Assembly (NCBI GenBank): GCA_937120965.1
Contig: CAKZKA010000259.1
Coordinates: 1 to 46,924, forward strand
Length of the DNA: 46,924 bases
DNA from: an uncultured Chloroflexota bacterium
GTDB taxonomy: Bacteria > Chloroflexota > Chloroflexia > Chloroflexales > Chloroflexaceae
Direction: 5' to 3'
This document shows positions 1-46,924 of the stretch, one piece after another (the stretch's first letter is position 1; each line of letters begins with the position of its first letter). The notes under the pieces were generated by a model. The model was not told the origin of the DNA. It ran no database searches and saw only the letters and a program-made list of their open reading frames with translations. The translations under genes were made by a program, and so were the position numbers.

Positions 1-125
1 GCCCTCCCAAACCCTCCCCGCCGGTGGGTTGTTTCCTGGGAGGGCACAGCCCTCCCAAACCCTCCCCGCCGGTGGGTTGTTTCCTGGGAGGGCACAGCCC
101 TCCCAAACCCGCCCGCGGGCGGGCT
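1..125. repeat. 48-bp tandem repeat with GGGAGGGC/GCCCTCCC hairpins
   Basis: About two and a half copies of a 48-bp unit run up to the 3' end of the first gene. Each unit carries the inverted pair GGGAGGGC-aca-GCCCTCCC, the same hairpin module (family E here) that recurs at about 14.32, 27.81, 27.97 and 45.30 kb. It lies just downstream of a minus-strand gene, so it could act as a transcription end, but there is no clear T-run. Confidence 0.7.
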
Positions 126-134
126 ATTTTCACC

Positions 135-1517
135 TCAGAGCAACATCTCGGAGGTGATGCGGCGGGTAAAGTAGTGCATGGCAATATTGACGATCCAGAC
201 CCAGTCGGGCTTACGGGCGCCCAGGCGCTTAATGATATTGGGCCAGGAGTAGATCTCGCGCTGGATTTTGATAAAGGCCTTGAGGAACTGATCGCGATCG
301 ATCCTGGCCGGTTGATACATGTAGTGGAAGGTATCGTACTTGTTCCAGTCGTGCTGAACGATCCGCGGCTTCATCTCCTCGTACCATGGCGTGCCCGGGA
401 AAGGAGTGGCGATGGTAAACACCGGGAACTCGATCCGGTTACGCATGATGAAGTCGTAGGTGTGTTGAAAGCTGTCGATTGTATCGGTATCGAAGCCAAA
501 GATAAAGTAGCCCTGAATAGCGATACCGTTCTTGTGGACATTAGCCACGATTTCTTCATAGCGACCGACGCGATTGGAACCCTTGTGGACATATTTAATC
601 GTCTCGGGCGAGACTGACTCAAAGCCGATATTGAGCATTTCGCAACCGGCATTTTTTGCCAACTCAGCCACATAGGGCTTTTCGAGGAAATTCATTGAGA
701 TATTAGCATTCCATTTCACGCCAAGGCCAACCATGGCGTGAAAGAGCTCTTCCGCAAAGGCTGGCTTGAAGCAAATATTATCGTCCATAAACGATATGTG
801 AATATTTGCCTTACCGGCCTCGTGCTGACGATATTTAATCTCGTCGATCACCCGATCGACCTCACGAATGCGGAAGCTCTTGCCATAGATACGAGGGGTG
901 CAACAGAAGTTGCAGCCAACCGGGCAACCCTTAGTGGCGAGCAGGGGCACGCGAAAGGAGTAGCGCTTGCTATTGGGCGAGCGCCGGGCAAAGCTGAAAT
1001 CGGGACGATCAAGGGTCGTCAGAGAGCGCCAGCCGTCGGAAGGACGGTAGACCGGCTTGACGGTCTTGCGATAGAGGTCAGCCGCCAGATCTTCATAGAC
1101 CGACTCGATCTCACCAAACACCACCGCATCGCTGTGAGCGCCGGCCTCATCGAGCATCATCGTCGGGTGTACACCGCCGAGGACAACGTACCGCCCCTGG
1201 GCCCGGGCCCGATCGGCGATCGCATAGGCAGCCCTGGCGTTCAGTGTCCGCGAGGTGATCGCAACCACATCGTACGGAGAGAAGTCGGCAGGCACCTGGT
1301 CGCCGATCCGTTCATCGATAAAATCTACATCAAAGTGCTGACTGACCAGGGTCGCAACCATGAGCAAGTTGAGCGGCATACTCACCTTGCCCGAATCGAC
1401 CATCAGCGGAGTCTGGCTCTTGGGCTGGATGACCAACCAGCGTTTGCGGGGAACGCCAGGAGGGATGATTGGGCGCGGCGCGACTTCGATCATATCCGGC
1501 GAGATCAGCGTGCTCAT
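135..1517 (-). CDS. B12-binding domain radical SAM protein (first of tandem pair)
   Basis: A 460-aa enzyme with an N-terminal cobalamin-binding Rossmann-like domain (about residues 25-150, with the family's GGVHPT segment) and a radical SAM barrel. The barrel carries the [4Fe-4S] ligand motif CPVGCNFC near residue 200. The C-terminal part matches the usual helical tail of this superfamily. Family members include BchE/BchQ/BchR cyclase-methylases and the hopanoid methylases HpnP/HpnR, so a radical methylation or cyclisation is expected, but the substrate cannot be read from the sequence. The start is ATG with AAGGGA eight to ten bases upstream. It lies 414 bp downstream of a paralogous gene on the same strand, and the gap is filled with repeats, so co-transcription is uncertain. 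Confidence 0.85.
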   Translation of the reverse strand: MSTLISPDMIEVAPRPIIPPGVPRKRWLVIQPKSQTPLMVDSGKVSMPLNLLMVATLVSQHFDVDFIDERIGDQVPADFSPYDVVAITSRTLNARAAYAIADRARAQGRYVVLGGVHPTMMLDEAGAHSDAVVFGEIESVYEDLAADLYRKTVKPVYRPSDGWRSLTTLDRPDFSFARRSPNSKRYSFRVPLLATKGCPVGCNFCCTPRIYGKSFRIREVDRVIDEIKYRQHEAGKANIHISFMDDNICFKPAFAEELFHAMVGLGVKWNANISMNFLEKPYVAELAKNAGCEMLNIGFESVSPETIKYVHKGSNRVGRYEEIVANVHKNGIAIQGYFIFGFDTDTIDSFQHTYDFIMRNRIEFPVFTIATPFPGTPWYEEMKPRIVQHDWNKYDTFHYMYQPARIDRDQFLKAFIKIQREIYSWPNIIKRLGARKPDWVWIVNIAMHYFTRRITSEMLL

Positions 1518-1931
1518 CTTGTTGTTCCCTTGATAGCTCGTACCTGCCGTGAGCGGGTTTCAGGCGCCGTGAGCGTTGGGAGGAACCGCAAAGAGAAGGA
1601 GAACGCGCTTGCTCTCCTCATTATTGTCGGACGGTAACGCTGCCGGGCAGGTGGTGAAACTCTGTCTGCGTGTACAGGCTGCACCCGGGCCCCTCAGCGC
1701 AAGCCATGCCAGCGGTCGGGCCCCCTGCACGGTCTGCCCGAAGGGTTCCCTGGCGGAGCCATACCCCTCCACACCTTCCCGCGGTCTGATATGAACACGG
1801 GGAAACCAGCTTTCCCCCCTGCCTGCCGGGGCGGCGCGCCCTTTGCACCGGGAGGGTTTGAGAGGGCTGCGCCCTCCCAAACATTGAACCTGTTTTTATG
1901 CTGCTATCGCGACAGACCACGACCACCACAG
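1518..1931. repeat. Intergenic region with palindromic repeat modules
   Basis: No credible gene. Positions about 1795-1830 hold a GGGGAAACC/GGTTTCCCC-type module (family C). Positions about 1851-1880 hold GGGAGGGTTTGAGAGGGCTGCGCCCTCCC (split here as GGGAGGGTTT plus GAGGGCTGCGCCCTC, family E). Open frames here are translations of the repeats. Confidence 0.6.
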
Positions 1932-3467
1932 TCAGGCGCTATGACCAACCTCGTGAACCACATCGGCGACGGACTCGGTGGGCCGAGGCTGGGCAAGGGG
2001 AGTGCGCTTACCAGTCTTGATGCTCTTAATCTGGTCCTGCAAATTACGCCGGAACAGCAAGCTGGTAACCAGGTTGATCAGCTTATTCCGGTTGAGCAGC
2101 ACCCGACGGGCGATTGCGCCCCAGGAGTACATCCGCAGGAAGTGGTTCATGTAGGTTAACTGGTACTCGAGGGGGTCATAGCGATCGCAGCGCACAACCA
2201 GATTATGGGCCGTATACTTATCCCAGTCTTCATCAACCACGAGGTTGGCGGCCTTGTACTGACGGTACAGTTGGGTGCCGGGGTAGGGGGTCAGGATGGA
2301 GTAAATCGGCATCATGAGGGCATTCTCGCGCACGAACTTCTCGGTCGCCGCCATGTCCTCATAGGTATCAATGGCGGGGTTGACCAGAAAGTTGCCCTGG
2401 ATGCTCAGGCCAGCCTTGCGGCAGTTACGGATGATCCGGGCATAATCCTGGGCGGTATTGATGCGGCCCTTGTTGTAGGCCTTGAGCGTCTCCTGATTGA
2501 TCGACTCGAAGCCGACCAGGGCCATCACACAGCCGGCCTTGACCAGCAGTTCGACAGTCTTCGGGTCGTCGAGGAACTTCAAACTGATAAAGCTGCTGAA
2601 CTTGATATCACATTCCGCCAGGATGGTAAGAATCTCCCAGAGGCGCTGCTTGTTGACGCCGAGATTCTCGTCGGTAAACATGAACCAGGGCCTGGAGCCG
2701 AGCGAGGTGGGCTTGAACCAGACCCTGCGGGCCGTCTCGATCTGCTGGCGGATATTTTCCGGCGACTGGATGCGGTAGAGGCGCCCGGTGAAGTTGGGAG
2801 TGACACAGAACGAACAGGTGTAGGGGCAGCCGCGGGTCATATAGATCGGGATAGACTTGCGGGAATCGACCTTGTCGCGCTTGCTGGCCTTGAAAATCCG
2901 TTCGTAGTCAATCATCGGAACTTCGGTGACCGGTGGGAAGTCGCGGGCGTTGTACTGCGGTTTGAGCACACCGTCGGCCAGGTCTTGCAGCAGCAGGGCC
3001 CAGAGGTTCTCGGCCTCGCCGATCACCACGCTGTCGGCGTGGGGCGCAGCCTCGTCGGCGTTAAAGGACACGTGGACGCCGCCCAGGATGACCCGTGTAC
3101 CGCGTCGGCGGAACGCATCGGCGATCTCGTAGGCGCGATGGGCATTCATGGTGCGGGTGGTAATGCCGACCAGATCGTAGGCGCCATCGTAGGGAATGGG
3201 GTCGCCGAAGAGTTCGTCAACCAGTTCAATGCTATGCTGCGGGGGCGTTATGCTCACCAGCACGCCGATGGCCATGGAGAAGAGCGCCTTCTGACTGGTA
3301 TCTTCCTCTTTCTTGCCCTTCGGCGTAATCAGCAGAATGCGGAGAGGACGTACCGAGGCAGGGTCGCGGAGCAGCGAGTGCCGGGTCTGCGGTGAAGCGC
3401 CGCTACCGTCGTTGTAGACCTGAATGACGGGCACATCGCCCGTACTCATGTTCGTGCTGGTACTCAT
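1932..3467 (-). CDS. B12-binding domain radical SAM protein (second of tandem pair)
   Basis: A 511-aa protein with the same architecture as its downstream neighbour: cobalamin-binding domain (GGVHVS segment, about residues 45-175), then a radical SAM domain with CPYTCSFC near residue 220 and a C-terminal extension of about 100 aa. The ATG at 3467 is preferred over the GTG at 3470 because GAGGAGAG then sits at good spacing. The two paralogues share layout but differ clearly in sequence, so this looks like an old duplication or two sequential steps of one pathway. The substrate is unknown. Confidence 0.85.
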   Translation of the reverse strand: MSTSTNMSTGDVPVIQVYNDGSGASPQTRHSLLRDPASVRPLRILLITPKGKKEEDTSQKALFSMAIGVLVSITPPQHSIELVDELFGDPIPYDGAYDLVGITTRTMNAHRAYEIADAFRRRGTRVILGGVHVSFNADEAAPHADSVVIGEAENLWALLLQDLADGVLKPQYNARDFPPVTEVPMIDYERIFKASKRDKVDSRKSIPIYMTRGCPYTCSFCVTPNFTGRLYRIQSPENIRQQIETARRVWFKPTSLGSRPWFMFTDENLGVNKQRLWEILTILAECDIKFSSFISLKFLDDPKTVELLVKAGCVMALVGFESINQETLKAYNKGRINTAQDYARIIRNCRKAGLSIQGNFLVNPAIDTYEDMAATEKFVRENALMMPIYSILTPYPGTQLYRQYKAANLVVDEDWDKYTAHNLVVRCDRYDPLEYQLTYMNHFLRMYSWGAIARRVLLNRNKLINLVTSLLFRRNLQDQIKSIKTGKRTPLAQPRPTESVADVVHEVGHSA

Positions 3468-3544
3468 CACGCTCTCCTCATCGAAGGATTCTTTCCCAGG
3501 AGCCGTTCCACGGACGCCGGAGTAACGCGCGGATTACGGGAACG

Positions 3545-3550
3545 ATTATA
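3545..3550 (-). promoter_or_regulatory. Possible -10 box for the radical SAM pair
   Basis: TATAAT on the minus strand about 80 bp upstream of the second radical SAM gene, inside an unusually AT-rich patch (3541-3600). No convincing -35 hexamer at 16-18 bp, hence low confidence. Confidence 0.35.
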
Positions 3551-3653
3551 TGCCAACCTTGCTTATATGTCTAGAGAGTTACAATAGATAAACTATATGA
3601 AAGTAACCCGTGTGGGGAAAGAAATCGCAATTCTGGAGGGCGCGCAGACACAC

Positions 3654-3726
3654 AGGCGCGAAGCAGGCAAACTGCGGCTTCGCGCCTCCGGGTCAGGCTG
3701 CGCGCCGACGGGCCGCGGCGCGCAGC
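3654..3726 (-). terminator. Two strong hairpins after the hydrogenase operon
   Basis: Two perfect inverted repeats in a row: 3654-3664 with 3677-3687 (11-bp stem, 12-nt loop) and 3697-3706 with 3717-3726 (10-bp stem, 10-nt loop). They lie 25-97 bp past the last hydrogenase gene. No T-run follows either one, so they may act as RNA-stability or factor-dependent termination structures. Confidence 0.5.
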
Positions 3727-3750
3727 GTGTTGCGGGATTTATCTGGCTTC

Positions 3751-4497
3751 TTAATCCGACGCCGGCTGCTCGGACGGCGCCACCTGCGGCTGGGGTTCGA
3801 CCTTCGCCACCACCATCCGGTTCTCGATCCAGTCCGGCTGCTGGCCCATGCGCAGGAACTTGAAGCCGCTGAAAATGCTGCTCATCAGACCGTTACCTTC
3901 CTCCATATCCACCAGCCAGGCGCTGTAGATGTGGTGAATGGCAAAGGCGATCAGCAAGTACATAATCACGTGGTGGGCCAGGCGCAGGGTCTGCGCGTCG
4001 ATGATAGTAAAGACCCACCCTGTCAGCGGCCACCAGATGCTGGCCGGGTGGAGCAGGCCATACAACGCCAGGCCGGTGAAGCTGATCAGCAGGTACAGGA
4101 ACACAATGACCATGTAGGTCGTGCCTGCCAGGGCGTTGTGCCCGGCCACCTCGGGCGGATGGCGCCGGATGAAGAGGTAGTACTGCAGGGCGTGCCCCAT
4201 GTTCTTACGCCCCTCGCGGGTCAGGAAGGGGAACAACCCGCGCCAACTGGCCCAGGCATTGCCACGGAAGGCCCAGTAGGTGCGCAAGAGGATGCTGGCA
4301 ATAAAGATGTAGGCAGTGACAAAATGGATGCCGCGCATCAGGCCCATGAAGTTCGGGGCGTAGGGCTCGCGCCCGCTGACGGTAATGTACGGATTGCCGA
4401 TGTAGTAGCCGGTGAACGACAGCACCACGATGCAGGCCACATTGACCCAGTGGGTCAGCCGTACCGGCACTTCCCACACGTACACACGTCTGCGCAT
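3751..4497 (-). CDS. hyaC: [NiFe] hydrogenase b-type cytochrome subunit
   Basis: A 248-aa membrane protein that anchors the hydrogenase and passes electrons from H2 to the quinone pool through two b hemes. It shows four hydrophobic segments. Histidines sit where the HyaC family places heme ligands: THW in segment I, RGIHF in segment II, and LAHH plus AIHHIY near the last segment. It is third in the order small-large-cytochrome b, the classical hyaABC layout, 112 bp after the large subunit. The N-terminus MRRRVYVWEVPVRLTHW is typical. The symbol follows the operon order. Confidence 0.9.
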   Translation of the reverse strand: MRRRVYVWEVPVRLTHWVNVACIVVLSFTGYYIGNPYITVSGREPYAPNFMGLMRGIHFVTAYIFIASILLRTYWAFRGNAWASWRGLFPFLTREGRKNMGHALQYYLFIRRHPPEVAGHNALAGTTYMVIVFLYLLISFTGLALYGLLHPASIWWPLTGWVFTIIDAQTLRLAHHVIMYLLIAFAIHHIYSAWLVDMEEGNGLMSSIFSGFKFLRMGQQPDWIENRMVVAKVEPQPQVAPSEQPASD

Positions 4498-4609
4498 AGG
4501 CCCTCCTGATTGCAGATGGTTGCATTCTGGTTATCGATCGGGTGCGGCGCCTCTGGACGCGAGCGACGTCGGGTTAGACCCGGTGGTGTGTGCGCCAGAT
4601 CGAGCTCGT

Positions 4610-6322
4610 TCAGACCACCTGGATGCGCGTCAGTTCGCGCCCATTGCCGTTGACCACGTGGACGGCGCAGGCGATACACGGGTCAAAGGAGTGGACGGTG
4701 CGCAGGATCTCCAGGGGTTGCTCGGGGTCGGCCACGGGCGTGTCGATCAGGGAGGCTTCGTAGGCCCCGGGTTGCCCCCGGGCGTCGCGCGGGGAACCGT
4801 TCCAGGTACTCGGCACGACAGCCTGGTAGTTCTCGATCTTGCCATTCTTGATCCGCACCCAGTGGCCGAGGGCGCCCCGCGGGGCCTCCATGAACCCCCA
4901 ACCCTCGGCCTCGGCCGGCCAGGTCTCCGGGCGCCAGCGTTCACCGCTGTGAACGGCCAGATCGCCACGGGCCATGTTGGCGGCCAGTTCGTCGATCCAG
5001 CGGTCGAGTTCGCGGGTCATCAGCAGCGTTTCGATACCGCGGGCCGCGACGCGTCCCAGGGTCGAAAACAGCGCTTCGGGACCGACGCCGAGCTTCTGGA
5101 GCACTGCGTCCACCGTGGCTCGCACGTCGGGGTGGCCAGCAGCGTAGGAGACGATCATCCGCGCCAGGGGGCCGACTTCCATCGGGGTGTCGTCGTAGCG
5201 CGGGGCCTTGAGCCAGGAGTATTTCGCGTCGGTATCGAGGTACTCGTATGGTGGCTTCGGGCCGGTGTAGCGCGGGCTGGTTTCGCCCTGCCAGGGATGC
5301 TTCGCCTCCTGGTCGCCACTGGCATAGGTGTACCACGAGTGAGTGACATACTCGGCGACGCGCTCCTGCTCCATCGCCGCCGGAGGCGCGCCGAGGTTCT
5401 TGTTCAGCACCACGCCGCGGGGGATCCAGAACTCGTCGGGCTGGTCAATCGTTTTCCGCGGGAAGTCGCCATAGGTCAGGTAGTTACCCAGGCCGCCGCC
5501 GATGCTGGCCCAATCTTTGTAGAACGAGGCGATCGCCAGCAGGTCGGGGATGTAGACCTGCTCGACAAAATCGCGGGCCATCGCCGCCCACTGTTTCATC
5601 TGAGCGATACGCTGAGCATTGATGGCGATCTGGCTGTTGGGGTCAACCGGAATCGCCACCCCGCCGACCAGGTAAGTCTGTAGATGGGGGTTCTTACCGC
5701 CCAGCATGGCGTGGATCTTGATGAATTCGCGCTGCCAGTCGAGCGCCTCCAGGTAGTGGGCCACTCCCAGCAGGTTGGCCTCGGGCGGAAGCTTGTAGGC
5801 CGGGTGCCCCCAGTAGCCGTTGGCGAACAGGCCCAGTTGCCCCGATTCCACAAAGGTCTTCACCCGGTCCTGCACGCCCTTGAAGTAATTCGCGCTCGAT
5901 TTGGGCCAGGCCGAGATGGACTGGGCCAGGGCCGCGGTGTCCCCTGGATCGGCCTGGAGCGCACTCACCACGTCTACCCAATCCAGGGCATGCAGGTGGT
6001 AGAAGTGGATGACGTGGTCCTGGATATGTTGCGCGCCGTCAATAATGTTGCGGATGATGCGGGCGTTTTCGGGGATGGTGATATTGAGCGCGTTTTCCAC
6101 CGCGCGCACCGAAGTCAGGGCATGCACCGTGGTGCAGACGCCACAGAAGCGCTGGGTAAAGACCCAGGCGTCCCGGGGATCGCGGCCCTTGAGGATAATC
6201 TCTACGCCCCGGAACATCGTGCCGCTGCTCCAGGCCTCTTTCACGCGCCCGCCCTCCACCACGGCTTCAATCCGCAGGTGCCCTTCGATGCGCGTAATGG
6301 GATCGATGACCAGTTTTGCCAT
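4610..6322 (-). CDS. hyaB: [NiFe] hydrogenase large (catalytic) subunit
   Basis: A 570-aa catalytic subunit holding the Ni-Fe(CN)2CO centre. The N-terminal nickel motif is RFCGVCTTVH (C60, C63) and the C-terminal one is DPCIACAVH (C549, C552, H555). After H555 a 15-residue tail beginning VVNGNG remains, the expected substrate of a maturation endopeptidase, so the chain is of the processed type. RIEGHLRIE at residues 11-19 is the usual family start. No hyp or endopeptidase gene lies in the window, so maturation must be encoded elsewhere. Translation initiates 4-8 bp after GGGAGGGG. It is a group 1-like membrane-bound uptake enzyme by context; the subgroup was not determined. Confidence 0.95.
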   Translation of the reverse strand: MAKLVIDPITRIEGHLRIEAVVEGGRVKEAWSSGTMFRGVEIILKGRDPRDAWVFTQRFCGVCTTVHALTSVRAVENALNITIPENARIIRNIIDGAQHIQDHVIHFYHLHALDWVDVVSALQADPGDTAALAQSISAWPKSSANYFKGVQDRVKTFVESGQLGLFANGYWGHPAYKLPPEANLLGVAHYLEALDWQREFIKIHAMLGGKNPHLQTYLVGGVAIPVDPNSQIAINAQRIAQMKQWAAMARDFVEQVYIPDLLAIASFYKDWASIGGGLGNYLTYGDFPRKTIDQPDEFWIPRGVVLNKNLGAPPAAMEQERVAEYVTHSWYTYASGDQEAKHPWQGETSPRYTGPKPPYEYLDTDAKYSWLKAPRYDDTPMEVGPLARMIVSYAAGHPDVRATVDAVLQKLGVGPEALFSTLGRVAARGIETLLMTRELDRWIDELAANMARGDLAVHSGERWRPETWPAEAEGWGFMEAPRGALGHWVRIKNGKIENYQAVVPSTWNGSPRDARGQPGAYEASLIDTPVADPEQPLEILRTVHSFDPCIACAVHVVNGNGRELTRIQVV

Positions 6323-6562
6323 GGTTCCCCTCCCTGTGAACGTTGGACCCGCTTAGCGCTACGTCGTCAGTTCGCGGCAGCGCTGCCACATGCGGGGGAT
6401 TGAGGGACGCAGGCCCCAGGAACAAAGCTTGCTTTCGTTGTCCCCGGCGGAGCGCCCCCCTACGAGCCTCCCCGCAACGGGGAAGTGACACAGTGGCAGC
6501 ATCCGGCAGAGTGGCGTGCCCGCCGTGGTGAGGGCGCAGGCGCAACCTCGCCCGGGCACGCC
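6323..6562 (-). other. 240-bp spacer between hydrogenase subunits
   Basis: An unusually long gap between small- and large-subunit genes that are normally nearly adjacent. No open frame looks like protein. It holds several short GC-rich inverted segments, and its last bases supply the strong ribosome site of the large subunit. Confidence 0.5.
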
Positions 6563-7702
6563 TTACGAGCCATTTGAGCTACCGGAAGACGGCGTCTCGC
6601 CAGCATCCGTCTGCGGCGGGCTTTCGTGTTTGGCGATGGGCCTGGAGGCGCCACGCACGGCGCTGATGATCCCGTGGGCAGCGAAGGCCGCGGTGACGCC
6701 GGCAACCACGCCCAGGCCGAGGCGATCGGCTGTCACTTCGATGCCGAAGCCTTCGACATTTGGCAGCCGTTCGTAGAACGGCGTCCGCGTATCCCAGAAG
6801 TGCGGCGACATGCAGCCCACACAGCCGTGACTGGAACCGATCGGCCAGCTTGTCGCATCGTTCCAGCCCACACTGGGGCAGTTCGACAACGCCTGCGGTC
6901 CTTTGCAACCCATTTTGTAGAGGCACCAGCCCAGACGGTGGCCCGCATCGCCCCATTCCTCGACGAAGCGCCCGGCATCGAAGTGCCCGCGGCGGGGGCA
7001 GTAGTTGTGGATGAGCTGGCCGTAGGCGAACAACGGGCGCCCCATCTGGTCGGTGGCGGGGAGATCCTTGAAGGTCAGGTAGTGCACGATCACGCCGGTC
7101 AGGTTGACGACGTTCATAGGGCAGCCGGGCATGTTGATCAGTGTAATGCCGGGCACGGCGTCTTTCACACCCACCGCGGAGGTGGGATTGGGCGCAGCAG
7201 CGGGAAGGCCGCCGTCCCAGGCGCAAGCGCCCACGGCGATGGTCGCAATGGCGTTGCTGCACACCTCGCGCACGATATCTTTCGCCGCGCGCCCGCCGAC
7301 GGTGCAGTAGACGCCGTCCTCGCCCATGGGGATGGCGCCTTCGACCACGGCCAGGTAGCCTTTGGGATAGTTCTTGAGGGTATCGGCGAGGGACTGCTCG
7401 GCCTGCTTGCCCGCGGGGGCCATGATCGTCTCGTGGTAGTTCACCGAGAGCAAGTCGAGCACAATCTGCGACACGGTCGGATTAGAGGCGCGCAGGAACG
7501 ACTCGGTGTTACCGGCGCAATCCTGGAACTCCAGCCACACCAGTGGCAGGCGCGGCGCGGCCTGGAGCGATTCGGCGATCGTGCCGGCATAGCGCGGCGG
7601 GAGGGCCAGAACGGAGGCCATGAGGCTGCAGAACTTGAGGAACTGGCGCCGCGTCACCCCTCGATGGTAGAGGGCCTCTTCGAGATTGATAGCATCAGCC
7701 AT
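6563..7702 (-). CDS. hyaA: [NiFe] hydrogenase small subunit with Tat signal
   Basis: A 379-aa iron-sulfur subunit. A twin-arginine signal (TRRQFLKFC, R18-R19) exports the folded heterodimer. A C-terminal hydrophobic helix (about residues 325-350) anchors it to the outer face of the membrane. Cluster motifs: CAGN at 62-65, then GACAW, PGCPMN, HNYC, YKMGC, SNCP and HGCVGC. The first motif should be CxxC for the proximal [4Fe-4S] cluster, but position 65 is Asn. This resembles CSGN of cyanobacterial HupS and the Asp replacement in group 1h enzymes (from memory). It is first gene of the operon, and GGAGG lies 7 bp before the ATG. Confidence 0.93.
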   Translation of the reverse strand: MADAINLEEALYHRGVTRRQFLKFCSLMASVLALPPRYAGTIAESLQAAPRLPLVWLEFQDCAGNTESFLRASNPTVSQIVLDLLSVNYHETIMAPAGKQAEQSLADTLKNYPKGYLAVVEGAIPMGEDGVYCTVGGRAAKDIVREVCSNAIATIAVGACAWDGGLPAAAPNPTSAVGVKDAVPGITLINMPGCPMNVVNLTGVIVHYLTFKDLPATDQMGRPLFAYGQLIHNYCPRRGHFDAGRFVEEWGDAGHRLGWCLYKMGCKGPQALSNCPSVGWNDATSWPIGSSHGCVGCMSPHFWDTRTPFYERLPNVEGFGIEVTADRLGLGVVAGVTAAFAAHGIISAVRGASRPIAKHESPPQTDAGETPSSGSSNGS

Positions 7703-8138
7703 CCCAAACCTCCTGACGTGGACAACTGTCGCGGCGTCCTTTGCGGGGAGACCGCATCACCGCCCTGCGCCACAGAGGCTCGTCGAGATGAGATGATGCT
7801 GCGACCGATGAGTCGCTCCGTGGCGCGTTCGCCTGCGCCACAGTCACCGATGCAACGTTCAAACCCGGTGTGCCAGCGGGTCCGCGGCGTTGGCCACGCC
7901 AGCGCTCTAGCCTTACGGTGGAGATCTGTTCACTGTGCTGGACGCGAACAAGCTAGAAACGGGGTATGCCCCAAGCCCCTATCGGAGCGCCGGCAAACGC
8001 CATGCATGGGCATTCCGGGGCTGCCATGAGGGTAAGGGAAACACTCGCGGAGGCCGCGGCTGTGCGCGGCTCCGTCCCCAATCTACCCCCCTCTCCAGGG
8101 TGACCGCTGTTGAGGCAGGTTGCACGTTGCAGATTCTA
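7703..8138 (-). other. Long untranslated leader or gap before hydrogenase operon
   Basis: Over 430 bp with no gene supported on either strand. If the candidate promoter at 8155-8160 is used, this would be a leader of about 450 nt. Only short GC-rich inverted segments are visible, with no recognised riboswitch consensus. Confidence 0.4.
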
Positions 8139-8206
8139 GTTGCTGTGTGCAACTATTATAAGCAGATTCCTGAAAGTTTTGGTTAATTTGTCGAAACTTA
8201 TGCAAC
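8119..8206 (-). promoter_or_regulatory. Candidate hydrogenase promoter and GTTGC/GCAAC operator cluster
   Basis: A minus-strand TATAAT lies at 8160-8155. Immediately next to it is the palindrome GTTGC-N5-GCAAC (8139-8153). Two direct half-sites GTTGCAC and GTTGCAG abut at 8119-8132, and one inverted ATGCAAC is at 8200-8206. Five related half-sites in 88 bp around a -10 box suggest binding of a dimeric regulator. No good -35 hexamer is seen, which would suit an activator-dependent promoter. Confidence 0.45.
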
Positions 8207-8220
8207 GAAGAAGTTAATCT

Positions 8221-10347
8221 TCATAACGCCCACGGCGGAATGTAGTACCACAGCACGCGGTTGCCCCAGGCGCTCAGGCTTTCCCAGAAGAGGTAGGCCA
8301 GCAATGCCAGGCACACCAGGCGCCCGCCGCGCCCGCGCCGCCAGAGGCAGGCCAGGCCCATGCCCGTCAGCAGGGCGACCATGGGAGCAACGAAGACCAT
8401 GTGCTTGTTCCATAGCCCGAACCAGCGCTCAGCGAGTGACGTGACTGCAAATAGCGCGGCGTACGCCAGCCCCAAGTGGGTGATGAAGCGCCCACGCCAG
8501 GCCATCGCCAGGATCGCCAGGGTTGCCCCGGCCAGCAGCACCGGCCAGACGCGGAAGTGGGCCGCCAGGTGCTGGCCGAAGCTGTTGATCGGCGTGCCGA
8601 AGAACAACTCGCTGTTACGACCGACGCTGCCTTCGCTGGCGATCAGGCCCAGGTAGCTGGGAATGGTGCGTTGCATCAGCGTCACGGTGTAACTGCCATA
8701 GACCAGGACCCAGGCAAGGGCCAGACCCAGCGCAACACTTGCCAGCAGGGGCCGGCTGGCACGCCGGCCTGCCGCGCCGCCGAGCAGGGCCAGGCTGGCC
8801 CCCAGTGTCACGACCAGGAAGGGCACGAAGGCGATGTGGGTCACATACGCCCCGATGGCCAGTCCGAGCGCCAGGGTGGCCACTGCGGTGGACAGCAGCG
8901 GCCAGCCCTTACGATCTGGCGGCGCGCCGGCCCCGGGCAACGGATTGTCCTCCGGGGCGGGCCGCAGCCAGGGGGCGATGAGCCACTGCACCGCCACCAG
9001 GGCCGCCAGGGTGAGCCAGATGCCGATCGTGGTCGGGAAGCTGCCGTCGTGGAAGAACAGGTAGCCCACCGGCAGCGCCGCATAGACCAGGCCGCCCCAG
9101 GCTGCCCCGAGGTGGCGCTGGGGGCCACCTCGCAGCAACGCCAGCAACAACAGGGGCAGGGTTGCCTCGAGCAGCGCGGTGACGACCTTCACCGCCTCGA
9201 TGAGTGCCGGTCGCGAGGTCCAGATCGTGGTCAGCGGGAGGAGCATGTAGTAGGTAAGCAGGCTGTAGGGCACCGGCTCGCGGGTGCCCCATTCGTACTG
9301 TTGTTCGAGACGCTCGCGCACTCGTTGCTCTTCGCCCGCGGCCAGCAGCAGCAACTGGTTAGCGCGCAGGCCATGGTCAATCGGCATGAAGAGCGGGTGC
9401 AGGGTGCCCGCCAGGCGCAGGGTGAAGATCAGCAGCACGGCCAGGCGCACCATCACCAGTGCGGAGGGCTCCCTGCCCGGGGGGGCGTGCACAGGTAGGA
9501 GGCGGAGGGCCAGGGCCAGCAGCATGGTCAGGGGCAATACCTGGAGCAGCACCGGCAGGCCCAGGGCCACCTGCTTGCGCGCCTCGAGGTTGGCGCCGGG
9601 CCAACCGGCCAGCATCAGGCCGAAGTAGAGCAGCAGGGCCAGGGTGGGCAGCGCGGCCAGGCGCGCCGAGAGGCCGCTAAGGCGCAAGGTCCACAGACAG
9701 AGGAGCAACGTCAGGGCCATGTCGCGGGCCAGCGCCAGTGGCGGAGTGCGCCAGCCACTCGCCCCGGGACGCACCTCGATCCAGTCGAGCGAGATGCCCA
9801 GCATGCGCTTGTCGGGGGGCGCGGCAAACGTTTCAGTTTCAAGCAGCAGGATCAGATCGCCACGAGCGCGGGCGGCGGCTTCGGGAGGAAGGGTGAGATA
9901 CACCTCCTGCCAGTGAGGGCGCAGGGGCATTTCGACCAGCGTTTGCTCGGGGGTGGCGATCCGCAGCGTGCGTCCCGCGCCGGCTTCGGCCCCGCCAAAG
10001 AAGCGCATCTGCACGACCAGTGAGCCAGCGCCGACGCCGGGCAGGAGCACGCGCGCCCGTCCGGTTGTCCAGCGCTGGAAGCCGCCGTGGGCGGCTGGCT
10101 CAGGGCGGTGCACCCCGGCGAGCCGCAGGGGCGAAGGGTTTGCCGCGAACGGTTCACGCCCGGACACCGGCGCCTGATAGGCCAGCGCCACGACCGCCAG
10201 CGTTAGCAGCACCACCATCGGGGCCAGGCCGCCACACCAGATCAGAGCGACCAGAGCGCCAGCCAACTCCTTTGGCCAGGCACTTCGGTGTGTCCATAGT
10301 TGGGAGGGTTTGGGAGGGCCGAGCCCTCCAGGGAGTCTTCTCTTCAT
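8221..10347 (-). CDS. Polytopic membrane protein, glycosyltransferase-39/PMT-like
   Basis: A 708-aa protein with a long first helix, an extracytoplasmic beta-rich stretch of about 140 aa (residues 60-200) and then about ten or more hydrophobic segments. The loop pattern and motifs such as PLFMPIDHGLRANQLL and YFFHDGSFPTT resemble the polyprenyl-phosphate-sugar-dependent glycosyltransferase superfamily. No conserved catalytic Asp pair could be assigned with certainty. The first 15 or so codons lie inside a GGAGGG-type intergenic repeat (family E), so either the true start is further in or the repeat has become coding. It ends 518 bp before the hydrogenase operon; the relation is unknown. Confidence 0.6.
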   Translation of the reverse strand: MKRRLPGGLGPPKPSQLWTHRSAWPKELAGALVALIWCGGLAPMVVLLTLAVVALAYQAPVSGREPFAANPSPLRLAGVHRPEPAAHGGFQRWTTGRARVLLPGVGAGSLVVQMRFFGGAEAGAGRTLRIATPEQTLVEMPLRPHWQEVYLTLPPEAAARARGDLILLLETETFAAPPDKRMLGISLDWIEVRPGASGWRTPPLALARDMALTLLLCLWTLRLSGLSARLAALPTLALLLYFGLMLAGWPGANLEARKQVALGLPVLLQVLPLTMLLALALRLLPVHAPPGREPSALVMVRLAVLLIFTLRLAGTLHPLFMPIDHGLRANQLLLLAAGEEQRVRERLEQQYEWGTREPVPYSLLTYYMLLPLTTIWTSRPALIEAVKVVTALLEATLPLLLLALLRGGPQRHLGAAWGGLVYAALPVGYLFFHDGSFPTTIGIWLTLAALVAVQWLIAPWLRPAPEDNPLPGAGAPPDRKGWPLLSTAVATLALGLAIGAYVTHIAFVPFLVVTLGASLALLGGAAGRRASRPLLASVALGLALAWVLVYGSYTVTLMQRTIPSYLGLIASEGSVGRNSELFFGTPINSFGQHLAAHFRVWPVLLAGATLAILAMAWRGRFITHLGLAYAALFAVTSLAERWFGLWNKHMVFVAPMVALLTGMGLACLWRRGRGGRLVCLALLAYLFWESLSAWGNRVLWYYIPPWAL

Positions 10348-10536
10348 TCCCTGTGAGAATAGTGAAGCCGCTGACGTGAACTCAGAGGCAATCCGGTTCC
10401 CCTCTCTCTGACTGACGGGAGGGTTGGGGAGTCCTCCGGTAAGGAGAGAGTGGAGTAACCAGGTTGCCCTACCTTTCCCCAGGCGCCCGCCTGGCGCGGG
10501 AGGCAGCGGCGCGGACCTCGCCGATTATGACAATTC

Positions 10537-12051
10537 TTACGTCGTGGAGCTTGCGCTGTGTTCATCTTCGCGCCGTGGCTGGTCTTTAGCAGCAGGTTTC
10601 ACGTGAAACAGGGGCAGTCCACTCGTGGCGCTCCCGCGGCAGTAGGCGCGCCATGCCAGGCCATAGGCCAGTTCGTAGGCCAGGTCCACGGCTTCATCGG
10701 CGGCGAGCAGGCCCTGCGTCACCAGGCCGGCGAGCCAGTCGCAACTCACCCGGCGCCAGAGATCGTGACGGGCAGGGATCGAGGCAAAAGCGCGCGTGTC
10801 GTCGTTGAAGCCCGCGGTGTTGTATACGCCGGCAGTCTCGATCACCTCGGCGAAGTAGCGCCGCATACCGTTCACGCTATCGAAGAACCACCAGGGCGGG
10901 CCAAGCAGCACCGCCGGGTAGTGTCCGGCCAGGGGCGCCAGCTCACGCCCATAGGCGCTCTCGTCGAGGGTAAAGAGGATGAGCCGGAAGCGCGGATCGG
11001 CGCCGCAGGCGTTCAACAGCGGGCGCAGGTTGCGCGTCCACTCGGTTGCAACAGGGATATCGGCACCCACATCGGGGCCGAAGCGCGCATAGAGGCGCTC
11101 GTGGTGGTTCCGCAGGCTCCCGGCGTGGAGTTGCATCACCAGCCCATCCTCGCAACTCATACGCGCAAACTCCATCAGCATATGAGCGGTGAACCGGGCC
11201 GCGTCCCGGGCATCGGCGGCGCCGCGCAGCGCGCGGACAAAGATCCGTTCCGCCTCGCCGTCGCTCAAACGGGCGGTGGTCGGACTCAGCACGCCATGGT
11301 CAGTCGCCAGGGCGCCCATGGCCCTGAACGCCACGCGCCGCTCTTCCAGCGCGCGAATGAAACCGCCGTAGTCTACCACATCTATGCCCGAGCGTTCGCT
11401 GAGGCGGGCGATCTGCGCCGGCCAGTCTGGAGCGTCGAGGGCCAGCAGGGCATCGGGGCGAAAGGTCGGGCGTACCCGGGCCAGCCCGGCAGCGTGGATC
11501 TGCCGGTGGTGCTCCAGCGAATCGGTGGCGGAGTCAGTGGTGCATAACAACGCGATGTTGAAGCGTGCCAGCAGCGCGCGGGGACGGAACTCGGGACGGG
11601 CAAGCTGCGCCTCCAGGTGGTCGTAGATCCGCTGCGCGCTCGCGCCGTCCAGCCGTTCGCTGACACCAAACAGGTTCACCAGCTCATCGGCCAGCCACAG
11701 GCCGGTGGGCGTGCCACGAAAGAGGTAGAAGTGTTCGGCGAAGCGCTGCCAGATCCGGCGATGATCGCGCTCCACCGGCGTGCCGTCGCGGGCGGGAATG
11801 CCCAGATCCTCCAGCGAAACCCCCTGGCTGAAAAGCATGCGCGTCACGTAGTGGTCGGGGATCACGAAGAGCGACGCCGGATCGCCCAGACAGGCCTCAG
11901 GGTCAGCCAGAAGCGCCGGGGGCACGTGACTGTGGGGACAGAGCAGAGGCAGATTGCGAACAGTGGCGTACAGATCGCGCGCCAGGGTCCGCCGTGACGG
12001 CTCGGGGTCAAAACCGCGATCGGGATCGAGTCTCCAGGCAGTGCTGGACAT
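10537..12051 (-). CDS. uxaC: Glucuronate (uronate) isomerase
   Basis: A 504-aa TIM-barrel enzyme of the amidohydrolase superfamily. It converts D-glucuronate to D-fructuronate (and galacturonate to tagaturonate), the first step of hexuronate breakdown. Visible family features are the N-terminal metal-binding stretch CPHSHVP, SQGVSLEDLG, FRGTPTGLWLADEL, the DSLEHH segment, MQLHAGSLRNHH, and GPPWWFFDSVNGMRRYF followed by AGVYNTAGFNDDTRAFASIPARHD. Length is close to the family's 470 aa with a short polar tail. No other uronate genes (uxaA/B, kdg) are present, so this is an isolated step here. Start ATG follows GAGGAG. Confidence 0.93.
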   Translation of the reverse strand: MSSTAWRLDPDRGFDPEPSRRTLARDLYATVRNLPLLCPHSHVPPALLADPEACLGDPASLFVIPDHYVTRMLFSQGVSLEDLGIPARDGTPVERDHRRIWQRFAEHFYLFRGTPTGLWLADELVNLFGVSERLDGASAQRIYDHLEAQLARPEFRPRALLARFNIALLCTTDSATDSLEHHRQIHAAGLARVRPTFRPDALLALDAPDWPAQIARLSERSGIDVVDYGGFIRALEERRVAFRAMGALATDHGVLSPTTARLSDGEAERIFVRALRGAADARDAARFTAHMLMEFARMSCEDGLVMQLHAGSLRNHHERLYARFGPDVGADIPVATEWTRNLRPLLNACGADPRFRLILFTLDESAYGRELAPLAGHYPAVLLGPPWWFFDSVNGMRRYFAEVIETAGVYNTAGFNDDTRAFASIPARHDLWRRVSCDWLAGLVTQGLLAADEAVDLAYELAYGLAWRAYCRGSATSGLPLFHVKPAAKDQPRREDEHSASSTT

Positions 12052-12167
12052 CGGGTGGCTCCTCGTTGTAGCGTAAGACGCCTATGCGGCTGAGCCGCAC
12101 ATAGATAAGCTAAAAACAGGTTTATTTTTGAGAGGGATTTACCCTTCCGAACTCTCCCCGCCGGGGG

Positions 12168-12417
12168 TTTAGGGGCGGACAGAACATCCGAGCCAGCGTG
12201 GCTGGTACCGCATTGGAAGGCCCCCGCGCGCGGCTCTGGTCTCCCCGCTTCGACAGGCTCAGCGCAGGCTCTCCGGCTTCGCTGGAGAGGCCCGCCCCTT
12301 CGGGCTGAGCCTCAGGGCGAAGCCTGAGCCTGTCGAAGGGGGCCGGGGGTGAGGACCACCCAGCGCATCCCAACGCCATAACACCCGTCGGCGCCCATAT
12401 GTTCTGTCCGCCCTAAA
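12168..12417. mobile_element. MITE-like element family A, copy 1
   Basis: A 250-bp element with inverted termini TTTAGGGGCGGACAGAACAT and its complement at the right end. A nested inverted pair CTTCGACAGGCTCAG/CTGAGCCTGTCGAAG lies inside. It contains no gene. Two shorter copies occur at 20.08 and 21.73 kb. No target duplication is visible at this copy. Confidence 0.7.
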
Positions 12418-12490
12418 CCCCTTTCCCCCTGTCCATTCCGGTAGCGTTACGGCGCCTCTGCCGTGATACTACGCGGTGGTACGCCTCCGG

Positions 12491-12499
12491 TGGTATACT
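12491..12499 (+). promoter_or_regulatory. Extended -10 promoter for the protease gene
   Basis: TGGTATACT, an extended -10 (TGN followed by TATACT), lies about 155 bp upstream of the serine protease start. No clear -35 hexamer, as is common for extended -10 promoters. Confidence 0.4.
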
Positions 12500-12656
12500 C
12501 CTGACGAAAGGTAATCTGTGGACCTGACTGGCCAGCGTTGACAATTATCTCAGCCATCGAACGTTCATCTTCGTGTGCGATTGTGGCCGAAGAGCCGTGC
12601 TACCACCGCGCCCCGGGACGGAGCGCGCGTTTTCAAAGTGAGCAGAAGGGAGGCTT

Positions 12657-14276
12657 ATGCGTCCGCAGCGGTTACCCACCGGTCCACTGGCGTTCGTCTG
12701 GTTGCTGGTCGTCACCCTCACCCTGCTGAGCGCCTGTGGGCCAACCACGACGCAGCAACCGACTCCCGTGCCTACGGCTACGCCCCCTCCAGAGCCGACC
12801 GTAGCGCCAACCACGGCCCCGACGCCCACCAGTCTGGCGATTCGCGCGCTGGACGATGTGCGGAAGGCGGTCGTGCAGATCGAAGCCGAGGGCACCTTTG
12901 TCTCGCCCAGCGAAGGTACGGTATTCAACGTTGCCGGGCGGGGTTCCGGCTTTATTATTGACGAGAGCGGCATCGCCGTAACTAACAACCACGTGGTTAC
13001 CGGCTCGGCACTGCTCAGAGTCTTTGTTAACGGCGAGAGCCGCCCGCGCAACGCCCGCATCCTGGGCGTCTCTGAGTGCTCCGACCTGGCGGTTATTGAT
13101 ATCGAGGGCGACGGCTATCCGTTCCTCGAATGGTACGATGGCGAAATCAAAGTCGGTCTTGACGTATTCGCTGCCGGTTATCCGCTGGGCGACCCGGAAT
13201 TCACGCTGACCCGCGGGATCATTTCCAAGGCCCGCGCCGACGGCGAGACAAGCTGGGCTTCGGTGGATCGCGTGGTTGAGCACGATGCCACGATCAATCC
13301 CGGCAATTCCGGCGGCCCCCTGGTGACAAGCGATGGACGGGTGGTAGGGATAAACTACTCTGGTCGTTCGGATACCGAGCAGTACTTCGCCATCGCCCGC
13401 GACGAGGCCCAACCGCTGATCGAGCAACTGCGCGGAGGCCAGGACGTGACATCCCTGGGCATCAACGGCGAGGCCTTTGCGCTCGATGACGGCTCGCTCT
13501 CGGGCATCTGGGTGTGGTCGGTCAAATCTGGCTCGCCCGCTGATAAGGCCGGCGTGCGCCCGGGCGACATCGTGACCCAGCTCGAGCGACTGGTGCTGGC
13601 AACCGATGGCACGATGACCAGCTACTGTGACATCCTGCGCAGCCGCACAGCGAGCGACACGTTGCAGATCGCCGTGCTGCGCAGCGAAACCGAGCAGGTG
13701 CTGGAGGGGCAGATCAACGGGCGCGAACTGGAAGAGACGATCTCCTTTGCGCGAAACGAGGACGTGCCCGATGTGCCCGATACCGGCACAGCCTATGAAG
13801 AATACTACACCTTCGAGAACGATGCGCGAACGATACGCGTCGACCTACCGCGGGCCTGGAGTGATGTCTCGACCGGTTCCTGGCGACGGGGCGACAGGGA
13901 GCTTTCTCAGAGCATCGCCCTGGTAGCCGCGCCCGATATTAGCGGCTTCCAGAATACCTGGACCACGCCCGGTATGTTTCTGGGCGCCTCGCGCCAACTG
14001 GCCCGGGAGTTGACGCCCGACCAGTTGCTCGATGAGACGTCGTTCAGCGGCGAATGTACTTACGATGGCCGGAGCGACTACAGCGATCCCCTGTATACCG
14101 GCAAATACGACGTGTGGCTCAATTGTGGCGGCCAGGAAACGGCGCTGCTGGTCGTCGCCTTCGTCGCCGAGGATGGGTCGTTCCTGGGGATGGTTCAGGT
14201 CCAGGTTGTCTCCGAAGCTGACCTGGAGGCGCTGGATCGCATTCTAGACACCTTCGTTGTCGAGCGGACTTTCTGA
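12657..14276 (+). CDS. Secreted trypsin-like serine protease lipoprotein with PDZ
   Basis: A 539-aa S1C (DegP/HtrA-like) protease. A lipoprotein signal ends at LLSAC (about residue 24), followed by a Thr/Pro-rich linker (30-60) that spaces it off the membrane. The catalytic triad reads as H112 (NNHVV), D143 (CSDLAVID) and S218 (NPGNSGGPLV). A PDZ domain follows at about 265-350 (SGSPADKAGVRPGDIV). The last 150 residues (about 385-539) form an extra domain I do not recognise, containing two cysteines (GECTYDG, WLNCGG) that could pair. Likely role: extracytoplasmic protein quality control. Start ATG after GGGAGG. Confidence 0.9.
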   Translation: MRPQRLPTGPLAFVWLLVVTLTLLSACGPTTTQQPTPVPTATPPPEPTVAPTTAPTPTSLAIRALDDVRKAVVQIEAEGTFVSPSEGTVFNVAGRGSGFIIDESGIAVTNNHVVTGSALLRVFVNGESRPRNARILGVSECSDLAVIDIEGDGYPFLEWYDGEIKVGLDVFAAGYPLGDPEFTLTRGIISKARADGETSWASVDRVVEHDATINPGNSGGPLVTSDGRVVGINYSGRSDTEQYFAIARDEAQPLIEQLRGGQDVTSLGINGEAFALDDGSLSGIWVWSVKSGSPADKAGVRPGDIVTQLERLVLATDGTMTSYCDILRSRTASDTLQIAVLRSETEQVLEGQINGRELEETISFARNEDVPDVPDTGTAYEEYYTFENDARTIRVDLPRAWSDVSTGSWRRGDRELSQSIALVAAPDISGFQNTWTTPGMFLGASRQLARELTPDQLLDETSFSGECTYDGRSDYSDPLYTGKYDVWLNCGGQETALLVVAFVAEDGSFLGMVQVQVVSEADLEALDRILDTFVVERTF

Positions 14277-14320
14277 GGAGCGCCGCCGGGAACGGAGTAT
14301 AATAATCACCGGTCGGAGAG

Positions 14321-14345
14321 CTTGGGAGGGCCTGGCCCTCCCAAG
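14321..14345 (+). terminator. Perfect 11-bp hairpin after the protease gene
   Basis: CTTGGGAGGGC-ctg-GCCCTCCCAAG followed by TTTG, 45 bp past the protease stop. The same hairpin sequence occurs as an intergenic repeat module elsewhere, so it may be both repeat and terminator. The rest of the gap to 14601 holds a GCGGCTGCGCCG module (14363-14374) and a degraded family C palindrome (about 14423-14446). Confidence 0.55.
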
Positions 14346-14601
14346 TTTGCGTCAGACACCCATGCGGCTGCGCCGTACACTGCCAGGATGAAAATGGGTT
14401 TTTCCCGCCGGGCAGGAGGTTGGGAAAACCTGGTTTCCCCCTGGTCGCCTCGGCGATGGTGCAGACCTGGCCTTCGCCTGGTGGTCTGTCACGGTGATAG
14501 TGAGGGATGCGACGAAAAGGGACGTGGGAGGGGGCAAAGCTCTCGCCGCAAAAAACCACCCATCACAACCAGGTTGACAAGTCACGAGAGAGAGGATCGG
14601 A

Positions 14602-15204
14602 ATGGAATGGTACGAGGACGAGGTGCGGGCTATCGAACGGGCGCACGCTCTGAACCCGCCTCCTCCCGGAGCGACGGTATTCTACGGCAGTTCGTCGCTC
14701 CGCCTCTGGTCAACTCTGGAAGAGGACCTGGCGCCCTGGCCAGTCGTGAACCGGGCCTTTGGCGGCTCAACCCTGGCGGCCTGCAATCACTTTTTCGAGC
14801 GCCTGGTGCCGCCATGCGCGCCCGGCAGCCTGGTGCTCTACGCTGGCGACAACGACCTGGGCGATGGCCAGCCGGCCAGTTCGGTTATTGGCTCACTGCA
14901 CCGCTTGCTGGATAAAGTAGACAAGGTTTGTGGCAACATTCCGGTGGCGTTCATGGCCATCAAACCCAGTCCGGCTCGCTGGCGCCTGCGCTATGCCATT
15001 CGCCAGGTCAACGATGCCGCGCGCCAGGCGCTCACGGCCCGGCCAAAGGGGTACTTCATTGATGTGTACCAGCCTATGCTCCAGCGCAATGGCGAGCCTG
15101 TGGCGGCACTCTTCGCCGACGACGGTCTGCATCTGAGCGCCGAGGGCTATCGCCTCTGGGCGGCGATCCTCCGGACTTTTCAGTTTCCCCTCTTCGATCC
15201 CTGA
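14602..15204 (+). CDS. SGNH/GDSL-family hydrolase
   Basis: A 200-aa single-domain hydrolase of the GDSL lipase/acylhydrolase group. Block I is YGSSSLRLW with the nucleophile at S30 (or a neighbour). The block II Gly is in AFGGST, block III is GDND, and block V is DDGLHLS with D174 and H177 completing the triad. There is no signal peptide, so it should be cytoplasmic. The family deacylates lipids or acetylated sugars; the substrate is not predictable. Start ATG with GAGAGAGGA upstream. Confidence 0.85.
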   Translation: MEWYEDEVRAIERAHALNPPPPGATVFYGSSSLRLWSTLEEDLAPWPVVNRAFGGSTLAACNHFFERLVPPCAPGSLVLYAGDNDLGDGQPASSVIGSLHRLLDKVDKVCGNIPVAFMAIKPSPARWRLRYAIRQVNDAARQALTARPKGYFIDVYQPMLQRNGEPVAALFADDGLHLSAEGYRLWAAILRTFQFPLFDP

Positions 15205-15951
15205 AGGTGGACACAGGATTCCCCGGGGTTCCCTGCGCCCCGGGCCGCGCTGGAGGCACGCTGCTCAACGCCGGCAGGGATAGGGAGAAACCGGATTTAC
15301 CTGTACCCCTGACGGATAGGCGCTGGCAAGGGCGCCGCTGCACCCCGCCCCTGCTCCCGGGGTTTGACAGGAAAATAGCGAAGCCGGGGTTCTCTCTGTG
15401 GAGGTGTCGAGCTGTAGGGCTGTGGAGCAAGTGCAAAGGTTAGAGCGTGTGCTGTTGAACTTTGCCTGAGGTAAAACAAGCAGCGAGAGTCGCCCTCGCC
15501 CCAACCCGGCAGTCGGCGCAGCGGGCCGGGGCGCCAGTTGCGGCACTGCCGCGCGTCAGAAGAGCGTTAACCTGTTTATTGCCGAACTCATGGCAGAACT
15601 TAATACTGGGATAACATTTCCGCTCTACCGTGTTTATGCGCCGGGCGCGCCCCCCGGTTCGGAACCGGGCGGGGTGATGGGCGGGTCCGGGAGGGCAAAG
15701 CTCCGCTGAAGACTGCCTGCCCGGCAACACCCGTGGTGTCCTGGTCGCCGTGCTGCGCCCTCGCAGATGAACAATCGCTCCGGGCCGCCGGAGCTTTTGG
15801 CGCCGCCTGGAGGAGTGTGGGGTAGCCGGGGCGCCTTACGCTCCTGCCCGTCACCGGGGCGCTTGTTCGCTATCTGTCCGTGGTGGCCGGGCCGACCCGA
15901 ATCGGGCCAGTTAGAATCTTGCGCTTGTCATACCAGCGTCAGGGACCGCCG
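15205..15951. other. 747-bp gene-free region
   Basis: No frame on either strand looks like protein. It holds a 17-bp palindrome CCCGGTTCGGAACCGGG at about 15654-15670. It also holds a moderately AT-rich patch at 15560-15640 and a plus-strand hairpin with T-run at 15777-15798 (listed separately). Confidence 0.5.
15777..15798 (+). terminator. Rho-independent-type hairpin GCTCCGG-gccg-CCGGAGC-TTTT
   Basis: A 7-bp perfect GC-rich stem, 4-nt loop and an immediate TTTT on the plus strand. It lies 153 bp upstream of the esterase start and 570 bp past the SGNH hydrolase, so it may end a short RNA transcribed within the gap or act as an attenuator for the esterase. Confidence 0.5.
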
Positions 15952-16680
15952 ATGCGCCGGGAGTACTATGCGTGGCGGAGTCCACGCTTGCAGCGAACGA
16001 TGGAATTGCTGGTGTTCGGGCACGCGGGGGCGCGGGTGCTGGTTTTTCCGACCCGTGGCGGGCGGTTCTACGATTACGAGAATTGGGGCCTGGTTGACGC
16101 ACTGCGACACACCATTGAGGCCGGTAACATCCAGCTCTTCTGCGTTGACAGTGTGGACTACGAAAGCCTCTACGCCCGCCATCGCCCACCCCGGGAGCGG
16201 CTCGCGCGCCATCAGCAATTCGAGGCCTATATCCTGGAAGAAGTGGCGCCCTTTTCTCAGCAACTCAATCCCAACCCCCATCTGATTACCCACGGGTGCA
16301 GCCTGGGAGCCTATCACGCGGTCGCCCTGGCATTTCGCCATCCCCAGCGCTTCCGCAAGGTAGTGGCCCTGAGCGGCCGTTACGATTTGACCACGCCGAT
16401 GGGGTCCTTCCGTGACCTCTTCGACGGCCACTACGATGAGACGGTCTACTTCTACAACCCCTGTCACTTCCTGCCGCAACTGAACGACCCGACGCTGCTT
16501 GAAGCACTGCGGCGACTGGAGATCATTCTGGCCGTGGGTGAAGAGGATGTGTTCCTGGCTAACAACCAGTCGCTCAGCGCCATTCTGTGGCAGAAAGGCA
16601 TCTGGCACGCCCTGCACATCTGGCCCGGCGAGGCTCACTGCGCCCTCGTCTGGCGCCAGATGGTACCGTGGTATCTGTAA
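15952..16680 (+). CDS. Alpha/beta-hydrolase esterase (esterase D/antigen 85-like)
   Basis: A 242-aa cytoplasmic esterase. The nucleophile motif HGCSLGAYHA puts Ser at about 117. The acid is probably Asp in GEEDVF and the base His in GEAHCALVW near the C-terminus. The N-terminal half (RVLVFPTRGGRFYDYEN, FCVDSVDYESLY) matches small esterase-D/PHB depolymerase-like proteins. The ATG at 15952 is chosen over the upstream ATG at 15880 because AGGGA precedes it and the protein alignment begins there. Confidence 0.85.
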   Translation: MRREYYAWRSPRLQRTMELLVFGHAGARVLVFPTRGGRFYDYENWGLVDALRHTIEAGNIQLFCVDSVDYESLYARHRPPRERLARHQQFEAYILEEVAPFSQQLNPNPHLITHGCSLGAYHAVALAFRHPQRFRKVVALSGRYDLTTPMGSFRDLFDGHYDETVYFYNPCHFLPQLNDPTLLEALRRLEIILAVGEEDVFLANNQSLSAILWQKGIWHALHIWPGEAHCALVWRQMVPWYL

Positions 16681-16793
16681 TACCTTATACCAATTACCGT
16701 TGATGATGCCGCATTGCCTGAAGCGATTTCAGGCGTTGTGCTGCCCAGCGTGGCAATCCACAATCCAAAATCTAAAATCCAAAATGGTATTAG
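16680..16793. mobile_element. AT-rich MITE-like element family F, copy 1
   Basis: About 110 bp bounded by TAATACC and GGTATTA. It contains the characteristic AT-rich stretch AATCCAAAATCTAAAATCC near its right end. A second copy lies inverted at 44141-44250. No gene inside. Confidence 0.55.
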
Positions 16794-16940
16794 CTGGTTT
16801 CGTTTTTTGCGGAGAGGGCCAGGCCCTCTCCCATCCTCCCGCTGGCTGGGGGTAGGCTGAACCCCGGGTTCCTCTCCGCCCCTCCCAGGGAGGCCCGGAA
16901 GGGCGCAGCCCTCCCAAACCCTCCCCGCAGTGAGGGGGTT

Positions 16941-17166
16941 GGGGAAACCCGCTTTCCCCATATCCCAACCGCTGGTGGGAGCGGCTGGCGCCCCCACCGG
17001 CAGGGGGATGGGGAAACCCGCTTTCCCCGTTTCCCAACCGCCGTTGGGAGCGGCTGGCGCCCCCACCGGCAGGGGGATGGGGAAACCCGCTTTCCCCATG
17101 TCCCAACCGCTGGTGGGAGCGGCTGGCGCCCCCACCGGCAGGGGGATGGGGAAACCCGCTTTCCCC
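16941..17166. repeat. 69-bp tandem repeat array built on the GGGGAAACCCG palindrome
   Basis: Three full 69-bp units (16941-17009, 17010-17078, 17079-17147) and a partial fourth. Each has GGGGAAACCCGCTTTCCCC, then CCCAACCG-(C/G)TGGG, then GGCTGGCGCCCCCACCGGC and an AGGGGGAT tail. Units differ at only a few positions. The array sits between two convergent genes (esterase and glycosidase). The 69-bp period is a multiple of three, so every frame stays open, which explains spurious ORFs. Confidence 0.85.
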
Positions 17167-17210
17167 GTATGTTCACCTCAGATCATAGAAAACTGTTGTT
17201 GACAAGCTGA

Positions 17211-19967
17211 TTACGCTTTCTCGAGCGGCACGCGGTTCACATAGGGATGGGCCAGCGCCTCGACGCCGTGTTGCAGCACGTGTTCGGGCTTCAACCAGCC
17301 AAAGGTCTGGATCAAGCGCGCCACCACACCGGTCCAGCCAGTCTGATGACTGGCGCCCAGGCCGGCGCCGTTATCGCCGTGGAAGTACTCGTAGAACAGG
17401 ATGTGGTCGCGCCAGTGGGGATCGCGCTGGAACTTCTCGGCCCCGCCAAAGACCGGGCGCTGTCCCGTTTCGTCGCGTAAGAAGATCCGCGCCAGGCGTT
17501 CGGCGATCTCTTTGGCAACCTCGAACAGGGTCGCCTGTCTCCCCGAGCCGGTAGGCAACTCGACGGTAAAATCATCGCCGTAGTACGAGTAGAATTGCAA
17601 CAGCGCGCGGATCAAGAGGACGTTCACCGGGAACCAGACCGGGCCGCGCCAGTTCGAGTTGCCGCCGAACATGCCGCTGTCCGACTCGGCGGGCAGATAC
17701 TGGACGCGGTACTCTTGACCATTTACGTGCACGACGTAGGGATGCTCGAGGTGATAGCGCGAGAGCGAGCGGATGCCGTGGGGGCTGAGGAAGCGGTCCT
17801 CGTCGAGCATGCGGGCGAGGATGCGACGCAGTTTCTGCTCGTTAACCACCGCCAGCATGCGGCGACCGTTCACGCCGGGCTGTTCGGGCGGGTGGATATT
17901 GGCAGTAAGCTCGGCGTGTCGAGAGAGAAAGGCTCTGATGCGCTCCAGCACAGCCGGAAAGCGCTCAAGGGTCGCCGCAGGTATCACCGTGGTTGCGGTG
18001 AGGGGCAGCAACCCCACCATCGAGCGCACCTTGATCCGCTCGGCGTGTCCGTCGGGAAAAACCAGCACATCGTAGAAGAAGCCGTCCTCCTCGTCCCACA
18101 ACTCGTCGCCATGAACCCCCACACGGTCCATCGCTCCGGCAATGAACAGGAAATGGCGGGTGAACTTGAGGATAAAATCCTCATAGGCTGGATCGTAGCG
18201 GGCCAGTTCGATCGCCAGTTGAAGCATGTTCTGGCTGTAGAAGGCCATCCAGGCCGTTCCGTCGGCCTGTTCGAGGCGCCCTCCTGTCGGGAGCGGCGCG
18301 CTGCGGTCGAAGACGCCGATATTGTCCAGTCCCAGGAAGCCCCCGCTGAGCAGGTTGCGTCCCTGTGGGTCCTTGCGGTTGACCCACCAGTTAAAGTTGA
18401 GCAGGAGCCGGGTAAAGGTCTCCTTGAGGAAGTTCAGATCCGCCTCGCCGCTGATTTTGTCAAGGGCGTAGTTGAACAGGGTGGCCCAGGCGTGTACCGG
18501 CGGGTTGACGTCGTTGAAGTTCCACTCGTACGCCGGGATCTGCCCGTTGGGATGCAGGTAGTCGGGGTGCAGCATCAGCCGCAGTTGATACTCGGAAAAA
18601 TCCGGGTCAACCATCGAGAGGGCCAGGGTGTGGAAGGCCAGATCCCAGGCGGCGTACCAGGGATACTCCCATTTATCGGGCATCGAAATGATGTTCCCGT
18701 TAACCATATGCACCCATTCGCGGTTGCGCGAGGGGCGCAGGCCGCCGGTGAGGGGATTGGCGCCCCGCTCGTCGAGCCACCGATCGAGGTCGAAGAAGTA
18801 GTACTGCTTGGTCCAGAGCATACCGGCCAGGGCCTGGCGCATCACAAGAGCGCGGTCGGCGTCGAGCGCCGGGGGGGTCAGCGCAGCGTAAAAGGCGTCA
18901 GCCTCAGCCTGACGCTCCGTGAGAACCCTGGCATAGTCGGCGCCGAAGGGACGGAAGTTTTTCTGGCCCGGCGCGGTGGTCGTCAACCGCAGGCGGATGC
19001 TGGCAGTGGCGCCCGGCGCAATGGCGCGCACGTAGTGAGCGGCGCTCCTGGTGCCGGTATGGGCAGGATTGATCGCCTCAGTCCGCCCGTAGATGACGTA
19101 GCGGTGGAAGGCGTCTTTCACGTAGGGTTGGGGGTTGGGCTGGCCCCAGAGCTGCTCGCGGTTGGTCTCGTTCTCGGTGAAGAGTAAGGGGGGCGCGCCC
19201 TCGGCGTAGAGGTAATAGGTACCCAGGTCCGGAACAACCGCCTCGATGGTTGCCACCCCTTCGGGTCCGTCAACGGCGCGCAGGACGGGGCGCGGCGCCG
19301 CAGGGTTCAGCCACCAGGTATCGCGGAACCAGAGGTGGGGGAGGATGTGCAGAGTCGCCGTCTCAGAGCCGCGATTGATGGCCTCGATCTGGATCAGAAT
19401 GTCTTCTGGCTCAGCCTTGGCGTAATTGACAAAGACATCGAAGTAGCGATCGTCGTCGAAGATCCCCGTGTCGAGCAGCTCGTACTCCAGGTCGGTATAC
19501 CCACGGGCCGCGTTGGTCCTGACAAGGTCGGCGTAAGGATAGGCCTGCTGTGGATACTTGTACAGGAAGCGCATCCATGAGTGGGTTGGCGTGCTGTCGA
19601 GGTAGAAGTAATATTCCTTGACGTCCTCGCCATGGTTGCCCTCGGCATTGGTGAGGCCAAAGAGGCGCTCCTTGAGAATGGGATCGTTCCCGTTCCAGAG
19701 GGCCAGCCCCCAGCACAGGCGCTGCTGGTCGTCGCAAAGGCCGGCGAGACCGTCTTCGCCCCACTTGTAGGCCCGCGAGCGGGCCTGGTCATGGGTAAAG
19801 TAGTTCCAGGCGTTGCCATCGTCACTGTAATCCTCACGGACCGTGCCCCACTGGCGTTCGCTCAGGTAGGGCCCCCAGCGCTTCCACGGCGTACCGGTGC
19901 GGGCTTCGAGGAGCCGTTGCTGTTCCGCCCCTGCTTTGGGCGCCTTAGCAGTCCTGGACTTTGGCAT
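17211..19967 (-). CDS. Large GH63/MGH1-like glycoside hydrolase
   Basis: A 918-aa cytoplasmic protein (no signal peptide) of the (alpha/alpha)6-barrel glucosidase type related to GH63 and mannosylglycerate hydrolase MGH1. The N-terminal domain (about 20-330) is beta-rich: RQWGTVREDYS, YKWGEDGLAGLCDDQQRLC, ALWNGNDPILKERLFGL. The barrel follows from about 380, with segments WAAWDLAFHT, SGGFLGLDNIGVFDRS, ADGTAWMAFYSQNML and NSNWRGPVWFPVN that carry the likely acid residues. The end is FYEYFHGDNGAGLGASHQTGWTG. Family members hydrolyse alpha-linked glucosides or mannosyl/glucosyl-glycerate compatible solutes; the substrate here is not known. Start ATG with AAGGAAAGG upstream. Confidence 0.88.
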   Translation of the reverse strand: MPKSRTAKAPKAGAEQQRLLEARTGTPWKRWGPYLSERQWGTVREDYSDDGNAWNYFTHDQARSRAYKWGEDGLAGLCDDQQRLCWGLALWNGNDPILKERLFGLTNAEGNHGEDVKEYYFYLDSTPTHSWMRFLYKYPQQAYPYADLVRTNAARGYTDLEYELLDTGIFDDDRYFDVFVNYAKAEPEDILIQIEAINRGSETATLHILPHLWFRDTWWLNPAAPRPVLRAVDGPEGVATIEAVVPDLGTYYLYAEGAPPLLFTENETNREQLWGQPNPQPYVKDAFHRYVIYGRTEAINPAHTGTRSAAHYVRAIAPGATASIRLRLTTTAPGQKNFRPFGADYARVLTERQAEADAFYAALTPPALDADRALVMRQALAGMLWTKQYYFFDLDRWLDERGANPLTGGLRPSRNREWVHMVNGNIISMPDKWEYPWYAAWDLAFHTLALSMVDPDFSEYQLRLMLHPDYLHPNGQIPAYEWNFNDVNPPVHAWATLFNYALDKISGEADLNFLKETFTRLLLNFNWWVNRKDPQGRNLLSGGFLGLDNIGVFDRSAPLPTGGRLEQADGTAWMAFYSQNMLQLAIELARYDPAYEDFILKFTRHFLFIAGAMDRVGVHGDELWDEEDGFFYDVLVFPDGHAERIKVRSMVGLLPLTATTVIPAATLERFPAVLERIRAFLSRHAELTANIHPPEQPGVNGRRMLAVVNEQKLRRILARMLDEDRFLSPHGIRSLSRYHLEHPYVVHVNGQEYRVQYLPAESDSGMFGGNSNWRGPVWFPVNVLLIRALLQFYSYYGDDFTVELPTGSGRQATLFEVAKEIAERLARIFLRDETGQRPVFGGAEKFQRDPHWRDHILFYEYFHGDNGAGLGASHQTGWTGVVARLIQTFGWLKPEHVLQHGVEALAHPYVNRVPLEKA

Positions 19968-20079
19968 ACTGGCCTTTCCTTTGCATTAGTTACCCGTGTG
20001 GCTGCGCCGCACACTGCCGGGATGAACCACGTAGCGGCGCAGCGCGGCTCCTGCGCCCTCCCAAACCTTCCCGCCGGGG

Positions 20080-20257
20080 TTTAAGGGCGGACAGAACATC
20101 CGGGCTAACGTGGCGTATACCGCATTGGAACGCCCCCGCGCATGGCTCTGGTCTCCCCTCTCCAGCGAAGCTGGAGAGGGGGAGGGGGTGAGGACCAAGC
20201 AGCGCATCCCAATGCCATAACGCCCGTCGGCGCTCATACGTTCTGTCCGCCCCTGAA
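20080..20257. mobile_element. MITE-like element family A, copy 2, with 10-bp target duplication
   Basis: A 178-bp element starting TTTAAGGGCGGACAGAACAT and ending with the near-complement. It is flanked on both sides by CCCGCCGGGG (20070-20079 and 20258-20267), a visible direct duplication. The internal part is shorter than copy 1. Confidence 0.75.
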
Positions 20258-20263
20258 CCCGCC

Positions 20264-20370
20264 GGGGAGGGGGGTGGGGAAACCGGGTTTTCCCACCCCC
20301 CAACCGCCGTTGGGAGCGTCTGGCATTCCGGTGAACAGGAGCGAAGGGAACCCCGGATTCCCTATGTTTA
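20264..20370. repeat. Family C palindromic module
   Basis: GGGGTGGGGAAACCGGGTTTTCCC followed by CCCAACCGCCGTTGGG and GGGAACCCCGGATTCCC, written here in parts of the repeated module. It lies directly beside MITE A copy 2 and upstream of MITE B copy 1. Confidence 0.6.
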
Positions 20371-20461
20371 CCTCAGGTCTTGTGAGGGCTTTTCGGACAA
20401 CCTCATGAGCGTCACCCAGTATATGCCAGGGGCGCGATCGGTGCAATCCGCCCTGTTGAAG

Positions 20462-20572
20462 TACGTGTTCACACTTCTCCTGGGAGCGCGGGCATCTTGC
20501 CCGCATCCAGGCCCTTGCGGGCGGGACGCCCGCGCTCCCGGGGTGACGCCTTACCCCAACTGTGAACACGTA
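20462..20572. mobile_element. MITE-like element family B, copy 1
   Basis: An element of about 111 bp with perfect inverted ends TACGTGTTCACA / TGTGAACACGTA. The inside is nested GC palindromes (GCGGGCATCTTGCCCGC and GCGGGCGGGACGCCCGC). The flanks CCTGTTGAAG and CCTGGTGAGG agree at 8 of 10 positions, suggesting a decayed target duplication. It lies inside the false upstream extension of the LytR gene. Confidence 0.75.
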
Positions 20573-20611
20573 CCTGGTGAGGACGGAGATGCTCCGCGGC
20601 GATTCTGGCAG

Positions 20612-20617
20612 TATAAT
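20612..20617 (+). promoter_or_regulatory. -10 box TATAAT upstream of the LCP gene
   Basis: Exact TATAAT 54 bp before the TTG start of the LytR-CpsA-Psr gene. No strong -35 at 16-18 bp. Confidence 0.4.
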
Positions 20618-20671
20618 CAAAAGGCCGCACGCTGCCCGGTTGACGCCGGGCCGACCGATGGAGGACCTGCG

Positions 20672-21700
20672 TTGGCACGCCCCGCTCGCCCTGTCCGGTC
20701 CTTCTCCTGGACCCTGGTTGGTTTGGGAACGCTGCTGGTGGTGGCGCTCCTGAGCATCGGCGCGGTGGCCCAGGTGTTCGAGGTCCGCCGCAACCTGGCG
20801 GCGCTCCAGATCACGCCGGCGCCAGCGCCCGCCGATCCCGCGAGCGCCCCGCTGCTCCTGCTCCCCACCCTGGCGCCAACCCGCCCCGGTGCTCCGGCGC
20901 CGGTCACCGTGCTGCTCCTCGGCGCCGACCGGCGCCCGGGTGAGGAGGTTACGCCACGGAGCGATGCGGTGCTGGTGGCACGTATTGACCCGGCGCGTGA
21001 GCGTGTGGCGCTGCTGTCGCTGCCCCGCGATCTGTGGGTGGCTATTCCCGGTCATGGCAACAACCGGCTCAATGCCGCCTACCTGTGGGGCGAACGCGAC
21101 GGCCCCCGCGGCGGCGGGCTGGCCCTGGCGCGGGCCACTGTCAGCAATGCTCTGGGGATCGCGATTGACTATGCGATCGTGGCCGACTTTCGTGGTTTCG
21201 CCGGGATCATTGACGCCCTTGGCGGCATCAGCGTGGACGTGCCGCGACCGCTTGTGGATCACCAGTTCCCAACTGCCGATTATCGGGTAACGACCGTGCG
21301 CTTCGCCGCGGGTCGGCAACGTATGGACGGGATGACGGCGCTCTCCTATGCCCGCATTCGCCATCCCGACAGCGACTTCGAGCGCGGGTTGCGCCAGCAG
21401 GCCGTGCTGATCGCCATCGCCGAGCGCCTGCGTGAGCGCGGCGATCTGTCCACCTGGTTCGCCGCCCGGCGCGCCAGCGCCGCCCTGGTTGGTTACGTGC
21501 ACACCGATATGCCGGTCGAGCGGATGCTGGAACTGGCCTGGGCGCTGCGCAACCTCGATCCGGCGCGGGTGGAACGCTACGCCTTCACCGAAGCCGATGT
21601 GCGCTTCGGGGTGGACAACGACCGCGTCGCCCAGGTGCCCCGTCCTGGCGTGATAGAGCGCTACGTGCGTTTGTTGTTCTATGGACCGGGCGGGAGGTAA
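20672..21700 (+). CDS. LytR-CpsA-Psr (LCP) family protein
   Basis: A 342-aa membrane-anchored enzyme that transfers polyprenyl-pyrophosphate-linked glycopolymers to the cell wall. It has one N-terminal transmembrane helix (about residues 12-35), an Ala/Pro-rich linker, and then the LCP domain: LLLGADRRPGEEVTPRSDAVL, SLPRDLWVAIPG (catalytic Arg/Asp), NRLNAAYLWGE, FAGIIDALGGISVDV and YARIRHPDSDFERGLRQQ. The TTG at 20672 is chosen because GGAGG sits 7 bp upstream and a -10 box 54 bp upstream. The longer frame to 20405 would translate the family B repeat. Confidence 0.9.
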   Translation: MARPARPVRSFSWTLVGLGTLLVVALLSIGAVAQVFEVRRNLAALQITPAPAPADPASAPLLLLPTLAPTRPGAPAPVTVLLLGADRRPGEEVTPRSDAVLVARIDPARERVALLSLPRDLWVAIPGHGNNRLNAAYLWGERDGPRGGGLALARATVSNALGIAIDYAIVADFRGFAGIIDALGGISVDVPRPLVDHQFPTADYRVTTVRFAAGRQRMDGMTALSYARIRHPDSDFERGLRQQAVLIAIAERLRERGDLSTWFAARRASAALVGYVHTDMPVERMLELAWALRNLDPARVERYAFTEADVRFGVDNDRVAQVPRPGVIERYVRLLFYGPGGR

Positions 21701-21732
21701 CGCTTGAGAGGTCTCCCTTCCCTCCAACCGGG

Positions 21733-21933
21733 TTTAAGGGCGGACAGAACATCCGAGCCAGCGTGGCTTGGACTGCATTGGAACGCCCCCGCGCGCGGCT
21801 CTGGTCTCCCCGCTTCGACAGGCTCAGCGCAGGCTCTCCAGCGAAGCTGGAGCGGGGGAGGGGGTGAGGACTAACCAGCGCATCCCAGCGCCATCACACC
21901 CGTCGGCGCCCATATGTTCTGTCCGACCATGAA
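21733..21933. mobile_element. MITE-like element family A, copy 3, with 11-bp target duplication
   Basis: A 201-bp element TTTAAGGGCGGACAGAACAT...ATGTTCTGTCCG. It is flanked by the perfect direct repeat CTCCAACCGGG (21722-21732 and 21934-21944). It carries the internal CTTCGACAGGCTCAG motif once. It sits between the LCP gene and the E2 gene. Confidence 0.8.
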
Positions 21934-22025
21934 CTCCAACCGGGGCGGGGACGCCTCTCAGGACCCGGCGGAAATGCGTATGCGGTTTGTTCAGTTCCAG
22001 GGGGAGGTTTTGGGAGGGTACTGCG

Positions 22026-23324
22026 GTGATTGAGATCAAAATGCCCCAACTGGGCGAGAGCGTTACTGAAGGAACCATTGGTCGCTGGCTCAAGCGACCG
22101 GGCGAGACAGTGGCGAAGTACGAGCCACTGCTGGAAGTCATCACCGATAAGGTTGACACCGAGGTGCCCGCGCCGGAAGGCGGGACGGTGCTGGAGATCC
22201 TGGTGGGTGAGGGTGAGACGGTGCGCGTAGGCACGGTGATCGCTCGCATCGGCGCGCCTGAGGAAGCGGCGGTCTCCGTCCAGCCAGCGGCCCCCGCGCT
22301 GGTCACCGCCGGGCAGGCTGCCGCGGCGACCGCGCCCGGAGCGGCGCCCCCCGCGCCGGCCCAACCCGCCCCGGCAACCCCCGCGGCCGACGGCACGCTA
22401 CGCAGCGGGTTCATCTCGCCAGTGGTGGCGCGCCTGGTCGCCGAACACGGCCTCGACCTGACGCGCATCACCGGGACCGGTCAGGGCGGGCGCGTCACCA
22501 AGCAGGACGTGCTGCGCTACCTCGAGGCGCGTGAGGCCCCGGCGCCGGTTGCGCCGCCGGCGACGCCCCCGGCGCCCTCCCAGCCGCCGGTCGTGGCGCC
22601 GCCCGTCCCGGCGCCCGCGCCCGCGGCGCCCCTGCCCGAAGACGCCGAACTGGTTCCCCTGACACCCATGCGCCGCTCGATTGCCGAACACATGGAGCGC
22701 TCGGTGCGAACGGCCCCGCACGTCACCACGGTGATGGAGGCCGATCTGAGCCGGGTCGTGGCCCATCGCGAAGCCAACAAGGCGGCCTTCGAGCGCCAGG
22801 GCGCGCGGCTCACCTTCACCCCCTACTTCGTGCAGGCCGTTGTCGCCGGCTTACAGCAAGTGCCGGTTATGAACGGCCGCTTCACTGATGCGGGGATCGT
22901 GCTCAACCGGCGCATACACATCGGCGTGGCCGTGGCCCTCGACGAAGGTCTGCTCGTGCCAGTGGTGCGCGATGCCGACGAGAAGAACCTGCTCGGCCTG
23001 GCGCGCATCATCAATGACCTGGCCGAGCGGGCGCGCACCCGGCGTCTGACGCCCGATGAGACCCAGGGCGGCACCTTCACCATCTCCAACCACGGCGTAA
23101 GCGGCAGCCTCTTCGCCACGCCGATCATCAATCAGCCCCAGGCGGCCATCCTCGGCGTAGGGGCCATTGTCAAACGCCCGGTGGTGGTAACACAGCACGG
23201 CGTGGACGCGATAGCGATCAAGCCGATGTGCTACCTCTCCCTCACCTTTGACCACCGCATCGCCGACGGAGCCACAGCCGACGCTTTCCTGGCAGCGGTG
23301 AAGGCCACCCTTGAGCGTGTGTGA
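22026..23324 (+). CDS. 2-oxoacid dehydrogenase dihydrolipoyl acyltransferase (E2)
   Basis: A 432-aa E2 core protein. One lipoyl domain (residues 1-78) carries the lipoylated K42 in TDKVDTE. An Ala/Pro linker leads to a peripheral subunit-binding domain (about 125-165, SPVVARLVAEHGLDLTRITGTGQGGRVTKQDV). A second Ala/Pro linker leads to the acyltransferase domain, ending in the active site FDHRIADG (H410, D414). It could serve pyruvate, 2-oxoglutarate or branched-chain oxoacids; E1 and E3 genes are absent from the window, so the substrate is open. GTG at 22026 is chosen because GGAGGG lies 7 bp upstream and the lipoyl domain starts there. Confidence 0.93.
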   Translation: MIEIKMPQLGESVTEGTIGRWLKRPGETVAKYEPLLEVITDKVDTEVPAPEGGTVLEILVGEGETVRVGTVIARIGAPEEAAVSVQPAAPALVTAGQAAAATAPGAAPPAPAQPAPATPAADGTLRSGFISPVVARLVAEHGLDLTRITGTGQGGRVTKQDVLRYLEAREAPAPVAPPATPPAPSQPPVVAPPVPAPAPAAPLPEDAELVPLTPMRRSIAEHMERSVRTAPHVTTVMEADLSRVVAHREANKAAFERQGARLTFTPYFVQAVVAGLQQVPVMNGRFTDAGIVLNRRIHIGVAVALDEGLLVPVVRDADEKNLLGLARIINDLAERARTRRLTPDETQGGTFTISNHGVSGSLFATPIINQPQAAILGVGAIVKRPVVVTQHGVDAIAIKPMCYLSLTFDHRIADGATADAFLAAVKATLERV

Positions 23325-23461
23325 TGCCAGCAGAACCCCGGGCTCCCGCATGCGCCCTCATATCCTATCCATCCCTGAATCGGGAGGGGCGTGGGGAAAC
23401 CGGGTTTCCCCACGGTCACCCCGGAACAGTGCCACGCGCGGATTCGCGCGCTCCACGCGCC

Positions 23462-24238
23462 CTACCACTGCGGCACTGGCGTAAAGATGTACCCATCGCG
23501 CAAATTGCCGAAGGTGCGACAGCGCGCCGCCCCCCAGCGATGGGCATAGAGGGCGATATAGGCGCACATGAGCGCATCAACCCGGTCCTCGTAAGCCTTG
23601 AGAGCGCGCCCGCGCAGCGCAGCCACATCAGTTTGCACCAGCGCCTCGTGGCCGCGCAGGGGCGGGTCAGCATTGCTCAGGGCAGCGAGGTGGGCCTGGT
23701 AGCGCCGCCACGCCTCGAGACGCACCCCGGCGGAGCGCCCCGGACGGGCCTTGTACTTGAGCGTGCGCTCCAGCCCAAAGATGGCGATCATTGCCGGATG
23801 GGGAAAGACTTCGGTGACCAGGCGCCCGCCGGCTTCGGCATCGATCCGCTCGACGTGACGGAAGCCCCTGGCGATCAGCAACTCGACCAGCCGTTCGCCG
23901 CGCACCACCCCGTCACGGGCGAGCAGACGCCGGTTGGCAGGGTGCGCCCCGGCCTCGTAGCGCCGAAAGGCCGCGCTGAGCGCCGCGTCAGCCGGCCGGC
24001 GCCCGGTGAGGTTGGGCACGACCAGGGGGGCATCCACAGCGACAATCGCCGGACAGGTCGCGGCGTAGCCTTCCACACGGGCCACAATCGCCTCCAGGTC
24101 GTCCAGCAGCGCTGGCGGCCCGACCAGCGCTGCGCCGGTTGGATCGCCCAGCAGGCACGCCACACCGCTCTGATTGCGATCCGACCAGGCCAGGTCTATG
24201 CCGATGTATACGGTTGAAGAGGTTGCGCTGGCATCCAT
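23462..24238 (-). CDS. DUF429 family protein (predicted RNase H-fold nuclease)
   Basis: A 258-aa protein of the DUF429 family. The N-terminus VYIGIDLAWSDRNQSGVA carries the first conserved Asp of the RNase H-like fold. AIVAVDAPLVVPN is the second acidic strand. TEVFPHPAM and YEDRVDALMCAYIALYAHRWG complete the family signature, including the C-terminal Asp. The function is unknown; nuclease activity is inferred from the fold family. ATG at 24238 is preferred over the upstream ATG at 24337, which adds 33 non-conserved residues. It is transcribed away from the AT-rich island at 24.35-25.65 kb. Confidence 0.8.
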   Translation of the reverse strand: MDASATSSTVYIGIDLAWSDRNQSGVACLLGDPTGAALVGPPALLDDLEAIVARVEGYAATCPAIVAVDAPLVVPNLTGRRPADAALSAAFRRYEAGAHPANRRLLARDGVVRGERLVELLIARGFRHVERIDAEAGGRLVTEVFPHPAMIAIFGLERTLKYKARPGRSAGVRLEAWRRYQAHLAALSNADPPLRGHEALVQTDVAALRGRALKAYEDRVDALMCAYIALYAHRWGAARCRTFGNLRDGYIFTPVPQW

Positions 24239-24350
24239 TGCGCCGTGCCGAGGGGCAGGAGTCAGCCAGGAGCATGTTCCTGGCGCATCGGGCCATAGCC
24301 CTGCGTTGTCAGTTGCCGTATCTACACCGGCGCCCATACCGGGGAGGGGC

Positions 24351-24497
24351 GTGCATTCCCGCTCGACGGCGCCAGCTCGGCATACTACCTCCGGTGGTTA
24401 CAACACAGTAACGATCAAACGCGCGGTCGAAATCTGGACTACGCTTGTCTGGGCGCTGCGCCACCCGATAGGTGGTGGCTGGATTTCGACGATATGA
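24351..24497 (+). CDS. Possible 48-aa leader or remnant ORF coupled to next gene
   Basis: A short frame starting GTG just after GGGGAGGGG. Its TGA overlaps the ATG of the next gene (ATGA at 24494-24497). The last half (AVEIWTTLVWALRHPIGGGWIST) looks protein-like. It may be a small coupled gene or the 3' end of a decayed upstream gene. No homology recognised. Confidence 0.3.
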   Translation: MHSRSTAPARHTTSGGYNTVTIKRAVEIWTTLVWALRHPIGGGWISTI

Positions 24498-25258
24498 CCA
24501 GTTTCGAGCAGCCGACGATCCTGGTGCGCGGCGACACCAGTGTCTGGCACATCTATATCAGCGGCATCCCTTCGGGTCGCCGGGATCGTGTGGGAACGCC
24601 GATTTCATACACCCTTGTCGCCAGTGGCAGGTGCGATGAATGGCACGATGGAATCCTGGGCTTGATCAGCACCTGCCTCGCAGAGGGCACAGGGGAAGCC
24701 CCGCCCGGAAACATGCAACATCGGTTTGACGCTGTATTTCCTGAAGCCGATGTTGAACGGTTGTTGCAGATTCGTGATACCACCGTGAATGAAGAGGTTC
24801 AAAGCAAGGTTCACACTGTGCTCGATCAACTCCCCGGCGTTCCACACGGAGATCACGAACGTATGCGTGGGTCCTGGATCGGCGCTGTCGCTGAGCCTGA
24901 GGCTCGTCAAGAGTTCGCCATCCGCGTCTCCAGGATCTTGCAGGGCAGCCACGCTGGAATTGCCGGGTTCCTCAATTTGATTGGCACCCCGGAAGAGGCG
25001 GTCCCCCTGCTCGATCGCTACGAGTCCGCAGCGATACTGATCGAAGGGAGCGCCGCTTCTCTCGGCGCATCTGTGGTTCCACTCAAAAAAAAAGCCATCA
25101 AACAGCCATGCCAGGCAACGGGCAGAACAACAACACACCGACGGATACTGTTGACATTGCAGGCCAATCTACGAGTAGTGATCCCAGGGCTGGTCATAGC
25201 GCTGGTCATAGCGCTGGTCATAGCGATATTTCTGCTAATCATGCCTCGAAGGGTATAG
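24494..25258 (+). CDS. Unknown protein with C-terminal membrane anchor (frame 0 product)
   Basis: 254 aa, not recognised with confidence. Residues 1-120 form a domain with LVRGDTSVWHIYISGIPSGRRDRVGTPISYTL. From memory this faintly resembles N-terminal domains of GTPase-associated conflict proteins, but that needs a profile search. Residues 130-197 are helical. KKK at 198-200 is encoded by nine consecutive A (25085-25093). After that comes a basic stretch, then a hydrophobic helix (GLVIALVIALVIAIFLLIM), itself encoded by three tandem 12-bp repeats, then PRRV and stop. A -1 slip at the A9 run would instead enter the next frame, giving a 386-aa protein without the helix. Confidence 0.6.
   Translation: MTSFEQPTILVRGDTSVWHIYISGIPSGRRDRVGTPISYTLVASGRCDEWHDGILGLISTCLAEGTGEAPPGNMQHRFDAVFPEADVERLLQIRDTTVNEEVQSKVHTVLDQLPGVPHGDHERMRGSWIGAVAEPEARQEFAIRVSRILQGSHAGIAGFLNLIGTPEEAVPLLDRYESAAILIEGSAASLGASVVPLKKKAIKQPCQATGRTTTHRRILLTLQANLRVVIPGLVIALVIALVIAIFLLIMPRRV
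25085..25093 (+). promoter_or_regulatory. A9 slippery run joining two overlapping frames
   Basis: Nine A in frame as AAA AAA AAA, in an otherwise GC-rich genome. Slipping back one base moves from the membrane-anchored frame to the open -1 frame, which stays open to 25653. It could be programmed slippage, a phase-variable tract, or a mutation/assembly error. Confidence 0.5.
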
Positions 25259-25653
25259 CAAGCGTTTTCGTTTCAGGTAGCTGGTCGCCTCTGGGAAAAC
25301 AGCTTCCTGGAGGTGAACTGCGTTTTAGAATTACGCGCTATCAGAGAAAACCCTTTACGCCTACAGTGGAGATCGCAGAAATGATTTCCATCGATCCATT
25401 CATAGTTAACTCTCAATTTTCAGGGATTATGAAAAGAGAGGGTTTAGGCTATCATTTAGATATTACTTTTGAAGACAAAAACGACATTAAATACAGGTTG
25501 ACCTCGGATGCCAATAATTTTCATGAAACTTTAAGAAATGTATTCCGTGGAGCAAGAGGCAAAATCTACAAAGAAAATCATGTCATTGGAGCTGTATTAA
25601 TAGATTTGCGTGATGGTAAACTGCTCTGGAACATCCTAACACACGTTGGTTAA
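25108..25653 (+). CDS. Unknown C-terminal domain ORF in -1 frame (possible fusion partner)
   Basis: Open in the -1 frame from the A9 run (25093) to 25653; the first ATG is 25108, with no ribosome site before it. The first 50 residues are a low-complexity linker (NGQNNNTPTDT, AGHS repeated three times) overlapping the membrane-helix codons of the other frame. Residues about 52-181 form a compact, beta-rich domain (VFVSGSWSPLGKQLPGGELRFRI, HLDITFEDKNDIKYRL, GAVLIDLRDGKLLWNIL) I do not recognise. The DNA from 25260 is clearly AT-rich (near 35-40% GC by eye), unlike its surroundings, suggesting transfer. It is most likely made as a frameshift extension of the preceding protein. Confidence 0.5.
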   Translation: MPGNGQNNNTPTDTVDIAGQSTSSDPRAGHSAGHSAGHSDISANHASKGIASVFVSGSWSPLGKQLPGGELRFRITRYQRKPFTPTVEIAEMISIDPFIVNSQFSGIMKREGLGYHLDITFEDKNDIKYRLTSDANNFHETLRNVFRGARGKIYKENHVIGAVLIDLRDGKLLWNILTHVG

Positions 25654-25704
25654 TGCCTGTCGGCGGAGGGCTGCGCCCTCCCGGACCCTCCCGCGCCCGG
25701 CCTG

Positions 25705-25817
25705 TGTACTGTTCACACTTCGCCTGGCTGCGCGGGCATCGTGCCCGCATCCAGGCTATTGCGGGCGGGACGCCCGCGCGCCCGGGGTGACGCCTTGCCC
25801 CACATGTGAACACGTAC
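25705..25817. mobile_element. MITE-like element family B, copy 2
   Basis: An element of about 113 bp ending GTGAACACGTAC, with the internal GCGGGC palindromes. It is flanked by the direct repeat CCCGGCCTG (25696-25704 and 25818-25826), a 9-bp target duplication. The peptidase promoter begins 15 bp beyond its right end. Confidence 0.75.
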
Positions 25818-25831
25818 CCCGGCCTGAGTTT

Positions 25832-25860
25832 TTGACACATCCCCCGAGTCGTGGTATAAA
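25832..25860 (+). promoter_or_regulatory. Sigma-70-type promoter TTGACA-N17-TATAAA
   Basis: Perfect -35 TTGACA (25832-25837), a 17-bp spacer and -10 TATAAA (25855-25860) preceded by TGG. It lies 67 bp upstream of the peptidase GTG start. This is the best promoter match seen on the plus strand. Confidence 0.75.
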
Positions 25861-25926
25861 AACCTTTACTTTTTTCCGGATAGACTCGCTGCGACGGCAC
25901 CCCGACTGTGCCGCGAGGAGTTCCAC

Positions 25927-26883
25927 GTGTCCCGCACCCAACGCGCCCTGCTCGCGCTGGTGGCAATCGCAGGCTTTGCGCTTCTGACCGTCCTGATGGG
26001 CGCCGCGCTGCCCCCGCGCGCCGCGCCCGCAAGCCAGCCAATCGCCGCCGCTCAACTCGCTCCCTCGGACGACCCCGCGCCTCCGCTGGCCACCGCCACG
26101 CCGCTGCCGCCGACCCCAACCCTCGCGCGCCGTGAGTTTCACTCCGACTACAGCGTCAAGGTTGCCCCCACGAGCTTCTTGCCGGGGCGCGGCCCCGAGC
26201 TGCCCGGCGAGTTTGTCTACGCCGGACGCCGGCTCGATTTCTACGTAGGCCGGGGCTCCTTCTCTCCCGAGGAGGTTACCGAACTGGCCGTCAAAGCCGA
26301 GCACGCCCTGAGCTATCTCCAGAAGCGCTTCGCCGTGGCGCTGAGCGAGCGGGTCTCGGTAGGAGTGTACGCAGCCAGCCAGGCGCCGGGCAAGGGCACC
26401 CGCGGTATCGCCTACACCCACGGCGACACCAATGTGCGCATTTACTACCGCCCCGGCGAGGATCAGCACCATGCGCTGGTCGTGCTCGCGCACGAGCTGG
26501 CCCATGCCCTCCAGGCCGAGGCCTATGGCAAAGATGCCCAGCGCCGCGCTGATACCGTGCTGCTCGAGGGCCTGGCCTGCTGGATCTCCGGCGAGTACTG
26601 GTTGAGCCTCTCCGGGTCGCCCTCGTTCCACGCCCGCGCCCGCGAGTTGTACCAGGCCGGTTACCGCGGCAACCTCGGCGCCCTGGGCCAGGGCAATCTC
26701 AATATCGCCTACGATATGTGGGCTGGCTTCGTTGATTATCTCACCCGCACCTATGGGTGGGAGGCCTTCAATGCGCTCTACGCCAACGGGCGGGGCCGCG
26801 GCGCCGGCTCCGCCGATTACCGTGGAATGTATGGCAAGAGCTTTCAGGAGCTGCAAGCAGAGTTTTATGCCACGCTCAGGTAG
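25927..26883 (+). CDS. Secreted/membrane-anchored zinc metallopeptidase (MA-like)
   Basis: A 318-aa protein with an N-terminal signal/anchor helix (residues 6-30) and a Pro/Thr-rich spacer to about 65. The peptidase domain has the HExxH zinc motif in VVLAHELAHALQAE and a downstream Glu in LLEGLACWISGEYW, the expected third ligand of gluzincins. YDMWAGFVDYLTRTYGWEAFNALY is typical of the bacterial peptidase MA-like family. It probably acts outside the membrane; the substrate is unknown. GTG start with GAGGAG 6 bp upstream and a strong promoter. It overlaps the convergent oxidoreductase gene by 8 bp at the 3' end. Confidence 0.85.
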   Translation: MSRTQRALLALVAIAGFALLTVLMGAALPPRAAPASQPIAAAQLAPSDDPAPPLATATPLPPTPTLARREFHSDYSVKVAPTSFLPGRGPELPGEFVYAGRRLDFYVGRGSFSPEEVTELAVKAEHALSYLQKRFAVALSERVSVGVYAASQAPGKGTRGIAYTHGDTNVRIYYRPGEDQHHALVVLAHELAHALQAEAYGKDAQRRADTVLLEGLACWISGEYWLSLSGSPSFHARARELYQAGYRGNLGALGQGNLNIAYDMWAGFVDYLTRTYGWEAFNALYANGRGRGAGSADYRGMYGKSFQELQAEFYATLR

Positions 26884-27643
26884 CGCCCCTCCCTTCGCGC
26901 CAGCGTAGCGCCGCTTCAACCGGCGCAAAGTCCCAGGGTTCGCCCATCCCGAAGATGAAGTGGGTCACACCGGCTGCCACATAGGCCTCCAGGCTCTCGC
27001 CGGGTCGCGGTGAGACGCTGCGTTCGATCTCCTGCGGATCGCGCCCGACCCGGGCGCACCACTGGTCGAGCACCGCGCTCTTGTGCCCGATAGTAGCCAG
27101 ACTGCTGAAGCTGTGCCACATCTGCGCATACTGGGCGACGAGCCGCAGCGTCACCTGCTCGCCGCCGCCGCCGATGAGGATGGGGATGGGGCGGGTTGGC
27201 GGGGGCACATCCACCTCCCAGCGACGCTTGATGATCGGCAGGGCCTCTTTCAACGCCCGCAGCCGCTCCGGCGCTGTGCCGAAGGGGTAGCCGTACTCTT
27301 TGTAATCACGCTCGAACCAGCCCGCGCCCATCCCCAGTATCAGGCGCCCACCCGAGATGTGATCCACCGTTTTGGCCATGTTCGAGAGCAGGGCCGGGTT
27401 GCGGTAGCTGTTGCACGTCACCAGACAGCCGATCTCCACGCGAGTGGTGATCATGGCCATGGCCGTGAGCAGCGTCCAGGCTTCGAAGTGGTTGCCCTGC
27501 GGATCGCCGTAGAGCGGAAAGAAGTGGTCCCAGTTCCAGACCGTGTCAACGCCCAGCGCTTCGGCGTGGCGCACGGCTGCGGCGAATGACTCCCACGTGG
27601 TGTGCTGCGGGTGTAACTGCACCCCGATGCGAATGCGCGGCAT
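26876..27643 (-). CDS. LLM-class F420-dependent oxidoreductase
   Basis: A 255-aa bacterial luciferase-like TIM barrel. The N-terminus IRIGVQLHPQHTTWESFAAAVRHAEALGVDTVWNWDH, the motif SNMAKTVDHISGGRLILGMGAGWFERDYKEYGYPFG and PILIGGGGE are the standard F420-dependent LLM signature. It probably reduces or oxidises a small substrate with coenzyme F420; the substrate is unknown. Length is slightly short of the usual 280-320 aa at the C-terminal end. Start ATG with AAGGAAGG upstream. Convergent with the peptidase gene. Confidence 0.9.
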   Translation of the reverse strand: MPRIRIGVQLHPQHTTWESFAAAVRHAEALGVDTVWNWDHFFPLYGDPQGNHFEAWTLLTAMAMITTRVEIGCLVTCNSYRNPALLSNMAKTVDHISGGRLILGMGAGWFERDYKEYGYPFGTAPERLRALKEALPIIKRRWEVDVPPPTRPIPILIGGGGEQVTLRLVAQYAQMWHSFSSLATIGHKSAVLDQWCARVGRDPQEIERSVSPRPGESLEAYVAAGVTHFIFGMGEPWDFAPVEAALRWREGRGAT

Positions 27644-27729
27644 GCGCCTTCCTTTCTAGACTGTCATCTTCGAGTGGTATCATACCATTTTAGGGAGCAG
27701 CCGCGCCGACGCGCCGCTGCCCGGGGACC

Positions 27730-28055
27730 GGGGGACACCCCGTTTCCCCTACGTTCACGTTAGGCCCCATGCGCGGAGCGCACAACGCGGAATGAAAATA
27801 CGTGTTCTTGGGAGGGCGCAGCCCTCCCAAACCCTCCCGGTGGGGAGGGCTTGCCGCCCCCACATGCAGGGGCGCGGTTCGACAAGCTCACCACAGGTGG
27901 GGAAACCCGGTTTCCCCGTATTTTCACATCAGGCCCCATTCGCGAGGCGCACAGCGCCAGAATATTAAATTGTTCTTGGGAGGGCTACACCCTCCCAAAC
28001 CCTCCCCTCAGGGAGGGATGTGGGGAAACCCGGTTTCCCCATGGTCATATTAGAG
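27730..28055. repeat. Repeat-filled gap (families C, D and E)
   Basis: About 470 bp between the oxidoreductase and the first MBL gene are almost wholly repeats. There is a GCGCGGAGCGC module near 27770. There are two TTGGGAGGGCG(C)AGCCCTCCCAA-type hairpins near 27810 and 27974. Two or three GGGGAAACCCGGTTTCCCC palindromes lie at about 27737, 27900 and 28022. One CGGTTCGACAAGCTCACCAC segment lies at about 27873. No gene. Confidence 0.7.
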
Positions 28056-28114
28056 CTAGAGGAACACCTCCTCATCAACCAGAGTTGTATCGCGTTCACT
28101 GGAGCAGTTCGACC

Positions 28115-29026
28115 ATGTTCGCGCGAATCTGGGGAACCCGTGGCTCGTATCCGGTGGCGCGGGCCGATGTATTGCGCTACGGGGGGAACACCACCTGTGT
28201 GGAGGTGCGCGCTGCGAACCATTGCATCATTCTCGACGCCGGAACGGGCATGCGTCTGCTGGGCGAGGCGTTGCTACGCGAACCCGGCGCGCCACGCCAG
28301 CTTGACCTGCTGATCACGCACACCCACTGGGATCATATCATCGGGTTTCCGTTCTTCGCCCCCATCTACGCGGCGGGCTGGCGCCTGAACATCTATGGCC
28401 TGAGCCGCACCCGGGCCAGCCTGCGGGCAACCATCGCCAATGCGCTTGGCGACCCGCTCTTTCCGGTGGGTCTGGAGGATCTGCGCGCCGAGTTGCACTT
28501 TCACGAGATCCAGGTGGGCAGCGCGTTCGAGCTTGGCCCGCTACGGGTGCGTACCGCCCAGGCCAATCACCCCTATCGCGCCCTGGCCTACCGGCTGGAG
28601 AGCGACTCTGATGTGCTCGTGTTCGTTCCCGATACCGGCCCGTTCCATACTGTGCTGTTCGGCGACGAACGCATTGAGTGGACCGGCGCGCCCGGCGCGG
28701 GCAATGGGGCGGAGGCGCGCGCCCTGGCCGAGATGCGCGCGCAGGTGATCGAACTGGCCCAGGGCGCCGACTGGCTGCTCTACGATGCACAGTTCACCGA
28801 GCAGGAGTACGTCCGTTTTCCCCACTGGGGGCACGGTACCGCCGATCAGGCCCGCGAGATCGCCGAGGCAGCCGGGGTACGGGAGTTGCTGCTCTTTCAC
28901 CACGATCCGCGTCGGAGCGACGCCGAACTCGACGCGATTGTGGCCGCGCAGCGGGCAGCGGCCAGGCCCGGGCTGCTGGTGAGCGCGGCGTCGGAGGGTC
29001 GCCTGTTGTTGAAAGGGGGGACCTGA
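28115..29026 (+). CDS. Metallo-beta-lactamase-fold hydrolase, full metal site
   Basis: A 303-aa MBL-fold protein of the PqqB/phosphodiesterase-like type starting FARIWGTRGSYPVARADVLRYGGNTTC. The zinc motif is complete: H69-x-H71-x-D73-H74 (THTHWDH), with His in ANHPYRAL, Asp in VPDTG and His in LFHHDP. It is probably a cytosolic hydrolase of a phosphodiester or lactone; the substrate is unknown. ATG at 28115 with GGAG 10 bp upstream; the upstream extension is repeat DNA. Its stop overlaps the start of a paralogue (TGATG), so the two are translationally coupled. Confidence 0.88.
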   Translation: MFARIWGTRGSYPVARADVLRYGGNTTCVEVRAANHCIILDAGTGMRLLGEALLREPGAPRQLDLLITHTHWDHIIGFPFFAPIYAAGWRLNIYGLSRTRASLRATIANALGDPLFPVGLEDLRAELHFHEIQVGSAFELGPLRVRTAQANHPYRALAYRLESDSDVLVFVPDTGPFHTVLFGDERIEWTGAPGAGNGAEARALAEMRAQVIELAQGADWLLYDAQFTEQEYVRFPHWGHGTADQAREIAEAAGVRELLLFHHDPRRSDAELDAIVAAQRAAARPGLLVSAASEGRLLLKGGT

Positions 29027-29868
29027 TGAAGGCGCAGTTCTGGGGTGTGCGGGGCTATGTGCCTACACCCGGCGCAGCCTTCCTGCGCTACGGCGGCAAT
29101 ACTTGCTGTGTGTCGCTGCGCGGCGCGGGCGGTGAGTTGCTGGCGCTCGACAGCGGCACCGGGTTTTGTCAGTTGGGCGTCGCGCTGATGGCCGATGACT
29201 TCCAGGCCGGGCGCGGTGAGTTGACCCTGCTGATCACGCATACCTACTGGGATCACTTCCTCGGTCTGCCCTTTCCCGGAATCGTGCATATTCCCGGCAA
29301 CCAGTTGCGGATCTATGGCCCCGACAGCGCCCGCGGGCCGCTGGAAATGATCTACGACAATATGCTCGCTCCAGTCTACTCGCCGGTGTTTGGCCTGGCC
29401 CATATCGCCGCTACCCATAGCTTCCACCCTATCTCAAGCGAGCCGTTCCAGGTCGGCCAGTTGACGGTGCGGGGCATGCCGCTGTCACGGCGCGCCCAGT
29501 CGCCGATCTGGGCCTATCGGGTCGAGGAGGCGGGACGCGCGCTGGTCTACATCACCGATGCGCGCTACACCGACGATGCCATCTGGCGCGAGGCGGTGCA
29601 TTTTGCCCGCGACGCCGAGGTGCTCATCCACAGCGCGCCCTACCTGCGCGGCGAGGCCGTGCGCGACTACGGGCACAGTCGGGTGGAAGACGCTATTGAA
29701 CTGGCGCTGGAGGCCGGGGTCCGGCGATTGTACCTCTACCATCACGCGCCAACCCGCACCGACGATGACCTGGACGCCCTGGTGGCGCGCTGCCGCGGCG
29801 AACTGGCGGCGGACGGGCAACGCCTCGATCTCGACGCGGCTCGCGAAGGGGAGATCGTGGAGGTGTAG
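29026..29868 (+). CDS. MBL-fold paralogue with altered metal site
   Basis: A 280-aa tandem paralogue starting MKAQFWGVRGYVPTPGAAFLRYGGNTCC. The core motif reads THTYWDH: H72, Y74, D76, H77, so the second His ligand is Tyr. The His corresponding to ANHP of the neighbour is also missing (GMPLSRRAQSPIW). The later Asp (ITDAR) and His (YHHAP) remain. It may bind a single metal, use another chemistry, or act as a non-catalytic partner of its neighbour. Start ATG overlaps the previous stop, and GGGGGGA precedes it. Confidence 0.85.
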   Translation: MKAQFWGVRGYVPTPGAAFLRYGGNTCCVSLRGAGGELLALDSGTGFCQLGVALMADDFQAGRGELTLLITHTYWDHFLGLPFPGIVHIPGNQLRIYGPDSARGPLEMIYDNMLAPVYSPVFGLAHIAATHSFHPISSEPFQVGQLTVRGMPLSRRAQSPIWAYRVEEAGRALVYITDARYTDDAIWREAVHFARDAEVLIHSAPYLRGEAVRDYGHSRVEDAIELALEAGVRRLYLYHHAPTRTDDDLDALVARCRGELAADGQRLDLDAAREGEIVEV

Positions 29869-29894
29869 GAGCAGGCCAGGCGCCCGCGCCTGAG

Positions 29895-30095
29895 GGAAAA
29901 TACGGGGAAACCGGGTTTCCCCACCTGTGGTGAGCTTGTCGAACCGCGCCCCTGCCCGTGGGGATGCCAGCCGCTCCCAACAGCGGTTGGGACATGGGGA
30001 AACCGGGTTTCCCCAACCCCCACCTGTGGGGAGGAGCCCGGTTCCCTCCCCCGGCAGGGGAGCGCCAGGGAGGGGGCAGCCCTCCCACGGTTTCA
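29895..30095. repeat. Family C/E repeat cluster
   Basis: Two GGGGAAACCGGGTTTCCCC palindromes (about 29903 and 29996) separated by TGTGGTGAGCTTGTCGAACC and CCCAACAGCGGTTGGG, then AGGGGGCAGCCCTCCC. Intergenic between the MBL pair and rsgA. Confidence 0.75.
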
Positions 30096-30129
30096 ATGCT
30101 GGCGTTGTGCGGTGCCGTCGCAAGGAAGT

Positions 30130-31200
30130 CTATCGCTCCTCCCGTAGCCGCACATAGCTCTCGTACCGCTCCGGACTGATGGCGCCCGCTGCGACGGCGC
30201 TGCGCACCGCGCAGTCAGGCTCGTGGACGTGAGTGCACCCGGCGAAAAAACAGTGACCGAGATAGGGCCGCAACTCGCGAAAGCACCAGTCCAGATCTTC
30301 GGGAGACAACTGCCACAGGCCGATCTCGCGGATGCCCGGCGTATCGGCTACATAGCCTCCGCCAGGGGTCGTCAGGGGGATCAGTTCGGCGACAGTGGTG
30401 GTGTGGCGGCCCTTGTTCAACTGAGCGCTCACCGCCCCGGTCGCCAGGTTCAGGCCCGGCTGTACGGCGTTCAACAGACTCGACTTGCCCACTCCCGACT
30501 TGCCGGTGACGACGCTGATCTTTCCGTCGAGGACCGCGCGGACCTGGTCAATGCCCAGGCCGCTCACGGTTGAGGCATAGATCACCGGGTAGCCGATGCG
30601 GGCGTAAGGAGCGAACAGCGCATGCGCCCGCTCCATGCCCACCAGATCGACCTTGGTGGCGACGATCAGCGCCTCCAGACCGCTGTGCTCGCAGATCACC
30701 AGGTAGCGGTCGAGCATGCGCGGGGTGAAGGGCGGGGCGTCACAGGCGAAGATCAGCAGCACCTGATCGACATTGGCGACCAGCACATCCTCTTTGTAGG
30801 CCCCGCGTGTGCCCGCGGCGCGCCGGGCCAGGCGGGTGCGCCGCGGCAACACCTCCTCGATGGCGCCCCGCCCTGGACTAACCAGGCTGATCTCCACCTG
30901 ATCGCCGATCACTACGATGTCCGTGTTGCGGCGCTCCTTTTTCAAGCGGCCACGCAGGGTACACTCCACAGGGCCACGTTCGGTTTGCACCCGGAAGAAG
31001 CCGCTCTGAGCGCGAAGCACGGTGCCGACCAGCCGGTCGGGACGACCGGGCAGGGGCGGGACGCGATCCTCCTGCGGCTGCGCTTCGGCCTCCGTCGGGG
31101 CTGCGCCACTTACCACCAGGGCGCGCGCGCGCGCCTCCGGGAGGATTGCCCCTTCCCTGTCGGGCTGCGGCTCGGGAATATCCGGTTTGCCTGTTTTCAC
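30130..31200 (-). CDS. rsgA: Ribosome small subunit-dependent GTPase RsgA
   Basis: A 356-aa assembly factor that acts late in 30S maturation. Order of parts: N-terminal OB domain (RLVGTVLRAQSGFFRVQTERGPVECTLRGRLKK), circularly permuted GTPase (G4 ATKVD, then G1 GKSGVGKSS, G2 HTTT, G3 DTPG), and C-terminal zinc knuckle GHCFFAGCTHVHEPDC. The start is uncertain: the frame runs open to 31338 through intergenic repeat DNA. I chose GTG at 31200 as the first start outside the repeat, but it has no good ribosome site and adds a non-conserved 50-aa Glu/Pro-rich lead. Confidence 0.9.
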   Translation of the reverse strand: MKTGKPDIPEPQPDREGAILPEARARALVVSGAAPTEAEAQPQEDRVPPLPGRPDRLVGTVLRAQSGFFRVQTERGPVECTLRGRLKKERRNTDIVVIGDQVEISLVSPGRGAIEEVLPRRTRLARRAAGTRGAYKEDVLVANVDQVLLIFACDAPPFTPRMLDRYLVICEHSGLEALIVATKVDLVGMERAHALFAPYARIGYPVIYASTVSGLGIDQVRAVLDGKISVVTGKSGVGKSSLLNAVQPGLNLATGAVSAQLNKGRHTTTVAELIPLTTPGGGYVADTPGIREIGLWQLSPEDLDWCFRELRPYLGHCFFAGCTHVHEPDCAVRSAVAAGAISPERYESYVRLREER

Positions 31201-31374
31201 ATCAGACTCCCATGCGGCTGCGCCGCACAACGACAAGATGAACATGGGTTTTTCTTGGGAGGGCGTAGAGGCGCGGCGGCGCCGCGCCTCTACGTCCAAA
31301 CCCTCCCCACAGGCAGGGGTGCGGTTCGACAGGCTCACCGCAGGTGGGGAAACCCGGTTTCCCCGATGTTCGCA
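31201..31374. repeat. Composite repeat D-E-C
   Basis: The GCGGCTGCGCCGC hairpin (31213-31225) leads into ATGAACATGGGTTTTTCTTGGG. An imperfect GCGCGGCGGCGCCGCGC module follows near 31271. Then come CGGTTCGACAGGCTCACCGC and GGGGAAACCCGGTTTCCCC (31346-31364). The same order of parts recurs at about 14.35 and 45.2 kb. Confidence 0.65.
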
Positions 31375-31668
31375 TCAGCGTTCCGGGCGCTCATAGACAC
31401 GGATCTCCAGATTGTTCACGCGGAGCACATCGAACGCGAAGTGGATCAGCCGGTCCAGCAGACCGGGGTGGGCCTCAGGCTCGTGGAGGGTCACCTGCGC
31501 CCCCTCGGCCTCCTCGGCGGAGCGTTCGGGCGCGTAGTGGTACAATGAGCCGTCACGGTCAAGCATAATCACAGTTGCTCTCCCCTTGCGGGTCGCGGCT
31601 GGGCCGCGCGCAGTGGTTGGTACGGCTTCCGGCGGCGTTCGTGCAGTTCCAGTTTCGCGCTGGGTCAT
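31375..31668 (-). CDS. Small hypothetical protein
   Basis: 97 aa, function unknown. The N-terminal third is Thr/Ala/Pro-rich. The rest (RATVIMLDRDGSLYHYAPERS, HPGLLDRLIHFAFDVLRVNNLEIRVYERPER) looks like a folded domain. ATG at 31668 is chosen because AAGGAA lies 8-10 bp upstream; the frame remains open to 31782, where an alternative ATG lies inside a hairpin. It is downstream of the candidate structured RNA on the same strand, which could be its leader. Confidence 0.55.
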   Translation of the reverse strand: MTQRETGTARTPPEAVPTTARGPAATRKGRATVIMLDRDGSLYHYAPERSAEEAEGAQVTLHEPEAHPGLLDRLIHFAFDVLRVNNLEIRVYERPER

Positions 31669-31760
31669 AGCAACGTTCCTTACCTGGTCAAGCGACGCTT
31701 CCGTCATCTGGCGTACCCCGCCGTCTGCGCTTGAAGGGGAGGCAACCAGCGATACAAAGA

Positions 31761-31833
31761 GGCCGTGGTCGCTGCGCGCCACGGCCCCGAAAAACTGAAG
31801 AGGCTGTGGGCGCTTGTTCAGCTACCCACAGCC
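31761..31833 (-). terminator. Two tandem terminator-like hairpins
   Basis: Minus strand, in order: GGCTGTGGG-N14-CCCACAGCC (31833-31802), TCTTCAG, TTTTT (31794-31790); then GGCCGTGG-N10-CCACGGCC (31786-31761) followed by TCTTTG. The stems and trailing bases resemble each other. They end the candidate RNA above or form an attenuator before the small gene. Confidence 0.5.
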
Positions 31834-32057
31834 CTGTGCTCGCATATCTGGAGCGCTGGTTAGCTCCTGAGCAGGCAGAATGTGGGCAGGCTGACTCCCC
31901 GGACGCAGGCGCGGGCGGCGATCCTGATTCGAGCCGGGAGGCTCGCGTCGGCAAGGCCGACGTGTGTGCTGGTGATGACGCGGATCATTGCTAGCCTGCA
32001 CTTTCGCGGAAGTCGCGCTTCCACATCGCTCCGACCATGCGGCCGGTACACTGAACT
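31790..32057 (-). ncRNA. Candidate structured RNA, about 268 nt, family unknown
   Basis: It is bounded by a minus-strand TTGACA-N17-TATCCT promoter and a hairpin with U5. Inside, perfect hairpins are visible: GGAAG-cgcga-CTTCC, CGTCGGC-ctt-GCCGACG (31962-31946) stacked directly on CGAGCC-tccc-GGCTCG (31945-31930), and GGAGC-taaccagc-GCTCC. A long-range GCAGGC/GCCTGC pairing encloses the two stacked hairpins. No credible protein frame. It does not match SRP, tmRNA, RNase P or common riboswitch consensus known to me. It could be a free RNA or the leader of the small gene downstream. Confidence 0.45.
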
Positions 32058-32063
32058 GTGGCA

Positions 32064-32092
32064 AGGATAGCACGGCCCCCGGCGGTTGTCAA
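32064..32092 (-). promoter_or_regulatory. Promoter TTGACA-N17-TATCCT on the minus strand
   Basis: Perfect -35 (32092-32087), 17-bp spacer and -10 TATCCT (32069-32064). It points away from the respiratory operon, with no protein gene within 390 bp. It supports the structured RNA listed. Confidence 0.65.
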
Positions 32093-32210
32093 CCACGCAC
32101 GCCTCGGACCTTCGACCGAAATGGAGGAACCCGGGGTTCCCCACGGTCCCTGCCCATCAGGGTTGGGGCTCGCTCCAACGACCTGGCATCAGTTCTGGAG
32201 GAAGCCGCCG

Positions 32211-32322
32211 TACGTGTTCACGCTTCTCCTGGGAGCGCGGGCATCTTGCCCGCATCCAGGCCCTTACGGGCGGGACGCCCGCGCTCCCGGGGTGACGTCT
32301 TACCCCACATGTGAACACGCAC
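32211..32322. mobile_element. MITE-like element family B, copy 3, with 10-bp target duplication
   Basis: A 112-bp element beginning TACGTGTTCAC and ending GTGAACACGCAC. It is flanked by the perfect direct repeat GAAGCCGCCG (32201-32210 and 32323-32332). This is the clearest insertion event in the window. Confidence 0.85.
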
Positions 32323-32517
32323 GAAGCCGCCGCCCGCTTGCGCCATCCGGCGCTGATGTGCTACAATCGCCTTGCAATAAAAAGCATCCTCACGCAACTG
32401 AGAGCTTCTCCCGCATCGTCCCCGCCCGTTCACGCTGCTATTGCGCTTCTATTCCTCGCAGGTAGATCAATCAGGCTTAACAGGTATCCTTTCCACTGCT
32501 CCCAGAAGTCACAGGGC

Positions 32518-32526
32518 TGGTATAAT
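32518..32526 (+). promoter_or_regulatory. Extended -10 promoter of the respiratory cluster
   Basis: TGGTATAAT, a perfect extended -10, 82 bp before the ActB start. No good -35. The only candidate upstream of the nine-gene cluster. Confidence 0.55.
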
Positions 32527-32607
32527 TCGGGCAGACAAACTCGTTCCAGAAATCACAAACTATCGCGTTGACGCCTGCCCTCACCGTGTCTAGTCTGGCT
32601 GCTGCCG

Positions 32608-35600
32608 ATGAGTGACATCACCCTCCACGCGACCGAGCCCGAGCTTCGCGCCGTCCGCGCTCGACTGCAAGCTGCCCGTGGAAAGCAGCTCTGGCGCTCG
32701 CTCGACGAACTGGCCGATACGCCCGCGTTTCAGGAACTGCTCCGGCGTGAGTTTCCCGCCGGAGCCGCTGAATTGCCAGCCGATCCGCTGACCCGGCGCA
32801 CCTTTCTCAAGCTGATGGGCGCGTCGCTGGCGCTGGCAGGCCTCTCCGGGTGCACCTTCGCCATCAAGCAACCCCAGGAGCTGGTGGCTCCCTTTGCCCG
32901 CGCGCCACACAATCAGGAGCCGGGTATTCCCCTCTACTACGCGACAGCCGCCAACTTCGAGGGCTTCGGCCTCGGTGTCGCGGTCAAGAACTACGATGGG
33001 CGCCCGATCAAGATCGAGGGCAATCCCAACCATCCCGCGAGCCTCGGCGCTACCGACCTGTTTGCCCAGGCCGAGATCCTCCAGCTTTATGACCCCGACC
33101 GGCCCGAGACGGCGCTCAACAGCGGGCGCATCAGCACCTGGGAACAGTTTCTCCTCGCTTTCAGCCAGGTGATGCAGTTGCAACGCGGCCTTCAGGGTCA
33201 GGGCCTGCGCGTGCTGACACCGACGATCACCTCGCCAACCCTCGTCGCCCAGTTCGAGGAGTTGCTCGCCACCTATCCCGGCGCGAAGTGGGTGCAGTAC
33301 GATCCGGTTGGTCGCTCCAACACCTACGAGGGCGCGCGGCTGGCCTTTGGCGAGGTGGTGGAGACCCGCTACCGCCTCGACCGGGCCCGGGTGATTGTCT
33401 CTCTCGATAGCGACGTTTTGCAGGACCCGGCGGCGCGCGCGCGCTACGCCCGCGACTGGATCAGCCGCCGGCGCGTGCTCAAGGACACGACCGCGATCAG
33501 TCGCCTCTACGCCATCGAGCCGGTGTTCTCCAACACCGGTGTGGTCGCCGATCACCGCCTGCGGCTCAAGGCTGGTGAGGTTGGCGCGGCTGCCGCCTAC
33601 ATCGCCGCGGCCCTTGGCGTGCCTAACGCGCCTCGCGCAGCTGTGCCTGAGGAGGCCCGTCCCTTCCTCGATGCGCTGATCGCCGACCTGCGGACGGCCG
33701 GCCCCGAGGGGGTGGTCGTGGTGGGCGAATGGCAGCCGCCAGTGGTGCACGCCCTGGGGCACGCCATCAATGCCACCCTCGGCGCTGTCGGCGTGACCGT
33801 GGAGCACACCGATGCGGTGGCGGCCCGCCCTGGCGACCAGATCGCCGCCCTTCGCGACCTGGTGAACGACCTCAATGCCGGTGCGGTCGAAGTGCTGGTG
33901 ATCATCGACTCCAATCCGGTCTTTACCGCTCCGGCGGACCTGAACTTCGCCCAGGCCCTGGGCAAGGCGCGCTTTACGGCCGCCCTCAACTACTACAACG
34001 ACGAAACCGCGGCGCTGGCCGACTGGTTCATCCCCCTCTGCCACACGCTGGAGAGCTGGGGCGACATCCGCGCCTACGACGGAACCGCGACGATTATTCA
34101 GCCCCTCATCCTGCCCCTCTATGGCGGGCGCACCGCCCACGAACTGCTGGCAGTGATGCTCGGCCAGAGCGGCCAGACCTCCTACGACCTGGTGCGCGCC
34201 TACTGGCAGCAGCAGAGCGGCTTTGAGGGCGCGGAGTTCGACAATTTCTTCCGCGGCAGCCTGAACAACGGCGTCGTGCCCGGTACCGCCCTGCCTGCTC
34301 GCCCCGTCGCCCTGCGCGCCGATCTGAGCTTCACCCTGCCACCCGCCAGCGAGGGCCTGGAGCTGATCTTCCGCCCCGACCCGGCGATCTGGGATGGGCG
34401 CTACGCCAACAACGGCTGGCTCCAGGAGCTGCCGCGCCCTATGACCAAGCTCACCTGGGACAATGCCGCTCTGGTCAGCCCCGGTACGGCCATCCGCCTG
34501 CTGAACCTGCCCTTCACTCTCGAAGACCTGGCCTCGCCCGACAACGCCGCTAGCCAGTGGGCCCTGGAACGGTTGAGCCGCGCCAATGGCACGTTGATCG
34601 AATTGCGCCATCAGGGACAGTCCCTCACCATACCGATCTGGATCGTGCCGGGCCACGCCGAGAATACTATCACCGTTACCCTGGGCTATGGCCGCGGCGA
34701 AGAGGCCGGTCGCGTGGCAGCCAGCACCGGCTTCAACACCTACACGCTGCGCACCAGCGCCGCGCCCTGGTTCAGCAGCCAGGTAGAGGTGAGCGTGCCC
34801 GGCGGGACCTATCCCCTGGTCAGCACTCAGGACCACTGGACGCTCGAGGGGCGCGATATTGTGCGCGCTGGCGAGTTCGAGCGCTTCAAGGCCGACCCCA
34901 AGCACATCTCCCGCGAGGTCTACCTGGAGGAGTACGGTAAGGAGACCCCCGGCCCAGGTACCGACGGCTATGTGAGCCTGCTGCCCGGCAACCTGCCCGG
35001 TTTTGACTACTCGGTAGGGAACCAGTGGGGCATGACCATTGACCTGACCGCCTGCATCGGTTGCAATGCCTGCGTGGTTGCCTGTCAGGCCGAAAACAAC
35101 ATCCCCATTGTGGGCAAGAGCGAAGTTGCCCGTGGCCGCGAAATGCACTGGATCCGCATTGACCGCTACTTCGCCGGGGCCAACTTCGATAACCCCGACA
35201 CCTACATGATGCCCATGACCTGCCAGCACTGCGAGCAGGCGCCCTGCGAACTGGTCTGCCCCGTGGCCGCAACCGTCCACGACGCCGAGGGCCTCAACAA
35301 CATGGTCTACAACCGCTGCGTGGGCACCAAGTACTGCTCCAACAACTGCCCCTACAAGGTGCGCCGCTTCAACTTCTTCCAGTACCAGGATCTGGAGGAG
35401 CCAAGCCTGAAGCTGATGCGTAACCCCGACGTGACGGTGCGCAACCGCGGCGTGATGGAGAAGTGTAGCTACTGTATCCAGCGCATCGTTGAGGTGCGAA
35501 CGAAGGCCAAGGTCCAGGGCAATCGCCCGATTGAGGATGGCGAAGTGGTCACGGCCTGCCAGCAGGCCTGCCCCACCCAGGCGATCATTTTCGGCGACAT

Positions 35601-35751
35601 CAACAATCCAGAGAGCAAGGTGAGCAAGTTCAAAGCGCAGCCGCACAACTACACGGTGCTCGGCCTGCTCAACACACTGCCGCGCACGAGTTACCTGGCG
35701 CGGGTATGGAACCCCAATCCGGCTCTGGCGCCTGCGCATGGTGAAGAGTAA
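32608..35751 (+). CDS. actB: Alternative complex III subunit ActB (molybdopterin-like plus Fe-S)
   Basis: A 1047-aa fusion typical of ActB. The N-terminal Tat-type signal (TRRTFLKLMGASLALAGLSGC, R63-R64, with a lipobox Cys at 82) sends it outside the membrane. Residues about 100-750 resemble the CISM/molybdopterin oxidoreductase catalytic chain; in known ActB this part binds no molybdenum (family knowledge). The ferredoxin-like part (from about 800) has CIGCNACVVAC (C816 onward), CQHCEQAPCELVCP, RCVGTKYCSNNCP, KCSYC and CQQACP, enough for four cubane-type clusters. It receives electrons from quinol oxidation and passes them to the c-heme subunits. First gene of the cluster. Confidence 0.93.
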   Translation: MSDITLHATEPELRAVRARLQAARGKQLWRSLDELADTPAFQELLRREFPAGAAELPADPLTRRTFLKLMGASLALAGLSGCTFAIKQPQELVAPFARAPHNQEPGIPLYYATAANFEGFGLGVAVKNYDGRPIKIEGNPNHPASLGATDLFAQAEILQLYDPDRPETALNSGRISTWEQFLLAFSQVMQLQRGLQGQGLRVLTPTITSPTLVAQFEELLATYPGAKWVQYDPVGRSNTYEGARLAFGEVVETRYRLDRARVIVSLDSDVLQDPAARARYARDWISRRRVLKDTTAISRLYAIEPVFSNTGVVADHRLRLKAGEVGAAAAYIAAALGVPNAPRAAVPEEARPFLDALIADLRTAGPEGVVVVGEWQPPVVHALGHAINATLGAVGVTVEHTDAVAARPGDQIAALRDLVNDLNAGAVEVLVIIDSNPVFTAPADLNFAQALGKARFTAALNYYNDETAALADWFIPLCHTLESWGDIRAYDGTATIIQPLILPLYGGRTAHELLAVMLGQSGQTSYDLVRAYWQQQSGFEGAEFDNFFRGSLNNGVVPGTALPARPVALRADLSFTLPPASEGLELIFRPDPAIWDGRYANNGWLQELPRPMTKLTWDNAALVSPGTAIRLLNLPFTLEDLASPDNAASQWALERLSRANGTLIELRHQGQSLTIPIWIVPGHAENTITVTLGYGRGEEAGRVAASTGFNTYTLRTSAAPWFSSQVEVSVPGGTYPLVSTQDHWTLEGRDIVRAGEFERFKADPKHISREVYLEEYGKETPGPGTDGYVSLLPGNLPGFDYSVGNQWGMTIDLTACIGCNACVVACQAENNIPIVGKSEVARGREMHWIRIDRYFAGANFDNPDTYMMPMTCQHCEQAPCELVCPVAATVHDAEGLNNMVYNRCVGTKYCSNNCPYKVRRFNFFQYQDLEEPSLKLMRNPDVTVRNRGVMEKCSYCIQRIVEVRTKAKVQGNRPIEDGEVVTACQQACPTQAIIFGDINNPESKVSKFKAQPHNYTVLGLLNTLPRTSYLARVWNPNPALAPAHGEE

Positions 35752-35766
35752 CTGGAAAGTGCAGCC

Positions 35767-36375
35767 ATGGCACAACCCTCCCGCACATGGATCGGCTCAC
35801 GGCTGGCGCGGATGGCCTGGTTGCCCCTGTGCCTGCTGCTGGTGGCCTGCCACGTTGACATGTACGACCAGCCCCGCTACCAGCCCAACCAGACCAGCGC
35901 CTTCTTTAGCGATGGGCGCGCCATGCGCCCCCCGGTAGAGAACACGGTGGCGATGGGGAGTTTTGACCCGAACTCACCCCTGCTGACCGGCAAGGTGAAC
36001 GGCGAGCTGACTGCCGAACTGCCGGTGGAACTGACCGCCGAGCTGCTCGAGCACGGGCGAACGCGCTACAACGCCTACTGCGCACCCTGTCACGGCCTCG
36101 CCGGCGACGGCAACGGCGTCATTGCCTACCGCGGTGATATGCAGGTGCCCAGCCTGCACCAGGACCGGCTGCGCACCGTGGCGATCGGGTACTTCTTCGA
36201 TGTGATCACCAACGGCATCAACCGGATGTACAGCTACGCCGCGCGCATCCCGCCCGAGGATCGCTGGGCCGTGGCCGCCTACGTGCGGGCGCTCCAGTTG
36301 AGCCAGTTCGCCAACGTGAACGACCTGAGCGCCGAGGAGCGGCAGCAACTGGGAGTGACCGGCCGTGTTGAGTAG
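35767..36375 (+). CDS. actE: Alternative complex III monoheme cytochrome c subunit ActE
   Basis: A 202-aa lipoprotein: the signal ends LLLVAC with Cys28 as the lipidated residue. One heme c site CAPCH (C105, C108, H109) lies in a class I cytochrome c domain, with the probable axial Met in NRMYSYA. It starts 15 bp after actB. In the family it is the subunit handing electrons to the soluble or oxidase-bound acceptor. The stop lies within a short direct repeat, GAGTAGTCT repeated three times. Confidence 0.9.
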   Translation: MAQPSRTWIGSRLARMAWLPLCLLLVACHVDMYDQPRYQPNQTSAFFSDGRAMRPPVENTVAMGSFDPNSPLLTGKVNGELTAELPVELTAELLEHGRTRYNAYCAPCHGLAGDGNGVIAYRGDMQVPSLHQDRLRTVAIGYFFDVITNGINRMYSYAARIPPEDRWAVAAYVRALQLSQFANVNDLSAEERQQLGVTGRVE

Positions 36376-36415
36376 TCTATGAGCCTGTGAGTAGTCTATG
36401 AGTAGTCTGTGAGCG
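36369..36415. repeat. GAGTAGTCTATGAG direct repeats at the actE stop
   Basis: Three imperfect copies of GAGTAGTCT(A/G)TGAG; the first supplies the actE stop codon. The rest of the gap (36416-36594) shows no gene or clear signal. Confidence 0.7.
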
Positions 36416-36594
36416 AGGTTTCCGGCTAAGGCAAGGTTCAGCAGCGGGCGTTTTTAAGGTTACAGTCGCTCCACATCTCCGCAGCTCTACACCTGCACAG
36501 AGCAGCCCTGCGGGGAGCCGTGGAGCAACCGTCGGGCCGGAACGCCCGGGGCCGAACCACGACCTGGTTTACAGACTATCGAGAGAGCTGGCCC

Positions 36595-37257
36595 ATGTCT
36601 GCACAGATCTTCCCGCGGAACGCCAATGCGTTCGTCTGGGTGAGCATTATCGGTCTGGTGGCGCTGATCGGCGCAACCGTTGCCGCCTTGATCGGGCTGT
36701 ACCTCTCACCCTGGTACACGGACGTCGGGGTGCCCAAGGCTCAGCCCGTGCCGTTCAGCCACAAGCACCACGTTGACCAGTTAAAGATTGATTGCCGCTA
36801 CTGCCACGCAACGGTCGAGCGCGCGGCCCACGCGGGATTCCCCTCGACAGATACATGCATGTCGTGTCACTCGCAGGTGTGGACGAACAGCCCCCTGTTG
36901 CAGCCGGTGCGCGATAGCTATCGCACCGGCGATCCTATTCTCTGGCGGCGGATCTACGATCTGCCCGATTTTGTCTATTTCAACCACAGTGTCCACGTGG
37001 CCAAGGGCATTGGCTGCGCCTCGTGCCACGGGCGCATCGATCAGCAGCACCTGGCCGCCAAGGCCCAGCCGCTGTTTATGGGCTGGTGCCTGGGGTGCCA
37101 CCGCAACCCTGAAGAGAATGTGCGCCCCCGCGATGAGGTCTTCAACATGGCCTTCGATCCTCTCTCGCTTCCGCTGGAGGAGCGTGTGCAACTGGTGGAA
37201 GCCTATCAGATCCCGACCGATGGGCGGCTGACCAACTGTTATGTCTGTCATCGCTGA
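36595..37257 (+). CDS. actA: Alternative complex III pentaheme cytochrome c subunit ActA
   Basis: A 220-aa protein with one N-terminal transmembrane helix (residues 13-35) and five CxxCH sites: CRYCH (67), CMSCH (88), CASCH (141), CLGCH (165) and CYVCH (215). Conserved SHKHHV and FNHSVHV segments supply distal His ligands, as in the cytochrome c7/c3-like fold of ActA. ATG at 36595 is chosen, with GAGAGA upstream; an in-frame ATG at 36520 adds non-conserved residues. It forms the heme wire next to ActB and ActE. Confidence 0.93.
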   Translation: MSAQIFPRNANAFVWVSIIGLVALIGATVAALIGLYLSPWYTDVGVPKAQPVPFSHKHHVDQLKIDCRYCHATVERAAHAGFPSTDTCMSCHSQVWTNSPLLQPVRDSYRTGDPILWRRIYDLPDFVYFNHSVHVAKGIGCASCHGRIDQQHLAAKAQPLFMGWCLGCHRNPEENVRPRDEVFNMAFDPLSLPLEERVQLVEAYQIPTDGRLTNCYVCHR

Positions 37258-37265
37258 ACATTTCT

Positions 37266-37450
37266 GATGTGAACATACGGGGAAACCGGGTTTCCCCACC
37301 TGCGGTGAGCCTGTCGAACCGCACCCCTGCCTGTGGGGGCGCCAGCCGCTCCCAACAGCGGCAGGGGGATGAAGAAACCGGCTTTCCCCATCCCCCTGCC
37401 CATCGGGTCCCCGGTGATCCCGACAGCGGTTGGGGTATAGTGAAACCGGG
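37266..37450. repeat. Family C repeat cluster inside the respiratory operon
   Basis: Three GGGGAAACC-type palindromes (about 37279, 37368 and 37440) with CGGTGAGCCTGTCGAACC and CCCAACAGCGG segments lie between actA and the next gene. They separate two halves of an otherwise compact cluster. Confidence 0.75.
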
Positions 37451-37518
37451 TTTCCGCCCCGTGCCAGCGCAGTAACACGGCAAGCGCAGCTTGCAGAGAT
37501 ATTGAGAGGAACGCCGCA

Positions 37519-37923
37519 ATGGCTCATCACGGTCACGAACCAACCCCGGGCGCCGCAGCCGAGAGTGTGGCGGCGGGCTATGAACTGGCCGACATCCCCT
37601 CGTCGCGCCCGATCGTGCTCTTCGTGGTTGCGGTCTTCGGGTTGCTGGTCTTCGCCTTCCTGCTGGGGGTCGTGCTGGTCTCGATCCCGGGCGCTCAGGT
37701 GCGCGACACAAGCCATGCCGTGGATGTCAATTCGCCGCAGGCCCCGCCCGGGCCGCGGATCGAGGCCGATCCGACCGTGGACGGCGAGCGGATCGTGCGC
37801 GAGGCCACTGAGCGCCTGGAGTCGTATGGCTGGGTCAACCAGCGCCAGGGCATCGCCCACGTGCCGATTGAGCGCGCAATGGAGCTGTTGCTGGAGAAGG
37901 GTGTGCGCCCGTTTGAAGAGTGA
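37519..37923 (+). CDS. Small membrane protein of the ACIII/oxidase cluster
   Basis: 134 aa with one transmembrane helix (about residues 30-55) and a C-terminal soluble stretch. That stretch contains YGWVNQRQGIAHVPIERAMELLLEKG, a motif found in small proteins linked to SCO1 and oxidase genes. By position it could be the ActG-like subunit, but the sequence does not prove this. Start ATG with GAGAGGAA upstream. Confidence 0.75.
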   Translation: MAHHGHEPTPGAAAESVAAGYELADIPSSRPIVLFVVAVFGLLVFAFLLGVVLVSIPGAQVRDTSHAVDVNSPQAPPGPRIEADPTVDGERIVREATERLESYGWVNQRQGIAHVPIERAMELLLEKGVRPFEE

Positions 37924-38005
37924 GGTCAGTCAATCTCATGCGCCCCGCCAGAAGCCCGCCGACAGGGCCACCGTGGCGCACAACGTTTGAGTCCTGGTAA
38001 TACCT

Positions 38006-38845
38006 ATGTGGATCAGCCGCTGGTTTGGCTCTCTGCTGATCGTGGCCCTTCTGGCGCTGCCGGGCCTGGCCCGCGCCCAGAGCGAGCCGGATGCGCTGGC
38101 GAATGTCTCCTTCGAGCAGCGCCTCGGCGCGCAGGTCCCGCTGGACCTGTCCTTCACGGACGAGGAGGGCCGCCCGGTGCGCCTGGGCGAGTATTTCGGC
38201 GCGCAGCCGGTGGTGCTCACCCTGGGCTACTACGAGTGCCCGATGCTCTGCTCGCTGGTGCGGAACGGCCTGGTTGAGGCCTTGAACAAGGTGCCGCTGA
38301 CGGTCGGGAGCGACTTCCAGGTGGTCAATGTGAGCATTGACCCCCGCGAGACGCCGATGAACGCCGCCTCTACTCGCGCAGCCGTGGTCTCGCGCTACAA
38401 CCGGCCCGAAGGCAAGGCTGGCTGGCACTTCCTCACCGGCCCGCAAGACAGCATCACCAGCCTCGCCGAGGCGGTGGGCTTCAAGTACTTCTACGATGAA
38501 CGGATTGACCAGTACGCGCACGCCGCGGGGATCCTGGTGCTCACACCCGAGGGACGCCTGGCGCGCTACTTCTACGGTATCGAGTTCAATCCCAGCGATG
38601 TGCGCCTGGGGATCGTCGAGGCTTCGGGCAACAAGATCGGCACGCCGGTCGATCAGTTGCTCCTGCTGTGCTACCAGTTCGACCCCGCCACCGGCACCTA
38701 CACCGGTCTGGTCCTGACCCTGGTGCGGGTAGGCGGCATCCTCACGGTTGTCGTACTGCTGGCGTCGTTGTATCTACTGAGTCGTGGTTCGGGCCGCCCC
38801 GGCGCCCCTGGCGCGCCGCCTGGCCCGGTAGCCGCCTCGGGGTAA
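38006..38845 (+). CDS. SCO1/SenC family copper chaperone
   Basis: A 279-aa periplasmic-side thioredoxin-fold protein that delivers copper to the CuA site of oxidase subunit II. It has a signal peptide (residues 1-25), the copper motif CPMLC (C78, C82) and the third ligand H172 in YAHAAG. A C-terminal transmembrane helix (about 233-256) and a Gly/Pro tail follow; many SCO proteins are anchored at the N-terminus instead. It sits directly before coxB-type subunit II, as its role requires. Confidence 0.92.
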   Translation: MWISRWFGSLLIVALLALPGLARAQSEPDALANVSFEQRLGAQVPLDLSFTDEEGRPVRLGEYFGAQPVVLTLGYYECPMLCSLVRNGLVEALNKVPLTVGSDFQVVNVSIDPRETPMNAASTRAAVVSRYNRPEGKAGWHFLTGPQDSITSLAEAVGFKYFYDERIDQYAHAAGILVLTPEGRLARYFYGIEFNPSDVRLGIVEASGNKIGTPVDQLLLLCYQFDPATGTYTGLVLTLVRVGGILTVVVLLASLYLLSRGSGRPGAPGAPPGPVAASG

Positions 38846-38893
38846 GGCTCTTGACGGGATGGCGGGCGCGGCGCGCCCCGGATAGGATGCTGT

Positions 38894-40279
38894 ATGCGCG
38901 ACTTTCCTCTGTTCCCCGATCAGGCATCAACCTTCGCCGGTCAGGTGGACGCGCTCTACTGGGTGCTGGTTAGCCTGAGCCTGATCTTTGGCGGCGTCCT
39001 GCCCTTCATTATTCTCTTTTTGATGGTACGCTACCATCGGAGCAATAAGGCAGCGGACCGCCTGAACCAGGTCCACTCCAACCTGGCCCTTGAGTTGACG
39101 TGGTCAGGCATTCCCCTCCTGCTGGTGATGGGAGTATTCTTCTGGGGCGCCTTCCTGTACGTGCACATCCGCACCCCCCCGAAGCAGACGCTCGAGGTGT
39201 ACGTGATCGGCAAGCAGTGGATGTGGCACGTCCAGCACCCCAATGGCAAGCGCGAGAACAACGAATTGCACGTGCCGATCAATCGTCCAGTGCGTCTGAT
39301 TATGACCTCGCAGGACGTGATCCACAGCTTCTACATTCCCGCCTTTCGGGTGAAGCAGGACGTGCTGCCGGGGCGTTACACGTCGATGTGGTTCGAGGCC
39401 ACCCAGCCGGGTGAATATCACCTGTTCTGCGCCGAGTACTGCGGCACCGAGCATTCGCTGATGGTGGGCCGGGTGGTGGCCCTCAGTGTGGCCGATTACG
39501 AGCGCTGGCTGGTGACGCCGGGCGAGGTCATTTTGCCTGATGGGAGCAGCGGCGCCGCGGCCTCCCCGCCGGTGCTGGTGCCCGCCGGAGGCGACCCGAT
39601 GGCCCTGGTCGGCGAGCAACTGTTCACCAACCTCGGCTGCGCCGGATGCCACCGTATGGACGGTGCCGGGATCGGCCCCAGCCTCCAGGGCCTCTACGGT
39701 TCCCAGGAGCGTATGAGCGATGGCACAGTGGTTACCGCCGACGAGAACCACCTGCGGACGTCGATCCTGAATCCCGGCGCGCAGATCACCGCCGGCTACC
39801 AGAATGTGATGCCTTCCTATGCCAATCAACTTAGCGAGGATCAGATCAACCAGTTGATCGCTTATATCAAGTCGCTGGCTGACGGCGGCAGCACCAGCGG
39901 CAGCAGCGGCAGCGGCGCCGGCGGCGCAAGCGGGGCCGCCACGGGAAGCAGCACTGAAAGCGCCGGCGCGCCTCCGCCCTTCGATGCGGCGCTGGCGGCG
40001 CAGGGTGAGCGGGTGTTCACCAACCTCGGCTGTGTCGGCTGCCATCGCAGCGACGGCGCCGGCATCGGCCCACGGCTGGAAGGGTTGTACAATACCGAAC
40101 AGCGCCTGGCCGACGGCAGCGTGGTCACCGCCGATGAGGCCTACCTGATCGAATCGATCCGCAACGCCCCGGCAAAAGTGGTCGAGGGCTACCCACCGGT
40201 GATGCCGGTCTATGGCAACCAGCTTAGCGACGACCAGGTACGTCAACTGGTCGAGTATATCAAGTCAGTAGGGGACTGA
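38894..40279 (+). CDS. Cytochrome c oxidase subunit II with two fused cytochrome c domains
   Basis: 461 aa. Two transmembrane helices (about 18-45 and 68-95), then the CuA cupredoxin domain with C179-x3-C183-x3-H187-x2-M190 ([12 protein letters not shown]) and the upstream His in [10 protein letters not shown]. Then come two cytochrome c domains in tandem: CAGCH (C249) with Met in NVMPSY, and CVGCH (C380) with Met in PVMPVY. They are joined by a Ser/Gly linker (about 332-360). The two c domains are clearly duplicates (both have HRxDGAGIGPxLxGLY). It takes electrons from the ACIII subunits or a soluble donor. Confidence 0.93.
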
Positions 40280-40283
40280 AGCT

Positions 40284-41942
40284 ATGGCGACGACGGCCCT
40301 GCCGCAGCGCGGCTACCTGCACGACGACACCCCGAACCTCGGCGAGTGGATCAGGTCGTGGCTGTTTACGGTTGACCATAAACGCATCGCCATTCTGTAC
40401 CTGCTCGCCATCAACTTCTTCTTCCTGCTGGGGGGGCTGGCGGCCACCTTCGTGCGCATCGAGCTGATCACCCCGCAGGGCGACTTGATGTCGTCGGACG
40501 TGTACAACCGCATGTTCACGCTCCACGGCGTGATCATGATCTTCTTCTTCCTCATTCCGGCCATTCCGGCGGTGCTGGGTAACTTCTTGATGCCGCTGAT
40601 GCTCGGCGCGCGCGACCTGGCCTTTCCACGCCTGAACTTGCTGAGCTGGTACCTGTACATGTTCGGCGGTGTCTTCGCCCTCAGCGCTGCGGTGCTGGGC
40701 GGCGTTGATACCGGCTGGACCTTCTACACCCCCTTCAGCTCCACCTACTCGAACTCCAACGTGATCCTGACGATTACGGGCGCCTTCATTATGGGCTTCT
40801 CGTCAATCGCCACGGCGGTGAACTTCATCGCCACCACCCACAAGATGCGCGCGCCGGGGTTGACGTGGTTCCGTTTGCCGTTGTTCGTGTGGGCAATGTA
40901 CGCCACCAGCCTGGTGATCGTGCTGGCCACACCGGTGGTGGGTATCGCCCTGCTGCTGGTGGCGATCGAGCGCATCTGGGGCGTGGGGATCTTCGACCCG
41001 GCCCTGGGCGGCGATCCGGTGCTCTTCCAGCACCTGTTCTGGTTCTACTCGCACCCGGCGGTGTACATCATGATCCTGCCGGCGTTCGGGGTGATCTCTG
41101 AACTGATCTCCACCTTTTCGCGCAAGCGCATTTTCGGCTACGAGTTTATCGCCTTCTCCAGCATGGCCATCGCCATCCTGGGCTTCCTGGTCTGGGGCCA
41201 CCACATGTTCGTCAGCAGCCAGTCGGTGTACTCCAGCCTGGTCTTCTCCTTCATCACCATGCTGATCGCCATCCCATCGGCCATCAAGGTCTTTAACTGG
41301 ACGGCGACGCTCTACAAGGGCTCGATCAGCTACCGGACGCCGATGCTCTACGCCCTCGGGTTTATGGGGTTGTTTGTGATCGGCGGCCTGACAGGGATCT
41401 TCCTCGGCGTAGTGGCTATTGATATTCACGTTACCGACACGTACTTCGTGGTGGCGCACTTCCACTACGTGATGGTTGGCGGCACGATTATGGCCTACCT
41501 CGGCGGCATCCATTTCTGGTGGCCGAAGATGACCGGCAGGATGTACAATGAGATCTGGGGCGGCATTTCGGCGCTGATCATCTTCGTTGGTTTTAATATG
41601 ACCTTCTTTCCCCAGTTCGTGCTGGGCTACCTGGGTATGCCGCGCCGCTACCACGTGTACCCCGAGGAGTTCCAGATCCTGCACGTCCTCTCCTCAGCCG
41701 GGGCCACAGTGCTGGCGGTCGGGTTCGTCATTCCAATCATCTACCTGATGCTCTCGTTGAAGACCGGACGGATCGCCGGTGATAACCCCTGGGAGGCGAC
41801 CGGCCTGGAGTGGAGGACCTCTTCGCCGCCGCCGACCCACAACTTCGAGGCCATCCCCGTGGTAACGACCGAAGCCTATGCCTACCCGCCCGAGGCCGCC
41901 GCCCGCGACGCAGCCGAGTGGCGCCCCGGAAGTCCGTTGTAA
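40284..41942 (+). CDS. Cytochrome c oxidase subunit I (A2-type heme-copper oxidase)
   Basis: A 552-aa protein with about 12 transmembrane helices that reduces O2 and pumps protons. Heme a ligands: His in FTLHGVIM and in AHFHYVM. CuB/heme a3 ligands: FYSHPAVYI (His and cross-linked Tyr), WGHHMFV (two His) and VVAHFHY (His). The YSHP motif replaces the GHPE glutamate of A1 enzymes, marking the A2 subfamily. It starts 5 bp after subunit II. Confidence 0.95.
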
Positions 41943-41957
41943 GACGAGGAGAGCACC

Positions 41958-42785
41958 TTGGCGACAACGACACCGACGACACCGACCGCGACACCCGCGC
42001 CGGCCCATGAGCACGGCCATGAGGCCCACGGTCGTGAGCTGTTGCACCACTTCGAGAGCGCCCAACAGCAGAAGGAGACGGCCACCCTGGGCATGTGGAT
42101 CTTCCTGGTGACCGAGATCATGCTGTTCGGCGGGATCTTTATGGCCTACATTGTCTATCGCTGGGCCTTTCCTGATGTGTGGGCCGAAGCGGCGCACCAC
42201 CTCAACACTCCGCTCGGCGCCGTGAACACGGTGGTGCTGCTGGTCAGCTCGCTCACAGTGGCCCTGGCAGTGAACGCGGCGGAAGAGGGCAACCGCCGGC
42301 GCCTGCTGACGATGCTGGGGATCACCCTCCTGCTGGGGGCGACCTTTCTGGTGATCAAGGGCTACGAGTACAGCGAGAAGTTTGCCCACTGCGCCGGGGC
42401 GGCCAACCCGGTCGCCTGGGTGACGGGCGGCGCGCGGCTGGGGGAAAGTGAGTGCCTGGTGCCGGGGCGCAACTTTATCTTCCCCGAGGCCCACGGCGCC
42501 GAAGGCGCCGAGGCCGGCCACGGAACAGCGGACAGCTATGCGCAGCCACAGGCTGGCCTCGGCTCGCCATACCAGTTGTTCTACTTCCTCTACTTCGTCG
42601 CTACCGGTCTCCACGCTGTGCATATGGTCATCGGGTTGACGATTGTCTCAATTCTGACCTTCATTGCCTGGCGCGGGGTGATTACGCCAACCTACTACAC
42701 TCCGATTGAGGTTGGGGGCCTCTACTGGCACTTGATCGACATTATCTGGGTATTCCTGTTCCCGCTTTTTTATCTGGTGCACTGA
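41958..42785 (+). CDS. Cytochrome c oxidase subunit III
   Basis: 275 aa, with helices typical of subunit III: LGMWIFLVTEIMLFGGIFMAYIVYR, NTVVLLVSSLTVALAVNA, FYFLYFVATGLHAVHMVIGL and YWHLIDIIWVFLFPLFYLV. A His/Thr-rich N-terminus and a hydrophilic loop of about 60 aa with two cysteines (about 137-200) are extra to the core. Start is TTG at 41958 with GAGGAGAG at good spacing. Its stop overlaps the next start (TGATG). Confidence 0.92.
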   Translation: MATTTPTTPTATPAPAHEHGHEAHGRELLHHFESAQQQKETATLGMWIFLVTEIMLFGGIFMAYIVYRWAFPDVWAEAAHHLNTPLGAVNTVVLLVSSLTVALAVNAAEEGNRRRLLTMLGITLLLGATFLVIKGYEYSEKFAHCAGAANPVAWVTGGARLGESECLVPGRNFIFPEAHGAEGAEAGHGTADSYAQPQAGLGSPYQLFYFLYFVATGLHAVHMVIGLTIVSILTFIAWRGVITPTYYTPIEVGGLYWHLIDIIWVFLFPLFYLVH

Positions 42786-43168
42786 TGGCAAAGACCAGCA
42801 CAAGCGCCGGCCACGGCGCCCACGGCGACGGCGCCCACTCTGAGCACGCCGCGCATGCCCATATCAGTCGTGGGACCTATTACAGGGTTTTCGCCGCGCT
42901 GATGGTGCTGATGGCACTCACTGTCGGGGCCTGGTGGATCGAGGGGATCGTTGCCCTGCCGCGCCTGCTTGGCGTGGCCATCGCCATGGCTATCGCCATT
43001 GCCAAGACGACGCTGATCGTGCTCTACTTTATGCACGTGAAGGTCAGCGAGCGGGCCACGCAGCTCTACGCCGCGGCGGCGTTCATTGGCTTTGCGATTA
43101 TGGTGATCATTACGATGGGGGATTATTTTGCGCGGGGCTGGCCGCCGCCGCCCGGGCCGCTCCCGTAA
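42785..43168 (+). CDS. Cytochrome c oxidase subunit IV (prokaryotic type)
   Basis: 127 aa. A His/Gly-rich N-terminus (about 25 aa) is followed by three transmembrane helices and the family motif KTTLIVLYFMHVKVSER. It is a structural subunit of the oxidase, translationally coupled to subunit III, and the last gene of the cluster. Confidence 0.9.
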   Translation: MAKTSTSAGHGAHGDGAHSEHAAHAHISRGTYYRVFAALMVLMALTVGAWWIEGIVALPRLLGVAIAMAIAIAKTTLIVLYFMHVKVSERATQLYAAAAFIGFAIMVIITMGDYFARGWPPPPGPLP

Positions 43169-43437
43169 CGCGCGAACGGCTGCGGAGAGGGCTGCACCCT
43201 CGCATCGAGCGTTGGTAGCGTCTGCTCGCGGCCGTCGTAACGCGCCCTTCGATGCAACCTGCTCAGGGCGCATCAGGGAGCTATTCGCACCCTTCGATAC
43301 GCGCCTCTGCTCCGCCCAGGACAGTTTTCGGCACTCCTCAAGGTGCTGCAAGCGGCGCGCATGGGTCATACGCTACCGGCTCTGGCGCGGCCTCCCAGCC
43401 CCTGCGGAGGATCAGGTCCTCGCACGCTCAGGTGGGC
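43169..43437. other. Gap between the oxidase operon and the HAD gene
   Basis: No gene seen on either strand and no convincing terminator with T-run. The two flanking genes converge here. Confidence 0.4.
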
Positions 43438-44124
43438 CTACGACGACCGGAACGCGGCCAGGATCTCGGCCAGAGGCATTGCCGCAAGCGAGGGCAGGGT
43501 CAGATCGGCGGGCGGCAGGGGCAACTGGCGCGTCAGGGCGCCCGGCACGGCCACCACCGGGCAGCCGGCGGCGCGAGCGGCGAGAATACCGTTGGCCGAG
43601 TCTTCGAGCACCAGGCACGCTGCCGGTGGCAACCCCAGGCCGGCAGCAGCGGAGAGAAACAACTCCGGGTCAGGCTTGGTTCGCGCCACATCGTCGGCAG
43701 TGCGGATGCACACAAAGCGCCGGGCGATCCCCAACCGTTCCAGCCATCCCCCCACCCAGCGATAATCGCTGCTGGACGCCACCGCGCAGGGCAACCCCAG
43801 CGCTTCGGCCTCGTCGAGCACCCCGGCGACACCGGGCAACAACCCCTCGTGCGCGGCCATAGCCTCCTTGATGGCATGACGCCGCGCGTGAATGGCCGCA
43901 GCCTCGGCGCGGAGCGCAGCAGCGCGTGCGGGGTCGCGTGCCGCCATCAGGCCCATCAGGTGCTCCAGGGCATCGAAACCGCGGCGCGTGCCCAGGGCCG
44001 CCGACCACTCCTCCAGGCCGAGGTCAAAGCCGTATTCGGCGTAGATATGTCGCCAACTCTCCAGTGCCGGCGTTTCGGTATCAACGATCAGACCATCGAA
44101 GTCGAAGATCAGCGCGCGGATCAT
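43438..44124 (-). CDS. HAD superfamily phosphatase/phosphomutase-like protein
   Basis: A 228-aa HAD subfamily IA enzyme of the beta-phosphoglucomutase-like group. Motif I is DFDGLIVDTE (nucleophile and acid Asp), motif II is the Ser of AVASSSDYRW, motif III is the Lys in TKPDPELF, and motif IV is LVLEDSANG. The cap domain is helical (residues 15-85). It acts on a small phosphorylated metabolite; the identity is not predictable. ATG start with AGGA upstream. Confidence 0.9.
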   Translation of the reverse strand: MIRALIFDFDGLIVDTETPALESWRHIYAEYGFDLGLEEWSAALGTRRGFDALEHLMGLMAARDPARAAALRAEAAAIHARRHAIKEAMAAHEGLLPGVAGVLDEAEALGLPCAVASSSDYRWVGGWLERLGIARRFVCIRTADDVARTKPDPELFLSAAAGLGLPPAACLVLEDSANGILAARAAGCPVVAVPGALTRQLPLPPADLTLPSLAAMPLAEILAAFRSS

Positions 44125-44140
44125 GCATCCTGTTCCTGGC

Positions 44141-44250
44141 TAGTATTCCATTTTAGATTTTAGATTTTGGATTGCAGATTATCGCGCAGGGCGTTCTGAT
44201 GCGCTTTGACGGAACACCGCTTGCGGAGTATTCAAGTGAAATTGGTATTA
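44141..44250. mobile_element. AT-rich MITE-like element family F, copy 2
   Basis: About 110 bp, inverted relative to copy 1 at 16.68 kb. It holds ATTTTAGATTTTAGATTTTGG near one end and ATTGGTATTAC at the other. Confidence 0.55.
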
Positions 44251-44274
44251 CTCAATTAGACTTCGTCCTGGCAG

Positions 44275-44305
44275 GGGTTTCGGGGGCCGCAGGTCTCCGA
44301 AACCC
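44275..44305. repeat. 9-bp hairpin GGGTTTCGG/CCGAAACCC
   Basis: Perfect 9-bp stem with a 13-nt loop. A second imperfect stem, GCAGAAGG/CCTTTCTGC, lies 40 bp on. Both are in the gap downstream of the ABC ATPase gene (minus), where they may help end transcription. Confidence 0.5.
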
Positions 44306-44446
44306 ACCCTCTTCCGGTGCGTCGCGCTGGAAAAAGGGTTAGCAGAAGGGCAAAGCCTTTCTGCGCCTCCCCACAAGACTTCGGGGTGTGGATGAGCCTC
44401 AAGCGTATCGGCAAGCGTCGGGGCGGTTGCAAGCCCGGCCGCATCT

Positions 44447-45154
44447 TCACACATCAGCGGCAGCTTCCATTGTCTCGACAAACTGCACCATTCCATCGCG
44501 CAGGTGAACAATGCGGTCGGCGTAGCGCGCCACGGCCATGTCGTGGGTGACCAGCAGCAGGGTCAGGCCCTCATCGCGCACCAGGCGCTGCAGCAGGGCC
44601 ATAATCTCGCCGCCGGTACGGCTGTCGAGGTTGCCCGTCGGCTCATCAGCGAGGATGAGCCGCGGGTGATTGGCCAGGGCGCGGGCAATCGCCACCCGTT
44701 GCTGCTCGCCGCCGCTCAACTCGGCAGGGCGGTGATGGGCGCGCTGGCCAAGGCCGAGTTGTTCCAGCAGAGCCATGGCCCGCGCCCGACGGCGCTCCGG
44801 GGCCACGCCGGCGAGCATCAAAGGCACGGCAACGTTCTCCCAGGCGGTCTTGATGGGCAACAGGTTGAAGCTCTGGAACACGAAGCCAAGCGTGTCGCGA
44901 CGGTAGAGCACCAGTTCGCGATCACTGCTGCGGCCCAGCTCCATACCGTTGACCCAGACCTCGCCGCCGGTGGGCCGCACCAGACCGCCGATCAGGTGCA
45001 GCAAGGTGCTCTTGCCACTTCCACTGGGGCCAACCAGCGCGACAAACTCGCCGGGCGCCACGTCGAGATCCACACCTCGCAGCGCATCAACGTAGGTTTT
45101 GCCCATCTGGTAGCGACGGGCGAGGGCAATAGCGCGAATAAGAGGAGTGCTCAT
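44447..45154 (-). CDS. ABC transporter ATP-binding protein (LolD/MacB type)
   Basis: A 235-aa ATPase: Walker A GPSGSGKST, Q-loop FQSFNLLP, signature LSGGEQQR, Walker B LILADEPTGN and H-loop VTHD. The pattern is that of the MacB/LolD/FtsE-like class, which works in mechanotransmission or lipoprotein export rather than substrate import. No permease gene is adjacent in the window. ATG at 45154 is chosen, with AGGAG-like AGAGGAG some bases downstream of the repeat; the frame upstream is repeat DNA. The neighbour upstream on the same strand is a LolA-like lipoprotein. Confidence 0.88.
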   Translation of the reverse strand: MSTPLIRAIALARRYQMGKTYVDALRGVDLDVAPGEFVALVGPSGSGKSTLLHLIGGLVRPTGGEVWVNGMELGRSSDRELVLYRRDTLGFVFQSFNLLPIKTAWENVAVPLMLAGVAPERRRARAMALLEQLGLGQRAHHRPAELSGGEQQRVAIARALANHPRLILADEPTGNLDSRTGGEIMALLQRLVRDEGLTLLLVTHDMAVARYADRIVHLRDGMVQFVETMEAAADV

Positions 45155-45164
45155 AATGGACGGC

Positions 45165-45565
45165 TGAGGTGAAAATACGGGGAAACCGGGTTTCCCCAAC
45201 CCCCTCCCTGCGGGGAGGCGCCCCATTTTCATCGCGGCGTTGTGCGGCGCAGCCGCATGACCGTCTAACGTGAAAATAGCCCGCCCGCGGGAGGGTTTGG
45301 GAGGGCTGCGCCCTCCCAAGAATAATTATTTTCATTCCGGCGTTGTGCGGCGCAGCCGCATGACCGTCTAACGTGAAAATAGGGAACCCGGGGTTCCCCA
45401 CGCCCCTGCCTGCTGGAGCGCCAGGCGCCCCCAACGGCGGTTGGGGGGTGGGGAACCCGGGTTTCCCCGTGCCCCTGCCTATGGGTATGCTAGGCGACCC
45501 TGAGCGCGGCTGGGGTATGGGGAAACTCGGGTTCCCATACTCCTGCCTCCTGCCCGGGGGAGGGT
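45165..45565. repeat. Large composite repeat cluster (C, D, E modules)
   Basis: About 400 bp of stacked modules. One GGGGAAACCGGGTTTCCCC palindrome is at 45179. GCGGCGCAGCCGC hairpins are at about 45246 and 45349, each followed by ATGACCGTCTAACGTGAAAATAG (in part). A TTTGGGAGGGCTGCGCCCTCCCAA-type hairpin is near 45296. Three degenerate GGGAACCCGGGTTCCCC palindromes lie at 45383-45535. The two duplicated parts suggest local amplification. Confidence 0.75.
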
Positions 45566-45574
45566 TCGGGAGGG

Positions 45575-46702
45575 CTACTTGAGGCTTTCGGCGACCTTGA
45601 TGGCTTCATTGGCGCCAAGGGCGCCCGCGACGACATAGCGCAGCCCGCCTTCCTCCCAGCGCAGCAGGCTACCCTGACCATCGGCGCCGGTAATGAGGGT
45701 GCCATCGGCGCCCCGCACCGTCACGGCGCGCACCTGGCTACCCGCTGGAGGCTCGCGGTCGCGGCCAACTTCCTGGCTGCTCTGCACCACGCTCACACTG
45801 CCGCCGGAACCGGCGTAGTTCAGGATCACCGTATCAGCGCCAGCAACCCGCACCTCAACCAGGGCCATCCCGGCGGGCAAGTAGCCCGGCTCGCGCAGGG
45901 GGAAGCTCACCGTGGCGCGGGCCTCGTCAAGCGAAGCGGCCCTGGGGCGCATCCGGGCGGCCAGATCCTCGGCGCGCACCACTGTGGCGCCGGGGGGCGG
46001 GGTGAAGCGGAACAGGTCCGCGCTCAGGCCGGTGTTGGTTTCGAGGCTCAGCGCCTCCACACTGCCGCGCCCGAAGTCGCTGGCGTCGAAGGTAGCCTTC
46101 AGGGGGAGAGCCAGTTCTGCATCCACCCAGAGAAAGCCTTCAATTACGCCATCGAGGGACAATTGCTCGCGCGTGGCCGGTTGCGGAGTGACCTTCACCT
46201 TCCAGGTATTCTTGCCGGCTACCGTTTCAGTACCGAGCACCTCGAGCTGCACCGCGTCGAGACCCTGGCCGATCAGGTCCTGGAGCATCGTTGTGGGGCC
46301 GGCGGGGGTGCTGGCAGCGGCGTCGCGCATGGCGCCGACCTCCCCGGTGATCACCGTGTTCTCGGCGGGGTTGTAGATCCAGAAGGTCTCGCCATCGCTG
46401 ACGATGAGCGACCCGACCGCAGCGGCCTCGCTGGCCTCGCGCACCTCCATACGCACGCGGGCGATAGGCCTGCCGGCAGCATCGGTTGCGCCGGTCTTCT
46501 GCGTCCAGCCCTCGACGACCATCCGCCCGGCGCGCTCGGGGCCGGTGAAGTCGAGGGCCACGGTAGCGTGGGCATCACTGGTGGCGGCGCGGGCCGCCTC
46601 CATCCGCTCAACAATCTCCTCGGCCGTGGGCAGCCGCTGCCCACAGGCGGCGAGCAGCAACGCGCCCAGGAGCGCAAGCAGCAGCAATATTGAACGTCGC
46701 AT
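45575..46702 (-). CDS. LolA-like outer-layer lipoprotein (DUF2092/DUF4367-type)
   Basis: A 375-aa lipoprotein: signal peptide with lipobox LLAAC at about residue 20. Residues 25-240 fit a LolA/LppX-like beta-barrel half-shell (DAHATVALDFTGPERAGRMVVEGWTQ, SDGETFWIYNPAENTVI, GKNTWKVKVTPQ, LWVDAELALPLKATF). The C-terminal 110 residues (SFPLREPGYLPAGMAL, RWEEGGLRYVVAG) form a separate small domain typical of anti-sigma-linked DUF4367 proteins. It probably binds a hydrophobic molecule at the cell surface. ATG start with GGCAGGAA upstream. It lies upstream of a LolD-type ATPase. Confidence 0.8.
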   Translation of the reverse strand: MRRSILLLLALLGALLLAACGQRLPTAEEIVERMEAARAATSDAHATVALDFTGPERAGRMVVEGWTQKTGATDAAGRPIARVRMEVREASEAAAVGSLIVSDGETFWIYNPAENTVITGEVGAMRDAAASTPAGPTTMLQDLIGQGLDAVQLEVLGTETVAGKNTWKVKVTPQPATREQLSLDGVIEGFLWVDAELALPLKATFDASDFGRGSVEALSLETNTGLSADLFRFTPPPGATVVRAEDLAARMRPRAASLDEARATVSFPLREPGYLPAGMALVEVRVAGADTVILNYAGSGGSVSVVQSSQEVGRDREPPAGSQVRAVTVRGADGTLITGADGQGSLLRWEEGGLRYVVAGALGANEAIKVAESLK

Positions 46703-46849
46703 AGCATTCCTGCCGTTCCAGTTGCACGGTATCCTGGTCCGCCAAAGCCGGCTTCACCGGCCGCAAGGACTCCCCCGTGGGACCTCCCTGCACGTGTACG
46801 GTTTACTGTACCATGATTTGCGCCACAAGATCCAGGGGAAAGCGGGGTT

Positions 46850-46924
46850 GTGCGTGTTCACATGTGGGGTAAGGCGTCACCCCGGGAGCGCGGGCGTCCC
46901 GCCCGCAAGGGCCTGGATGCGGGC
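46850..46924. mobile_element. MITE-like element family B, copy 4, cut by the window end
   Basis: Begins GTGCGTGTTCACATGTGGGGTAAG (first part of the terminal repeat) and runs into the GCGGGC palindromes. Its orientation is opposite to copies 1-3. The far end and flank lie outside the window. Confidence 0.7.

Follow-up and report, generated by a model that had tools for sequence, protein, structure and literature searches.

A candidate programmed -1 frameshift between a tail anchor and an alternative C-terminal domain in a bacterial gene family normally adjoining a P-loop GTPase gene

The A9 tract and the two frames of the locus

The window, meaning the whole stretch of 46,924 nucleotides analysed here from an uncultured Chloroflexota bacterium, carries two overlapping frames joined at a run of nine adenines (25085-25093, + strand), which is the sole homopolymer of at least eight nucleotides across its 46.9 kb of 64% GC DNA. 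This run contains an in-phase slippery heptamer, A AAA AAA (25087-25093), followed by a G. The 0-frame ORF, ORF1 (24416-25258, +), comprises a conserved domain (TRGxxxDYxFLG...SGIPSxRxDxVGT...), a linker and a C-terminal membrane helix, as delimited by homology from QTRG onward and by the AlphaFold model. A preliminary description of this DNA had reported the A9 tract, which was confirmed in the sequence, as well as a frame 0 (24494-25258) ending in a hydrophobic helix and a stop, the latter being located at 25256. However, its placement of the gene start at ATG 24494 does not agree with the homology, which begins around 26 codons upstream (QTRG..., about 24416).

The transmembrane segment VVIPGLVIALVIALVIAIFLLIM (25175-25243, +) is present in the 0-frame only and corresponds to the model helix of residues 243-278. 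Its hydrophobicity depends on the frame, as the maximal 19-residue Kyte-Doolittle mean is 3.36 in frame 0 and -0.46 for the same DNA read in -1. Between 24901 and a stop at 25651 the -1 frame is open, in agreement with the earlier claim that it stays open to 25653, and it runs 130 amino acids beyond the ORF1 stop. Its extension (25093-25653, +) encodes 186 amino acids after the slip, forming a hydrophilic linker and a C-terminal domain. This tail domain (25237-25650, +) is reached only via the -1 frame and is predicted to be β-rich with a C-terminal helix, at low confidence (AlphaFold mean pLDDT 51.8). The length of 386 amino acids announced for a slip product from ATG 24494 was reproduced; the overlap of 165 nucleotides is correct when counted from the slip, whereas the whole two-frame overlap amounts to 358 nucleotides.

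The AlphaFold model of ORF1 (mean pLDDT 83.5) shows a folded core, a disordered linker (residues 231-246) and then the helix (243-278), with the slip site at residues 227-229, at the edge of the fold, between the folded domain and the helix. In addition, a 12-bp tandem repeat of 3.1 copies (25189-25225, +) is read as LVIA repeats of the membrane helix in frame 0 and as AGHS repeats of the hydrophilic linker in -1, and its unit length preserves both frames. Elsewhere in the window, two 69-bp tandem repeat arrays (16933-17170 and 45382-45533) and a 48-bp repeat array (1-114) are found.

Homologous loci and the slippery heptamer

No close relative of the window protein was found among 61 related genomes, and the first genome scan with this protein gave no match. 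The first homolog, a protein of a Streptomyces aurantiacus plasmid, was obtained via plasmid tblastn; in its alignment the domain was seen to begin before ATG 24494. From this protein, three more Streptomyces, a cyanobacterial MAG (L044) and a Pseudonocardia MAG (L045) were reached. Three further loci came from a search of the class of the Pseudonocardia MAG and four from a search of the genus Streptomyces, giving 13 homologous loci besides the window: the cyanobacterial MAG, the Pseudonocardia MAG, nine Streptomyces and two further actinomycete-class genomes. One of the loci from the class search, L052, groups with Streptomyces in the tree. The ORF1 alignment, with 13 sequences, has 18 invariant columns. 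Low-scoring matches in the phylum (L002, L004-L008 and L035-L040) were chance-like and left out, and a distant cyanobacterial relative of ORF1 (L050), having neither the C-terminal helix nor a long -1 frame, was used as an outgroup only. In that locus (L050:1450-2430), a GTPase gene is followed by the helix-less relative, possibly a form without recoding. Phage and viral collections gave no match. Searches of ORF1 and tail against Pfam, NCBIfam and PHROGs returned nothing useful, and PADLOC returned weak matches only for the tail (AbiEi, E 0.0039; REase_II, E 0.021). In PDB sequence searches, the single match to ORF1, a ribosomal protein, was chance-like and discarded, and none was found for the tails.

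Regarding the layout, the domain and the C-terminal hydrophobic helix share one ORF1 frame in the window and in 12 of 13 homologous loci, supporting the earlier proposal that one gene could give a membrane-tethered and a domain-bearing form by a -1 slip. Taking the helix frame as reference, ORF2 lies in -1 and overlaps ORF1 in the window and in each of the 13 homologous loci. The exception is L053, where domain and helix are out of frame with each other; its helix and tail keep the -1 relation, and the -1 frame ends at 1323, 141 amino acids past the helix stop. In this locus, a frame break is seen between C5 runs at 718 and 735, and C CCA AAA occurs at 784 (L053:700-800). The -1 frame is free of stops from the heptamer to the ORF1 stop in 14 of 14 loci (L053 being counted by its helix frame), and extends 130-242 amino acids past that stop in 13 of them. 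In L044 it ends 35 amino acids past the ORF1 stop, and reaching the tail domain requires another change of frame, at a G6 run. In the -1 frame this run is in phase as G GGG GGT, with one further -1 step leading to the tail (L044:5900-5925), and it may represent a second slip site, a MAG indel or decay.

The loss of the helix in the -1 frame is a constant of the family. After the slip, the Kyte-Doolittle maximum is 1.7-3.4 in frame 0 compared to -0.84 to 1.13 in -1 in all 14 loci, so that the -1 reading of the helix-coding bases gives a hydrophilic or neutral linker. Moreover, past the ORF1 stop, the third codon position of the -1 frame is richer in GC than the other two in 12 of 12 actinomycete loci. 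The tails are similar to one another within Streptomyces, and that of the window has a weak match to the cyanobacterial L044 tail (pairwise E 0.008). Homology between the window and Streptomyces tail domains was sought by alignment and was not demonstrable, and the tail domain appears to be lineage-specific, as judged from these sequences. Two -1 tails (L056:2361-3077 and L057:2307-3038) have an extra C-terminal region of ~90 amino acids, helical-looking by eye.

Scanning the final 450 nucleotides of ORF1 revealed, immediately ahead of the helix, an in-phase X XXA AAA heptamer in the window and in 12 homologs, situated 100-172 nucleotides upstream of the ORF1 stop (window and 12 of 13 homologous loci). 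Its form is A AAA AAA in the window (A9), L044 (A9), L045 (A7) and L057 (A7), C CCA AAA in six Streptomyces, as well as in L053 in its helix frame, and G GGA AAA in L054, L056 and L058. The following base is a G everywhere but in L044, where the A-run is two bases longer. Thus, the preliminary description rightly singled out the site, which is kept in homologs, but the kept form is the in-phase X XXA AAA and not the A-run. The alignment of homologs had been set beforehand as a check on this, and the contrary pattern, one continuous frame with no A-run, did not turn up. L056 and L057 are sister genes in the tree with different heptamers (G GGA AAA and A AAA AAA, respectively), suggesting that the function is kept rather than the letters. 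C_CCA_AAA and A_AAA_AAA are both prone to frameshifting in E. coli, and G_GGA_AAA was called inefficient in earlier work, yet occurs in insertion sequences (PMC4066793).

These heptamers cost rare codons, and none of the X XXA AAA type is present in 4,879 codons of the neighbouring GTPase genes. With the encoded residues taken as given and codon usage drawn from each gene outside the site, the probability of a heptamer by chance is ~0.13 for the window and 0.002-0.07 for each of the 12 homologs. The product over one gene per lineage (window, L044, L045, L041, L054, L056 and L058) is ~1e-11, a value that treats the lineages as independent and the residues as given. Site and layout are conserved across divergent lineages of the tree, with three heptamer types; the two frames, their phase, the heptamers, their conservation and the helix loss in -1 are, at the level of the sequence, directly legible.

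The overlap itself may be under selection in both frames. Comparison of three Streptomyces pairs gives fewer third-position changes per codon in the overlap (14/98; 0.14) than in ORF1 (184/766; 0.24; p 0.03) or in the ORF2 body (145/455; 0.32; p 0.0003), while the share of changes falling on third positions is not significantly lower in the overlap (p 0.08 and 0.33). The openness of the -1 frame was rejected as proof of recoding, as synonymous resampling often yields an open frame in GC-rich DNA: the probability that the -1 frame stays open throughout the overlap is expected to be 0.71-0.98 in the actinomycete genes, 0.46 in the window and 0.25 in L044, making openness alone a weak argument. 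As for stimulators, a hairpin of 12 pairs (GGCGG...CCGCC) starts 7 nucleotides after the heptamer in six Streptomyces, with one pair changed on both sides. The 45 nucleotides after the slip rank, by folding, in the bottom 8% of their gene in L044, L045, L043, L055, L057 and L058, and the signal across lineages is marginal (combined p 0.02). No stable structure follows the window slip (86th percentile within its gene), which may rely on its long A-run alone.

Alternative readings and the state of the window copy

Transcriptional slippage at the A9 or phase variation by tract length had been put forward in the preliminary description. Slippage of this kind would give a mixture of A9, A10 and A8 mRNAs. 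An A9 could slip in this manner, and the A9 of the window and L044, as well as the A7 of L045, are consistent with it. However, A9 occurs in the window and L044 only and A7 in L045 and L057, whereas the other ten of the 13 homologous loci have four A only with the same layout, and sites of four A are too short for polymerase slippage. The mark taken for this mechanism, an A/T homopolymer of about nine or more, is not kept across the relatives. Since several homologs have no A-run but C CCA AAA or G GGA AAA, ribosomal frameshifting is favoured and both of these explanations appear unlikely. A homopolymer error of assembly or sequencing, the true gene being one continuous ORF, deserves mention because A9 tracts are generally error-prone, the genome is a draft of 307 contigs, and L044 and L053 have extra, indel-like frame changes that may be errors. 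Against it, the two-frame layout with the conserved 0-frame helix and stop recurs in independent genomes, several of them without long homopolymers, and is also seen on an 8.5-Mb contig (L052) and on the complete S. aurantiacus plasmid. As the layout is shared by homologs, a plain mutation or an assembly error, which the earlier account had kept in view, is an unlikely source of the arrangement in the window, and for an assembly error the probability is very low.

It is also conceivable that these are ordinary overlapping genes, ORF2 starting inside or just after ORF1 by internal initiation or translational coupling, with no fusion. Start codons are present in the -1 frame (in the window, ATG 25108), and the S. 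aurantiacus plasmid record annotates the region as two separate hypothetical genes, with ORF2 as its own gene from an internal GTG start; the fusion protein is therefore invisible there. Nevertheless, no Shine-Dalgarno core was found at any ATG, GTG or TTG upstream of or at the ORF1 stop in the 14 loci, and the start positions are not conserved. Furthermore, the -1 residues D and L, coded before the ORF1 stop, are invariant in six Streptomyces, and separate genes would leave a rare-codon heptamer at one place unexplained, so that such an arrangement seems quite unlikely.

A more serious contender concerns the window copy alone, which may be a decayed, horizontally acquired and functionless fragment that inherited its two frames from a working ancestor, a prospect with somewhat less than even chances. 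No in-frame ATG, GTG or TTG lies between the stop at 24296 and 24494, although homology starts from about 24416, and starting at ATG 24494 would lose the invariant TRG..DY..P...WW segment; the copy may then be 5'-truncated or use an unusual start codon. There is no P-loop within 1.5 kb upstream of the gene, and no match to the L044 GTPase in the genome of the window. With neither a normal start codon nor a GTPase neighbour, the copy may be decayed. It also sits in an island (approximately 24240-25830, no strand assigned) that is missing from a genome of the same genus (G001) and one of the same family (G016), where the flanks adjoin. On the other hand, ~280 ORF1 codons and 186 post-slip codons are still free of stops, the repeat length of 12 bp keeps both frames, and the copy retains the residues that are invariant in the ORF1 alignment. 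The window copy attests to the family but is not the best member to exemplify it. Immediately to the right of the tail gene, a repeat of ~112 bp (25706-25817) recurs at eight other places in this genome with 91-93% identity, and also in related genomes.

GTPase neighbourhood, proposed mechanism and known systems

A P-loop GTPase gene is located directly upstream of ORF1 in 12 of the 12 homologous loci with upstream sequence, L053 being left out of this count because its locus starts at a contig end. Foldseek gave no significant match to the ORF1 model (best E 0.19). With VIA-align, ORF1 was matched to DENND10 (Z 3.4 over 184 residues), to a Lokiarchaeal roadblock-longin (3.2) and to other longins (2.6-3.1). 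Many of the rows covering the domain are longin/DENN proteins, including Vamp7, Sec22b, GATOR1 subunits and the FLCN complex, with Z 2.2-3.4. Scores in this range may reflect no more than a common arrangement. Rows matching only the long helix were disregarded. As the GTPase adjoins in homologs and these rows point to a weak longin/DENN-like fold, the working guess is that the ORF1 domain probably regulates the neighbouring GTPase or serves as its adaptor. Further upstream, a dynamin-like large GTPase gene is seen in the S. aurantiacus (L029:4509-6713) and Pseudonocardia (L045:1134-3782) loci, and its position upstream of the small GTPase gene suggests an operon of three or more genes.

The preferred reading, with a probability of roughly 0.86, is that programmed -1 frameshifting decides whether the product ends in a tail anchor or in a lineage-specific domain, in a family whose usual position is immediately after a P-loop GTPase gene. 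Ribosomes staying in frame would finish the domain and add the C-terminal membrane helix as a tail anchor. Those that slip back by one base on X XXA AAA, where the folded domain ends, would read the hydrophilic linker from the same DNA, then adding a separate, lineage-specific C-terminal domain in place of the helix. In-frame and slipped ribosomes on one mRNA would thus produce, in a fixed ratio, a platform form bound to the membrane and a form bearing the other domain. At the A9 of the window, the slip could also take place at transcription. We infer slippage itself, its efficiency, the partner and the function. A broader and more doubtful extension envisages an actinomycete-wide GTPase operon, with single cyanobacterial and other genomes, in which the frameshift might set the ratio of membrane platforms to subunits with exchangeable tails, a constant longin/DENN-like GTPase partner at the membrane being thereby equipped with variable domains of effector or sensor type.

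To our knowledge, few conserved, non-mobile bacterial genes use -1 frameshifting for two functional proteins. The family would add a case where the choice of frame determines whether the protein is attached to the membrane and which domains it contains, its homologs adjoining a GTPase, and is directly testable in high-GC Streptomyces. No library family or published description was found in Pfam, NCBIfam, PHROGs and the non-subscription literature; in this scope, the mechanism class is known, and the gene family, the choice of anchor or domain and the link to a GTPase operon are apparently undescribed. The GeneTack survey (PMC3711429) built its programmed-frameshift clusters from seven A-rich heptamers, C CCA AAA and G GGA AAA not being included.

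Regarding related systems, the GTPase-centric conflict systems with DO-GTPase and GAP1 (PMC7159879) likewise place a regulator-like gene directly after a GTPase gene and include membrane and variable components. They differ in that the best DO-GTPase2 score among the neighbouring GTPases of the family is 18.9, below the Pfam cut-off of 27, with none in the genome of the window, and Pfam GAP1 has no match in 12 family members; the word "frameshift" is absent from that paper. The longin/DENN regulators (DENND10, NPRL2/3 and the Loki roadblock-longin) share weak but coherent fold matches with the N-terminal part of ORF1 and the GTPase context in homologs; with Z at most 3.4 and sequence similarity to ORF1 not seen, membership is not claimed. 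Programmed -1 frameshifting at X XXY YYZ heptamers occurs in dnaX, copA and IS1/IS3-type transposases, as described in a review (PMC5009743) whose passages on the subject do not name this gene family. Those genes have in common with the present family an in-phase heptamer, a -1 overlap and two products from one start, here predicted from the sequence; the difference is that the choice lies here between a tail anchor and an extra domain, and that the heptamer type varies by lineage. The same review treats the editing of the Ebola virus glycoprotein as polymerase slippage (PMC5009743), which similarly sets a soluble or a membrane-anchored product. However, that case is viral and transcriptional, whereas most homologs of the present family have no long A-run, and the slip would drop the anchor and add a domain.
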